Source: Lysobacter auxotrophicus
GTDB lineage: Bacteria; Pseudomonadota; Gammaproteobacteria; Xanthomonadales; Xanthomonadaceae
Direction: 5' to 3'
Length of the DNA stretch: 64,000 bases
NCBI RefSeq assembly: GCF_027924565.1
Contig: NZ_AP027041.1
Location: forward strand, 1,054,001 to 1,118,000
The position numbers and the translations under genes are program-made. The notes under the pieces are model-generated. The model saw nothing but the letters and a program-made list of their open reading frames with translations, did not search any database and was not told the origin of the DNA. Below, one piece after another: positions 1 to 64,000 of this stretch. The stretch's first letter is position 1, and every line of letters begins with the position of its first letter.

Positions 1-2463
<2,463 letters not shown>

Positions 2464-2558
2464 TCGGGTTGCGGGAAGCGCCGCGGAACGCGCGCTTCCC
2501 GCTGCATTGACTCAGCGATTTACGGCCCATCGACGAATTCCTCCGATTGGAGAAAAAC

Positions 2559-6785
<4,227 letters not shown>

Positions 6786-6795
6786 GAAGTGGCTG

Positions 6796-6822
6796 CCGGG
6801 CGGGTTCCCACCCGCCCGGTTT
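6796..6822 (+). terminator. rpoBC terminator hairpin
   Basis: A perfect 10-bp stem (CCGGGCGGGT / ACCCGCCCGG) with a TCCC loop is followed by TTT, eleven bases after the rpoC stop. The T-tract is short, so termination may be partial and allow some read-through into the str genes. Confidence 0.7.
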
Positions 6823-6833
6823 GCCGGTACAAT
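6805..6833 (+). promoter_or_regulatory. Candidate upstream promoter of the str genes
   Basis: TTCCCA (6805-6810) and TACAAT (6828-6833) are separated by 17 bases. The -35 overlaps the descending arm of the rpoC terminator. The -10 matches five of six consensus positions. Transcripts from here would include the whole structured leader before rpsL. Inferred from pattern only. Confidence 0.4.
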
Positions 6834-6845
6834 TCCGGCGCTTTC

Positions 6846-6907
6846 GCGGACCCTCGTGGTCCGCCCAGATCACGAAATGAGGTCGCAACGGATGCGCCTC
6901 GTGTTCG
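6846..6907 (+). promoter_or_regulatory. Structured str leader with bulged stem-loop shared with the S10 leader
   Basis: Two consecutive stem-loops lie in the 321-base gap before rpsL. The first is GCGGACC (6846-6852) with GGTCCGC (6858-6864). The second pairs CGAAATGAGG (6873-6882) with CCTCGTGTTCG (6897-6907) through one G-U pair and one bulged base (G). A very similar second element occurs at 11672-11703 before rpsJ, where the bulged base is A. The rest of this gap holds a promoter near 6992-7021 and no gene. Confidence 0.55.
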
Positions 6908-6991
6908 GCCCAGGAAGGGCGGGATCGCAGTGAGGCCCGTTGCCGTGCGCCGCCTGAAGGTGGCCGGGTAGGGCATCCGGTTTAGTCCGCG

Positions 6992-7021
6992 TTGACGGTA
7001 ACGTCAGGCGCGGGCTATACT
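6992..7021 (+). promoter_or_regulatory. Promoter of rpsL
   Basis: TTGACG (6992-6997) and TATACT (7016-7021) are separated by 18 bases. Each hexamer matches five of six sigma-70 consensus positions. Transcription would begin near 7028, about 80 bases before rpsL, and would bypass the hairpins at 6846-6907. Confidence 0.6.
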
Positions 7022-7106
7022 TTTTCGTCTCGGTATGCCGGGTTGTTCCGGCGTGCCGTTTGTGTTTTTCCACGTAGGCCCGACGGCCTTCCTCAAAGAG
7101 TTCCAG

Positions 7107-7481
7107 ATGGCGACGATCAATCAGCTGGTCCGCAAGCCGCGGCAGGCGACCACCTACAAGAGTGCCTCGCCGGCGCTCGCGAACTGCCCGCAGCGTCGTG
7201 GCGTTTGCACCCGCGTGTACACCACCACCCCGAAGAAGCCGAACTCGGCGCTGCGCAAGGTGGCCAAGGTGCGCCTGACCAACGGTTACGAGGTCATCTC
7301 GTACATCGGCGGCGAAGGCCACAACCTGCAGGAGCACTCGGTCGTGCTGATCCGCGGCGGTCGCGTCAAGGACCTGCCGGGTGTGCGTTACCACACCGTG
7401 CGCGGTTCGCTGGACGCCGCCGGCGTCACCAAGCGTCGCCAGAGCCGCTCCAAGTACGGCGCCAAGCGTCCGAAGTCCTAA
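7107..7481 (+). CDS. rpsL: 30S ribosomal protein S12
   Basis: S12 sits in the decoding centre of the small subunit. The 124-residue length is the family norm, and the sequence starts [13 protein letters not shown]. Lys43 (in TTPKKPNS) and Lys88 (in GRVKDLPG) are both unchanged, so the protein carries the streptomycin-sensitive residues. Asp89 is the position methylthiolated in many bacteria. ATG 7107 was chosen over an earlier in-frame start at 7035 because it matches the family N-terminus. It is the first gene of the str group, 56 bases before rpsG. Confidence 0.98.
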
Positions 7482-7537
7482 TCCGGTCGGTCGCTACAAC
7501 GGCCCTTCGTACAAGAATTCAAGAATAGGTACGCACC

Positions 7538-8005
7538 ATGTCGCGTAAAGGTTCCACCCCCCAGCGTTCGGTCCTGCCGGACCCCAAGCACGGCAGCGAG
7601 ACGATCGCCCGTTTCATCAACATGGTCATGCAGAGCGGCAAGAAGTCGGTCGCCGAGAAGATCGTCTACGGCGCGATGGATGTCATCGGCGAGAAGAACC
7701 CGAACGCCCTCGAGCTCGTCGAGAAGGCACTGGGCAACGTGTCGCCGGCTGTCGAAGTGAAGTCGCGTCGCGTCGGCGGCGCCACGTACCAGGTGCCGGT
7801 CGAAGTGCGCGCCTCGCGCCGTATGGCACTGGCGATGCGCTGGCTGATCGAGTCGGCCCGCAAGCGCGGTGAAAACACCATGCCGCGCAAGCTCGCGGCG
7901 GAACTGCTGGACGCCTCGGAAAACCGTGGCGGCGCCATCAAGAAGCGCGAAGAAACCCACCGCATGGCGGAAGCGAACAAGGCGTTCGCTCACTACCGCT
8001 GGTGA
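7538..8005 (+). CDS. rpsG: 30S ribosomal protein S7
   Basis: S7 is the primary 16S rRNA-binding protein that nucleates assembly of the 30S head. The 155-residue product begins [10 protein letters not shown] and has the conserved core [17 protein letters not shown] and the beta-ribbon segment around PVEVRASRR, the usual family features. It is the second str gene. A 147-base structured gap separates it from fusA; in E. coli the str mRNA just upstream of rpsG is an S7 autoregulatory site, but whether that applies here cannot be seen. Confidence 0.98.
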
Positions 8006-8014
8006 TCTGAGCGA

Positions 8015-8112
8015 GGCGACCCCATATCGGGGTCGCCGGCCCCGGCAGCCTGCTGAGCTGCCGCGGCGGCACAAGAGCCGCCATGCGAACCGGACGCCGG
8101 CCCAGTGCCGGC
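8015..8112 (+). other. Array of four hairpins between rpsG and fusA
   Basis: Four stem-loops follow one another. They are GGCGACCCC/GGGGTCGCC (8015-8023 with 8029-8037), CGGCAGC/GCTGCCG (8043-8049 with 8057-8063), GGCGGC/GCCGCC (8065-8070 with 8077-8082) and GCCGGC/GCCGGC (8096-8101 with 8107-8112). None is followed by a T-run, so they look like mRNA stability or processing structures, or decayed palindromic repeats, not terminators. Confidence 0.6.
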
Positions 8113-8152
8113 ATCTGGCCATCTGGAATTCCAAAATTTACGAGAGGGTCCC

Positions 8153-10273
<2,121 letters not shown>

Positions 10274-10284
10274 TAGCCGGATCC

Positions 10285-10310
10285 CGGATGCCGGCCCCCG
10301 CCGGCATCCG
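10285..10310 (+). other. Perfect hairpin between fusA and tuf
   Basis: An 11-bp perfect stem (CGGATGCCGGC / GCCGGCATCCG) with a CCCC loop sits 12 bases after the fusA stop. No T-run follows, so it is probably an mRNA processing or stability element and not a terminator. Confidence 0.55.
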
Positions 10311-10354
10311 TTACGCCAGATCAACTAGCAACAACTTTTTAAAGAGAGATAGCC

Positions 10355-11545
10355 ATGGCCAAGGGTAAGTTTGAGCGCACCAAGCCGCACGTGAACGTGG
10401 GCACGATCGGTCACGTCGACCACGGCAAGACCACGCTGACGGCGGCGCTGACGAAGGTGGGCGCGGAGCGTTTCGGTGGCGAGTTCAAGGCGTACGACGC
10501 GATCGACGCGGCGCCGGAAGAGAAGGCGCGCGGCATCACGATCTCGACGGCGCACGTCGAGTACGAAAGCCCGACGCGCCACTACGCGCACGTGGATTGC
10601 CCGGGCCACGCCGACTACGTGAAGAACATGATCACGGGTGCGGCGCAGATGGACGGCGCGATCCTGGTGTGCTCGGCCGCTGACGGCCCGATGCCGCAGA
10701 CGCGCGAGCACATCCTGCTGTCGCGCCAGGTCGGCGTGCCGTACATCGTCGTGTTCCTGAACAAGGCCGACATGGTGGACGACGCCGAGCTGCTCGAGCT
10801 GGTCGAGATGGAAGTACGTGAACTGCTGAGCAAGTACGAGTTCCCGGGCGACGACACCCCGATCATCCACGGTTCGGCCCGTCTGGCGCTGGAAGGCGAC
10901 CAGTCGGAAATCGGCGTGCCGGCGATCCTGAAGCTGGTGGAAGCGCTGGACACGTTCATCCCGGAACCGCAGCGTGACGTCGACAAGCCGTTCCTGATGC
11001 CGGTGGAAGACGTGTTCTCGATCTCGGGCCGCGGCACCGTGGTGACCGGTCGTATCGAGCGCGGCATCATCAAGGTCGGCGACGAAATCGAAATCGTCGG
11101 CATCCGCCCGACGCAGAAGACGACGGTCACCGGCGTGGAGATGTTCCGCAAGCTGCTCGACCAGGGCCAGGCGGGCGACAACGCCGGTCTGCTGCTGCGC
11201 GGCACGAAGCGTGACGACGTCGAGCGCGGTCAGGTGCTGGCCAAGCCGGGTTCGATCACGCCGCACACCACGTTCGAAGCCGAGGTGTACGTGCTGTCGA
11301 AGGACGAAGGCGGCCGTCACACGCCGTTCTTCAAGGGCTACCGTCCGCAGTTCTACTTCCGCACCACCGACATCACCGGTGCGGTCGAGCTGCCGGAAGG
11401 CGTCGAGATGGTCATGCCGGGCGACAACATCAAGATGGTCGTCACGCTGATCAACCCGGTCGCGATGGACGAAGGCCTGCGCTTCGCGATCCGCGAAGGC
11501 GGCCGTACCGTCGGCGCCGGCGTGGTGGCGAAGATCCTGAAGTAA
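10355..11545 (+). CDS. tuf: Elongation factor Tu
   Basis: EF-Tu delivers aminoacyl-tRNA to the ribosomal A site. The 396-residue product starts [17 protein letters not shown] and has the P-loop GHVDHGKT at residues 19-26, the switch segment ARGITI, DCPGH and NKAD, followed by the two beta-barrel domains. A purine-rich ribosome binding stretch (AAAGAGAG) precedes the ATG. It ends the str group and is followed directly by a strong terminator. Many proteobacteria carry a second tuf copy upstream of secE-nusG; that region is outside the window. Confidence 0.98.
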
Positions 11546-11553
11546 TGAACGAC

Positions 11554-11584
11554 GCCCGGCGCTTCCCGCGCCGGGCTTTGTCTT
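11554..11584 (+). terminator. Terminator after tuf
   Basis: GCCCGGCGC (11554-11562) and GCGCCGGGC (11568-11576) form a 9-bp perfect stem with a TTCCC loop, followed by TTTGTCTT. It is placed eight bases after the tuf stop and separates the str from the S10 transcription unit. Confidence 0.85.
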
Positions 11585-11598
11585 GCCGGGCGCAGTGC

Positions 11599-11628
11599 TT
11601 GCACAGGCTGTGGATATCCGGTTAGAAT
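11599..11628 (+). promoter_or_regulatory. Candidate promoter of the S10 genes
   Basis: TTGCAC (11599-11604) and TAGAAT (11623-11628) are 18 bases apart. The -10 is good (five of six); the -35 keeps only the TTG. Transcripts would start about 310 bases before rpsJ and carry a long structured leader. Confidence 0.5.
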
Positions 11629-11638
11629 GCACGACCAC

Positions 11639-11703
11639 TGCGGCGGACCCTTCGGGAGCTGCCGCAACCAGCGAAATGAGGTGCAGGAAGCGCCTCGTAT
11701 TCG
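11639..11703 (+). promoter_or_regulatory. S10 leader, 5' part with the stem-loop shared with the str leader
   Basis: A first stem pairs TGCGGC (11639-11644) with GCCGCA (11661-11666). A second stem pairs CGAAATGAGG (11672-11681) with CCTCGTATTCG (11693-11703), with one G-U pair and a bulged A. The second element is nearly the same as 6873-6907 before rpsL in both arms, while the loop differs in length and sequence. Confidence 0.55.
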
Positions 11704-11846
11704 CCAGACAGGGACATGTCGCACGGCGCGCTCCGTACGTTCCGGGCCTTCGGGCTTCCAAGGAACGCTAAACGGGGCTCTTCGTGCGTTCTACTCAGTC
11801 TGGGCGGATCGGGAAACCGGTCTGCCTTTGCTTTTCAGGCATGGAA

Positions 11847-11888
11847 GCTCCGGAGCGAGGGTGCAGCTCCGGGGTATCTGCATTTTTT
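11847..11888 (+). promoter_or_regulatory. Candidate attenuator in the S10 leader
   Basis: TGCAG (11862-11866) can pair with CTGCA (11878-11882) directly before six T residues (11883-11888), a short terminator-like hairpin 58 bases before rpsJ. An alternative stem GGAGC (11852-11856) with GCTCC (11866-11870) overlaps it, and GCTCCGGAGC (11847-11856) is itself palindromic. Mutually exclusive structures ahead of a T-run fit transcription attenuation. In E. coli the S10 leader is attenuated through ribosomal protein L4; similar control here is inference. Confidence 0.45.
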
Positions 11889-11946
11889 CAGGGGTTCGGC
11901 ACACCCAGAGGCCGGCCCGTCGCTCTTTTAACCAAGGAATTCCGTC

Positions 11947-12258
11947 ATGGCGGACCAAAAGATCCGAATCCGGCTCAAAGCGTACGATCATCGCCTGATC
12001 GACCGCTCGGCCAGCGAGATCGTCGAGACGGCTAAGCGCACCGGTGCCCAGGTCAAGGGCCCGATTCCGCTGCCGACCAAGATCGAGCGCTACACCATTC
12101 TCGTGTCGCCGCACGCCGACAAGGACGCGCGCGACCAGTACGAGACCCGCACGCACAAGCGCGTGCTCGACATCGTCGATCCGAACGACAAGACCGTGGA
12201 CGCGCTGATGAAGCTCGAGCTCGCGGCTGGCGTCGACGTCCAGATCAAGCTGACCTGA
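11947..12258 (+). CDS. rpsJ: 30S ribosomal protein S10
   Basis: S10 is a 30S head protein and, as NusE, a partner of NusB in transcription antitermination. The 103-residue product matches the standard length and has the conserved stretches [13 protein letters not shown] and [15 protein letters not shown]. An AAGGA ribosome binding site precedes the ATG. It is the first gene of the S10 group, with a 401-base gap upstream after tuf that contains the terminator, promoter and structured leader listed separately and no further gene. Confidence 0.98.
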
Positions 12259-12268
12259 GGCCACCACC

Positions 12269-12922
12269 ATGACCGCGAAGAAGTATTCGTTGGGCATCGT
12301 CGGTCGCAAGGCCGGCATGAGCCGTTTCTTCACTGAAGACGGCAAGTCGGTTCCGGTGACGCTGATTGAAGCGACCCCGAACCGCATCACCCAGATCAAG
12401 ACCGACGACACCGACGGCTACAGCGCCGTGCAGGTCACCGTCGGCGTGCGCCGCGCCGCGCTCGTCAACAAGCCGGAAGCCGGTCACCTCGCCAAGGCGA
12501 AGGTCGAAGCCGGTCGCGGCCTGTGGGAGCTGCGCGTGGAAGCCGAACAGATCGGCGGCTTTGAAGTGGGCGGCGAGATCAAGGCCGACATCTTCAGCGC
12601 CGGCCAGCTGGTCGACGTCCAGGGCGTCACGAAGGGCAAGGGCTTCCAGGGCACGATCAAGCGCTGGAACTTCACGATGGGCGACGCGACGCACGGTAAC
12701 TCGCTGTCGCATCGTTCGCCGGGCTCCATCGGCCAGCGCCAGACGCCGGGCCGTGTGTTCCCGGGCAAGAAGATGGCCGGTCACATGGGCGCCGAAACCC
12801 AGACCACGCAGCGCCTGGAAGTGGTGAAGGTCGACGCCGAGCGCGGCCTGATCGCCATCAAGGGTGCCGTGCCGGGTGCGCCGGGTGGCGACGTCATCGT
12901 GCGTCCCTCGAGCAAGGCATAA
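12269..12922 (+). CDS. rplC: 50S ribosomal protein L3
   Basis: L3 is an early assembly protein whose extended loop reaches towards the peptidyl transferase centre. The 217-residue product starts [19 protein letters not shown]. It includes the conserved [15 protein letters not shown] and the glutamine-bearing loop segment [17 protein letters not shown]; that Gln is the residue methylated by PrmB in E. coli. It follows rpsJ by 10 bases in a tightly packed operon. Confidence 0.98.
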
Positions 12923-12934
12923 GGAGAGATGACG

Positions 12935-13540
12935 ATGGAACTCGCCATCACCAATAGCAGCAAGACTGTGTCGGTCTCCGACGCGATCTTCGGCCGCGAA
13001 TTCAGCGAAGACCTGGTCCACCAGGTGGTCGTTGCCTATCGCAACGCCGGTCGCGCAGGCACCAAGGCGCAGAAGACCCGTTCGGAAGTCAACGGTACGA
13101 CCAAGAAGTCGAAGAAGCAGAAGGGCGGCGGTGCGCGTCATGGCGCGCTGACGGCTCCGATCTTCGTCGGCGGCGGCGTGACCTTCGCGGCCAAGCCGCG
13201 CAGCTTCGCGCAGAAGGTCAACCGCAAGATGTACCGCGCCGCGATCGCCGCGATCCTGTCCGAGCTGAACCGCCAGGGTCGCATCAAGGTCGTCGAGTCG
13301 TTCGATCTGGACGCTCCGAAGACCTCCGGCCTGGTTTCCAAGCTCAAGGACCTGGAAGTCGGTCGTCGTCCGCTGATCGTCACCGAAGACGCCACCGAGA
13401 ACCTGTACCTCTCGGCGCGCAACCTGCCGTACGTCGAAGTGCGTGACGTCCAGGGCCTGGATCCGGTTGCCCTCGTCGGCGCCGACTCGGTCGTGGTCAC
13501 CGCCGACGCGGTCAAGAAGATCGAGGAGTGGCTGGCATGA
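12935..13540 (+). CDS. rplD: 50S ribosomal protein L4
   Basis: L4 lines the peptide exit tunnel and in E. coli represses its own S10 operon. The 201-residue product starts [12 protein letters not shown]. It carries the basic, glycine-rich tunnel loop ([10 protein letters not shown] followed by APIFVGGG). ATG 12935 was chosen because AAGGAG (12921-12926) is eight bases from it; the in-frame ATG at 12929 would leave only two bases. The stop overlaps the rplW start. Whether this L4 regulates through the leader upstream of rpsJ is not visible. Confidence 0.97.
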
Positions 13541-13833
13541 ACGAGGCCAAGCTCTACAACATCATCCGTGCGCCGCGCGTGTCCGAAAAGACCGCTCGTC
13601 TGCAGGAAGTTTCCAATCAATACGTCTTCGAAGTCGCGACGGACGCTACCAAGGCCGACATCAAGGTCGCCGTGGAAAAGCTGTTCGAAGTGAAGGTTGA
13701 AGCGGTCAACGTCGTGAACGTCAAGGGCAAGAACAAGTCCTTCCGTTTTCGCGCCGGTAGCCGCGGCAGCTGGCGCAAGGCGTACGTGACGCTGGCCGAA
13801 GGCCAGTCGATCGACGTGATGGCCAAGGCCTGA
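13537..13833 (+). CDS. rplW: 50S ribosomal protein L23
   Basis: L23 sits at the exit-tunnel mouth and docks trigger factor and SRP. The 98-residue product starts [20 protein letters not shown], with the conserved VSEKT near residue 16 and a long basic loop around [15 protein letters not shown]. The ATG at 13537 overlaps the rplD stop (ATGA), showing translational coupling. An in-frame ATG three codons earlier would lie inside rplD and has no support. Confidence 0.97.
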
Positions 13834-13843
13834 GGAAAGACCC

Positions 13844-14671
13844 ATGGCATTGATGACTTTCAAGCCCACCTCCGCCGGCCGCCGCAGCGCGGTGCGCGTG
13901 GTGACCCCGGGCCTGCACAAGGGCGCGCCGCACGCGGCGCTCGTCGAGAAGCAGGGCAAGACCGGTGGTCGTAACCACCACGGCCGCATCACCACCCGTC
14001 ACATCGGTGGTGGTCACAAGCAGCACTACCGCATCATCGACTTCAAGCGCGACAAGGAAGGCATTCCCGCGCGCGTCGAGCGCATCGAGTACGACCCGAA
14101 CCGCACCGCGCACATCGCGCTGCTGTGCTATGTCGACGGTGAGCGCCGTTACATCATCGCCCCGAAGGGCCTGAAGGATGGCGATCAGGTGATCGCGGGC
14201 CGTGACGCCCCGATCCGCGTCGGCAACACGCTGCCGCTGACCAACATCCCGGTCGGTACGACGGTGTGCTGCGTCGAGATGAAGCCGGGCAAGGGCGCCC
14301 AGCTGGCCCGCGCGGCCGGCGCCAGCGCCTACCTGGTCGCTCGCGAGCAGGGCTACGCCACGCTGCGTCTTCGCTCCGGCGAAATGCGCAAGGTGCCGGC
14401 CGAGTGCCGCGCCACGATCGGCGAAGTCGGCAACGACGAGCACAACCTGGAAAAGCTGGGCAAGGCCGGTGCAGCGCGTTGGCGCGGCATCAAGCCGACC
14501 GTCCGCGGTGCGGCCATGAACCCGGTCGACCACCCGCACGGCGGTGGTGAGGCCAAGGCTGGCCAGGGTAACCCGCACCCGGTCACCCCGTGGGGTGTGC
14601 CGACCAAGGGTTACAAGACCCGCAAGAACAAGCGCACCCAGCAGTTCATCGTGCGCGATCGCAGGAGCTAA
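13844..14671 (+). CDS. rplB: 50S ribosomal protein L2
   Basis: L2 is one of the most conserved large-subunit proteins, needed for subunit joining and peptidyl transfer. The 275-residue product has the usual N-terminal PTSAGRR, the central RNA-binding domain, and the C-terminal [15 protein letters not shown]-type signature (seen as [15 protein letters not shown]) that includes the histidine important for activity. It begins 10 bases after rplW and ends 6 bases before rpsS. Confidence 0.98.
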
Positions 14672-14677
14672 TCGGCC

Positions 14678-14947
14678 ATGGCACGTTCACTGAAGAAAGG
14701 CCCGTTCGTCGACCACCACCTGATGAAGAAGGTGGAGACCGCGGGCAACAACAAGAAGCCGATCAAGACCTGGTCGCGTCGCTCGATGGTGCTGCCGGAG
14801 ATGGTGGGTTTCACCATCGCGGTGCACAACGGCAAGAACCACATCCCGGTGCTGGTCAACGAGAACATGGTTGGCCACAAGCTTGGCGAATTCGCCCTGA
14901 CCCGTACGTTCAAGGGTCACGGCGGCGACAAGAAGTCGGGCAAGTAA
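14678..14947 (+). CDS. rpsS: 30S ribosomal protein S19
   Basis: S19 binds 16S rRNA in the 30S head and contacts the A-site tRNA region and bridge B1a. The 89-residue product starts [18 protein letters not shown] and has the conserved WSRRSM and the C-terminal [14 protein letters not shown]. Length and motifs match the family. It is tightly packed between rplB and rplV. Confidence 0.98.
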
Positions 14948-14957
14948 GGAGATGACC

Positions 14958-15293
14958 ATGGAAGCGAAAGCCATCCTGCGCACCGCGCGCATCTCCCCGC
15001 AGAAGGCCCGCCTGGTCGCCGACCAGGTGCGTGGTCTGTCGGCCGAGCGCGCCGTCAACCTGCTGAAGTTCTCGGACAAGAAGGCTGCCCACCTGATCAA
15101 GAAGGTGGTGGAGTCCGCGATTGCCAACGCCGAGAACAACCAGGGCGCCGACATCGACGAGCTCAAGGTCAAGACCATCATGGTGGACGAGGGTCCCGCA
15201 CTGAAGCGCTTCATGGCGCGTGCGAAGGGCCGCGGCACCCGCATCCTCAAGCGCACCAGCCACATCACTGTGGTTGTGGGCGCGGGCAAGTAA
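14958..15293 (+). CDS. rplV: 50S ribosomal protein L22
   Basis: L22 forms part of the exit-tunnel constriction through a long beta-hairpin. The 111-residue product starts [20 protein letters not shown] and has the hairpin region [21 protein letters not shown] near residues 80-100. The start is ATG 14958, six bases after GGAG (14948-14951); the in-frame ATG at 14952 is next to the ribosome binding site and is rejected. rpsC follows after 14 bases. Confidence 0.97.
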
Positions 15294-15307
15294 GGCGGAG
15301 TCAGACA

Positions 15308-16039
15308 ATGGGTCATAAAGTTCATCCCACCGGCATCCGCCTGGGCATCGCCAAGGATTGGAACTCCAAGTGGTTTGCCAACAAGAAGCAGTACGCCGAG
15401 TTCCTGGCGGCGGACCTGAAGGTCCGTGACCTGCTGCGCAAGAAGCTGGCTCAGGCCGGCATCTCGAAGATCTTCATCGAGCGTCCGGCGAACAACGCCC
15501 GCGTGACGATCCACACCGCCCGTCCGGGCGTGGTGATCGGCAAGCGTGGCGAGGACATCGAGAAGCTGCGCAAGGAAGTCAGCGACGTGATGGGCGTTCC
15601 GGCGCACATCAACGTCACCGAGGTCCGCAAGCCGGAACTCGACGCGCAGCTGGTCGCCGAGTCGATCGCGCAGCAGCTCGAGCGCCGCATCATGTTCCGT
15701 CGCGCGATGAAGCGCGCCGTGGGCAATGCGATGCGCCTGGGCGCCCTGGGCATCAAGGTCAACGTTGGCGGTCGCCTGAACGGCGCCGAGATCGCGCGTT
15801 CGGAGTGGTACCGCGAAGGTCGCGTGCCGCTGCACACGCTGCGTGCCGACATCGACTACGGCTTCGCTGAAGCCAAGACGACCTACGGCATCATCGGCAT
15901 CAAGGTCTGGATCTACAAGGGCGAGGTGTTCGACTTCTCGCAGGTGGGCCAGGAGAAGCAGGAAGAAGCAGCGCCGCGTGCAGAGCGCAGCGAGCGTCCG
16001 GCCCGTCCGGCGCGCGCCAACCGCGAGGCGAGGGACTAA
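15308..16039 (+). CDS. rpsC: 30S ribosomal protein S3
   Basis: S3 lies at the mRNA entry channel and contributes to ribosomal helicase activity. The 243-residue product starts [14 protein letters not shown]. It contains the KH domain with the GXXG loop ([13 protein letters not shown]) and the C-terminal signature [20 protein letters not shown]. The tail is rich in Arg, Ala, Pro and Glu from about residue 215, a common lineage-specific extension. It overlaps nothing and is 3 bases before rplP. Confidence 0.98.
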
Positions 16040-16042
16040 GCC

Positions 16043-16456
16043 ATGTTGCAACCCAAGCGAACCAAGTACCGCAAGGTACACAAGGGCCGCAATGAAGGCC
16101 TGAGCTGGAACGGCAATGCCGTCAGCTTCGGCGAGTACGGCCTGAAGGCGACGGCGCACGGTCAGCTGACCGCGCGCCAGATCGAGGCCGCGCGTCGTTC
16201 CATCAGCCGCTACGTGAAGCGCGGCGGCAAGATGTGGATCCGCGTGTTCCCCGACAAGCCGATCACCAAGAAGCCGATCGAAGTCCGAATGGGCTCCGGT
16301 AAGGGCAACGTCGAGTACTGGGTCGCCCAGATCCAGCCCGGTCGCATGATTTACGAGATCGAAGGCGTGGCTGAAGACGTGGCACGTGAAGCGTTCCGCC
16401 TGGCCGCCGCCAAGCTCTCGGTGACCACCACTTTCGTTACCCGGACGGTGCGCTAA
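16043..16456 (+). CDS. rplP: 50S ribosomal protein L16
   Basis: L16 binds 23S rRNA near the A site and the elbow of tRNA. The 137-residue product starts [19 protein letters not shown] and includes RAISR-like [21 protein letters not shown] and the conserved [10 protein letters not shown], which carries the arginine-adjacent loop reaching the active site. Length is normal. Its TAA stop shares one base with the rpmC start (TAATG), showing coupling. Confidence 0.98.
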
Positions 16457-16641
16457 TGGAACTCAAGCAACTGCGCGAGAAGTCGGCCGACGAACTGAAG
16501 GCCCACCTGGCCGAGCTGCACAAGGAGAGCTTCGCTCTCCGCATGCAGAAGGCCACTGGCCAGCTCGCCAAGACCCATGAGTCCCGCCGCGTGCGTCGCG
16601 AGATCGCTCGCGTCAACATGCTGCTCGGCGAGAAGAAGTAA
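16456..16641 (+). CDS. rpmC: 50S ribosomal protein L29
   Basis: L29 is a small two-helix protein next to L23 at the tunnel exit. The 61-residue product starts [18 protein letters not shown] and has the signature [19 protein letters not shown]. It starts on the last base of the rplP stop codon. Family length is about 60-65 residues. Confidence 0.97.
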
Positions 16642-16652
16642 GGACCCCAGTC

Positions 16653-16922
16653 ATGACCGACAACAATACAGAGAAGGCTGTCCGCACGGTTGAAGGCCGG
16701 GTCGTCAGCAACAAGATGGACAAGACCGTCACCGTGCTCGTCGAGCGCCAGGTCAAGCACGCGCTGTACGGCAAGTACATCCGTCGCTCGACCAAGCTCC
16801 ACGCCCACGATGCCGACAACGCCTGCAAGGAAGGCGATGTCGTGCGCGTGAAGGAGATTGCTCCGATGTCGAAGACCAAGAACTGGAGCGTGGTTGAAAT
16901 CGTCAGCCGCGCGGCCGAATAA
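16653..16922 (+). CDS. rpsQ: 30S ribosomal protein S17
   Basis: S17 is a primary 16S rRNA-binding OB-fold protein. The 89-residue product has an N-terminal extension of about ten residues before the core [17 protein letters not shown], then [13 protein letters not shown] and the conserved [18 protein letters not shown]. It is the last gene of the S10 group and lies 13 bases before rplN, so the S10 and spc genes may be one transcript here. Confidence 0.97.
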
Positions 16923-16935
16923 GAGGAGCTGAGTC

Positions 16936-17304
16936 ATGATCCAGATGCAGAGCTACCTCGATGTGGCCGACAACTCCGGTGCCAAGGAAGTGATGTGCAT
17001 CAAGGTGCTGGGCGGCTCGAAGCGCCGTTACGCCGGCATCGGCGACATCATCAAGGTCACCGTCAAGGACGCGATCCCGCGTGGCAAGGTCAAGAAGGGC
17101 GACGTCTATGACGCCGTCGTCGTGCGCACCCGCAAGGGCGTGCGCCGTCCGGATGGTTCGCTCATCCGCTTCGACGGCAACGCGGCCGTGCTCCTGAACA
17201 ACAAGCAGGAACCGATCGGTACCCGCATCTTCGGGCCTGTGACCCGCGAGCTGCGTACCGAGAAGTTCATGAAGATCGTCTCGCTCGCTCCTGAAGTGCT
17301 CTGA
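16936..17304 (+). CDS. rplN: 50S ribosomal protein L14
   Basis: L14 forms intersubunit bridges with 16S rRNA. The 122-residue product starts [20 protein letters not shown], matching the family start, and has [20 protein letters not shown] and the C-terminal signature [11 protein letters not shown]. It is the first gene of the classical spc operon. No separate promoter is visible in the 13 bases before it. Confidence 0.98.
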
Positions 17305-17317
17305 GCGGAGGAATTAT

Positions 17318-17632
17318 ATGAACCGTATCCGCAAGGGCGATCAGGTGATCGTCACCACCGGCAAGGACAAGGGCAAGAAGGGCGAAGTGGTGCGCGTGCT
17401 CGGCGAGAAGGTCGTCGTGTCGAACATCAACGTCGTCAAGCGCCACACCAAGCCGAACCCCCAGGCTGGCCAGCCGGGCGGCGTGGTCGAGCGCGAAGCG
17501 CCGATCCACATTTCCAACGTGATGCTGTTCAACCCGGCCACTGGCAAGGGTGAGCGCATTGCTTTCAAGGTGCTGGAGGATGGACGCAAACTGCGTGTGT
17601 TCCGCTCCAGCGGTGAGGCGGTTGACGCCTGA
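17318..17632 (+). CDS. rplX: 50S ribosomal protein L24
   Basis: L24 is an assembly-initiating 23S rRNA-binding protein with a KOW motif. The 104-residue product starts [20 protein letters not shown], where [10 protein letters not shown] is the KOW element. A strong GGAGG ribosome binding site lies 8 bases upstream of ATG. It is followed by rplE after 11 bases. Confidence 0.97.
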
Positions 17633-17643
17633 GGAATGCTGAA

Positions 17644-18186
17644 ATGACCACCCGTCTCGAAAAGTTCTACAAGGACGAAGTCGTCCCGGCCCTGACCAAG
17701 AAGTTCGGTTACACGAACCCGATGGAAGTGCCGCGCCTGACCAAGATCACGATCAACATGGGCGTGGGCGAAGCCGCCACGAACAAGAAGATCCTGGAGA
17801 ACGCGGTCGCCGACCTGACCAAGATCTCCGGCCAGAAGCCGATCGTGACGAAGTCCCGCGTGTCGGTGGCTTCGTTCAAGATCCGCGACGGCTGGCCGAT
17901 CGGCTGCAAGGTGACGCTGCGTCGCGCCCACATGTTCGAGTTCCTCGACCGCCTGATCAACATCTCGCTGCCGCGCGTGCGTGACTTCCGCGGCGTGTCG
18001 GGTCGTTCGTTCGACGGCCGCGGCAACTACAACATGGGCGTCAAGGAACAGATCATCTTCCCGGAAATCGACTTCGACGCCGTCGACGCGATCCGCGGCA
18101 TGGACATCGCGATCACCACGACCGCGAAGACCGACGCCGAAGCGAAGGCCCTGCTGGAAGCGTTCCGCTTCCCGTTCCGCAACTAA
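17644..18186 (+). CDS. rplE: 50S ribosomal protein L5
   Basis: L5 binds 5S rRNA and contacts P-site tRNA. The 180-residue product has the N-terminal helix region, the conserved [17 protein letters not shown] and the segment [17 protein letters not shown]-like loop, and ends PFRN. Length is typical (about 179). It lies between rplX and rpsN in the standard spc order. Confidence 0.98.
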
Positions 18187-18201
18187 CTCGAGGATTGAAC
18201 A

Positions 18202-18507
18202 ATGGCTAAGACCTCCATGGTCAACCGCGAGATCAAGCGGGCGAAGCTGGCGAAGCAGCACGGCGCCAAGCGCGAAGCGCTGAAGAAGATCATCTCCAGC
18301 CAGACCGCTTCGTACGAAGACAAGCTGGACGCGGCCACCAAGCTGCAGAAGCTGCCGCGCGACTCCTCGCCGAGCCGCCAGCGCAACCGCTGCGAGCTGT
18401 CGGGCCGTCCGCGTGGCGTGTACCGCAAGTTCGGCCTCGGCCGCAACATGCTCCGCAAGGCCACCATGAACGGCGACGTTCCGGGCCTGCGCAAGGCCAG
18501 CTGGTAA
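18202..18507 (+). CDS. rpsN: 30S ribosomal protein S14
   Basis: S14 is a late-assembly 30S head protein. The 101-residue product is the long, zinc-independent C-minus form; the CxxC pairs of the short form are absent. It starts [19 protein letters not shown] and has the conserved [27 protein letters not shown] 158-base gap with a perfect hairpin separates it from rpsH. Confidence 0.97.
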
Positions 18508-18515
18508 CACCGGGC

Positions 18516-18542
18516 GCCGGCAAGTCTGCTAGACTTGCCGGC
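18516..18542 (+). other. Perfect 12-bp hairpin between rpsN and rpsH
   Basis: GCCGGCAAGTCT (18516-18527) and AGACTTGCCGGC (18531-18542) form a perfect stem with a three-base loop, eight bases after the rpsN stop. There is no T-run. It may protect or process the mRNA, or reduce read-through. In E. coli the S8 operator of the spc operon is at the rplX-rplE junction, so this is a different site. The remainder of the gap (18543-18665) shows a further weak pairing of CCCGGC with GCCGGG and no gene. Confidence 0.6.
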
Positions 18543-18665
18543 TCGCTCGCGTCAGGCCCCGGCCGACAGGGCGGGGCGCCTGCCGGGAACTTCCCGAACA
18601 AGCAGGCACTACAACTGAATTCGCAATCCCGCGGATATCGGTGCTACTCATAGGTGCATTAATAC

Positions 18666-19064
18666 ATGAGCATGACTGATCCCATTGCCGACATGCTGGT
18701 CCGCATCAAGAATGCGGCGGCTGTTCGGAAGCAGACGGTGAAGATGCCGTCTTCGAAGATCAAGGTGGCCATCGCCAAGGTTCTGCAGGACGAAGGCTAC
18801 ATCCTGGACTCCCGCGTGACCGACGTCGGCGGCGGCAAGTCCGAACTCGAAATCTCGCTGAAGTACTACGAAGGCAAGCCGGTGATCGAGCGCCTCGAGC
18901 GCTACTCCCGTTCGGGCCTGCGTCAGTACCGCGGCAAGGCCAAGCTGCCGAAGGTCCTGGGCGGCCTCGGTATCGCCATCATCTCCACCTCGAAGGGCAT
19001 CATGACCGATGCGCAGGCGCGCCAGCAGGGCGTCGGCGGTGAGGTTCTGTGCTTCGTGGCCTAA
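18666..19064 (+). CDS. rpsH: 30S ribosomal protein S8
   Basis: S8 is a central 16S rRNA-binding protein and in E. coli represses the spc operon. The 132-residue product starts [17 protein letters not shown], matching the E. coli MSM start, so ATG 18666 is kept over the second ATG at 18672. The C-terminal signature [20 protein letters not shown] is intact. A strong GGGAGG for rplF lies immediately after its stop. Confidence 0.97.
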
Positions 19065-19077
19065 GGGAGGAATAGAC

Positions 19078-19605
19078 ATGTCCCGAGTTGCCAAGAAGCC
19101 GGTCGCCCTCCCGAAGGGTGTCGAGCTCAACATCCAGGCCGATTCGATCAGCGCCAAGGGCCCGAAGGGCACCCTGAACGTCGCGAAGCCGGCTGGTATC
19201 AACGTCAACGTCGACAACGGCACCGCCACGTTCTCCACCGAGGACGTCGCGCTGATCCCGCTGGCCGGCACGCTGCGCGCGATCCTGGCCAACATGGTCA
19301 AGGGCGTCTCCGAAGGCTTCGAGCGCAAGCTCGAGCTGGTCGGCGTCGGTTACCGCGCCTCGATGCAGGGCAAGGATCTGAACCTGGCGCTGGGTTATTC
19401 CCACCCGGTGGTCCTGGCCGCTCCGGCCGGCATCACGATCGCCACGCCGTCGCAGACCGAAATCGTCATCGCCGGCGCCGACAAGCAGGCGGTGGGTGAG
19501 TTCGCTGCCAAGATCCGCGCCGTCCGTCCGCCGGAGCCCTACAAGGGCAAGGGTGTGAAGTACGCCGGCGAAGTCATCATCCGCAAGGAAGCCAAGAAGG
19601 CCTAA
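19078..19605 (+). CDS. rplF: 50S ribosomal protein L6
   Basis: L6 lies near the sarcin-ricin loop and the factor-binding site. The 175-residue product starts [18 protein letters not shown] and ends with the family signature [27 protein letters not shown] 19078 is seven bases after GGGAGG (19065-19070), so an upstream in-frame start at 19009, inside rpsH, is rejected. Length is normal (E. coli 177). Confidence 0.98.
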
Positions 19606-19634
19606 TCGGCTCTTCAGCTTTCGGAGATACGCAA

Positions 19635-19988
19635 ATGAACAAGAACACCGCCCGCCTGCGCCGCGCCAAGTCGACCCGCGCGCACATCCGCGAACTCGGC
19701 GTGCCGCGCCTGTCGGTGCTGCGCACCGGCCAGCATCTGTACGCCCAGGTCTTCACCGCCGACGGCTCGAAGGTCCTGGCTTCGGCCTCGACCGTGCAGT
19801 CCGACGTCAAGGACGGCCTGAAGAACGGCAAGAACGCCGACGCCGCCGCCAAGGTCGGTCGTGTCATCGCCGAGAAGGCGAAGGCCGCCGGCATCGAGAA
19901 GGTCGCGTTCGACCGCTCGGGCTACCGTTACCACGGCCGCATCAAGGCCCTGGCCGACGCTGCCCGCGAAGGTGGCCTGCAGTTCTGA
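19635..19988 (+). CDS. rplR: 50S ribosomal protein L18
   Basis: L18 binds 5S rRNA with L5 and L25. The 117-residue product has the conserved [15 protein letters not shown] and the C-terminal [20 protein letters not shown] typical of the family. An internal cluster of charged and basic residues at the N-terminus is the 5S-binding tail. A 161-base hairpin-rich gap separates it from rpsE, which is unusually long for this junction. Confidence 0.97.
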
Positions 19989-19997
19989 TGCCTTGAA

Positions 19998-20054
19998 GGC
20001 GTGGGGATTCGTCCCCACGCCAGGGTTTCCACCCGCCGGCATGGGGAATGCCGG
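19998..20054 (+). other. Hairpins between rplR and rpsE
   Basis: GGCGTGGGGA (19998-20007) pairs perfectly with TCCCCACGCC (20012-20021) across a TTCG tetraloop. A second stem pairs CCGGCAT (20036-20042) with ATGCCGG (20048-20054). A weaker stem around CGCGAC and GTCGCG follows before 20090. There is no T-run, so read-through into rpsE is expected. Confidence 0.6.
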
Positions 20055-20149
20055 GCGCGACGATGGATTGCCATGGTCGCGATGCGCCCGCAGCACTTCA
20101 CAACGATAAGCGGCGATGCCGCAAATCCCTTAACTACCGAGCAATCGAA

Positions 20150-20692
20150 ATGGCAGAAGAGCAACGTGCACCGCGGGGTCGTGATCGCGACCGTAACCGC
20201 GAAGAGATCGACGACGGCATGATCGAGAAGCTGATCGCGGTCAACCGCGTCAGCAAGACCGTCAAGGGCGGTCGCCAGTTCACCTTCACCGCGCTGACGG
20301 TGGTGGGCGACGGCAATGGCAAGGTCGGCTTCGGTTACGGCAAGGCGCGCGAAGTGCCGGTCGCGATCCAGAAGTCGATGGAATACGCCCGCAAGTCGAT
20401 GGCGAATGTCGACCTGAACAACGGCACCCTGTGGCACTCGGTCAAGGCCGGCCACGGCGCTGCCCGCGTGTTCATGCAGCCTGCTTCCGAAGGTACCGGC
20501 GTGATCGCCGGTGGCGCGATGCGCGCCGTCCTCGAAGCCGTCGGCGTCAAGAACGTGCTGGCCAAGGCCGTCGGTTCGCGCAACCCGATCAACCTGGTTC
20601 GCGCCACGCTGAAGGGCCTGTCCGACATGCATTCGCCGACGAAGATCGCCGCGAAGCGTGGCAAGAAGGTGGAGGACCTGATCAATGGCTAA
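20150..20692 (+). CDS. rpsE: 30S ribosomal protein S5
   Basis: S5 contributes to decoding fidelity and the mRNA entry channel; changes in its N-terminal loop give spectinomycin resistance. The 180-residue product starts [19 protein letters not shown], an Arg/Asp/Glu-rich leader of about 20 residues. The double-stranded-RNA-like domain follows ([20 protein letters not shown]) with [14 protein letters not shown] 20150 gives the family start; earlier in-frame starts fall in the hairpin gap. It overlaps rpmD by 8 bases. Confidence 0.97.
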
Positions 20693-20885
20693 GAAGGAAG
20701 CTGTCGCCGGCGGCACCGTGAAGGTGCGCCTGGTCAAGGGTCTTCGTGGCACCCAGTCGCGTCACCGCTTGTCGGTGCGTGCCCTGGGCCTGAACAAGCT
20801 CAATGATGTGCGTGAACTGAAGGACAGCCCGCAGGTGCGTGGCCTGATCAATCAGCTTCACTACCTCGTCCGCGTCGAGGAGTAA
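20685..20885 (+). CDS. rpmD: 50S ribosomal protein L30
   Basis: L30 is a small large-subunit protein found in many bacteria. The 66-residue product is a few residues longer at the N-terminus than the E. coli protein (59). Its core ([20 protein letters not shown]) and the family end LHYLVRVEE are clear. ATG 20685 overlaps the rpsE end (ATGGCTAA), which indicates coupling. Confidence 0.95.
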
Positions 20886-20890
20886 TCAAC

Positions 20891-21328
20891 ATGCGTCTCA
20901 ACACTCTGCAGCCCGCCGAGGGCGCCCGCACCGAGCGCACCCGCGTCGGTCGCGGTATCGGTTCCGGCCTGGGCAAGACCGCTGGTCGCGGCCACAAGGG
21001 CTCGTTCGCCCGTTCGGGCAAGGGCAAGATCAAGGCCGGCTTCGAAGGCGGTCAGATGCCGATGCAGCGCCGTCTGCCGAAGATCGGTTTCCGCTCCAAG
21101 ATCGCCAAGGACACAGCCGAAGTGCTGCTGTACCAGCTGGACAAGCTGCCGGCCGGCGACGTCGATTTCGCCGCGCTGAAGGCTGCCAAGCTGGTGCCGA
21201 GCACCGCCAAGCAGGCCAAGATCGTGGTGAAGGGCGAACTGACCAAGAAGTTCGTGCTGAAGGGCGTGGCCGCTACGGCCGGCGCCAAGGCCGCGATCGA
21301 AGCGGCCGGCGGCAAGGTCGAGGAGTAA
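20891..21328 (+). CDS. rplO: 50S ribosomal protein L15
   Basis: L15 is a late-assembly large-subunit protein. The 145-residue product starts [20 protein letters not shown], followed by the glycine-rich basic extended region [32 protein letters not shown] and the C-terminal globular domain ending [11 protein letters not shown]. Length matches the family (E. coli 144). It is 5 bases after rpmD and 7 before secY. Confidence 0.97.
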
Positions 21329-21335
21329 TCGACGG

Positions 21336-22700
21336 ATGGCGCGCAGCGGTAGCAACGCGGTAGCCGGCCTCGGTGGCGGACTCGGTAAGTTCACCGAGCT
21401 CCGCCAGCGCCTGCTGTTCGTGGTCGGTGCCCTGATCGTCTACCGCATCGGCTGCTACATCCCGGTGCCGGGCGTCAATCCGGAAGCAATGCTCCAGCTG
21501 ATGGAAACCCAGAAGGGCACCATCGTGGACATGTTCAACATGTTCTCCGGTGGCGCCCTCCATCGCTTCAGCCTGTTTGCGCTGAACGTGATGCCGTACA
21601 TCTCCGCGTCGATCATCGTGCAGCTTCTGGTGCAGATCGTGCCGAGCCTGAAGGCCATCCAGAAGGAAGGCGAGTCGGGTCGTCGCAAGATCAACCAGTG
21701 GTCGCGCATGGGTGCGATCCCGCTGGCCGTGTTCCAGGCCTGGGGCATCGCGACCGCGCTTCAGGCCGGTGGCGCGAGCCAGGGCATCGCGGTGGTCTAC
21801 AACCCGGGTCCGGGCTTCATCCTGACCGCGGTGATCGCCCTCACGGCGGGCACCATGTTCCTGATGTGGCTGGGCGAGCAGGTGACGGAGCGCGGCATCG
21901 GCAACGGCGTCTCGCTGATCATCTTCGCGGGCATCGTGGCGGGCCTTCCGGCGGCGGTGTTCGGCATGTTCGAGCAGATCCGCAACGGGGACATGAGCGC
22001 GCTCGTGGCCATCGTGGTGGTGGCGATCGTCCTGGGCTTCACGTTCTTCGTCGTGTTCGTCGAGCGCGGCCAGCGTCGCATCACGGTCAATTACGCCCGG
22101 CGTCAGGGTGGCCGTAGCGCGTACATGAACCAGTCGTCGTTCCTCCCGCTCAAGCTCAACATGGCGGGCGTGATCCCGGCGATCTTCGCCTCGAGCATCG
22201 TGATGTTCCCGGCGACGGCGGCCAACTGGTTCAGCCAGGGCAATTCGGGGTCGTTCCTGCACCGTGTCAGCCAGTGGCTGAACCCGGGCGAGCCGCTCCA
22301 CATGATCCTGTACGCAGGTCTGATCATCGGTTTCGCGTTCTTCTACACGGCGCTGGTGTTCAACTCGCAGGAAACGGCCGATAATCTGAAGAAGTCGGGC
22401 GCGCTGATTCCGGGTATCCGTCCGGGCAAGGCCACCGCCGACTATATCGATGGCGTCCTCACCCGCCTGACGGCGGCCGGCGCGATCTACCTGGTGCTGG
22501 TATGCCTCCTGCCGGAGGTCATGCGCACCGAACTGGGCACCTCGTTCTACTTCGGCGGCACCTCGCTGCTGATCGTGGTCGTGGTGGTCATGGATTTCAT
22601 CGCCCAGATCCAGGCTCATCTGATGTCGCATCAGTACGAGAGCCTGCTGAAGAAGGCGAACTTGAAGGGCGGCTCGCGCGGCGGTCTCGCGCGCGGGTGA
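21336..22700 (+). CDS. secY: Preprotein translocase subunit SecY
   Basis: SecY is the channel of the SecYEG translocon in the inner membrane. The 454-residue product has ten predicted hydrophobic segments, the plug region after the first ([14 protein letters not shown]), and the conserved cytoplasmic-loop motif [10 protein letters not shown] and [11 protein letters not shown]. The C-terminal tail is short and basic. It ends the spc genes and is followed by a 232-base gap before rpsM. rpmJ, which lies here in E. coli, is absent; the gap holds no small frame resembling L36. Confidence 0.98.
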
Positions 22701-22788
22701 TCCCGGACCTTTCGCGCGCCAGAGTAGCGCGCGGGGTCGGGCAGGGCGGCTAGCCGCGTTGTTCGACCAGTCCGGTTTCGTCGCCGGA

Positions 22789-22872
22789 GCATGGGCACAC
22801 TCCCCATGCCGGGCACTGCCGCGTCCCCGGGATGCGGCAGGGCTTCCTATTAACCCGAGACCTTGTTAAAAT
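22789..22872 (+). promoter_or_regulatory. Structured gap with candidate promoter of the alpha genes
   Basis: The secY-rpsM gap has two stems: GCATGGG (22789-22795) with CCCATGC (22803-22809), and CTGCCGC (22816-22822) with GCGGCAG (22834-22840). A candidate -10 TAAAAT (22867-22872) has TTCCTA (22844-22849) 17 bases upstream as a weak -35. The drop in GC around 22845-22880 supports a promoter for rpsM onward. In E. coli the alpha operon leader binds S4; no such fold is evident here. Confidence 0.35.
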
Positions 22873-22932
22873 TTCCAGTTCACTCCGCCGGGATTAATCC
22901 GTCCTGGCCGCCATCAGTTTGGAGATCGCGTT

Positions 22933-23289
22933 ATGGCGCGTATTGCGGGCGTCAATCTGCCTGCCCAGAAGCATGTCTGGGTCGGCCTGCAAAGCATTTA
23001 CGGCATTGGCCGTACCCGTTCGAAGAAGGTCTGCCAGGCCGCCGGCGTTACGTCGACGACCAAGATCCGTGATCTGTCCGAGCCCGAAGTCGAGCGCCTG
23101 CGCGCCGAGGTCGGCAAGTACGTGGTTGAGGGTGACCTCCGCCGCGAAGTCGGCATCGCGATCAAGCGCCTGATGGACCTGGCCTGCTACCGCGGCCTGC
23201 GTCACCGTCGCGGCCTGCCGCTGCGTGGCCAGCGCACCCGTACCAATGCTCGTACCCGCAAGGGTCCGCGCAAGGCCATCAAGAAGTAA
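22933..23289 (+). CDS. rpsM: 30S ribosomal protein S13
   Basis: S13 is a 30S head protein in bridges B1a and B1b. The 118-residue product starts [20 protein letters not shown], has the helix-two-turn-helix KTRSKKVC-like region ([12 protein letters not shown]), and the C-terminal basic tail [20 protein letters not shown] that contacts tRNA. GGAG lies about 9 bases before ATG. It is the first alpha-operon gene. Confidence 0.98.
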
Positions 23290-23300
23290 GGACTTAGACC

Positions 23301-23693
23301 ATGGCTAAGCCGGCTGCTACCAAGACCAAGAAGAAGATCAAGCGAGTCGTCACCGACGGCATCGCCCACGTCCACGCTTCTTTCAACAACACCATCGTCA
23401 CGATCACCGACCGCCAGGGCAATGCGCTGTCGTGGGCGACCTCGGGCGGCGCGGGTTTCCGCGGCTCGCGCAAGTCGACTCCGTTCGCAGCTCAGGTCGC
23501 CGCCGAAAAGGCGGGTCGTGCCGCACTGGACTACGGCGTGAAGTCGCTGGAAGTCCGCATCAAGGGCCCGGGTCCGGGCCGTGAATCCGCCGTTCGTTCG
23601 TTGAACAACGTCGGGTACAAGATCATCAACATCATCGACGTGACGCCGATCCCGCACAACGGGTGCCGTCCGCCGAAGAAGCGTCGCGTCTGA
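23301..23693 (+). CDS. rpsK: 30S ribosomal protein S11
   Basis: S11 forms part of the 30S platform near the E site. The 130-residue product has a lysine-rich N-terminus, the conserved [20 protein letters not shown] and [17 protein letters not shown], and ends [15 protein letters not shown], a family signature. Length is normal (E. coli 129). Confidence 0.98.
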
Positions 23694-23707
23694 GGAGCTG
23701 AAAGAAC

Positions 23708-24337
23708 ATGGCTCGTTATATTGGTCCCACCTGTAAGCTCGCCCGTCGCGAAGGCGCTGACCTTGGCCTGAAGTCGTCGGCTCGCGCCCTCGACTCCAAG
23801 TGCAAGCTCGAGCAGAAGCCCGGCCAGCACGGCCCGACCGCCCGCAAGGGCAAGCTGTCGGACTACGCCACCCAGCTGCGCGAGAAGCAGAAGGTCAAGC
23901 GTATCTACGGTCTGCTGGAGCGTCAGTTCCGCAACTACTACAAGAAGGCCTCGACGAAGAAGGGCAACACGGGTGAAAACCTGCTGCAGCTCCTCGAGAC
24001 CCGCCTGGACAACGTCGTCTACCGCATGGGCTTCGCGGTGACCCGTCCGGCCGCCCGCCAGCTGGTCTCGCACCGCGGCGTCACGGTCAACGGCAAGCCG
24101 GTCAACCTGCCGTCGTACCAGGTCAAGGCTGGCGACGCGATCGCGCTGGCCGAGCGCGCCCAGAAGCAGCTGCGCGTGCAGGAATCCCTGACCGTCGCAT
24201 CGCAGATGGACCTCTCGCCGTCGTGGGTTGAAGTCGACAGCAAGAAGTTCTCTGGCGTGTTCAAGGCCGTTCCGGATCGTGCCGACCTGCCGGCCGACAT
24301 CAACGAAGCGCTGATCGTCGAGCTGTACTCGAAGTAA
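23708..24337 (+). CDS. rpsD: 30S ribosomal protein S4
   Basis: S4 is a primary 16S rRNA-binding protein and repressor of the alpha operon in E. coli. The 209-residue product starts [20 protein letters not shown] and has the S4 RNA-binding domain ([20 protein letters not shown], then [19 protein letters not shown]) near residues 97-140. A single copy is seen here. It lies between rpsK and rpoA as in enteric bacteria. Confidence 0.98.
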
Positions 24338-24356
24338 TCCCAGGAGACGCCAACAC

Positions 24357-25355
24357 ATGACGGTTACCGCAAACCAGGTGCTGCGCCCGCGCGGCCCCCA
24401 GATCGAGCGCCTTACGGGCAACCGTGCCAAGGTCGTGATCGAACCGCTGGAGCGTGGCTACGGCCATACGCTCGGCAATGCGCTGCGCCGCGTGCTGCTG
24501 TCGTCGATTCCGGGCTTCGCTATCACGGAAGTCGAGATCGATGGCGTGCTGCACGAGTACACCACGGTCGAAGGCCTGCAGGAAGACGTGCTTGAGGTTC
24601 TCCTGAACCTCAAGGACGTGGCGATCCGCATGCACACCGGCGAGTCGGCGACGCTGTCGCTAGCCAAGCAGGGTCCCGGCATCGTCACCGCCGGTGACAT
24701 CAAGACGGACCACAACGTCGAGATCCTCAACACGGATCATGTGATCGCGCACCTGACCAAGGACACCGCGCTCAACATGCGTCTGAAGATCGAACGCGGC
24801 TTCGGCTACCAGCCGGCTGCCGCGCGTCGTCGTCCGGATGAGGAAACCCGCGCCATCGGTCGCCTGATGCTGGATGCCAGCTTCTCGCCGGTCCGCCGCG
24901 TCGCGTACGCCGTCGAAGCGGCCCGCGTCGAACAGCGTACCGACCTGGACAAGCTGGTCCTCGACATCGAGACCAACGGCACGATCGACGCCGAGGAAGC
25001 CGTCCGCACCGCGGCCGACATCCTGACCGACCAGCTGTCGGTGTTCGGCGACTTCACCCATCGCGACCGCGGTGCGGCGAAGCCGGCCACCAGCGGCATC
25101 GACCCGATCCTGCTGCGGCCGATCGACGACCTCGAGCTGACGGTGCGTTCGGCCAACTGCCTCAAGGCCGAGAGCATCTACTACGTCGGCGATCTGATCC
25201 AGAAGACCGAAGTCGAGCTGCTCAAGACCCCGAACCTCGGCAAGAAGTCGCTCACCGAGATCAAGGAAGTCCTCGCCCAGCGCGGTCTTTCGCTCGGCAT
25301 GAAGCTCGAGAACTGGCCGCCGGCCGGCATCGCATCCCACGGGATGATGGGGTAA
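24357..25355 (+). CDS. rpoA: RNA polymerase alpha subunit
   Basis: Alpha starts RNA polymerase assembly and contacts promoters and activators. The 332-residue product has the dimerising N-terminal domain (residues about 1-235, with [20 protein letters not shown]) and the C-terminal DNA-binding domain with [16 protein letters not shown], which contains the arginine equivalent to E. coli R265. E. coli alpha has 329 residues. A 281-base hairpin-rich gap separates it from rplQ. Confidence 0.99.
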
Positions 25356-25501
25356 GCATCGGCGCTTGCGCGGCACTGCCGCGCGCCGATGCGAACGCCC
25401 GGGCAGGAAGCCCGGGCCGGGCTCTCCGGAGTCGCCCACGTAGCGCCATGGATGGCAGCAGCAAAGCAACAAGCGCGGCGCTTCTGAGAAGAAGCGCCGC
25501 G
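25356..25501 (+). other. Three strong hairpins between rpoA and rplQ
   Basis: Stem one pairs GCATCGGC (25356-25363) with GCCGATGC (25385-25392) and encloses an inner stem GCGCGGC/GCCGCGC. Stem two pairs GCCCGGGC (25397-25404) with GCCCGGGC (25410-25417). Stem three pairs CGCGGCGCTTCT (25474-25485) with AGAAGCGCCGCG (25490-25501) across GAGA. No T-run follows any of them. The remaining bases to 25636 hold no gene and no clear promoter. Confidence 0.65.
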
Positions 25502-25636
25502 TTCTGCCGACAGGGCCCAAGCCCCGCGGCATAGCCGGCAACGGAGCGCCGGTTCGGACCATCCGCAGTCCAGGTAACAACGCCACGAAGGCGACAGCGA
25601 ACTCCAGCGTTTCAACATTCAACAGGAATCACCACC

Positions 25637-26011
25637 ATGCGCCACCAGAAAGCCGGCCGTAAGTTCAGCCGTACCAGCGCCCATCGCGATGCGATGTTCA
25701 CCAACATGGCCGCGTCGCTGATCAAGCACGGCATCATCCGCACCACGCTGCCCAAGGCGAAGGAACTTCGTCGCGTTGCCGAGCCGCTCATCACGCTCGC
25801 CAAGGTCGACGGCGTCGCCAACCGCCGCCTCGCTTTCTCGCGCCTGCGCGACAAGGAAGCCGTGGGCACCCTGTTCACCACGCTCGGCCCGCGTTACCAG
25901 GCGCGTCCGGGTGGTTACCTGCGCATCCTCAAGTGCGGTTTCCGCGCTGGCGACAATGCGCCGATGGCGTACGTCGAACTCGTCGATCGTCCGGAAGCCG
26001 CTGCGGAGTAA
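25637..26011 (+). CDS. rplQ: 50S ribosomal protein L17
   Basis: L17 is a large-subunit protein near the tunnel exit. The 124-residue product starts [20 protein letters not shown] and has the family signature [17 protein letters not shown] and the central [22 protein letters not shown] region. E. coli L17 has 127 residues. It is the last gene of the ribosomal protein block and is followed by a strong terminator. Confidence 0.98.
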
Positions 26012-26054
26012 TCCGCCGGCGTGAGCGACCCCGGTCGCAAACGAACGATCCCGC

Positions 26055-26086
26055 AAAACCCCGGCCCAGGCCGGGGTTTTGTTTTT
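26055..26086 (+). terminator. Terminator ending the ribosomal protein block
   Basis: AAAACCCCGGCC (26055-26066) and GGCCGGGGTTTT (26069-26080) form a very strong perfect stem followed by GTTTTT, 44 bases after rplQ. The A-run on the 5' side could also serve transcripts from the opposite strand. Confidence 0.92.
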
Positions 26087-26216
26087 GCGGTTCCCGCGAG
26101 GCGGATACGGTCCAGAGCGTTCGACGCATCGCATCTGCGGCGAAACGTGCATCGCGTGCGGGCAGCCGTGCGGCGGTCGTGCACTTGGGCGGGAAGGGCG
26201 GTTAAGCTCTCCGGCC

Positions 26217-26720
26217 ATGACGACTCATCCGAAGCGCGGCTCGTTCCGCCTGCAGTTCTTCCTCGGCTTCCTCGCGTGCGCGGGCTTGCTGGCCTACGCG
26301 ATCTACCTGCAGCTGCACGATGGCCTGGAGCCGTGCAACCTCTGCATCTTCCAGCGCTTCGCATTCGCGGCGCTGGGTATCGTCTTCCTGCTGGGTGCGT
26401 TGCACGGCCCGAGGAGCCGTGGCGCGCGCGTGGGCTACGGCATCGGCGCGCTGATCGCCGCCATTGCCGGCATCGCGATCGCCGGCCGACACGTGTGGGT
26501 GCAGATGCAGCCTCCGGGTTTCGCTTCGTGCGGCGCGCCGCTGTCGTTCATGCGCGAAACCATGTCGACGTGGGATGTCGTGCGCAAGGTGATGACGGCT
26601 ACCGGCAACTGCGGCGATATCGATTGGACCTTCCTGGGCCTCTCGATGCCGTGGTGGAGCCTGATCTGGTTCGTGCTGCTCGCACTGTGGGCGGGGGTCG
26701 CGGCCTTTCGCCGCGGCTGA
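26217..26720 (+). CDS. dsbB: Disulfide bond formation protein DsbB
   Basis: DsbB is the inner-membrane enzyme that reoxidises periplasmic DsbA and passes electrons to quinone. The 167-residue product has four hydrophobic segments. It has the first catalytic pair C40-N-L-C43 and the second pair C105 and C132 in the second periplasmic loop, the full set needed for activity. ATG 26217 gives the family N-terminus; no strong ribosome binding site is visible. It stands alone after the ribosomal terminator. Confidence 0.95.
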   Translation: MTTHPKRGSFRLQFFLGFLACAGLLAYAIYLQLHDGLEPCNLCIFQRFAFAALGIVFLLGALHGPRSRGARVGYGIGALIAAIAGIAIAGRHVWVQMQPPGFASCGAPLSFMRETMSTWDVVRKVMTATGNCGDIDWTFLGLSMPWWSLIWFVLLALWAGVAAFRRG

Positions 26721-26837
26721 GCGCGTTCTACCCGATATCCCGGACCCGTGAGGGGCGCCCGGCTAGGTTGCCGCTGTAACGGTTGCAGCCCGCCCGACGA
26801 GCGCCCATAGTGGTTCGCCGCATTGCAGCATCGTGTC

Positions 26838-28226
26838 ATGCCTACGTCCGACCGCACCCTCCGCGCCGTGAACCTGCCCGCCGACTGGTCGCCCCAGTCC
26901 TGGCGCAACCGCACCGCGATGCAGTTGCCCCAGTATCCCGACGCGCAGGCGCTCGACGATGCGCTCGCCGAGCTGCGCACGTTGCCGCCGCTGGTGACGT
27001 CGTGGGAGATCCTGTCGCTCAAGCAGCAGCTCGCCGAAGCGCAGGAAGGCAAGCGGTTCCTGCTGCAGGGCGGCGATTGCGCAGAGACGTTCGACGGCTG
27101 CCGTTCCGACGTCATCTCGAACCGGCTCAAGGTCCTGCTGCAGATGAGCTTGGTGCTGGTGCACGGCCTGCGCAAGCCGGTCGTGCGCGTCGGTCGTTTC
27201 GCGGGCCAGTACGCGAAGCCGCGTTCGGCCGACAGCGAGACGATCGGCGACGTCACGCTGCCCAGCTACCGCGGCGACATGGTCAACGCTCCGGAGTTCA
27301 CGCCCGAGTCGCGCACGCCCGATCCGCGCCGCATGATCAAGGCCCACGCCCGCTCGGCGATGACGATGAACTTCGTCCGGGCGCTGATCGACGGCGGCTT
27401 CGCCGACCTGCATCACCCCGAATACTGGAACCTGAGCTGGGTCGGCCATTCGCCGCTCGCCGACGAATACCGCCGCATGGTCACGGCCATCGGCGACGCC
27501 GTGCGCTTCATGGAGACGCTGTCCGGCAGCGAGGTCCACAACCTCAACCGCGTCGACTTCTACACCTCGCACGAAGCGCTGCTGCTGCCGTACGAAGAGT
27601 CGCTGACGCGCCAGGTGCCGCGCCACTGGGGCTGGTTCAACCTCAGCACGCACTATCCGTGGATCGGCATGCGTACCGCGCAGGTCGATGGCGCACACGC
27701 GGAGTACTTCCGCGGCATCCGCAACCCCATCGCGTTGAAGGTCGGTCCGTCCGTCACGCCCGACCAGCTGTTGCGCACGATCGACCTGCTCAACCCCGAA
27801 GACGAACCGGGCCGTTTGACCTTCATCCATCGCATGGGCGCGACCGGCATTGCCGAGAAGCTGCCACCGCTGCTCGACGCCGTGCGTCGCGACGGTCGCC
27901 GTGTGTTGTGGGTCTGCGATCCGATGCATGGCAACACGGAAAGCACGAGCAACGGCTACAAGACGCGCCGTTTCCGCAACATCCGCAGCGAGCTGGAGCA
28001 GGCATTCGAGCTGCATGCCGCCGCGGGCACGCGCCTGGGCGGCGCGCATCTGGAACTCACCGGCGAAGACGTCACCGAGTGCCTGGGTGGCGCGCGCGAG
28101 CTGACCGAGAGCGATCTGGAACGCGCGTACAAGTCGACGGTCGATCCGCGCCTGAACTACGAACAGGCGCTGGAGATCGCGATGCTGATCGTGCGCAAGC
28201 AGGCGCAGATCGCCGCACCGGCCTGA
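26838..28226 (+). CDS. Class II 3-deoxy-7-phosphoheptulonate synthase
   Basis: This enzyme condenses phosphoenolpyruvate and erythrose 4-phosphate, the first step of the shikimate pathway. The 462-residue product belongs to the plant-like class II (AroA_II) family and not the short E. coli AroFGH type. Conserved segments include LLQGGDCAETFDGC near the N-terminus, PVVRVGRFAGQYAKPRS, LNRVDFYTSHEALLLPYE and RVLWVCDPMHGNT. ATG 26838 follows the family start. It is a single gene with its own terminator. Feedback control by aromatic amino acids cannot be judged from sequence. Confidence 0.93.
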   Translation: MPTSDRTLRAVNLPADWSPQSWRNRTAMQLPQYPDAQALDDALAELRTLPPLVTSWEILSLKQQLAEAQEGKRFLLQGGDCAETFDGCRSDVISNRLKVLLQMSLVLVHGLRKPVVRVGRFAGQYAKPRSADSETIGDVTLPSYRGDMVNAPEFTPESRTPDPRRMIKAHARSAMTMNFVRALIDGGFADLHHPEYWNLSWVGHSPLADEYRRMVTAIGDAVRFMETLSGSEVHNLNRVDFYTSHEALLLPYEESLTRQVPRHWGWFNLSTHYPWIGMRTAQVDGAHAEYFRGIRNPIALKVGPSVTPDQLLRTIDLLNPEDEPGRLTFIHRMGATGIAEKLPPLLDAVRRDGRRVLWVCDPMHGNTESTSNGYKTRRFRNIRSELEQAFELHAAAGTRLGGAHLELTGEDVTECLGGARELTESDLERAYKSTVDPRLNYEQALEIAMLIVRKQAQIAAPA

Positions 28227-28246
28227 GAGCTACAGTCGATGGCTTG

Positions 28247-28276
28247 AAGGCCTCTGCGTTCGCGCAGAGGCCTTTT
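28247..28276 (+). terminator. Terminator after DAHP synthase
   Basis: AAGGCCTCTGCG (28247-28258) and CGCAGAGGCCTT (28263-28274) form a 12-bp perfect stem with a TTCG loop, followed by TT. It lies between convergent genes and may act in both directions. Confidence 0.85.
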
Positions 28277-28290
28277 CGTTAGGGCGGACG

Positions 28291-29946
28291 TCAGCCCTTC
28301 GTGGTGCGCAGCGGCGCCGTCGCGAGGAACTGCGGCGCCTTGCGCGCCTTCGTTTTCTGCTCGAACGCGTAGGCAAGCTCGATCAGCCGCGGCTCGCTCC
28401 ACGCGGCACCCATGAAGACGATGCCCATCGGCAGCCCGAAGTAATCGCCCATCGGCACCGTGATGCTCGGCGTGCCCGCGACCGCCGCGGCGCCATAGCC
28501 TTCGCCAAGGAAGTGATCGCCGTTGACCGGGTCGATCAACCAGGCCGGCGCCGTGGCGGGCGCGACGATCGCATCGAGTGTCGAGGCCGACAGCACGGCT
28601 TCAAGACCTTCCGCGCCGGCCAGTCGTCGCGCCTTGCTGCGCGCGTCGATGTAGGCCATCTCGTCCAGCGTGCCCTTTGCCTGCGCGCGCTCGAACAACT
28701 CCTGCGCGAAGAACGGCATCTCGGTCTGCGCGTTCCTGCGGTTGTATTCGATCAACGCCGCGAGCGAATTCACCGGCGCACCGCTGCGCGACAGATAGCC
28801 GTTCAAGCCGTGCTTGAACTCGTACAGCAGCACGTCCATTTCCGCATCGTTCCATTGCCCGGCGGTCGGCAGCTCGACGTCGACGATTTCGGCGCCAGCC
28901 TGCCGCATCGCCTCCAGGCTGCGCTCCAGCGCGGCGTCGGCGGCCGGATGGAAGCCCATCGACTTGCGCAGCACGCCGATGCGCGCGCCGCGCAGTCCGT
29001 CGCGATTGAGGCGCGCGTGGTAGTCGAAGATCGCGCGGCCGGTGCTTTCGGACGTTGCCGCGTCCGTTTCGTCGCGACCGACCATCGCCGACAGCAGGAT
29101 CGCCGCATCGGCGACGCTGCGCGCCATCGGCCCGGCCGTGTCCTGGCTGTGCGAGATCGGGATGATGCCGCTGCGGCTCACCAGTCCCACGGTCGGCTTG
29201 ATGCCCACCAGGCCCGCGACCGAGGACGGACACACGATGCTGCCGTCGGTTTCGGTGCCGACGGCGGCGGCCGCGAGGCTTGCCGCCACCGCTGCGCCGC
29301 TGCCCGAACTGGAGCCGCAGGGCGAGCGATCCAGCGCGTAGGGATTGCGCGTTTGTCCGCCGCGCGCGCTCCAGCCGGAGCTCGAACGCGACGAGCGGAA
29401 GTTCGCCCATTCGCTGAGGTTCGTCTTGCCCAGGATCACCGCGCCGGCCTCGCGCAGGCGGGCGACGACGAAGGCGTCGGTGCGCGGATGGTGCGAGGCG
29501 AGCGCGAGCGAGCCGGCGGAGTTGGCCATCGGCGTGGCGTCGATGTTGTCCTTCAGCAGCACCGGCACGCCGTGCAGCGGGCCGCGCACGCGCCCGGCCT
29601 TGCGCTCGGCGTCGAGTGCGTCGGCTTCCTTCAGCGCGGCCGGATTGAGTTCGATCACCGCATTGAGCGTGGGGCCGGCGTCGTCGATCGCGGCGATGCG
29701 ATCGAGGTAGGCCTGCGTGAGCGCATGGCTGGTGAGTTCGCCGCGACCCATGCGTGCCTGCAGCTCGTCGATGCCCACCTCCGCGAATGCGAAGCCGTCC
29801 CTCGGCGCGGCCGCAGGCGCGGCAGGTTTTGCGGAGGCAGTGGTGTCGCTGGCCCGGGCGGTTCCGGGCGCATCGGCACGGTGGCAGGCAGGCAGCAGCG
29901 CGAGCAGCGTCGCCAGCGGCAACGTCTTGACGATCAAAGAGCGCAT
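28291..29946 (-). CDS. Amidase-signature family protein, probable exported lipoprotein
   Basis: This is an amidase-signature hydrolase of 551 residues. The N-terminus has a hydrophobic signal ending LLPAC, with Cys21 as a probable lipid attachment site, though proline at -2 is unusual. A low-complexity Ala/Pro linker follows. The catalytic triad is visible: Lys132 (VLLKDN), the cis-Ser in PCGSSSGSG near residue 213, and the nucleophile Ser236 in GTETDGSI. The likely site is the cell envelope. The substrate is unknown; related proteins act on amides, amino-acid amides or peptides. It is convergent with the DAHP synthase gene, and a DUF2127 gene follows upstream on the same strand. Confidence 0.88.
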   Translation of the reverse strand: MRSLIVKTLPLATLLALLPACHRADAPGTARASDTTASAKPAAPAAAPRDGFAFAEVGIDELQARMGRGELTSHALTQAYLDRIAAIDDAGPTLNAVIELNPAALKEADALDAERKAGRVRGPLHGVPVLLKDNIDATPMANSAGSLALASHHPRTDAFVVARLREAGAVILGKTNLSEWANFRSSRSSSGWSARGGQTRNPYALDRSPCGSSSGSGAAVAASLAAAAVGTETDGSIVCPSSVAGLVGIKPTVGLVSRSGIIPISHSQDTAGPMARSVADAAILLSAMVGRDETDAATSESTGRAIFDYHARLNRDGLRGARIGVLRKSMGFHPAADAALERSLEAMRQAGAEIVDVELPTAGQWNDAEMDVLLYEFKHGLNGYLSRSGAPVNSLAALIEYNRRNAQTEMPFFAQELFERAQAKGTLDEMAYIDARSKARRLAGAEGLEAVLSASTLDAIVAPATAPAWLIDPVNGDHFLGEGYGAAAVAGTPSITVPMGDYFGLPMGIVFMGAAWSEPRLIELAYAFEQKTKARKAPQFLATAPLRTTKG

Positions 29947-30008
29947 TGCGATTCCCCGGTCGCAGGTGGCTGACCGGAGGATACGTCATTCAGGTTGGCG
30001 CGGGCGCC

Positions 30009-30491
30009 TCAGTCGCGACGCTTGCGGATGTCGCGTGCCAGCACTGCGACGACGATCAAATTGACCGCCAGCACGGCGACGGACATCCAGCCCGGATGGC
30101 GGAAGAGGGCGTAGAGATCGAGCGGGAGGTAGATCGCGGCGCTGAGGCAACCCAGCCACGAGGCCCAGACCTTCACGCGCCACAGGCCCCAGGCTTCGAC
30201 CATGCGCAGCACGCCGTAGGCGAAGATGAGCGCCGCGGCAAGGTGCACGCTGTCGGGATTGATCGCATTGGACAGCCACGCCAGCGCACCGTGTTCGGTG
30301 CTGATCTGGAATCGCAGCGTCAGCTCGCGCAGCCAGCGCAGGAGCGGTTCGGGCCCGAGCAGTTCCAGGCCGAAGGCGGCGGCAAAGGCCAGCAGGCCCT
30401 TGCCGGCCTCGAAGATCGCGATGAGATGCAAACCCGGATGCGCATGCGGATCCGGGTTGTAATGGGCGTCGGTCATGCCCTCGTCAGACAC
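30009..30491 (-). CDS. DUF2127 family membrane protein
   Basis: The 160-residue product has a His/Pro-rich N-terminus (HYNPDPHAHPG) and four hydrophobic segments, with LIAIFEAGKGLLAF at the start of the first, the recurring signature of DUF2127 proteins. The function of this family is not established. A GTG start at 30491 or an ATG at 30476 is possible; neither has a convincing ribosome binding site. It is on the minus strand between the amidase gene and typA, but 17 bases from the typA stop, so co-transcription with typA is plausible. Confidence 0.75.
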   Translation of the reverse strand: MSDEGMTDAHYNPDPHAHPGLHLIAIFEAGKGLLAFAAAFGLELLGPEPLLRWLRELTLRFQISTEHGALAWLSNAINPDSVHLAAALIFAYGVLRMVEAWGLWRVKVWASWLGCLSAAIYLPLDLYALFRHPGWMSVAVLAVNLIVVAVLARDIRKRRD

Positions 30492-30508
30492 GGCGACGCC
30501 CCGTTGGT

Positions 30509-32338
<1,830 letters not shown>

Positions 32339-32383
32339 GCGGACAGGCCGGCAGACCGGCGCTCGAGCGAGGGGTAGCCGAAT

Positions 32384-32397
32384 ATTATACCTGTCAA
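32384..32397 (-). promoter_or_regulatory. typA promoter -10 with adjacent TTGACA
   Basis: On the minus strand TATAAT (32389 to 32384) is a perfect -10, about 46 bases before the typA start. The motif TTGACA (32397 to 32392) lies only two bases upstream of it, too close to be its -35, and no good -35 is seen at normal spacing. The same TTTGACAGG block stands before a -10 at 63752-63767. Confidence 0.5.
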
Positions 32398-32440
32398 ACT
32401 TTGCCGTTGCTTGTTCAGCCAACCGGCCGGCGAGCGGTCT

Positions 32441-32469
32441 GGCGCCCCTTGTGAAGGGGTCCCGGCGCC
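32441..32469 (+). other. Hairpin in the ppiB leader
   Basis: CCCCTT (32445-32450) pairs with AAGGGG (32454-32459), enclosed by two copies of the self-complementary GGCGCC (32441-32446 and 32464-32469). It is in the divergent typA-ppiB interval. A related CCCCTTT...AAAGGGG hairpin follows ppiB at 33124-33144. Confidence 0.45.
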
Positions 32470-32542
32470 GCCATCTGAACGGCGAAGCGGTTGTTTGCGT
32501 TCCATCCCCAAATTTCCCCCGAAACGTCCAGGAGACGGATTC

Positions 32543-33040
<498 letters not shown>

Positions 33041-33123
33041 CCAGCTGAAGCCGGTTACCCCCAAAGTTCGCTGCACGAACCTTGGGCCCGCGGCACGGCT
33101 TCCAAATCCCCGCGCTGCCGCGC

Positions 33124-33144
33124 AGCCCCTTTACTAAAGGGGCT
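33124..33144. repeat. Palindromic element after ppiB
   Basis: AGCCCCTTT (33124-33132) and AAAGGGGCT (33136-33144) form a perfect stem with an ACT loop. It resembles the CCCCTT/AAGGGG hairpin before ppiB at 32445-32459, so both may be copies of a small dispersed palindrome. The interval 33041-33351 (311 bases) holds this element, a terminator and the aminotransferase ribosome binding site, and no gene. Confidence 0.45.
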
Positions 33145-33170
33145 TGGACTGGTTCCGGCGTCATGAATCG

Positions 33171-33204
33171 AACGCCCGCCCCGGCTTGCCGAGGCGGGCG
33201 TTTT
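33171..33204 (+). terminator. Terminator downstream of ppiB
   Basis: AACGCCCGCC (33171-33180) and GGCGGGCGTT (33193-33202) form a 10-bp perfect stem with a 12-base loop, followed by TT within a TTTT run (33201-33204). It lies 130 bases after the ppiB stop. Confidence 0.75.
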
Positions 33205-33351
33205 CGCATCCGCAGCCGGCAGGCACGCGGGCCCCGCGTGTTAACATCCAAAGGCTCGATGGCCGACGTTCGCGGCGTGTTTCCTGCGCCGACCAGCGGA
33301 CCGATCCGACCGCGAGCGCAACCCCACATCCGACTCCCACGAGGTTCCGCG

Positions 33352-34557
33352 ATGCCCCAGCTTGCCCGGCGCATCGGTCGCGCCAAGCCCAGCGCGATCA
33401 TGCAGGTTGCCGAGAAGGCCAAGCGGCTAAAGGCCGAAGGCCGCGACATCATCAGCTTCTCGATCGGTGTTCCCAACTTCCTGCCCGGCGAGCACGTCTA
33501 CGCCGCCGCCCGCGAGGCGCTGTCGAAAGACAGCGGCCAGTACGGCAGCAACCGCGGTCCCGACGCGCTGCTGGACGCCTTCGTCGAGCACATGGCGAAG
33601 ATCGGCCTGACCGGTTACGGCCGCGTCAACTGCGCCACCGGCATCGGCGCCAAGCACGTCATCTACAACCTCGCCGAAGCGCTGCTCGACGAAGGCGACA
33701 CCATCGCCTTCCCGACGCCGTACTGGACCAGCTACCTCGACATCGCCGAGATCGTCGGCGCGAAGATCGACCTGCTGCCGTGCCCGCCGGAGCAGAACTA
33801 CAAGCTCAAGCCCGAGCAGCTCGACGCCGCGCTGGCGAAGAAGCCGAAGGTCTTCCTGTTCAACAACCCGTCCAACCCGACGGGCATGGTGTACACGAAG
33901 GAAGAGATCGACGCGCTCGCCGACATCGTCGCGAAGTATCCGGACACCTGGATCATCACCGACGACATCTACAACCGCATGGTGTTCGACGGCATCGGCT
34001 ACCACAACTTCGTGCATTCGCGCCCCGAGCTGCGCGATCGCGTGATCTTCCTCGACTCGCTGTCGAAGACCTATGGCATGCCGGGTTGGCGCGTGGGTTT
34101 CATGGCCGGTCCGGAAGTCGTCGCGCAGGCGCTGGTGACGATGAACTCCAACCACATCACCAACGTGCCGGAAGTGGTCAACGCCGCTGCCGTCGCCGCG
34201 CTCAACGGCCCGCAGGACGTCCCCACGCAGAAGTGCGAGGAATTCCAGGCCAAGCGTGACCAGGTGATGGCGGTGATGAACGCCATTCCCGGCGTGGTCT
34301 GCCCGCGTCCGCAGGGCGCGTTCTACGTGTTCCCCGACATCAGCGTCGCCTTCGGCAAGACGCACGGCCCCAGCGGCATCAAGATCAACAACGATGTCGA
34401 TGTCTGCAACGCGCTGCTGGAAACCAAGGGCGTGGCCTGCGTGCCGGGCTCGGCCTTCGGCGAGCCGCGCGCGCTGCGTATCAGCTACACCTGCCCGACG
34501 CCGCAGCTCGCTCCGGGCCTGCAGCGGTTCCAGGAGTTCTTTGCCGAACTGCAGTGA
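33352..34557 (+). CDS. Class I pyridoxal-phosphate aminotransferase (aspartate-aminotransferase-like)
   Basis: This 401-residue class I/II aminotransferase starts MPQLARRIGRAKPSAIMQV. The PLP lysine is Lys239 in DSLSKTYGMPGWRVGF. NNPSNPTGMVY and the aspartate in TDDIYNRMVF are the usual cofactor-binding residues, and a C-terminal ALRISY arginine would bind the substrate carboxylate. It is most like the gamma subgroup of aspartate aminotransferases, but the exact amino acid is not decidable by eye. ATG 33352 follows GAGG; the frame is open far upstream without family similarity. It is 109 bases before mdh, on the same strand. Confidence 0.9.
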   Translation: MPQLARRIGRAKPSAIMQVAEKAKRLKAEGRDIISFSIGVPNFLPGEHVYAAAREALSKDSGQYGSNRGPDALLDAFVEHMAKIGLTGYGRVNCATGIGAKHVIYNLAEALLDEGDTIAFPTPYWTSYLDIAEIVGAKIDLLPCPPEQNYKLKPEQLDAALAKKPKVFLFNNPSNPTGMVYTKEEIDALADIVAKYPDTWIITDDIYNRMVFDGIGYHNFVHSRPELRDRVIFLDSLSKTYGMPGWRVGFMAGPEVVAQALVTMNSNHITNVPEVVNAAAVAALNGPQDVPTQKCEEFQAKRDQVMAVMNAIPGVVCPRPQGAFYVFPDISVAFGKTHGPSGIKINNDVDVCNALLETKGVACVPGSAFGEPRALRISYTCPTPQLAPGLQRFQEFFAELQ

Positions 34558-34558
34558 C

Positions 34559-34653
34559 GGGAATCGGGAATAGGGAATCGGGAATCGAAAGAGCCCGCCC
34601 CGTTCCCGGTCACCCGGCGTGTTTGACGATTCCCGATTTTCGATTCCCCATTC
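34559..34653. repeat. Long inverted repeat of GGGAATCG units between the aminotransferase gene and mdh
   Basis: The left arm (34559-34587) is built of repeated GGGAATCG/GGGAATAG units and the right arm (34627-34653) is its inverse (CGATTCCCGATT, CGATTCCCCATTC) with few mismatches, across a loop of about 39 bases. The right arm ends just before the mdh ribosome binding site. It is a dispersed-repeat-like element rather than a terminator. Confidence 0.65.
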
Positions 34654-34666
34654 TCGGAGTTCCACC

Positions 34667-35650
34667 ATGAAAACCCCCGTCCGCGTTGCCGTCACCGGTG
34701 CTGCCGGCCAGATCGGCTACTCGCTGCTGTTCCGCATCGCTTCCGGCGAAATGCTCGGCAAGGACCAGCCCGTCATCCTGCAGATGCTCGAGCTGCCGAT
34801 GGAGAAGGCCCAGGCCGCGCTCAAGGGCGTGATGATGGAGCTGGAAGACTGCGCGTTCCCGCTGCTGGTCGGCATGGTCGGCACCGATGACGCCGAAGTC
34901 GCGTTCAAGGACGCCGACATCGCCCTGCTCGTCGGCGCGCGTCCGCGCGGCCCGGGCATGGAGCGCAAGGACCTGCTGCTGGAGAACGCGAAGATCTTCA
35001 CCGCCCAGGGCGCCGCGCTGAACAAGGTCGCCTCGCGCAACGTGAAGGTGCTTGTCGTCGGCAACCCGGCCAACACCAATGCCTACATCGCCATGAAGTC
35101 GGCGCCGGACCTGCCGGCGAAGAACTTCACCGCGATGCTGCGCCTGGACCACAACCGCGCGCTGTCGCAGTTGGCGAACAAGGCCGGCGTCGCCGTCGGC
35201 GATATCGAGAAGCTGGTCGTGTGGGGCAACCACAGCCCGACCATGTACCCGGATTACCGCTTCGCCACCGTCAACGGCCAGTCGCTGAAGGACAAGATCA
35301 ACGACGCCGACTGGAACGCGAACGAGTTCATCCCGAAGGTCGGCAAGCGCGGCGCGGCGATCATCGAAGCGCGCGGCCTCTCGTCGGCGGCCTCGGCCGC
35401 CAATGCCGCCATCGACCACGTCCGCGACTGGGTGCTGGGCAGCAACGGCAAGTGGGTGACGATGGGCATCCCGTCCGACGGCAGCTACGGCATCCCGAAG
35501 GACGTGATGTTCGGCTTCGCCGTGACGACCGAGAACGGCGAGTACACGATGGTGCGCGACCTGCCGGTCGACGACTTCAGCCAGAAGGCCATCGACAAGA
35601 CGCTGGCCGAGCTGGAAGAAGAGCGTTCGGGCGTCGCGCACCTGCTCTGA
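34667..35650 (+). CDS. mdh: Malate dehydrogenase (NAD)
   Basis: This oxidises malate to oxaloacetate in the TCA cycle. The 327-residue product starts [20 protein letters not shown], with the NAD-binding GAAGQIG at residues 11-17. The substrate arginine loop [36 protein letters not shown] and the catalytic histidine in [12 protein letters not shown] are all present. The pattern is the cytosolic-type dimeric MDH found in Xanthomonads. ATG 34667 has GGAG upstream; the frame extends earlier without similarity. A terminator follows. Confidence 0.96.
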
Positions 35651-35675
35651 TCCATCGCGCAGTCGTGTTGCACCG

Positions 35676-35707
35676 CGGGGCGGCCTCAGGGCCGCCCCGT
35701 TGCGTTT
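35676..35707 (+). terminator. Terminator after mdh
   Basis: CGGGGCGGCC (35676-35685) and GGCCGCCCCG (35690-35699) form a perfect 10-bp stem with loop TCAG, followed by TTGCGTTT, 26 bases after the mdh stop. Confidence 0.8.
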
Positions 35708-35792
35708 CGGGCGTGCGGTTTCGACCAAGGTCGTAACGCGCTCCTTCCCTGCGCGGCGCTAGCCTCGACACATCGTCGTCGGAGGCATCGCC

Positions 35793-37685
35793 ATGAAGTA
35801 CGAAGACTTCCATCGCCGCTCCATCGAGCAACCCGAGGAGTTCTGGGGCGAGCAGGCGAGGGCGATCCACTGGAACAAGGCGCCGGAAACGATCCTCGAT
35901 TACTCGAACCCGCCGTTCCGCAAGTGGTTCGCCGGCGGCGAGACCAACCTATGTTTCAACGCCGTCGATCGCCATCTGGCCGAGCGTGCCGACCAGCTCG
36001 CGCTCGTTGCGATTTCCAGCGAAACCGACGTCACGCGCGAGATCACCTACCGCCAGCTGCATCGCGAAGTGAATACTTTCGCTGCCATCCTCCGTGCGCT
36101 CGGCGTCGGGCGCGGCGATCGCGTCGTCATCTACATGCCGAACATGGCCGAGGCGGTGTTCGCGATGCTCGCCTGCGCGCGCATCGGCGCGGTGCATTCG
36201 GTGGTGTTCGGCGGATTCGCCGCGCACAACCTTGCGCTGCGCATCGACGACGCCACGCCGAAGCTGCTGATCTGCGCCGATGCCGGCATGCGCGGCGGCA
36301 AGGTGATTCCCTACAAGCCGCTCGTCGACGCCGCATGCAGTGCCGCGAAATCGCCGCCGCCGAAGGTGCTGATCGTCGAGCGCGGACTCGATCCCGGTCA
36401 CGCCGTGGTCGAAGGGCGCGATGAACATTACGCACCGCTGCGCGCGCAGTACGACGGCGCGGAAGTCGACGTCGAATGGCTCGAATCGAACGAGCCGAGC
36501 TATCTGCTCTACACCTCCGGCACCACGGGAAAGCCCAAGGGCGTGCAGCGCGACGTCGGCGGTTATGCCGTGGCGCTCGCGCTGTCGATGTGGTCGATCT
36601 ACGACGTGCGCGCAGGGCAGGTGATGTTTTCCACGTCCGATGTCGGCTGGGCGGTGGGGCACTCCTACAACGTGTATGGCCCGCTGATCGCCGGCGCGAC
36701 GTCGGTGCTGTACGAAGGCCTGCCGACGAATCCCGATCCCGGCGTGTGGTGGCGCATCTGCGAGCAGTACGGCGTTCGCACGATGTTTTCCTCGCCCACC
36801 GGCATCCGCGTGCTGAAGAAGCAGGACGCTTCGTTCCTGAAGAAACACGACCTGTCGAAGCTGCAGTGGTTGTTCCTCGCCGGCGAACCGCTGGACGAAC
36901 CGACGGCGCAGTGGATCACCGACGGCATCGGCAAGACCATCATCGACAACTACTGGCAGACCGAAACCGGCTGGCCGGTGCTGTCGCTGATGCCGGGCCT
37001 GGACCTGAAACCGGTGAAGTTCGGCTCGCCCGGCCTGCCGACGCCGGGCTACCGGCTGCGCGTGATCGACGACGTCACCGGCGAAGACGTGCCGGCCGGA
37101 ACCAAGGGCGTGCTGGTGATCGAACCGCCGCTGCCCCCGGGCTGCCTGACGACGGTGTGGAACGACGACGCGCGCTTCCTCTCGAGCTATTTCAGCCACT
37201 TCAAGGAACTGCTTTACAGCTCGCTGGACTGGGCGATCCGCGACGAGGACGGCTACACGTTCATCCTCGGCCGCACGGACGACGTCATCAACGTCGCCGG
37301 CCATCGCCTGGGTACGCGCGAGATCGAGGAGTCCTGTTCGACGCATCCCAGTGTCGCCGAAGCGGCGGTGATCGGCGTGCACGACGAATTGAAAGGCCAG
37401 GTGCCGGTGGTGTTCGCGACGCTCAAGCGGCAGGACGAGTCGGCGTCCGACGCGGCTGCCGGCATGCAGCAGCGCGTGGTCGAGCAGCTGGGTGGCGTCG
37501 CGAAACCCGCACGCGTGTACGTGGTGAATGCGCTGCCGAAGACGCGTTCGGGCAAGTTGTTGCGGCGCTCCCTGCAGGCGCTGGCAGAAAGCCGCGACCC
37601 GGGCGATCTGTCGACCCTGGACGATCCGGGCGCGCTGGAGGAAGTGAAGCGCGCGCTGGAGCGCGGAGCGGATGCGGGTGGGTGA
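35793..37685 (+). CDS. prpE: Propionate--CoA ligase
   Basis: PrpE activates propionate to propionyl-CoA with ATP, feeding the methylcitrate cycle. The 630-residue product is an AMP-forming acyl-CoA synthetase. The P-loop YTSGTTGKPKGVQR is near residue 237, followed by the conserved VGWAVGHSYNVYGPLI and WQTETGWPVLS. The C-terminal catalytic lysine is in LPKTRSGKLLRR. The N-terminal YEDFHRRSIEQPEEFWG is shared with acetyl-CoA synthetases; the sequence and the nearby prpB, prpC and prpD favour PrpE. An acetyl-CoA synthetase activity is not excluded. Confidence 0.87.
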   Translation: MKYEDFHRRSIEQPEEFWGEQARAIHWNKAPETILDYSNPPFRKWFAGGETNLCFNAVDRHLAERADQLALVAISSETDVTREITYRQLHREVNTFAAILRALGVGRGDRVVIYMPNMAEAVFAMLACARIGAVHSVVFGGFAAHNLALRIDDATPKLLICADAGMRGGKVIPYKPLVDAACSAAKSPPPKVLIVERGLDPGHAVVEGRDEHYAPLRAQYDGAEVDVEWLESNEPSYLLYTSGTTGKPKGVQRDVGGYAVALALSMWSIYDVRAGQVMFSTSDVGWAVGHSYNVYGPLIAGATSVLYEGLPTNPDPGVWWRICEQYGVRTMFSSPTGIRVLKKQDASFLKKHDLSKLQWLFLAGEPLDEPTAQWITDGIGKTIIDNYWQTETGWPVLSLMPGLDLKPVKFGSPGLPTPGYRLRVIDDVTGEDVPAGTKGVLVIEPPLPPGCLTTVWNDDARFLSSYFSHFKELLYSSLDWAIRDEDGYTFILGRTDDVINVAGHRLGTREIEESCSTHPSVAEAAVIGVHDELKGQVPVVFATLKRQDESASDAAAGMQQRVVEQLGGVAKPARVYVVNALPKTRSGKLLRRSLQALAESRDPGDLSTLDDPGALEEVKRALERGADAGG

Positions 37686-37728
37686 GGGCAGGTCCCCGCG
37701 CGCGCTTGTTAACGTGCCGCGCCTTGGC

Positions 37729-38111
37729 CGTCATCCCGGCGAAGGCCGGGACCCAGGCCCGTAGCCCATCAGCGCCGATGCCGTCATTCCAGCGAAAGCT
37801 GGAGCCCATGTTGATCTCCAAAACGCAACAGCGGAGCGCTGCCCCGCATCGGCCCTTCAACGCCGTCGCTTCGTCGCCCCTCACCCCAACCCCTCTCCCG
37901 AGGGGAGAGGGGCTAACCACCTGATCGTCATCCCGGCGAAGGCCGGGACCCAGGCCCATAGCCCATCAGCCCTGATGCCGTCATTCCAGCGAAAGCTGGA
38001 ACCCATCTTGATCTCCGAAACGCAACAGCGAAGCGCTGCCCCGCATCGGCCCTTCAACGCCGCCCCTTCGTTGCCCCTCACCCCAACCCCTCTCCCGAGG
38101 GGAGAGGGGCT
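37729..38111. repeat. 197-bp tandem duplication of palindromic elements
   Basis: Two near-identical copies (37729-37914 and 37926-38111) repeat with a 197-bp period, with scattered base changes. Each copy carries three small palindromes: one of CCCGGC-GAAG-GCCGGG type, one of TTCCAGC-GAAA-GCTGGA type, and one of CCCCTCTCC/GGGGAGAGG type. The first element has the same core as the 50750-50848 repeat inside the kleisin-like gene. The interval 37686-38200 (515 bases) contains no supported gene; short frames there are repeat-derived. Confidence 0.85.
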
Positions 38112-38172
38112 GAAAGCCGCCGCTTCAACGGGATGAAGGCGCAGGGCAAACCGGCCGCCACGCCCCGTCGGC

Positions 38173-38178
38173 TAAAAT
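38173..38178 (+). promoter_or_regulatory. Possible -10 of prpB
   Basis: TAAAAT lies 23 bases before the prpB ATG, just after the repeat region. No matching -35 is seen at 16-18 bases, so an activated promoter or a coincidence is possible. Confidence 0.25.
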
Positions 38179-38200
38179 GTCCGTCTCACCAGGAGACGCC

Positions 38201-39088
38201 ATGAACCAGTCGAACTCCGCCGGCGCCCGTTTCCGCGCCGCGCTCTCCGAAGAAACCCCCTTGCAGGTGATGGGCGCCATCACCGCCTACGCCGGCCTGA
38301 TGGCCAAGCGCACCGGCTACAAGGCGCTTTACCTGTCCGGCGGCGGCGTCGCCGCCAACTCGCTGGGCATGCCGGACCTGGGCATCAGCACGATGGAGGA
38401 CGTCCTCACCGACGCCCGCCGGATCGTGGATGCCACCCAGATGCCGCTGCTGGTCGACATCGACACCGGCTGGGGCGGCGCGTTCAACATCGCGCGCACG
38501 ATCCGCTCCTTCATCAACGTCGGCGTGGCCGCCGTGCACATGGAGGATCAGGTCGGGCAGAAGCGTTGCGGCCATCGTCCTGGCAAGGAAGTCGTGCCGA
38601 AGGAGGAGATGGTCGACCGCGTGAAGGCCGCCGTCGACGCCCGCACCGACGCGGGCTTCGTGATCATGGCGCGCACCGATGCCGCCGCGACCGAAGGCCT
38701 GGACGCCGCCATCGAGCGCGCCGTCGCGTACGTCGAAGCCGGCGCCGACATGATCTTCCCCGAAGCGATGAATTCGCTCGACGATTACCGCAAGTTCAAG
38801 GCCGCGGTGAAGGTGCCGATCCTGGCGAACCTGACCGAGTTCGGCTCCACGCCGTTCTTCACCACCGACGAGCTGCGCGATGCGAACGTCGACATCGCGC
38901 TGTACTGCTGCGGCGCGTATCGCGCGATGAACAAGGCGGCGCTGAACTTCTACGAGACCGTGCGCCGCGACGGCACGCAGAAGAACATCGTCGACACGCT
39001 CCAGACGCGCGCGCAGCTGTACGACTTCCTGGGCTACCACGCCTACGAGGACAAGCTCGACGCGCTGTTCGCCAGCGGCAAGAAGTAA
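38201..39088 (+). CDS. prpB: 2-methylisocitrate lyase
   Basis: PrpB splits 2-methylisocitrate to pyruvate and succinate, the last step of the methylcitrate cycle. The 295-residue product has the isocitrate-lyase-family motif KRCGHRPGK with catalytic Cys123, preceded by VDIDTGWGG and VHMEDQ, which bind the metal and substrate. Its short length separates it from true isocitrate lyase. ATG 38201 has AGGAG (38191-38195); the alternative upstream in-frame start adds no family sequence. prpC follows after 247 bases. Confidence 0.95.
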
Positions 39089-39172
39089 GGAAAGGGTCGG
39101 CCGACGGAGCGTACAGGGCCTTCGACGTGAGTCCCCCTGTCCCCATCTCCGCCGGCGCGTCCGTCCGCCCTG

Positions 39173-39229
39173 CGACCGTGGCGGGCGCGATCCGGCCCAC
39201 CACGGTCGGCTGCGACCGGTTCGTCGCAG
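39173..39229 (+). other. Two hairpins in the prpB-prpC interval
   Basis: CGACCGTGG (39173-39181) pairs with CCACGGTCG (39200-39208), and CTGCGAC (39210-39216) pairs with GTCGCAG (39223-39229). Both are perfect. No T-run follows, so they are more likely mRNA structure in the prpC leader than a terminator. No regulator gene (prpR) lies here. Confidence 0.5.
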
Positions 39230-39335
39230 GCTGGCTTTGTTCGAATCGATCCCCGCTGTCACCCTCTGATCCTGTCAACGTCGCACCCCGGTCCGACCGG
39301 ACATGCCGGCCGCACCACGCACGAGGAGAAACCCG

Positions 39336-40487
39336 ATGACCGACACCACCCAGGTCCTGCCCAAGGCCAAGAAATCCGTCGCGCTGAGCGGCACCGCCGC
39401 GGGCAACACCGCGCTGTGCACCGTCGGCCGCAGCGGCAACGACCTGCATTACCGCGGCTACGACATCCACGACCTGGCGACGAAGTCGACCTTCGAGGAA
39501 GTCGCGCACCTGCTCGTGCACGGCGCGCTGCCGACCGCCTCGCAGCTGAAGCAGTACAAGGCCAAGCTCAAGCGCCTGCGCGGCCTGCCGGCGATCGTGT
39601 CCGAAGCGCTGGAACTGGTGCCCGCCAACGCGCATCCGATGGACGTGCTTCGCACCGGCTGCTCCGTGCTCGGCACCGTGCTGCCGGAGCGGGAGGGTCA
39701 TCCGGCGTCGGAAGCGCGCGACATCGCCGACAAGCTCATCGCCAGCTTCGGCTCGATGCTGCTGTACTGGTGGCACTTCACCCGCAACGGCCGTCGCATC
39801 GACGTGGAAACCGATGACGATTCGGTCGCCGCGCACTTCCTGCACCTGCTGCACGGCGAAGAGCCCTCGCAGCTGCACGCGGACTCGCTCGACAAGTCGC
39901 TGATCCTGTACGCCGAACACGAATTCAACGCGTCCACCTTCACCGCGCGCGTGATTGCCGGCACCGGTTCGGACCTGCATTCGTGCATCACCGGCGCGAT
40001 CGGCGCGCTGCGCGGCCCCAAGCACGGCGGCGCGAACGAAGTGGCGATGGACATCATCGCGCGCTACGGTTCGGCCGACGACGCCGAGGCCGACGTCCGC
40101 GCGCGCATGGAGAGGAAGGAAATCATCATCGGCTTCGGCCACCCGGTGTACACCATCGGCGATCCGCGCAACCCGATCATCAAGGAACTCTCGCGCAAGC
40201 TTTGCGACGACGGCGGCAACAAGACGCTGTTCGACGTGTCCGAGCGCATCGAGAACCTGATGATGGACACCAAGAAGATGTTCCCGAACCTCGACTGGTA
40301 CAGCGCGTCGGCCTATCACATGATGGGCATCCCGACGCCGATGTTCACGCCGCTGTTCGTCATCGCGCGTACCACCGGCTGGAGCGCGCACGTGATCGAG
40401 CAGCGCGAGGACGGCAAGATCATCCGCCCGAGCGCGAACTACACCGGTCCCGAAGATCGCGAGTACGTGGCGATCGACCAGCGCTGA
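39336..40487 (+). CDS. prpC: 2-methylcitrate synthase
   Basis: PrpC condenses propionyl-CoA with oxaloacetate to 2-methylcitrate. The 383-residue product is a citrate-synthase-fold enzyme. Active-site histidines are in [11 protein letters not shown] and IGFGHPVYT, and the aspartate region is [12 protein letters not shown]. The length and the [21 protein letters not shown] start suit PrpC rather than the larger housekeeping GltA. ATG 39336 has GAGGAG upstream. A terminator follows the stop, so acnD/prpF do not follow as in many other bacteria. Confidence 0.93.
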
Positions 40488-40517
40488 GTGTCTGACCGCA
40501 GCGTCACGCAGCACCGG

Positions 40518-40544
40518 AAAGGCCGCGCATCGCGCGGCCTTTTT
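40518..40544 (+). terminator. Terminator after prpC
   Basis: AAAGGCCGCGC (40518-40528) and GCGCGGCC (40532-40539) followed by TTTTT form a perfect stem with loop ATC and a T-run, ending the prpBC unit. Confidence 0.88.
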
Positions 40545-40579
40545 CCTTATCGTGGCAGGTTCCGTACTAAGCTCGACGC

Positions 40580-41107
40580 ATGCGCAATGAGCCCGCCCGC
40601 GTCGAACCGAACGCCATCGTCGTCACCGGCGTGTCCGGCAGCGGCAAGACGACGGTCGCGCTCGGGCTCGCCGGGCATTACGACTACGACTTCCTCGACG
40701 CCGACGATTTTCATTCGATCGACGCACGCGCGCAGATGCAGGCCGGCATCGCGCTCACCGACGAACAACGCGAACCCTGGGTCGCCGCGCTTGCGCGCGA
40801 ACTGCAACGTCATGCGGAGCGGGGCAGGTCGACGGTGCTGGCGTTCTCCGGACTGCGCGCGGTGCATCGGCAACGCCTGCGCGACAGCGGCGTTGCGATC
40901 CGCTTCGTCTTCCTGCATGCGGCGCCCGCGGCCATCGCGGCGCGACTGGCCGCGCGCACCGACCATTTCATGTCCGCCACCTTGCTGGCGAGCCAGTTCG
41001 AGGCGTTGCAGATCCCGACCTTCGAGCCCGACGTGATCGCCGTGCAGACCGACGGCTCGCCCGCGCAGGTGCTCGAGCGCGTGATCGCGGCGCTGGAATC
41101 GCGGTAG
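40580..41107 (+). CDS. gntK: Gluconokinase
   Basis: Gluconokinase phosphorylates gluconate to 6-phosphogluconate. The 175-residue product is the small P-loop GntK type, with GVSGSGKTT at residues 17-25, DADDFHS (substrate site) and the lid region KRLAART-like ARLAARTDHFM. No ribosome binding site is prominent. It lies between prpC and a convergent TonB receptor; no gluconate permease or regulator is adjacent. Confidence 0.92.
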   Translation: MRNEPARVEPNAIVVTGVSGSGKTTVALGLAGHYDYDFLDADDFHSIDARAQMQAGIALTDEQREPWVAALARELQRHAERGRSTVLAFSGLRAVHRQRLRDSGVAIRFVFLHAAPAAIAARLAARTDHFMSATLLASQFEALQIPTFEPDVIAVQTDGSPAQVLERVIAALESR

Positions 41108-41123
41108 GAACCGCCGCACAAGA

Positions 41124-41153
41124 ACGCCCGCATCGCGTGCACGATGCGGGCGT
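41124..41153. terminator. Bidirectional terminator between gntK and the TonB-dependent receptor
   Basis: ACGCCCGCATCG (41124-41135) and CGATGCGGGCGT (41142-41153) form a 12-bp perfect stem between two convergent stops. T-runs are weak on both sides. Confidence 0.7.
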
Positions 41154-41176
41154 CGCTGCGCGACCGGCGCGATGCG

Positions 41177-43804
41177 TCAGAACCTGTAGTCGAAACCCAC
41201 CGTCACGTAACGGCCGCGCAGGTCGTACTGCGTGATCTCGTACGGCACGCGCAGGCCGGCGAAACCGGCCGGATCGTACGGCGGCTCCTCGTCGAACACG
41301 TTCTGCACCTTCGCGAACAGCGTCCAGCCTTCGAAGCCCTTGTAACCGAAGTACAGGTCGAACTGGTTGCCTGCGTCGACGCGCGTCGGGATGTTCGCGC
41401 CGGTGACGGTGCGCTGGTCGTAGCCGCCGGTGTAGTACCAGGTGAGGCTGGTGCTCACCTCGCCGACATCCCAGCCCAGCGTCGTCGTCGCCTTGTTGCG
41501 CGGCAGCGCGGGGCCGAGGTTGCTGCCCGCGTAGTCCACGCTGGGGCCGCCGACGGTCGCCGGTCGCTTGTACTCCAGCACGTGCGTGTACACGCTCGAC
41601 AGGTTGAAGTCGCCTGCCGACGCCGTGCGCCAGCGGTGGCTCAGTTCGACATCGAAGCCGCTGGTCTGAAGCTCGCTCAGGTTCTGGTAGCGGTTGTAGA
41701 TCGCGACGAGCTTGCCGTCGGCGTCGCGGATCACGTCGGCTGGATCGTTGCGATTGACGATGGCGGTGGTGTTGCTGGTGCCGATCAGGTTGTCGAGCTT
41801 GATGCGGTAGTAGTCGACGCTGATGCTGGTGTCGGCCAGCGGCGACACCACGAAGCCGAGGTTGTAGCTGCGCGTGCGTTCCGGATCCAGGTCGCTGTTG
41901 CCGACGGTGAAGAACGTCGGGCGCTGCGTGGAGTTCGGCAGGTCGGGATCGTAGGGATCGACGACGGCGCCGTACGAGATGTTGGTGCTGTTCGCGTTCT
42001 CCGACAGCGACGGCGCGCGGAAACCGCGCGACGCCGCGGCGCGCACGAGCAGCCAGTCCAGCGGTTGCCAGCGCAAGCTTGCCTTGGGCGAGAACGCATC
42101 GCCGAAGTCGCTGTAATAGTCGCCGCGTCCGGCCAGTTGCAATTCCAGACCGGTCGCGACGGGCACGTTGAACTCGGCGTACAACGCGCTCACGTCGCGC
42201 TTGCCGTCGACTTCCGCGATCGCAGGACGGATCTGAAGTCCCGCGTCGATCTGCCACGGATTGGTCGACTGCAGCTTCTCCTGTCGCCATTCCGCCCCCG
42301 CGGCGAAGCCGACGCTGCCGGCCGGCAGGTCGAAGAGGTTGCCGCTGAACTTGAAGTCCACGCCGTTGAGCTCGGATTCGGCCGGACGCACCGTGCTCAG
42401 GTTGATCGAGTCGAGCACCGACTGCGGCGTAGCCGACGGGTCGAGCAGGTTGTAGGTGCCATCCCGCAGCGCCGCGGCAAGGCCGAAGCGGTTCGCGAAA
42501 CCGGCGGTGACGGTCTCGCGCTCGGTGCTGCGCGAGGTGAACACGCCGGTTTCCCAATCCCAGCGTTCGGTGCGGCCGCGCACGCCGCCGAGCACGCGGT
42601 AGAAACGCGAAGTGTTGATCTTGTTGGACTGGCCGAGGTTGAAGAACGTGTATTCGATCGGCGTATCGACGCCCGTCGGGTTGTACGGATTGCCGGCGGG
42701 CAGCACGGCCGGGACCGGTTCGGCCAGGCCGGAGTCGGCGTTGAGCGCGAAGCGGCCGCTTTCCAGCGTGAAGTACGGGCTGGAGCCGAAGATCGAATCG
42801 CCGCGGATGTAGCTGTAAAGCGCTTCGCCGAACGCCTCGACGTCGTCGGTGATGCGGTACGTGCCGGCGACGTACGCCTGGTAGCGCTCGGTGCCGGGGA
42901 TCAGCGTCGTGTACGGCGCGAGGTTGAACGCGCAGGTGTTGCCGGCGCGGCCGTCGATCGGCGCGCTGGCGGTGAGCACCGTGCCGTCCGGGCAGTTGCC
43001 GTTGGCGTCGAGCAACGGGATCGATGCGCCGTTCGCGCCGAGCAGACGTGCGCCCTTCGCCGACCAGCCGTTCCATCGGCCGCCGGGCTGGTCGCTGTAG
43101 ATGCCCGACTTCGTCAGGTCGCGTTCGTCCTGGTCGAGGCGATCGCGCTTGAAGTACTCGAAGCTGTACAGCACGTTGTAGCGATCCGCGTCGAGATCGC
43201 CCGTGCCGCCGACGAGCGTGACGTGATGCTGGTCCGCACCGCCTTCGGTGGAGGTGCCGACGTCGGCGCCGATCTCCAGTCCGCTCGCGTTCTGGCGCGT
43301 GATGATGTTGACCACGCCGGCGACCGCGTCGGAGCCGTACACGGCCGACGCGCCGTCCTTCAGCACTTCGATGCGTTCCACCGCGACCAGCGGCAGCGCG
43401 TTGAGGTTGACGAAGGTGTCCGACAGCCCGCCCTGCGGAAAGCCGTAGTTCGCGAGGCGTCTGCCGTTGAGCAGCACCAGCGTGTTCTTCTGCGACAGGC
43501 CGCGCAGGCCGATGCCCGCCGCGCCCGACGCCCATCCGTTGTTGTACGTCTCGTTGTACGCGTTGCCGGTGTTGGCGGAGATCGAACGCAGCACGTCGGC
43601 GACGGTCTGCTTGCCGGACTGTTCCAACTGCACGCGATCGATCACCTGCACCGGGCTCGGCCCTTCGGCGTCGGTGCGCTTGATGTTGGAACCGGTGACG
43701 ACCACGGCGTCGAGCGTCTTGCCGTTGTCGGTGGTCTGCGCGAAGAGGATTGCTGGAGCGAGTGCCAGGGCGATCGCCATGGCCAGAGGTGCGACGTTGC
43801 GCAT
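41177..43804 (-). CDS. TonB-dependent outer membrane receptor
   Basis: This is a TonB-dependent receptor of 875 residues. It has a signal peptide (MRNVAPLAMAIALALAPAILFAQ), a plug domain near residues 45-170 (VVTGSNIKRTDAEGPSPVQV, GLRGLSQKNTLVLLNGRR, YGSDAVAGVVNIIT) and a 22-strand barrel ending in Phe (VTVGFDYRF). The substrate is unknown; Xanthomonads have many such receptors for siderophores and plant or microbial carbohydrates. No TonB or transporter genes are adjacent. The start at 43804 was chosen by the signal peptide; the open frame extends a further 85 codons with no signal and no support. Confidence 0.9.
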   Translation of the reverse strand: MRNVAPLAMAIALALAPAILFAQTTDNGKTLDAVVVTGSNIKRTDAEGPSPVQVIDRVQLEQSGKQTVADVLRSISANTGNAYNETYNNGWASGAAGIGLRGLSQKNTLVLLNGRRLANYGFPQGGLSDTFVNLNALPLVAVERIEVLKDGASAVYGSDAVAGVVNIITRQNASGLEIGADVGTSTEGGADQHHVTLVGGTGDLDADRYNVLYSFEYFKRDRLDQDERDLTKSGIYSDQPGGRWNGWSAKGARLLGANGASIPLLDANGNCPDGTVLTASAPIDGRAGNTCAFNLAPYTTLIPGTERYQAYVAGTYRITDDVEAFGEALYSYIRGDSIFGSSPYFTLESGRFALNADSGLAEPVPAVLPAGNPYNPTGVDTPIEYTFFNLGQSNKINTSRFYRVLGGVRGRTERWDWETGVFTSRSTERETVTAGFANRFGLAAALRDGTYNLLDPSATPQSVLDSINLSTVRPAESELNGVDFKFSGNLFDLPAGSVGFAAGAEWRQEKLQSTNPWQIDAGLQIRPAIAEVDGKRDVSALYAEFNVPVATGLELQLAGRGDYYSDFGDAFSPKASLRWQPLDWLLVRAAASRGFRAPSLSENANSTNISYGAVVDPYDPDLPNSTQRPTFFTVGNSDLDPERTRSYNLGFVVSPLADTSISVDYYRIKLDNLIGTSNTTAIVNRNDPADVIRDADGKLVAIYNRYQNLSELQTSGFDVELSHRWRTASAGDFNLSSVYTHVLEYKRPATVGGPSVDYAGSNLGPALPRNKATTTLGWDVGEVSTSLTWYYTGGYDQRTVTGANIPTRVDAGNQFDLYFGYKGFEGWTLFAKVQNVFDEEPPYDPAGFAGLRVPYEITQYDLRGRYVTVGFDYRF

Positions 43805-44157
43805 GCGGGAAACGTGGTGTGAGGGCGGCACAGTAGGGCACGCGCCTTTCGACGCCCGAAATGAAGGAACGTCATGGCGACAGTCGTATCGGAAAGAACG
43901 CAGCGCGCATCGCATGCGCACCGACACGATGTGTGTTGCGTGATGTCGCGTGATTTGCAGTCGATCGTGCGCGAAGGCGCGATGCGCGCGGTGTGGTCCG
44001 GTCGATGTCGAACGCCGCACGGCAGCCGGCGCGACCCGCCTTGGCGCCAAGATCGGCAAAGTCGCGGCGCTCTGTAGCCTTGACCGCCGTCCGCGCAGGC
44101 CGCCGGCAACCGTGGCATAGTCGGGCGGCTTTCGCAGCCAATGGTCCGGGGGGAACC

Positions 44158-44709
44158 ATGCGCGACGACGAAGTGCCGAACAAGACCGAAGCCGGCCGCG
44201 ACGAGATCCTCAGTCGCGCGCTGAAGCTGCCCAACGGGCTGCGGTCGATCCTGCTGATGGTGGACGGGCAGCGCAACGTCGCGCAGCTGCGCGGCGTGAT
44301 GGCCGGGCTGAAATCGCCGGACGATGCGCTCCAGCAGCTGGAAACGCTGGGGCTGATCGCCGTCCCGCAAAGCCTCGCCGCCGCTGCCGCCGCGACGATC
44401 CGCGATTCCGCGCGTCCCGCACCCGCACCGCCGACGGAAGGCAACGTGCCGGTCTTCGGGGCGCCCGCGGCTGCCGTATCGTCCGCCGCGGCGTCGGGCT
44501 ATTCGGCGCTGTACACATTGATGTCGGACACCGTGCGCGAGCACCTGGGCCTGCGCGGTTACTTCCTTCAGTTGAAGGTCGAGCGCTGCACCGACGTGGG
44601 TGAGCTGGTCGCATTGCTGCCGGACTTCAGCACGGCGTTGTCGAAGGCGCGCGACTCGGCCTTCGCCGCCGAGATGGAGCGCCGCTTCCGGACGCTCGCG
44701 CAAGCCTGA
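44158..44709 (+). CDS. Hypothetical protein with winged-helix-like N-terminus
   Basis: The 183-residue product is not recognised by name. Its N-terminal 60 residues (MRDDEVPNKTEAGRDEILSR, then LPNGLRSILLMVDGQRNVAQ) resemble small conserved Xanthomonad hypothetical proteins with a helical, possibly winged-helix domain. An Ala/Pro-rich linker spans residues 75-115, and the C-terminal domain (SGYSALYTLMSDTVREHLGL) is helical. ATG 44158 is preceded by GGGGGGAA. No signal peptide or membrane segment is seen. Divergent from the TonB receptor, convergent with the GST gene. Function unknown. Confidence 0.7.
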   Translation: MRDDEVPNKTEAGRDEILSRALKLPNGLRSILLMVDGQRNVAQLRGVMAGLKSPDDALQQLETLGLIAVPQSLAAAAAATIRDSARPAPAPPTEGNVPVFGAPAAAVSSAAASGYSALYTLMSDTVREHLGLRGYFLQLKVERCTDVGELVALLPDFSTALSKARDSAFAAEMERRFRTLAQA

Positions 44710-44729
44710 GGCGGCCCGCGTTCCCAGAA

Positions 44730-44759
44730 GCACGAAGGCGGCCGGAGCCGCCTTCGTGC
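44730..44759. terminator. Bidirectional terminator
   Basis: GCACGAAGGCGGC (44730-44742) and GCCGCCTTCGTGC (44747-44759) form a 13-bp perfect stem with loop CGGA between the convergent hypothetical gene and the GST gene. Confidence 0.75.
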
Positions 44760-44778
44760 GTTCGTGCCGTCGCGTCGT

Positions 44779-45390
44779 TTACGCGAGGCCTTCGATCTTC
44801 AGTGCCTTTTGCACCGCCGGGTCGGCTTCCATGCGGGCCTTGAACGCGGCCAGGTGGTCCAGGCCCGTCAGGTCGATGCCCAGGCCCTGCGCCCAGCGCA
44901 GCGTGATGTAGAGGTACGGGTCGGCGTAGCTGCGGAAGCCGGCGATCCACTGCTTGCCCGCGAGCTGGCGGTCGGCCGTCTCGAACAGGGCACGCAGGCG
45001 CTTGCGGGCGGCGACCTTCACGGCCTCGTACTGGCTCTCGTCGCCGATGAAGGCGCCCGGGCCGAACAGCGGCTTGAAGGCCGGATGCAGGTCGGAGTTG
45101 ACGAACGCCAGCCAGCGGGCGGCCTCGGCGCGCTGGCGCGGGCTGCCGTCGCCGGCGAGGCCGGCCTCGGGGAAGGAGTCGGCGATGTAGCCCATGATCG
45201 CGGCGTTCTGCGTCAGCACGAAATCGCCGTCGACCACCGCCGGCACGGCGCCGGCCGGATTGATCGCGAGGAAGGCGGGCGCCTTCATCGAATCCTTGTC
45301 GAGGATCTCCAGCTGGAACGGCTGGCCCGTCCACTGCAGCGCGATGTGGTCGGCGGTCGAGCACGCGCCGGGCTTGGTGTAGAGCTTCAT
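44779..45390 (-). CDS. Glutathione S-transferase, beta class-like
   Basis: The 203-residue product starts MKLYTKPGACSTADHIAL, with Cys10 at the place used by bacterial beta-class GSTs for glutathione. The N-terminal thioredoxin-like domain has the cis-proline motif GAVPAVVDG, followed by an all-helical C-terminal domain (WIAGFRSYADPYLYITLRWA). Likely cytoplasmic detoxification of electrophiles; the substrate is unknown. ATG 45390 is the family start. It is a single gene on the minus strand. Confidence 0.88.
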   Translation of the reverse strand: MKLYTKPGACSTADHIALQWTGQPFQLEILDKDSMKAPAFLAINPAGAVPAVVDGDFVLTQNAAIMGYIADSFPEAGLAGDGSPRQRAEAARWLAFVNSDLHPAFKPLFGPGAFIGDESQYEAVKVAARKRLRALFETADRQLAGKQWIAGFRSYADPYLYITLRWAQGLGIDLTGLDHLAAFKARMEADPAVQKALKIEGLA

Positions 45391-45524
45391 GCGGAATCCT
45401 TCGTGGGACAGCGGATCCCGACACTATCGCCGACGCGGCGAGGGCGGCTCAACGCCGCCGCATGCAACAGATCATTGTCCGGGGCGCACGCGCGAAATAG
45501 TCGCGGGCGTGCGCTTAAGCCGCG

Positions 45525-45983
45525 TCAGGAGCGACGCGGCTTGAGCGATTGCACCTTATAGAAGGTGTGGTCGCCGATCGTCGCCACCTGGTACGCGGTG
45601 CGCCACGACGGGCTGGCGATCGCGTGCGCGGCGAAGTGGCTCGCGCCGGGCACGATTTCCTTGCGCTCGCCGGGCGGCAGCGCCCAGTTGCGTTCGGCGT
45701 CGAGGGCGATGGTGACGGCCTCGGCCCAGGCGTCGGTGTTGCTCAGGCGCGTGCCCGGCGACACCAGGGTGGGGGCGAACTGCTTGCGCGCGGTCACCAC
45801 GTCGCAGACGGTGTTGCCCCACAGCCCGCTGTCGCGGCGACGCAGGGCGACCTCGGCGACCGCCTTCTGGCCGCGGACCGACTGGTCGCGCGCTTCCAGG
45901 TAGACGGTGGTGCTCAGGCACAGCGAGTCGGCGGTTTGTGGCGGAAGCACGGAGGCCAGCCACAGGATCCAAGCCAGTTTCAT
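45525..45983 (-). CDS. SleB-like cell wall hydrolase (Hydrolase_2 family)
   Basis: The 152-residue product has an N-terminal signal (MKLAWILWLASVLPPQTADS) and matches the SleB/CwlJ Hydrolase_2 family, with the catalytic Glu30 in TTVYLEARDQSVRGQKAVAE and SHFAAHAI later. Family members are lytic transglycosylases or related enzymes on peptidoglycan; in Gram-negatives the role is usually envelope remodelling. Its length is on the short side, essentially one catalytic domain. An AAGGAG ribosome binding site lies upstream on the minus strand. Confidence 0.83.
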   Translation of the reverse strand: MKLAWILWLASVLPPQTADSLCLSTTVYLEARDQSVRGQKAVAEVALRRRDSGLWGNTVCDVVTARKQFAPTLVSPGTRLSNTDAWAEAVTIALDAERNWALPPGERKEIVPGASHFAAHAIASPSWRTAYQVATIGDHTFYKVQSLKPRRS

Positions 45984-46175
45984 CTAATAACTCCTTGCTC
46001 CGTTGCGCCCGTCCGCTTCGTGGCCGCTTCCAGGAAGGAGGCGGGCCACGGCACGAACCGGCATGGCGTACTGGGGAGGGCAGCGCACTCTGCGGCGCGC
46101 TTTTGCCCATTCACCAAATCCGCGCGAAAGCTGGGATGCGCGGCCGGCGAGGGTCGCCACCAAGAGGGGTGGCCG

Positions 46176-46204
46176 AAAAAGTTGGCGCAAGGTAGCGGCG
46201 CCAA
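46176..46204 (-). terminator. Terminator downstream of fadH, upstream of the SleB-like gene
   Basis: On the minus strand TTGGCGC (46204 to 46198) pairs with GCGCCAA (46188 to 46182), then CTTTTT (46181 to 46176). It would stop fadH transcripts about 240 bases after their stop. It could also act as an attenuator for the SleB-like gene, whose start lies 190 bases further. The 460-base gap 45984-46443 shows no other feature that could be supported. Confidence 0.5.
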
Positions 46205-46443
46205 GATAAACACCGGGTGAATACAGGGGGCTTGACCGGGCCTCTGCGATCCGGCTGGAAATTCCTCCGGCCGATCGCAACTCTTTGTATCGAAACGGGA
46301 TTCGGCCGCACCTTCCGGCCACCAAATTCCCGAACGCCTGTTCAGCTTCGAAGCGGGGAGGCCAGGGCGAGAGTGGAAGCGGGCTGCGTCAGGAGGCCCG
46401 CAACACCCCTGCAGCCCTTATCCCGCAAGGGCTGCGCATTTCG

Positions 46444-49189
<2,746 letters not shown>

Positions 49190-49380
49190 TCGTCCACTCC
49201 TGATCGACGGGTCGGCGGGGTGCCGGCCCTCCTGGATACGACGAACGTCCGCCCCCGGGATCGACGCTGGCGAGCCTCCCGACGAACGCCGTCCCCACTG
49301 CGCAAAAGCGGCCGCAGCGCAAGAGTTGTCTCGGGCCCGGGCCTCGCCGAACATGGCCCACCCGTAGTTTCCGGTCCGGT

Positions 49381-50913
49381 ATGGACGACGCTTCCGCACC
49401 CCTGCAGGACTACCTCCGCGACGGCATCGTCGCGGGCGACCTGCCCGACCTGCATCCGCTGCTGTCCGCCCGCGACCTACTGCGCGCCTTCTCGACCCTG
49501 TTCCACGGCGGCGAGGAGAGCGTGATGGTGCGGCTGCTGGTGCTGCGCGCGATCGGCGAGCGCGGCGCCGCGCCGGACTGGAGCCCGCAGGAGCTGCGCG
49601 ACCACTTCGCCTACCTGGACCCGGTGAAGTTCGACACGGTCCTGGGCCGCCTGCGCGAGAACGACCTGCTGCGCTGGGACAACGACACGCAGCGCTATCG
49701 CATCAGCCCGGTCGGGCGGCAGGCGCTGTCGGCGATCGGCCTGCTGCTGCAGTTCAATCGCGAAGGCGACGAACTGGCCTACGTCACCGCGCAGCTCGCC
49801 GCCGGCCAGGCGGTCGGGCGCGTGCGCGGCGATGACCTGCAGCACCTGCTCTCGCGCCTCAACGAATACCGCGAGGACTTCGACCAGGCCGTGCTCAGCG
49901 GCTCCGAGCACCGCATCCAGCGCGCCGCCGGCACCTTGCAGCAGGTGTGGCAATGGGTGGAGAAGGGCACCGCGATCGTCAAGGAAATCGCGGCCGACGA
50001 AGAACTCGACGCCGCCACGCATCGCGTCGCGCAGCAGATCGGCCGCGCGCAGAGTTCGATGCTGCGCCAGGCGTCGGTGTTCCAGCGTGCGCTGAACCAG
50101 CTCGACCGCCATCGCGTGCATATCGGCGCAAGCGGTCTGTCGTCCTCCGACGTGAACCGTTACCTGCGCGGGCTCGATGGCGACGCGCTCGCCGCGCTGG
50201 CCGACGACGTGCTCGCGCGCGTGGTCGCGCCGGCCTTCATGCTGGCGCCGATCGCGCTGGACGTCGCCGAATACGAACTGGTCGAACGCGAACGCGAAGC
50301 GCAGGAAGACGCCTCGCTCCCGCCCGCGCAGGACGCTCCCGACGACACGCAGGCGCCCGTCGCCGAACAGGATTACGTGCACGCCGAGCAGTGGCTGTCG
50401 CAGCTGGCGTCGCTGGAACGCGATGCCGACACCGCGCTGTCGGACTGGGTGCCGCAGGACGGCTTCGCGGTCAGTGCGTACCGGTTGTCGCTGCTGGGGT
50501 TGATCGGCGACCCGGGCGCGGAGAATCGCAACGGCGTCAGCGCGTCGATCGCGCAGCTGCCCCTGCGCTGGAAGGTCGGCACGCAGTTCGAACCGGTCAA
50601 TCGCGCGGGCGTGGCGTACATGAGCCGGGCGTGGTTGACGGCGAAGGCGGATGACGACGTCGAGGCGCAGTCGCGCGACGTCGAGTCCGACGCGAACAAC
50701 GAAGGCATCGTCGAAGAGGGGCGCGGCGCGGCGCCGAGGATCAAAAAACCGTCATCCCGGCGAAAGCCGGGACCCAGGCCCGTAGCGCCTGAATCGTCCG
50801 CGACGTCCGATGTCGTCAGCCTGGATCCCGGCCTTCGCCGGGATGACGAGCAAGCGGAGACGGCCAAACCCAAGCGCAAGAAGAAAACCGCAACACCCAC
50901 GGAATCCCAATGA
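49381..50913 (+). CDS. Kleisin-like subunit of a condensin-like (MukF/MksF/JetA-type) complex
   Basis: The 510-residue product is the first of three overlapping genes that look like an SMC condensin complex. The N-terminus (about residues 30-120) forms a winged-helix-like region (LRDHFAYLDPVKFDTVLGRL, ENDLLRWDNDTQRYRI). The middle (120-300) is helical, and the rest carries acidic linkers and a basic lysine-rich tail. Position, size and pairing with a MukE-like and an SMC gene suggest the kleisin role. Residues about 457-490 are encoded by a 99-bp palindromic repeat. The start is ATG 49381; no strong ribosome binding site or promoter is seen. Direct homology to MukF or MksF cannot be shown by eye. 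Confidence 0.65.
   Translation: MDDASAPLQDYLRDGIVAGDLPDLHPLLSARDLLRAFSTLFHGGEESVMVRLLVLRAIGERGAAPDWSPQELRDHFAYLDPVKFDTVLGRLRENDLLRWDNDTQRYRISPVGRQALSAIGLLLQFNREGDELAYVTAQLAAGQAVGRVRGDDLQHLLSRLNEYREDFDQAVLSGSEHRIQRAAGTLQQVWQWVEKGTAIVKEIAADEELDAATHRVAQQIGRAQSSMLRQASVFQRALNQLDRHRVHIGASGLSSSDVNRYLRGLDGDALAALADDVLARVVAPAFMLAPIALDVAEYELVEREREAQEDASLPPAQDAPDDTQAPVAEQDYVHAEQWLSQLASLERDADTALSDWVPQDGFAVSAYRLSLLGLIGDPGAENRNGVSASIAQLPLRWKVGTQFEPVNRAGVAYMSRAWLTAKADDDVEAQSRDVESDANNEGIVEEGRGAAPRIKKPSSRRKPGPRPVAPESSATSDVVSLDPGLRRDDEQAETAKPKRKKKTATPTESQ
50750..50848 (+). repeat. In-frame palindromic repeat inside the kleisin-like gene
   Basis: A 30-base arm (50750-50779) is repeated inverted at 50819-50848 with two differences, each arm holding a small CCCGGC/GCCGGG hairpin. 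Total length is 99 bases, so the reading frame is kept. The left arm matches the element in the 37729 duplication. It is translated as a Pro/Arg-rich insert (SSRRKPGPRP ... DPGLRRDD). Confidence 0.85.
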
Positions 50914-51644
50914 GCGACCCCACCGCCACCCTCATCGCCCGCCTGCTCGCCGAGCGCTGGCTGCCGCGCGACGACCATGCGGTGCGCCAGGTCCTGGTCG
51001 ACGCCGAGCTGCGCGACGAACTCGATCGTCGCCTCGCCGGCGCCGGCCTGCGCCTGCTCGAGCATCCCTTCGCCGCGCACGTCGCCGTCGGCGTGGCGCG
51101 CTCGCAGGAGAACGACGTCTTCGGCAGCGCACGCGCATGGGCCGCGAGCAACCTGCAACTGGACCGCGATGCGCTCGCGCTGCTGGTCGTGCTGTGGTCG
51201 CTGCTGGTGCTGCCCAAACGCCAGCGCCAGATCGCGCGGCAGGAAAGCGAGCGCCAGCAGGACCAGGAGCAGATGTTCGCCGAACTCAAGCCAGTGCCGG
51301 TCGGGCAGGACATGGTCGAACCGATCAACGAACGCACGCTCATCGCCGACTTCGGCGACAAGCTCGGCGGCAAGTTCCGCATCAATCTGTCGCTGGGCGC
51401 ATTGCAGCGCCATGGGTTCATCGTGCGACGCAAGGAGCGCATCGCCGAAGGCCCGCTGCTTGATCTCGCCTTCGACTACGAACGCATCGCCAGCCGCGTG
51501 ATGGACGGCGCGCTGTCGTTCGTCGTCGAGCAGGCGCGTGCGACGCAGGCGGCGAACGCCGACCGCATCGACGACGACGCGTACGACGCGTACGACGCGA
51601 TCGACGAGAACGAAACCACCGAAGAGGCGCAGGCCGATGTTTGA
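50910..51644 (+). CDS. MukE/JetB-like small condensin subunit
   Basis: The 244-residue product overlaps the kleisin-like gene by 4 bases (ATGA). It is a mostly helical protein with a likely tandem winged-helix (kite) arrangement: residues about 10-100 and, after a Gln/Glu-rich helix (RQESERQQDQEQMFAEL), residues about 130-200 (LIADFGDKLGGKFRINLSLG, ALQRHGFI). The C-terminal tail is acidic. Synteny suggests the MukE/MksE/JetB role. No recognisable enzyme motif is seen. Confidence 0.6.
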   Translation: MSDPTATLIARLLAERWLPRDDHAVRQVLVDAELRDELDRRLAGAGLRLLEHPFAAHVAVGVARSQENDVFGSARAWAASNLQLDRDALALLVVLWSLLVLPKRQRQIARQESERQQDQEQMFAELKPVPVGQDMVEPINERTLIADFGDKLGGKFRINLSLGALQRHGFIVRRKERIAEGPLLDLAFDYERIASRVMDGALSFVVEQARATQAANADRIDDDAYDAYDAIDENETTEEAQADV

Positions 51645-54444
51645 GTTCCGCAGCCTGGAAGTCGTGCACTGGGATTACTGGCAGCGTTTCCAGCTGCCGC
51701 TCGACGCCTCGGTCATCACCGTCGTCGGTCCGAACGGTTCGGGCAAGACGACGCTGCTCGACGCGCTTCGTACGCTGCTTGCGATCGAAGACCGCGAGAC
51801 CGCGCGCGACTACAAGACCTACCTGCGCCACAACGGCAAGGGCCAGGCATGGCTGCGCGCGGTGGTGAGCAATCGCCCGGACCGCCGCGGCGGCCGCCCG
51901 TTCTTCCCGATCAAGGACGAGACCGTCACGCTTGCATGCCGCATCCGCAAGCGCGGCGGCGACTGGTCGCGCGATTACCAGATCCTCGCCGGCGACGTGC
52001 CGGTCGAACAGATCGAGCAGGGCGGCGAATGGCTCGGCGTGCGCGATTACCGCGTGCGCCTCGCCGGGGCCGGCCTCACGCGCGCCATCTGCCGCGTGCT
52101 CACGCTGGAGCAGGGCGCGACCGACAAGCTGTGCCAGCTTTCGCCGCGCGAATTGCTGCAGCTGGTGTTCGACGTGTTCGAGGACAAGGCCGTGCTGGAC
52201 GATTACCAGCGCGCCAAGTCCGAACAGATGGACGTCGAGAAGGAAATCGAGCAGCTGCGCCACGGCCTGGGCGAGCTGCATTTCAAGCTCGAATCCGCCC
52301 GCGTGGACGTGCGTTCGTTCGAGGAGGGCCAGGCGCTGCGCAACCAGCGTCAGCGACTGCAGGCGGAAATCGCGCCGAAGATCGAACTGGCCGACCTGCG
52401 CGCGACGCTGGAAGGCGCGCGTCCGCGCCTCACCGGCCTGCGCCGCGCGCTGCGCGAACGCGAGCGCGTGTTCGAAAACCTGCGCACGCGCGAGCACAAC
52501 GCCGTGGGCCAGCGCGACGACCTGCGCGCGGCGATCGAGCGCGCACGCGCCGATGTGCGTGCCTGCGAAACCGAATTCACCACCGCGCGCGATCACGCAC
52601 GCGATGCCGAGATGCTCGTGCGTCGTCGCGACGAACTCGCGCGCGTGCAGGCGCAGCGCGGTGCCGTCGACGTGGAGGCGCTCAGCCGCCGCGTCGAGGA
52701 AGGCCGTCGCCGTCAGGCCGAACTCAAGCTGGAAGCCGAGCGCGATCGCAATCGCACCGGTGAAATCGCCGCGCAGGTTGCCGCGCTCAGCGGCGGCGGC
52801 CGCATCGTCGAGCCGTTCGAGCGCGATTTCCGCACCGCGCTCGACAACGCGGGCATCGAACATCGCGTGCTCACCGAGCTGGTCGACATCGTCGATCCGA
52901 AGTGGTCGGTCGCCGTCGAAGCCGTGCTCGCGCCATATCGCCATCTCATCGTGCTGGAAAACCCGCGCGATGAAGGCGCGGCGTGGAAGCTCGGCGAGAA
53001 GATGCAGTACCGCCACTTCGTCGTATCCAACCGCACGCCGGTGGAAAAGGCGACGAAGGGCTCGCTGCTGGAAGTGGTGAAGTTCTCCGCCGAGCCGCCC
53101 GCGTGGTTGCCCAGGCAGCTCGACAAGATCCAGCGCGTCGAGGACATCGAGGACGGCCGTCGCCTGCCGAAGGGACAGGACTGGATCACGCTGAAGGGCT
53201 ACCTGCGCGAACATCGCGGCGGTCGCCATATCGGCGGTGGCGCGCCGCATTTCGGCACGGGCGCGCGACAGGCGCGTCTGGACGAATTGCGCGCCGAACA
53301 GATCGAGATCCAGCAGCGTGCGCACGCCCGCGAAGACGAACTGAGCGAGCTGGGCAAGCGTGTCGACGCCGAACAGGCGCGACTGCTGGGCCTGGATGCC
53401 GGACAGGAACTGGTGACGCGCGCGGCGGAATTCGCCGACGCCGCCGAACGCCTGCCCGCGATGGCGCAGGCCGCGCAGCAGGCGGCGATCGCGCTGTCGG
53501 ATGCGCGTTCGCGACTGGACGGCCTGGAAGCCGAAGACAAGGCCGAGAGCATCGCCGACGCCACGCGCGCGGGCGAGATCCGTTCGCTGGAGAATGAAGT
53601 GCGCGAACGCGCGCAGCAGATCGCGCAGGAACGCCAGCAGCTGGTGGCGCGCATCGTCGAGTTCCGTCGCAAGCGCGCGTTGATGCCGGCCGCGTGGCGC
53701 AGCGCCGACGCGTTGCACCAGGCGCGCGAGGAGTACGAAAGCGCCGGCGCGGTGCGTCGCGAACTCGAACGCATCGACGAACGCCTGCAACGCGGCGGAT
53801 ACATCGAGGACGACGGCTGCATCGCGCTTCGTGACAAGTTCGCCGCCGATCACGACGGGCTGGAATCGACCATCGGCAAGCGCGAGGCGCACCTGCATCG
53901 CGCGCGTCGCATCACCGAAGAAGCGCGCGGCGCATACATCAACGTGCTGCGCGCGACGGTGCGTCGCTACAAGAAGAACCTCGCGGCACTGGGCGAACTC
54001 GCCGGCATCGGCGTGGACGTCGAGATGCCCGAACTGGTGAACGAGGACGTCGCGCTCGCACAGGCCGGGTTGACCGTGAAGTTCGACTTCGACCGCAAGG
54101 GCTGGATCGGCCTGGACGACGGCGAGGCGTCGGGCGGCCAGCAGGTGATGAAGTCGTTGCTGCTGCTCGTCGGCCTGCTGCGCGACGAGGACCAGCCGGG
54201 CGGTTTCGTGTTCATCGACGAACCGTTCGCGCACCTGGACGTGTTCAACATCGAGAAGGTCGGCCGCTTCCTGCGCTCGACCGACGCGCAGTACATCCTG
54301 ACCACGCCGATCACGCACAACCTCAACGTGTTCGAGCCGTCCGACCTGGTGCTGGCGACGAGCAAGCGCCGCGGCGGCAATGCGTGGGCCGAGCCGGTGG
54401 CGGTGCTCAAGCGCGATCGTCGCGACGACGCGCAGGCCGCGTGA
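51637..54444 (+). CDS. Short SMC-like ATPase of a condensin-like system
   Basis: The 935-residue product has the full SMC head: Walker A GPNGSGKTT at residues 31-39, the ABC signature in DGEASGGQQVMKS near 831, Walker B GGFVFIDEP near 855-863, and a D-loop AHLD. Two long coiled-coil regions (about residues 180-380 and 550-790) flank a globular hinge-like region (about 385-540). At 935 residues it is shorter than canonical SMC (about 1170) and MukB (about 1480), and nearer to MksB/JetC. ATG 51637 overlaps the previous gene by 8 bases. DNA loop extrusion or plasmid defence is plausible; which one is not visible. Confidence 0.85.
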   Translation: MFEFRSLEVVHWDYWQRFQLPLDASVITVVGPNGSGKTTLLDALRTLLAIEDRETARDYKTYLRHNGKGQAWLRAVVSNRPDRRGGRPFFPIKDETVTLACRIRKRGGDWSRDYQILAGDVPVEQIEQGGEWLGVRDYRVRLAGAGLTRAICRVLTLEQGATDKLCQLSPRELLQLVFDVFEDKAVLDDYQRAKSEQMDVEKEIEQLRHGLGELHFKLESARVDVRSFEEGQALRNQRQRLQAEIAPKIELADLRATLEGARPRLTGLRRALRERERVFENLRTREHNAVGQRDDLRAAIERARADVRACETEFTTARDHARDAEMLVRRRDELARVQAQRGAVDVEALSRRVEEGRRRQAELKLEAERDRNRTGEIAAQVAALSGGGRIVEPFERDFRTALDNAGIEHRVLTELVDIVDPKWSVAVEAVLAPYRHLIVLENPRDEGAAWKLGEKMQYRHFVVSNRTPVEKATKGSLLEVVKFSAEPPAWLPRQLDKIQRVEDIEDGRRLPKGQDWITLKGYLREHRGGRHIGGGAPHFGTGARQARLDELRAEQIEIQQRAHAREDELSELGKRVDAEQARLLGLDAGQELVTRAAEFADAAERLPAMAQAAQQAAIALSDARSRLDGLEAEDKAESIADATRAGEIRSLENEVRERAQQIAQERQQLVARIVEFRRKRALMPAAWRSADALHQAREEYESAGAVRRELERIDERLQRGGYIEDDGCIALRDKFAADHDGLESTIGKREAHLHRARRITEEARGAYINVLRATVRRYKKNLAALGELAGIGVDVEMPELVNEDVALAQAGLTVKFDFDRKGWIGLDDGEASGGQQVMKSLLLLVGLLRDEDQPGGFVFIDEPFAHLDVFNIEKVGRFLRSTDAQYILTTPITHNLNVFEPSDLVLATSKRRGGNAWAEPVAVLKRDRRDDAQAA

Positions 54445-54454
54445 CGTCGCGCGC

Positions 54455-55234
54455 ATGAGCGCGGGCCGCCAGCAGATCGAACGCACGACGTACCGCAACC
54501 TCGCGGTGGTCGTGAAGCGCTGGCCCGGCGCGCCCGCGGATTTCTTCACCGCCGAGGCGACGGGACTGGCGACGCTCGCCGCCGCCGGTGCAATGCGTGT
54601 CCCGCGTGTGCTCGCGCTGGAACCCGAGCGGCTGGTGCTGGAGGATCTCGGCGAAGGCGTGCAGAAGGAACGCTTCTGGACGATCGCCGGCGAAGGCCTG
54701 GCCGCGCAGCATGCGCTGCGCAATGCGCGCTTTGGTTTCAAGCGCGACGGTTATTGCGGCCCCACGCCGCAGTCGAACGCATGGACGGACGACGGCTGGG
54801 CGTTCTTCGCCGAGCATCGCCTGCTGCCGCAGGCGCGGCGCGCGCTGGATGGCGGGCATCTGCCCAGCGATGACGTCGATGCGGTGGAGCGCGTGTGTTC
54901 GCGACTGCGCGAACTGATCCCGCCGCAGCGGGCGTCGCTGCTGCACGGCGATCTGTGGATGGGCAATCTGCATTGCTGTGCCGACGGTTCGCCCGCGCTG
55001 ATCGATGCGGGTGCGGTGCACTACGGATGGCCCGAGTCGGAGCTCGCGATGCTGACGCTGTTCGGCTCGCCACCCGACGCGTTCTGGCGCGCGTACGGCG
55101 CGCATGCGGTCGTGGCGAGCGACTGGCGCGAACGCGCGCCGGTCTACAACCTCTACCACCTTCTCAATCATCTGAATCTGTTCGGTGGAAGTTATCGTGC
55201 GGGTGTGCGTGAGGTGTTGGAACGATTCGGGTAA
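54455..55234 (+). CDS. Fructosamine kinase family protein
   Basis: The 259-residue product belongs to the fructosamine-3-kinase/YniA family, with the protein-kinase-like motifs SLLHGDLWMGNL (catalytic Asp) and LIDAGAVHYGWPESELAML (metal-binding Asp). YniA-type kinases phosphorylate glycated amines or small sugars. The gene starts 10 bases after the SMC stop, so it is probably co-transcribed, but no functional link to DNA organisation is known. An aminoglycoside phosphotransferase is less likely because of the family-specific ending (NLYHLLNHLNLFGGSY). Confidence 0.85.
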   Translation: MSAGRQQIERTTYRNLAVVVKRWPGAPADFFTAEATGLATLAAAGAMRVPRVLALEPERLVLEDLGEGVQKERFWTIAGEGLAAQHALRNARFGFKRDGYCGPTPQSNAWTDDGWAFFAEHRLLPQARRALDGGHLPSDDVDAVERVCSRLRELIPPQRASLLHGDLWMGNLHCCADGSPALIDAGAVHYGWPESELAMLTLFGSPPDAFWRAYGAHAVVASDWRERAPVYNLYHLLNHLNLFGGSYRAGVREVLERFG

Positions 55235-55298
55235 TCGTTGCGATCTCCCGCCGCTTTTCCACGCTTTCCCGTGAGCTCTTCAAAAGCGCCGCGCTTCT

Positions 55299-55374
55299 GT
55301 AGCCCGGGTAAGCGAAGCGCACCCGGGACGCGACCCCTTCTCCAACCCGGGTGCGCTTCGCTTACCCGGGCTAC
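55299..55374. repeat. Inverted pair of GTAG REP elements (REPIN-like)
   Basis: One REP (55299-55327) and its inverse (55346-55374) are separated by 18 bases. Each has the CCCGGGT/ACCCGGG stem; the pair as a whole is a large palindrome. Such pairs (REPINs) are mobilised by RAYT transposases in other bacteria; no such gene is in the window. Confidence 0.85.
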
Positions 55375-55413
55375 AAGAGCGTCCGCAGTTACGCGCGACG
55401 CGCGGTCAGGCCA

Positions 55414-56433
55414 CTACCACCCCGACAGCACCAGCTTCCCGATCGTCGCGCCCGACTCCAGCCGACGATGCGCCTCACGCAGGTTCTGCGCGTTGATCGG
55501 CGACAACGTGTCGCGATGCGTTCCGCGCAGTTCGCCCGAATCGATCAGCGCGGCGACGCGCGCGAGGATGCGGCCCTGTTCGTCCATGTCGGGCGTCTGG
55601 AAGCGCGGACGGCCGAACATCATTTCCCAGTGGATGCCGATGCACTTGAACTTGTACGGATCGCCCAGGCGCACCGGCTCCTTCGGTTCGACGATCAAGC
55701 CGACATGGCCTTGCGGTGCAAGGATCTCGCCGAGTTCGTCCCAATAATGGTTCGTGTCGTACAGGTTCAGCGCGGCGTCGACGGTCTGGAAACCCAGCGC
55801 CTTCAGCTGCGGATGCAGCGGCTTGCGATGATCGATGACGTGATGCGCGCCGAGTTCGCGGCACCACGCGATGGTGTCTTCGCGCGATGCGGTGGCGATC
55901 ACGGTGAAGCCGGCGCGACGCGCGAGCTGGATCGCGATGGAACCGACGCCACCGGCGCCGGCGATGATCAGCAGCGACTTGCCCTTGCCGCCGTGCTCGC
56001 TGTCGAACGGCATGCGCTGGAACAGCAGCTCCCACGCGGTCAGCGCGGTGAGCGGCAATGCGGCGGCCTGCGCGGCGTCGAGCGTCTTCGGTGCGATCGC
56101 AACGATGCGCGAATCGACCAGCTGCAGCTGCGCGTTGCTGCCCGGGCGCGTGATGTCGCCGGCGTAATACACGCGATCGCCGGGCTTGAAGCCGCTCGCC
56201 TTGTCGCCGACGGCTTCGACGATGCCAGCTGCGTCGTAACCGAGCACCTTCGGCTGCGTTTCGACCTGCGGTTTGGGCGCGCGCACTTTCGTGTCGACCG
56301 GATTCACCGATACGGCGTCGACGCGCACGAGCACGTCGAAGCCGGTCGGCGCGGCGGGGTCGGGCAGTTCGACATCGACGAGCGACTGCGGGTCGTCGAT
56401 GGGGAGGTAACGCGTGAGGGCGACGGCTTTCAT
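55414..56433 (-). CDS. Zinc-type alcohol dehydrogenase-like / NADPH:quinone reductase family protein
   Basis: The 339-residue product is a medium-chain dehydrogenase of the quinone-oxidoreductase subgroup. It has a GroES-like N-terminal domain (VSVNPVDTKVRAPKP, LGYDAAGIVEAVG) and the dinucleotide fold GAGGVGSIAIQLARRAGF near residue 160. It lacks the cysteine-rich structural zinc loop of true alcohol dehydrogenases. Likely reduces quinones or activated carbonyls with NADPH. ATG 56433 fits the family start MKAVALTRY; GGAGG lies upstream on the minus strand. It is followed on the same strand by an aldo/keto reductase gene after a 29-base gap upstream. Confidence 0.88.
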   Translation of the reverse strand: MKAVALTRYLPIDDPQSLVDVELPDPAAPTGFDVLVRVDAVSVNPVDTKVRAPKPQVETQPKVLGYDAAGIVEAVGDKASGFKPGDRVYYAGDITRPGSNAQLQLVDSRIVAIAPKTLDAAQAAALPLTALTAWELLFQRMPFDSEHGGKGKSLLIIAGAGGVGSIAIQLARRAGFTVIATASREDTIAWCRELGAHHVIDHRKPLHPQLKALGFQTVDAALNLYDTNHYWDELGEILAPQGHVGLIVEPKEPVRLGDPYKFKCIGIHWEMMFGRPRFQTPDMDEQGRILARVAALIDSGELRGTHRDTLSPINAQNLREAHRRLESGATIGKLVLSGW

Positions 56434-56462
56434 GGGCTTTCCTGGAGGTGGAAGGGGACGCG

Positions 56463-57488
56463 TCACACCGGCGACGGATTGCGTTCGAACGTGCGCTGGT
56501 GCCAGTACGGGTACGCCGGCGTCACCGCGCTCGCTGCATCGAGCTTCGCGACCTGCTCGGGCGTGAGATTCCAGCCCACCGCGCCGAGGTTCTGCTTCAA
56601 CTGTTCCTCGTTGCGCGCGCCGATGACGATCGTCGAAACGGTCGGGCGCTGCAGCAGCCAGTTCAGCGCGATCTGCGGCACGGTCTTGCCGGTTTCCGCG
56701 GCGATGTCGTCCAGCGCGTCGACGACGCGATACAGCAGTTCTTCGTCCACCGGCGGGCCGAAGTCGGAACTGCCCGGCAGTCGGCTCACTTCCGGACGCG
56801 GCTGGTTGCGACGGATCTTGCCGGTCAGACGGCCCCAGCCGAGCGGACTCCAGATCACGCCGCCCACGCCCTGGTCGAGGCCGAGCGGCATCTGCTCCCA
56901 CTCGTAGTCGCGCCCGATCAGCGAGTAGTACGCCTGGTTGGCGACGTAGCGCGTCCAGCCGTAGCGGTCGGCCGTGGACAGCGACTTCATCAGGTGCCAG
57001 CCGGAGAAGTTCGACACGCCGAGGTATCGGATCTTGCCGGCGCGCACGAGGTCGTCCAGCGTGCGCAGCGTTTCCTCGACCGGCGTCTTCGCATCGAAGC
57101 CGTGCAGCTGGAACAGGTCGATGTAATCGGTGCCCAGGCGCTTGAGCTGTGCGTCGATCGTGCGCAGCAGGTGGAAGCGCGACGAACCGACCGCGTTGGG
57201 ATCGTTCTCGTCGAAGCGGAACGTGGCCTTGGTCGAGATCAGCACCTTGTCGCGGCGGCCCTTGATCGCTTCGCCGAGAATGCTTTCGGCCATGCCGCCG
57301 GAGTACACGTCAGCGCTGTCGAACAGGTTCAGGCCCGCGTCGAGGCAGATGTCGATCAGTCGCGACGCTTCGGCGACATCGGTATTACCCCAGGAACCGA
57401 ACAGCTGCCCTTTGCCGCCGAACGTGCCCGTGCCGAAGCTCAGCGCGGGAACGCGCAAACCGGAATTGCCGAGATAACGGAAGTCCAT
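56463..57488 (-). CDS. Aldo/keto reductase
   Basis: The 341-residue product is an NADPH-dependent aldo/keto reductase with the catalytic tetrad Asp57 (FDSAD), Tyr62, Lys87 (ISTKAT) and His129 (FQLHGFD), and the C-terminal VSTIVIGARNEEQLKQNLGA nucleotide-binding segment. ATG 57488 gives MDFRYLGNSGLRVPALSFGT, typical of the family. It is 29 bases upstream of the quinone-reductase-like gene on the minus strand and 119 bases from the MFS gene, forming a possible redox-response operon. Substrate unknown. Confidence 0.92.
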   Translation of the reverse strand: MDFRYLGNSGLRVPALSFGTGTFGGKGQLFGSWGNTDVAEASRLIDICLDAGLNLFDSADVYSGGMAESILGEAIKGRRDKVLISTKATFRFDENDPNAVGSSRFHLLRTIDAQLKRLGTDYIDLFQLHGFDAKTPVEETLRTLDDLVRAGKIRYLGVSNFSGWHLMKSLSTADRYGWTRYVANQAYYSLIGRDYEWEQMPLGLDQGVGGVIWSPLGWGRLTGKIRRNQPRPEVSRLPGSSDFGPPVDEELLYRVVDALDDIAAETGKTVPQIALNWLLQRPTVSTIVIGARNEEQLKQNLGAVGWNLTPEQVAKLDAASAVTPAYPYWHQRTFERNPSPV

Positions 57489-57607
57489 CGTGGAATCCTC
57501 TTCTTCTTGAGGCCTCTTCCGTGCGGGGAAGAGGGTGGGGTGAGGGAAGCAGGCGGCGGCGTTCGAGCGTGCCACCGCGATTGATGCGTTTCAGTGAACC
57601 CGGTGTG

Positions 57608-58852
57608 TCACGCCGCTTCGGCGGCGCAGTCGCGCGGCAGGGCCTCGGTGCGTGCACCGCGGCGCTCGATCCGCACGCTCCACAGCGCGACGAGCAGGCC
57701 GGCGACGGTCACCAGCGCGGCGACCCAGGTGACCGCGGCCAGTCCCGGACCGCGTTCGATGACCATGCCGCCGAGCCAGGCGCCGGTCGCATTGCCGAGG
57801 TTGAACGCCGCGATGTTGAAGCTGGAGGCGAGGTTCTGGCCCGCGCCTTCCGCGAAACCCAGCACGCGCAACTGCAGCGGCGACACGGTGGCGAATGCGG
57901 CGATGCCGAGCAGGCCGACGAAGGCGACCATCAGCACCTGGCTGTGCAGCACGAAGCTCATCAGCGCCAGCACCGCGGCGAGCGCGAACAGCGTGCCCAG
58001 CAGCGCGGGCGTGGCGCGGCGGTCGGCGAGTCGGCCGCCGAGCAGGTTACCCACGACCATGCCTGCGCCGAACACCAGCAGGATCGGCGACACCGCGGCG
58101 TCGGAGAAGCCGGTGAGCGAGGTCAGCAGCGGCTGCACGTAGGTGATCACCACGAACACGCCGGCGAAGCCGAGCATCGTCATCAGCAGGCCGAGCAGCA
58201 CCTGCGGCCGCGCGATGGTCGCCAGTTCCTCGCGCAGCGGGGCGGGTTCGCTCGTGTCGCGGCTGCGCGGCACCAGCAGCGCGATCACCGCCAGCGACAC
58301 GACGCCGACCAGGGCCATCGCCCAGAACGTCGAACGCCAGCCCAAGTGCAGGCCGAGCCACGCGCCGGCCGGCATGCCCAGCAGCGTCGCGAGCGTCAGG
58401 CCGGAGAACATGATCGAGATGGCGGAGGCCTTGCGTTCGGCCGGCACCAGGCCGGTCGCGACGACCGCGCCGACGCCGAAGAACGTGCCGTGCGTGAGCG
58501 AGGTGACCACGCGGGCGATCATCAGCGTCGTGTAGTCCGGCGCGAGCGCGCAGGCGATGTTGCCGACGGTGTAGATGCCCATCAGCGCGAGCAGCACGGC
58601 CTTGCGCGGCATGCGGCGCGTCAGCAGGGTGAGGATCGGCGCGCCGGCGAACACGCCCAGCGCGTAGCCGGAGACGAGCATGCCGGCGGCGGCGATCGAG
58701 ACCTGCAGATCGGCGGCGACCTGCAGCAGCAGGCCCATGATCACGAACTCGGCGCAGCCGATGCCGAACGAGCCGGCGGTGAGCGCGTAGAGCGCCACCG
58801 GCAGGCGGCCGCTGGACGCGGCGGGAGAAGCGGGGAGGGGAGTGGAGGCCAC
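57608..58852 (-). CDS. MFS transporter, DHA1-type exporter
   Basis: The 414-residue product has 12 predicted hydrophobic segments. The MFS DHA1 pattern is seen in TAGSFGIGCAEFVIMGLLLQ and in the second-loop region GAPILTLLTRRMPRK. It resembles AraJ/YdhP-type sugar or drug exporters. Inner-membrane proton antiport is likely; the substrate is unknown. It is divergent from the LysR regulator, with a shared 115-base intergenic region, so regulator control is plausible. Confidence 0.9.
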   Translation of the reverse strand: MASTPLPASPAASSGRLPVALYALTAGSFGIGCAEFVIMGLLLQVAADLQVSIAAAGMLVSGYALGVFAGAPILTLLTRRMPRKAVLLALMGIYTVGNIACALAPDYTTLMIARVVTSLTHGTFFGVGAVVATGLVPAERKASAISIMFSGLTLATLLGMPAGAWLGLHLGWRSTFWAMALVGVVSLAVIALLVPRSRDTSEPAPLREELATIARPQVLLGLLMTMLGFAGVFVVITYVQPLLTSLTGFSDAAVSPILLVFGAGMVVGNLLGGRLADRRATPALLGTLFALAAVLALMSFVLHSQVLMVAFVGLLGIAAFATVSPLQLRVLGFAEGAGQNLASSFNIAAFNLGNATGAWLGGMVIERGPGLAAVTWVAALVTVAGLLVALWSVRIERRGARTEALPRDCAAEAA

Positions 58853-58931
58853 GACGGCAAGGTCCGGGGGAAAGGACGGCAGCCTAGGCGCTTGAATCTT
58901 CTGCGAGAACCGGCAGGATGACTAATCAGTT

Positions 58932-58946
58932 TCAACGAACCGTTGA
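58932..58946. promoter_or_regulatory. Candidate LysR operator
   Basis: TCAACG (58932-58937) and CGTTGA (58941-58946) form a perfect inverted repeat with a 3-base spacer, 22 bases before the LysR gene start, in the divergent region with the MFS gene. It is flanked by ATCA and TGAT. LysR proteins commonly bind such sites; no T-N11-A core is obvious. Confidence 0.4.
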
Positions 58947-58967
58947 TAATCCCGAAGGAGACCCGCC

Positions 58968-59870
58968 GTGGACCGCATTGGCGACATCGCCCTGTTCCTG
59001 CGCGTGCTCGACCTGGGCTCGATCAGCGCCGCCGCGCGCAGCCTCGATCTGTCGGTCGCGGTCGCCAGCCAGCGCCTGAAGCGGCTGGAGCGCGATCTCG
59101 GCGTGCGCCTGCTCCATCGCACCACGCGCCGCCTGCACGCCACGCCGGAAGGCGCCGCGCTCGCCGAGCAGGGGCGGCCGCTGGTCGAAGACCTCGAAGC
59201 GCTGACCGGCGGCCTGCGCCAGGCAGGCGCGGAAATCAGCGGCACCTTGCGCGTCACCGCGTCGGCGTCGTTCGGGCGGCAATACCTGTCGCCGCTGCTG
59301 CCGCAGTTTCTCGCGCTGCATCCGCGCGTGAAGCTGAGCATCAACCTCACCGACCAGATGGTCGATCTGGTCAGCGCGGGATTCGACCTGGCGATCCGCA
59401 TCGGCGCGCTGGACGACTCGTCGCTGGTCGCGCGCAAACTCGCGGTGAACCAGCGCGTGTTGTGTGCATCGCCCGACTATCTGCGTCGGCACGGCACGCC
59501 GCGCACGCCGCAGGACCTGACCGGACACGAATGCGTGCTGCTGGTCGGCAGCCAGGGACGGCAGGACGTGTGGCGTTTCGGCGACGGCGCGGGCGGCGAG
59601 ACCGCGGTGCGCGTGCGCGGACGCATGGAAACCAACTACGGCGAGATCGTGCGCGATGCGGTGGTCGCGGGAATGGGCATCGCCGTGCATTCGGACTGGC
59701 ACGTCGTGCGCGACCTGCGCGAGGGCCGCCTCGTGCAGGTGCTGGCGGATTACCCCATCGCCGAAAGCGGCATCTACGCGGTGATGCCGCAGCGGCGGCT
59801 CGTGCCGCCGCGCGTGCGCGCGTTCGTGGACTTCCTGGCGGAGAAATTCGCGAATCCGCCCTGGAGTTGA
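58968..59870 (+). CDS. LysR-family transcriptional regulator
   Basis: The 300-residue product has the LysR winged helix at residues 1-60 (MDRIGDIALFLRVLDLGSIS, then AVASQRLKRLERDLGVRLLH) and the periplasmic-binding-like effector domain at about 90-290. The start is GTG 58968 with AAGGAG at 58955-58960. It is divergent from the MFS transporter and the two oxidoreductase genes beyond, which are its probable targets. Effector unknown. Confidence 0.94.
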   Translation: MDRIGDIALFLRVLDLGSISAAARSLDLSVAVASQRLKRLERDLGVRLLHRTTRRLHATPEGAALAEQGRPLVEDLEALTGGLRQAGAEISGTLRVTASASFGRQYLSPLLPQFLALHPRVKLSINLTDQMVDLVSAGFDLAIRIGALDDSSLVARKLAVNQRVLCASPDYLRRHGTPRTPQDLTGHECVLLVGSQGRQDVWRFGDGAGGETAVRVRGRMETNYGEIVRDAVVAGMGIAVHSDWHVVRDLREGRLVQVLADYPIAESGIYAVMPQRRLVPPRVRAFVDFLAEKFANPPWS

Positions 59871-59897
59871 GTTCTTCACGATCGAAATGCAGACGTT

Positions 59898-59926
59898 GTA
59901 GCCCGGGTAAGCGAAGCGCACCCGGG
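59898..59926 (+). repeat. GTAG-type REP element
   Basis: A single REP identical in core to the copies at 55299 and (inverted) 55346. It is placed between the convergent LysR and dioxygenase genes, where it may also slow transcription. No second, inverted copy is nearby. Confidence 0.85.
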
Positions 59927-59948
59927 AGCCGGCCACAGCAAAAGCGGC

Positions 59949-60740
59949 TCAATCGAACGCGAACGCATCCAGCGCGAGCGATCCGAACTCATGCGACCGA
60001 TGCAGCGTCCGCACCGAAGCCGCATCGCCGCCGGCGCCGAGTGCGACGAACAACGGCATCAGGTGTTCCACCGTCGGATGCGCACGTCGTGCGTGCGGCG
60101 CGCGCGATTCCCATTCGATGAGCGCGTCGATGTCGCGCGCTTGCAGCTTCTCGCGCATCCACTGCGCGAACTCCGCGGCCCACGGCGTGAGCGGCGCATC
60201 GGCGTGGCGCCAGTCGAGTTCGCCGAGGTTGTGCACGAAGCCGCCGGAGCCGATCACCAGCACGCCTTCGTCGCGTAGCGGCGCGAGCGCGCGCCCGATC
60301 GCGACGTGTTGCGCGGCGTCGCCATGCGGCATCACCGACAACGGCACCACCGGAATGTCGGCCTGCGGGTACATGCGCCGCAGCGGCACCCACACGCCGT
60401 GGTCGAGCCCGTGCTGCTCGCGGATGCGCGTGGGCACGCCGGCGTCGTTCAAGCGTTGCGCGATCCCGGTCGCGAGATCCGGTGCGCCCGGCGCGGGATA
60501 ACGCAGCGCGTACAGCTGCGCGGGAAAGCCGCCGAAGTCGTGCACGGTCTCCGGCTGCGCGTGGCTGCCGACCATCGGCTGGCCGGTCGTGAAATGCGCG
60601 GAGGCCACGACGATCGCCTTGGGCCATGGAAGCTGCTGGCCGAGGCCGTCGAGGAAGCGGCCGGCGGGCGAATCCTGCACGGCCAGCATCGGCGAGCCGT
60701 GGGACAGGAAGAGGCTGGGCAAACGGATGGGAACGTCCAT
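59949..60740 (-). CDS. DODA-type extradiol dioxygenase
   Basis: The 263-residue product belongs to the class III extradiol / 4,5-DOPA dioxygenase family (YgiD-like). Likely metal ligands are His14 (LFLSHGSPM) and histidines in REQHGLDHGVWVPLRRMYP and GSGGFVHNLGELDW. It probably opens an aromatic ring between or beside two hydroxyls; the substrate is unknown. ATG 60740 gives the family start (MDVPIRLPSLFLSHGSP); the 49-residue upstream extension is unsupported. It is divergent from prpD. Confidence 0.9.
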   Translation of the reverse strand: MDVPIRLPSLFLSHGSPMLAVQDSPAGRFLDGLGQQLPWPKAIVVASAHFTTGQPMVGSHAQPETVHDFGGFPAQLYALRYPAPGAPDLATGIAQRLNDAGVPTRIREQHGLDHGVWVPLRRMYPQADIPVVPLSVMPHGDAAQHVAIGRALAPLRDEGVLVIGSGGFVHNLGELDWRHADAPLTPWAAEFAQWMREKLQARDIDALIEWESRAPHARRAHPTVEHLMPLFVALGAGGDAASVRTLHRSHEFGSLALDAFAFD

Positions 60741-60885
60741 ACCGGAAACTTGAGCCCGTCCACGCCGTTTTCCAAGCGCGGTGGCCGGTCCGATGCGTTC
60801 CGCGCATGCGTGGGAGGTGTTCACGGCGGGCGGGCGCTCGCTGGACCACCATGACCCCTCCCGCGGGTTCCCGACGAGTCGTGCC

Positions 60886-62349
60886 ATGAGCTACGCCCAG
60901 GTCCGCTCCGCCGTTCGTCCGCCACCGGATGCGGCGATGACGCAGGTCGCCGATTACGTCGCACAGACGGACGTGGGCTCGCGTGAAGCGTTCGAGACCG
61001 CGCGCTTCATGCTGCTCGATTCGCTCGCCTGCGCCGCGCTGGCGATGGACCACCCCGAGTGCGTGAAGCATCTCGGCCCGCTGGTTCCGGGCGCGGAACT
61101 CCCCGGCGGCGCGCGCGTGCCGTTCACCTCGCACGAACTGGATCCCGCGCAGGCCGCATACAACATCGGCACGCAGATCCGCTGGCTCGATTTCAACGAC
61201 ACCTGGCTCGCCGCCGAATGGGGCCATCCGTCCGACAACCTCGGCACGATCCTGGCCGTCGCCGATTACCTGGGCCAGCAGGCGATGGCGCAGGGCAGGG
61301 CACCGATGACGATGCGCGACGTGCTCGGCTGGGCGATCAAGGCGCACGAAATCCAGGGCTGCTATGCATTGAAGAATGCGTTCAACCGCGTGGGACTGGA
61401 TCACGTGATCCTCGTGCGCCTCGCGTCGACGGCCGTCGCGACGGCGATGTTCGGCGGAAGCCGGGATCAGGTCGTCACCGCGATCTCGCACAGCTGGATC
61501 GACAACGGCGCGTTGCGCGCGTATCGCCACGCGCCCAACACCGGACCGCGGAAAAGCTGGGCCGCCGGCGATGCGTGCCGGCGCGCGGTGATCCATGCGT
61601 TGAACGCGATCAAGGGCGTGGTCGGCTATCCGAGCGCGCTGACCGCGCCGACCTGGGGTTTCTACGACGTCGCCTTCGACGGCAAACCGTTCGAGTTCGA
61701 ACGCGACTTCGGCAGTTACGTGATGGAGAACGTGCTGTTCAAGATCAGCTTCCCCGCCGAGTTCCATGCGCAGACCGCGGTGGAGTGCGCGATGCAGCTG
61801 CACCCGCTGGTCGCGCCGAGGATCGCGCGCGACGGCGTGGAATCGATCGCGCGGATCGTCATCGAAACCCAGCAGGCCGGGCTGCGGATCATCGACAAGA
61901 CCGGCCCCCTGGCCAACTACGCCGACCGGGACCACTGCATCCAGTACATGGTGGCCGTGCCGCTGCTGTTTGGCCGTTTGACCGCGCAGGACTATACCGA
62001 CGCCGTGGCTGCCGATCCGCGCATCGACCTGCTGCGCGCGCGCACGACGGTGATGGAAAACCCCCGGTTTACCCAGGAGTACTTCGATCCCGACAAACGG
62101 TATATCGGCAATTCCGTGCAGGTGTTCTTCAACGACGGTGCATCCACGCCGAAGGTTTCGATCGATTATCCGATCGGCCACCGGCGACGGCGCGCGGAGG
62201 CGATGCCTGTGCTGATGAAGAAGTTCGAAAGCGCGATCGCGTCGAAACTGCCTGAAATCCAAGCCCGTACGTTGATGACGCTGGCGTCCTCGCCTGGCGG
62301 ATTCGATGCGATGCCGATTACGCAGTTCATGTTGTTGTTCAAGAAATGA
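60886..62349 (+). CDS. prpD: 2-methylcitrate dehydratase
   Basis: PrpD dehydrates 2-methylcitrate to 2-methyl-cis-aconitate in the methylcitrate cycle. The 487-residue product is close to the E. coli length (483). Conserved segments include LDSLACAALAMDHPEC, RWLDFNDTWLAAEWGHPSDN and FKISFPAEFHAQTAVECAMQ. ATG 60886 fits the family start; earlier in-frame codons have no similarity. It is about 20 kb from prpBC and divergent from the dioxygenase gene, so it probably has its own promoter. Confidence 0.95.
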   Translation: MSYAQVRSAVRPPPDAAMTQVADYVAQTDVGSREAFETARFMLLDSLACAALAMDHPECVKHLGPLVPGAELPGGARVPFTSHELDPAQAAYNIGTQIRWLDFNDTWLAAEWGHPSDNLGTILAVADYLGQQAMAQGRAPMTMRDVLGWAIKAHEIQGCYALKNAFNRVGLDHVILVRLASTAVATAMFGGSRDQVVTAISHSWIDNGALRAYRHAPNTGPRKSWAAGDACRRAVIHALNAIKGVVGYPSALTAPTWGFYDVAFDGKPFEFERDFGSYVMENVLFKISFPAEFHAQTAVECAMQLHPLVAPRIARDGVESIARIVIETQQAGLRIIDKTGPLANYADRDHCIQYMVAVPLLFGRLTAQDYTDAVAADPRIDLLRARTTVMENPRFTQEYFDPDKRYIGNSVQVFFNDGASTPKVSIDYPIGHRRRRAEAMPVLMKKFESAIASKLPEIQARTLMTLASSPGGFDAMPITQFMLLFKK

Positions 62350-62533
62350 ACCTTTTTGTAGCGCCTGGAATGCGTGCGGGAACTTATGCGTTTGTTATTT
62401 CACCGTTAACACCGCTTTCACATAGGCAAACTTAACCTCCGCGTCGATGGCGTCGTTAGGGCGGCCGTCCCCCATGGAACCGGTGGACCACGCAGACGCT
62501 GTTCCCGATTTCTCAGATCAAGGAGCTGGATAC

Positions 62534-63631
62534 ATGAATAAGAAACTCCTCTGCGCCGCCCTGATGGGTGGTCTGAGCCTGGCCCAGGTCGCCAACGCCC
62601 AGGTCGCCGACGATCGCTGGTACATCACCGGCTCGGCCGGCATGAACATCCAGGACAACGATCGCGGCACCCGCAATGCGCCGTTCGGCGCGCTCGGCGT
62701 CGGCAAGTTCCTCAACGACAACTGGTCGCTCGACGGCGAGCTGAACTACCAGAATCCGAACTTCGACGACAACCAGGATCTCAACTGGTCGCAGTACGGC
62801 ATCTCGTTCGACGCGCGTCGTTACTTCAACGCCGAAGGCCGCAACTGGGCGCCCTACATCCTGATGGGCCTGGGCTACCAGGAATCGGAAGAGGAGTTCG
62901 ATCGCTTCCCGGATCCGAACTCGCCTGGCGAGCGCAAGGAAGGCAACGTCGCGGCGAAAGTGGGCGTCGGTATCCAGAGCGCGCTGGCCGGCAAGCGTGC
63001 CGCCATCCGCACCGAGCTGGCGTATCGCGCCGACTTCGACGACAGCGCGCCGGACGCAGGCCCGGGCGCGCTTCGCGATGAGAGCTGGTACGGCGATCTG
63101 CTGGCGTCGGTCGGCGTCGTGATCCCGCTGGGCGCTCCGGTCGTTCCGCCGCCGCCGGCTCCGGCCGCGCCGAGCTGCGCCGACCTCGACGACGACGGCG
63201 ACGGCGTCAACAACTGCGACGACAAGTGCCCGGATTCGCAGGCCGGCCAGACCATCGGTCCGGACGGCTGCCCGGTGCCGGTGTCGATCGACCTGAAGGG
63301 CGTCAACTTCGACTTCGACAAGTCGAACCTGCGTCCTGACGCGATCTCGATCCTGTCGGAAGCCACCGAGATCCTGAAGCGCTATCCGGAACTGCGCGTC
63401 GAAGTCGCCGGCCACACCGACCAGTGCGGCAAGGACGACTACAACCAGAAGCTGTCCGAGCGCCGCGCCACCGCGGTGTACGACTACCTGACCAGCAACG
63501 GCGTGGATGCCTCGCGCCTGCAGGGTCCGATCGGCTACGGCGAGAGCCGTCCGCTGGAAGACAAGGGCCAGGCGTTCCCGGGCTGCAAGAGCGAGATCAA
63601 CCGCCGTACCGAGCTGAACGTCCAGAACTGA
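62534..63631 (+). CDS. OmpA-family outer membrane protein
   Basis: The 365-residue product has a signal peptide ending ANA-QV (residues about 1-22) and a beta-barrel domain at about 23-205 (DDRWYITGSAGMN...). A Pro-rich linker (VPPPPAPAAP) and a thrombospondin-type-3-like calcium-binding segment (DLDDDGDGVNNCDDKCP) follow, then the C-terminal peptidoglycan-binding OmpA domain (GVNFDFDKSNLRPDA, VAGHTDQCGKDDYNQ, LSERRATAVYDYL). ATG 62534 has AAGGAG upstream. A terminator follows, then a second, similar gene. Confidence 0.95.
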   Translation: MNKKLLCAALMGGLSLAQVANAQVADDRWYITGSAGMNIQDNDRGTRNAPFGALGVGKFLNDNWSLDGELNYQNPNFDDNQDLNWSQYGISFDARRYFNAEGRNWAPYILMGLGYQESEEEFDRFPDPNSPGERKEGNVAAKVGVGIQSALAGKRAAIRTELAYRADFDDSAPDAGPGALRDESWYGDLLASVGVVIPLGAPVVPPPPAPAAPSCADLDDDGDGVNNCDDKCPDSQAGQTIGPDGCPVPVSIDLKGVNFDFDKSNLRPDAISILSEATEILKRYPELRVEVAGHTDQCGKDDYNQKLSERRATAVYDYLTSNGVDASRLQGPIGYGESRPLEDKGQAFPGCKSEINRRTELNVQN

Positions 63632-63671
63632 CGGATCAGCCGGTACACGGGAAGGCTCCCGCGGTACCAAG

Positions 63672-63705
63672 ACGAAGCCCGGCAGTCGCCGGGCTTCGTT
63701 TATTT
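63672..63705 (+). terminator. Terminator after the first OmpA-family gene
   Basis: ACGAAGCCCGGC (63672-63683) and GCCGGGCTTCGT (63688-63699) form a 12-bp perfect stem with loop AGTC, followed by TTATTT. Confidence 0.88.
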
Positions 63706-63739
63706 ACCGGCCATTCTTGGCAAATTACGTTAACTAGTA

Positions 63740-63767
63740 TTAACAATCATTTTGACAGGTGTATCAT
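63740..63767 (+). promoter_or_regulatory. Promoter of the second OmpA-family gene
   Basis: TTAACA (63740-63745) and TATCAT (63762-63767) are separated by 16 bases; each matches five of six consensus positions. The surrounding AT-rich stretch stands out against the high-GC background. The spacer contains TTTGACAGG, also seen before the typA -10. Confidence 0.6.
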
Positions 63768-63895
63768 TTCCGAGTCAGTGACCCGCGGTGCTGACCCTCT
63801 CTGGTCCCCGTTCAGGTCCTGCCTGGGTGTGCGCCGCCTGCAGTAACGACGTGTTCCCCCCCAAACCGTTTCCTTACTGATCCAAGGAGTGACAG

Positions 63896-64000
63896 ATGAA
63901 GATCCGTTTGTTGAGCACTGCGCTGTTGGCTGGTCTGGCTTTTGCCCAGGTCGCCGGTGCGCAGGAATTCGATGACCGCTGGTACCTGACCGGTTCGGCC
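63896..64000 (+). CDS. Second OmpA-family outer membrane protein (partial)
   Basis: The first 35 codons are visible before the window ends. The sequence MKIRLLSTALLAGLAFAQVA is a signal peptide ending AGA-Q, followed by EFDDRWYLTGSA, which closely matches the mature start of the gene just upstream (VADDRWYITGSA). It is therefore a tandem paralogue. AAGGAG lies about 8 bases before ATG. Confidence 0.85.
   Translation, partial: MKIRLLSTALLAGLAFAQVAGAQEFDDRWYLTGSA

Follow-up and report, generated by a model that had tools for sequence, protein, structure and literature searches.

A divergent Wadjet-related SMC operon of Lysobacter that lacks a JetD-type nuclease gene

What does the core of a Wadjet-like complex do in a genome that lacks the nuclease of that system? 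This question is raised by a locus of Lysobacter auxotrophicus (contig NZ_AP027041.1) within a 64,000-nucleotide stretch, referred to here as the window. Three genes, for a kleisin-like protein, a kite-like protein and an SMC ATPase, overlap by 4 bp and 8 bp, and a gene of the fructosamine-kinase family (FN3K) begins 10 bases past the SMC stop (Table 1), exactly as the initial annotation of this DNA had described them. We think it probable, on the strength of sequence comparisons, that the locus encodes a JetABC-type core which lost its nuclease, apparently regained it at least once, and is maintained as an accessory loop extruder resembling a condensin.

Table 1. Features of the locus, in window positions
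Feature	Position	Strand	Basis or remark
Kleisin-like subunit (JetA/MukF-like), 510 aa	49381..50913	+	Frame, alignment of 26 homologues, AlphaFold, Foldseek
Kleisin tail, aa 444-492, dispersed repeat peptide (SRRKPGP...LDPGLRRDD)	50710..50856	+	Matches elsewhere in own and sister genomes
Kite-like subunit (JetB/MukE-like), 244 aa	50910..51644	+	Frame, alignment, Foldseek, DUF4194 matches
SMC ATPase (JetC-like), 935 aa	51637..54444	+	Frame, Pfam, PADLOC, alignment
Walker A, GPNGSGKTT, SMC aa 31-39	51727..51753	+	Invariant in 26 homologues
ABC signature, SGGQQ, SMC aa 832-836	54130..54144	+	Alignment of 26 homologues
Walker B/D-loop, FVFIDEPFAHLD, SMC aa 857-868	54205..54240	+	Alignment of 26 homologues
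10-bp gap past the SMC stop	54445..54454	+	Start site of the JetD-type gene in 23 relative loci; nuclease missing here
Fructosamine-kinase family gene (FN3K), 259 aa	54455..55234	+	Pfam PF03881; adjoins the SMC gene only in a Lysobacter lineage

The kleisin-kite-SMC arrangement is conserved far beyond chance. We compared the best 80 of 114 relative loci, retrieved with a window-protein query and hence enriched in near kin; all three proteins were matched in the same order in 76 of them, and the remaining four (L075, L083, L096, L100) start inside the operon. The kleisin and kite genes were both called in 73 loci of this set, and in 67 of these they overlap by 4, 8 or 11 bp; the kite and SMC genes overlap by 8 bp in 60 of 75. 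Mean column identity in alignments of 26 homologues each was 49% for the kleisin, 47% for the kite and 62% for the SMC protein. All 20 loci of betaproteobacterial type are, by their titles, MAGs or environmental bins.

The SMC protein matches Pfam SMC_N above the cut-off (4e-15) and the PADLOC JetC1 models with 71 bits, nearly equalled by the MADS protein mad3 (70.5 bits); it reaches 106 bits with the general SMC_prok_B model, far under the cut-off of 567 bits. Judged by these values, the family-model scores are not specific. For the kite, a JetB-like identity is supported by its predicted fold: Foldseek returned three matches at E<=0.001 (best 1.2e-4), all to chains of Wadjet JetABC structures that would, by their length, be JetB. 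Matches to DUF4194 with E<=1 were obtained for nine of 26 kite homologues, the strongest having E 1.8e-4; the kite alone matched no Pfam family above the cut-off, and PADLOC JetB only weakly (JetB3, E 0.03).

The kleisin model (pLDDT 70.6, pTM 0.43) comprises a winged-helix-like N-terminal region, long helices, a smaller C-terminal region and a disordered tail. Its top 12 Foldseek matches were all MukF or MukF-containing complexes, with a best E of 0.006 and none below 0.001, and fold matches were weak overall (TM-scores of 0.14-0.41, from models near pLDDT 70), so that the fold hints weakly at a MukF/JetA-like subunit. Neither the kleisin nor its 26 homologues matched a Pfam family above the cut-off, and none of the 26 matched the PADLOC JetA models. 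Sequence searches of solved structures with the kleisin and the kite gave nothing useful, and their profiles gave no significant match to the comparison Wadjet or MksBEF proteins. The Pfam models of MukE and MukF were not hit by the trio, including 26 homologues each of kleisin and kite, and ScpA and ScpB were not matched above the cut-off, one kite homologue hitting ScpA at E 0.29. Across the class, the kleisin family is rare: of 369 genomes searched with its profile, 4 gave a match, which in G368 was weak. The trio had been likened at the outset to MukFEB, MksFEB and JetABC; this is supported for the SMC protein and for the kite as a JetB-like protein, and weakly, by fold, for the kleisin.

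These comparisons place the trio among the divergent relatives of type I Wadjet (JetABCD) and MksBEFG. It shares with them the gene order, the overlapping genes, a JetB-like kite fold and a JetC-like SMC protein, and in its four-gene relatives the fourth gene encodes a JetD-type Toprim protein; SMC, kleisin and kite are encoded together as in Wadjet, with weak support for the kleisin. It differs from them in that JetD is missing from operon and genome, in the poor fit of kleisin and kite to the JetA and JetB models, and in the length of its SMC protein, as JetC of L159, a locus typed JetA1/B1/C1/D1, has about 1140 aa. E. coli MukBEF is similar in that the kleisin model weakly resembles MukF, but the Pfam MukB model gives 17.2 bits, under its cut-off of 23 bits, and the SMC protein is far shorter than MukB (1486 positions in the NCBIfam model).

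The initial annotation had seen no nuclease-like frame in the window, and for JetD-type nucleases this extends to the whole genome: 14 JetD-like queries gave no hit in the 64-kb window at E 1e-3, and neither a cognate JetD nor JetD_C was found in the entire 4.16-Mb single-contig assembly. Relatives differ. A JetD-type Toprim gene directly follows the SMC gene in 23 of the 77 loci, among the best 80 of 114, in which this slot can be judged (L067, L091 and L107 end too early), and it is absent in 54. One of the nuclease-bearing loci is from a Lysobacter whose SMC protein is 95% identical to that of the window. In the 23 loci, the gene starts, at codons picked by script, between 26 bp before and 3 bp after the SMC stop, usually overlapping it. 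All 23 aligned members match PADLOC JetD1, and all 22 complete genes encode the motifs ENRTSFE and CDPxPAG; a PDB search with the JetD-like alignment gave nothing useful. Thus, a JetD/MksG homologue, whose presence beside the operon in related genomes had been named as evidence against a nuclease-free system, does occur there in part of the loci. A nuclease encoded elsewhere, also considered at the outset, is disfavoured for JetD types, since 20 of the 27 operon-bearing genomes sampled from the family (of which G014 and G094 are <90% complete) have neither a cognate JetD nor JetD_C.

The nuclease state has changed repeatedly. On SMC trees calculated by a quick method with a single-matrix model, it changes at least five times within the Xanthomonadales (counting L067 as absent) and at least seven times overall; this minimum is unaffected when L067, L107 and one outgroup are excluded, and also when all outgroups are. 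A strict loss-only count gives 14, from a tree whose outgroup is non-monophyletic, and for this reason we leave the direction of loss and gain unsettled. A single simple loss in the lineage of the window is disfavoured by two patterns. The nuclease-bearing L033 is 90-100% identical to L031 in 200-bp windows over the first ~3.8 kb of the operon, except for the kleisin tail (72-80%), and 72-93% identical beyond, where the window and L031 share 89-98%; moreover, FN3K adjacency is common to the window, L031, L032, L034, L058 and L045. It is therefore more likely that L033 gained its nuclease, which looks like a regain by recombination.

The operon is accessory rather than housekeeping: it occurs in 27 of 197 sampled family genomes, and three genomes of the same genus have an empty site. 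Its surroundings are stable, with flanks colinear in several locus pairs and one upstream neighbour kept throughout the Lysobacter/Pseudoxanthomonas/Luteimonas clade with or without nuclease; in the clade of the window, each of the 32 loci scanned has an FMN-oxidoreductase gene upstream, and five of these loci are nuclease-bearing. The flanking genes are metabolic and gave no credible PADLOC defence match.

Could the locus be an ordinary, already catalogued MksBEF of the Pseudomonas type? The two have in common three genes without a nuclease of the JetD type that was searched; SMC lengths are similar, at 917-943 aa in the MksB-type loci L155-L157; L155 has three genes and no visible nuclease frame; and published MksBEF families are described as diverse in PMC7485682. 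We nevertheless regard this identity as extremely improbable and disfavour it on the SMC profile scores. The profile reaches 61.8 bits on the type I JetC of L159 and 16-27 bits on four other Wadjet-like SMCs, but of three MksB-type SMCs, which were assigned by length and neighbour and are not the named P. aeruginosa proteins, two score 15.1 and 1.4 bits and the third is not hit. The MksE model PF21980, which also matched in E. coli and C. glutamicum, is unmatched in the window genome at E 0.001. Together, the unmatched MksE model and the barely recognised MksB-type SMCs make the locus look like a separate nuclease loss. In L156 and L157, a frame with a Toprim-like pattern overlaps the SMC end, so that L155 alone of the three looks nuclease-free. 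The FN3K gene (PF03881, 3e-53) raises a different alternative, namely that the slot after the SMC gene takes interchangeable effectors, a nuclease in some genomes and an FN3K-family kinase in Lysobacter. In five relative loci, FN3K starts at a point from 3 bp upstream to 11 bp downstream of the final base of the SMC stop; within the genus, it is found in all four sampled genomes with a nuclease-less trio and in none of four others; and family-wide, it is found in 9 of 27 trio genomes against 11 of 170 without the trio (p 0.0003, uncorrected for kinship). Yet these 11 genomes carry the family without any trio, FN3K outside the Lysobacter lineage lies 6.4 kb (L050) or several kb (G052) away or on other contigs, and among the best 80 of 114 loci, 57 showed no JetD-type gene, of which 52, some with cut flanks, have no FN3K beside the SMC gene. 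As a general rule the pairing is rejected, being confined to 5 of these 80 loci and, by coordinates, 4 of 197 sampled family genomes, all in one Lysobacter lineage. We consider interchangeable effectors very unlikely, and FN3K most likely just lies next to the operon instead of supplying a subunit. The suggestion that a nuclease-free trio with a kinase is the native design finds no support, given this limited adjacency and the four-gene operons of near relatives.

Loss of the effector might have left a decaying Wadjet remnant, as the missing nuclease and the SMC frame of one MAG (L078), which ends at 612 aa, would suggest. However, the frame is full length in 54 of 55 loci without a detected nuclease gene, and among the 55 start-to-stop SMCs of such loci, Walker A is present in all, and the ABC signature SGGQQ and Walker B/D-loop in 54 each. 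SMC dN/dS is 0.026-0.114 in all 16 pairs without nuclease and 0.065-0.148 in six four-gene pairs, the pairs being not all independent. By these measures, purifying selection acts on the conserved trio, also in its nuclease-free state, and decay is highly improbable. A nuclease-less or trans-acting defence, in which the trio would recognise plasmid or phage DNA and silence it, compact it or recruit an unrelated nuclease, deserves more weight, but we still find it rather unlikely. Patchy presence with empty sites in sister genomes is typical of defence genes, and the toggling of the nuclease points the same way; the metabolic flanks, the lack of cognate JetD and JetD_C in the genome and the distribution of JetD_C, which is not enriched in operon genomes (3 of 27 versus 34 of 170, Fisher p 0.43), speak against it. 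The sequence signals look alike for a condensin and for a defence that compacts DNA uncut or employs an unrelated nuclease; of the two, we favour the condensin.

According to the condensin interpretation, the locus would encode an SMC dimer with kleisin and kite, a divergent JetABC-type complex akin to type I Wadjet, whose operon lacks the gene for the cognate JetD nuclease (MksG-type Toprim). The complex may still load on DNA and extrude loops by ATP hydrolysis; without JetD, it would be unable to cut plasmids, and it is probably kept as an accessory condensin-like organiser of chromosomal or plasmid DNA, much like P. aeruginosa MksBEF, for which PMC7485682 reports a chromosome role. A broader version, which we consider distinctly unlikely, would give the extruder precedence as a long-lived machine and treat the final operon position as a plug-in: JetD would confer plasmid defence, its loss would leave a condensin, the FN3K-family enzyme of Lysobacter would be another effector or modifier, and alleles with and without nuclease would be swapped by recombination at the SMC 3' end.

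The locus may thus catch a defence system on its way to becoming a chromosome organiser. A review (PMC10586767) proposes that MksBEF, and perhaps MukBEF too, once served in defence and derive from Wadjet by loss of JetD, and calls the relationships unresolved; the proposal becomes testable here. Close relatives, with SMC proteins 95% identical, carry the two nuclease states at a single chromosomal site; with several state changes, they provide matched natural pairs for asking what a Wadjet core does after nuclease loss. The four-gene relatives represent a lineage, related to Wadjet, in which kleisin and kite go unrecognised by PADLOC 2.0.0 with its models for JetA and JetB. The founding MksBEF paper, reportedly of 2011, could list this clade.

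The genome also carries an ScpA gene of its own, separate from the trio and 0.5 Mb away (G000:C1:1615301), so that an SMC-ScpAB system is likely present. A plasmid collection gave no match to the kleisin; searched with the SMC protein, it yielded two Variovorax megaplasmids with SMC fragments beside IS1071.

The trio, that is, the kleisin-like, kite-like and SMC genes, belongs to a JetABC-type core that appears to have lost its nuclease and that, by analogy and from the constraint on it, may have been kept as an accessory condensin-like loop extruder. What the trio is, and that it lacks the nuclease, is well supported. The initial annotation had placed three overlapping genes and a fructosamine-kinase-family (FN3K) gene here, and the frames, when read again in the window (G000:C1:1054001-1118000 of the single-contig, 4,155,451 bp genome G000), bear this out.

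Features of the locus (window positions)
Feature	Start	End	Remark
Kleisin-like gene	49381	50913
Repeat peptide	50710	50856	in disordered kleisin tail
Kite-like gene	50910	51644
SMC gene	51637	54444
FN3K gene	54455	55234

The SMC protein matches SMC_N, and its Walker A, signature and Walker B motifs are invariant in an alignment of 26 homologues; residues 347-593 of its profile, which we take to be the hinge region, align with the Smc entry 4rsj (E 2.6e-4). The kite model has three structural matches at E<=0.001 (1.2e-4 to 6.5e-4), all to chains of Wadjet JetABC structures that we take as JetB, judging from chain lengths, and 9 of 26 kite homologues touch DUF4194. For the kleisin, sequence and profile searches of Pfam, PADLOC and solved structures gave no convincing match; a structure search with its model places entries of MukF or MukF-containing complexes in all twelve top positions, with TM-scores of 0.14-0.23 and none at E 0.001 or better, and it is likely a kleisin, mainly from gene order and predicted fold. 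Even close relatives differ in its length, which runs from 480 to 519 aa within the L. soli group, and the dispersed repeat peptide in its tail (SRRKPGP...LDPGLRRDD) also matches elsewhere in this genome and in sister genomes.

Against our profile of the SMC family, JetC of a type I Wadjet system (L159) reaches 61.8 bits and four other Wadjet-like SMCs reach 16-27 bits. Three SMCs labelled MksB-type from their length and an MksE-like neighbour give 15.1 bits, 1.4 bits and no hit, so it is mostly L159 that sets the family apart from MksB. The JetD profile from four-gene operons (trio plus nuclease) recognizes JetD of L159 (55.6 bits) and no other JetD in the comparison set, and the kleisin and kite profiles recognize none of the comparison Wadjet or MksBEF systems significantly. 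We place the locus in a divergent lineage related to Wadjet; members of this lineage that lack the nuclease may act like MksBEF without being MksBEF orthologues. In two MksB-type loci (L156, L157), a frame with a Toprim-like pattern overlaps the SMC gene end and is possibly a nuclease of another kind. The genome of the window also carries a ScpA gene, which makes it likely that an SMC-ScpAB condensin accompanies the trio. Among the open-access full-text matches listed for Wadjet, JetD, MksG or MukBEF with nuclease loss, no title concerns the trio clade; in the same collection, no paper joins Wadjet or MksB with Lysobacter. The founding MksBEF paper (2011) may include related sequences. The literature drawn on includes PMC10586767, PMC10123090, PMC7485682 and PMC10512200.

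A pattern-based scan of a genome collection (84,980 species) yielded 114 relatives of the SMC, and the best 80 were kept; the closest named ones among these come from Lysobacter soli (98%), L. arvi (97%) and L. changpingensis (95%). In 23 of the 80 loci, a gene of ~400 aa directly follows the SMC gene, with its script-chosen start codon overlapping the SMC stop by 1 to 26 bp (19 loci), abutting it (one) or lying 3 bp downstream (three). All 22 complete genes have the motifs ENRTSFE and CDPxPAG, presumably the Toprim acidic residues, with H replacing D in CDPDPAG of L099. PADLOC JetD1 models match all 23 aligned members (22 loci and one Variovorax plasmid gene; best 1.3e-18), over the C-terminal half in the member displayed; at E<=1, Pfam JetD_C is touched by four and DUF2399 by ten. 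Three of the 80 loci end too early to judge; among the determinable ones, 17 of 19 of betaproteobacterial type and 6 of 58 from Xanthomonadales have the nuclease. On two Variovorax megaplasmids (L128, L129), SMC gene fragments of the trio family adjoin IS1071 transposase genes, and in one of them the fragment is followed by a JetD-like gene and an exonuclease VII pair.

As to a JetD-type nuclease encoded elsewhere, the window's genome has no match to JetD_C, for which a control search matched one of 14 named genomes (C. glutamicum), nor to the JetD-like profile from four-gene operons. The kleisin is present in 27 of 197 family genomes, leaving out five with just short or repeat-peptide matches; four carry a cognate JetD, three others JetD_C and 20 neither. 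Operon-bearing genomes show no enrichment of JetD_C (3/27 vs 34/170, p 0.43).

The trio nevertheless persists where the nuclease is missing. No nuclease gene was detected in 57 loci, which include the three that end too early; 55 of the 57 have an SMC read from start to stop, which is full length in 54, with Walker A intact in all 55 and signature and Walker B in 54, the sole exception to full length and intact motifs being L078, a MAG. For the kleisin of L042 and L048, the script found no usual start codon, although the frame is open as far as read. Constraint on the SMC is no weaker in nuclease-less pairs than in four-gene pairs (dN/dS 0.026-0.114 in 16 pairs vs 0.065-0.148 in six); the nuclease-less kleisins and kites range over 0.025-0.296 and 0-0.267.

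The trio is flanked by metabolic genes (TonB receptor, FMN oxidoreductase, zinc alcohol dehydrogenase, aldo/keto reductase, LigB-type dioxygenase). In a PADLOC scan of six flanking frames, two of which lack a Pfam match and are perhaps not genes, five had no match and the sixth a weak one, confined to an NAD(P)/FAD-binding motif stretch. Among close relatives, forms with and without the nuclease occupy one chromosomal site. In the Lysobacter/Pseudoxanthomonas/Luteimonas/Vulcaniibacterium clade (34 loci on the tree; L042 and L048 left out, having no called kleisin), all 32 scanned loci have an FMN-oxidoreductase gene upstream of the kleisin, and five of these loci are nuclease-bearing. Nuclease-free loci return to shared downstream sequence 75 bp (L056) or 144 bp (L057) past the SMC stop; in the partners that carry the nuclease, this happens 51 bp (L055) or 13 bp (L054) past the end of the nuclease gene. 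The pattern is repeated by L068 and L090 against L062, while L050/L085, L043/L036 and L061/L062 compare less cleanly. Where the operon is missing, in three genomes of the same genus, the two flanking genes are 998, 1,801 and 2,141 bp apart, compared with 7,713 (G000), 7,720 (G129) and 8,261 bp (G045) with it, so the whole block has also been lost or gained here. FN3K occurs in all four sampled genomes of the genus with a nuclease-less trio (G000, G045, G078, G148) and in none of the four others sampled. An EF-G-like gene (by eye) lies ~0.5-1.2 kb after the SMC in the Lysobacter antibioticus/enzymogenes group (L037, L039, L041, L044, L047, L063), and a ~200-aa gene, apparently a DUF938 methyltransferase, shortly after the SMC or nuclease in Tahibacter-like loci (L061, L062, L068, L090, L109). 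Seven betaproteobacterial MAGs (L086, L087, L092, L094, L095, L097, L099) hold the four-gene form between genes named by eye as proA- and aceF-like, a fixed location that is unusual for a defence system; L094 and L097 are titled Bordetella parapertussis, yet group with the other MAGs, and their labels look doubtful.

At least five changes of nuclease state are needed within Xanthomonadales and seven on the wider tree. A four-gene ancestor is likely, since L159 carries JetD at the same operon position. The nuclease of L033 is a probable regain, because its operon is near-identical to that of L031 outside the kleisin tail up to about SMC residue 515-560 and then falls to 72-93% (DNA), and FN3K fills the slot after the SMC in its close kin. 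Relative to the SMC, the nuclease diverges faster in Xanthomonadales four-gene loci other than L062 (SMC 73-79%, nuclease 48-56%) than in those of the betaproteobacterial clade (72-79% and 62-74%).
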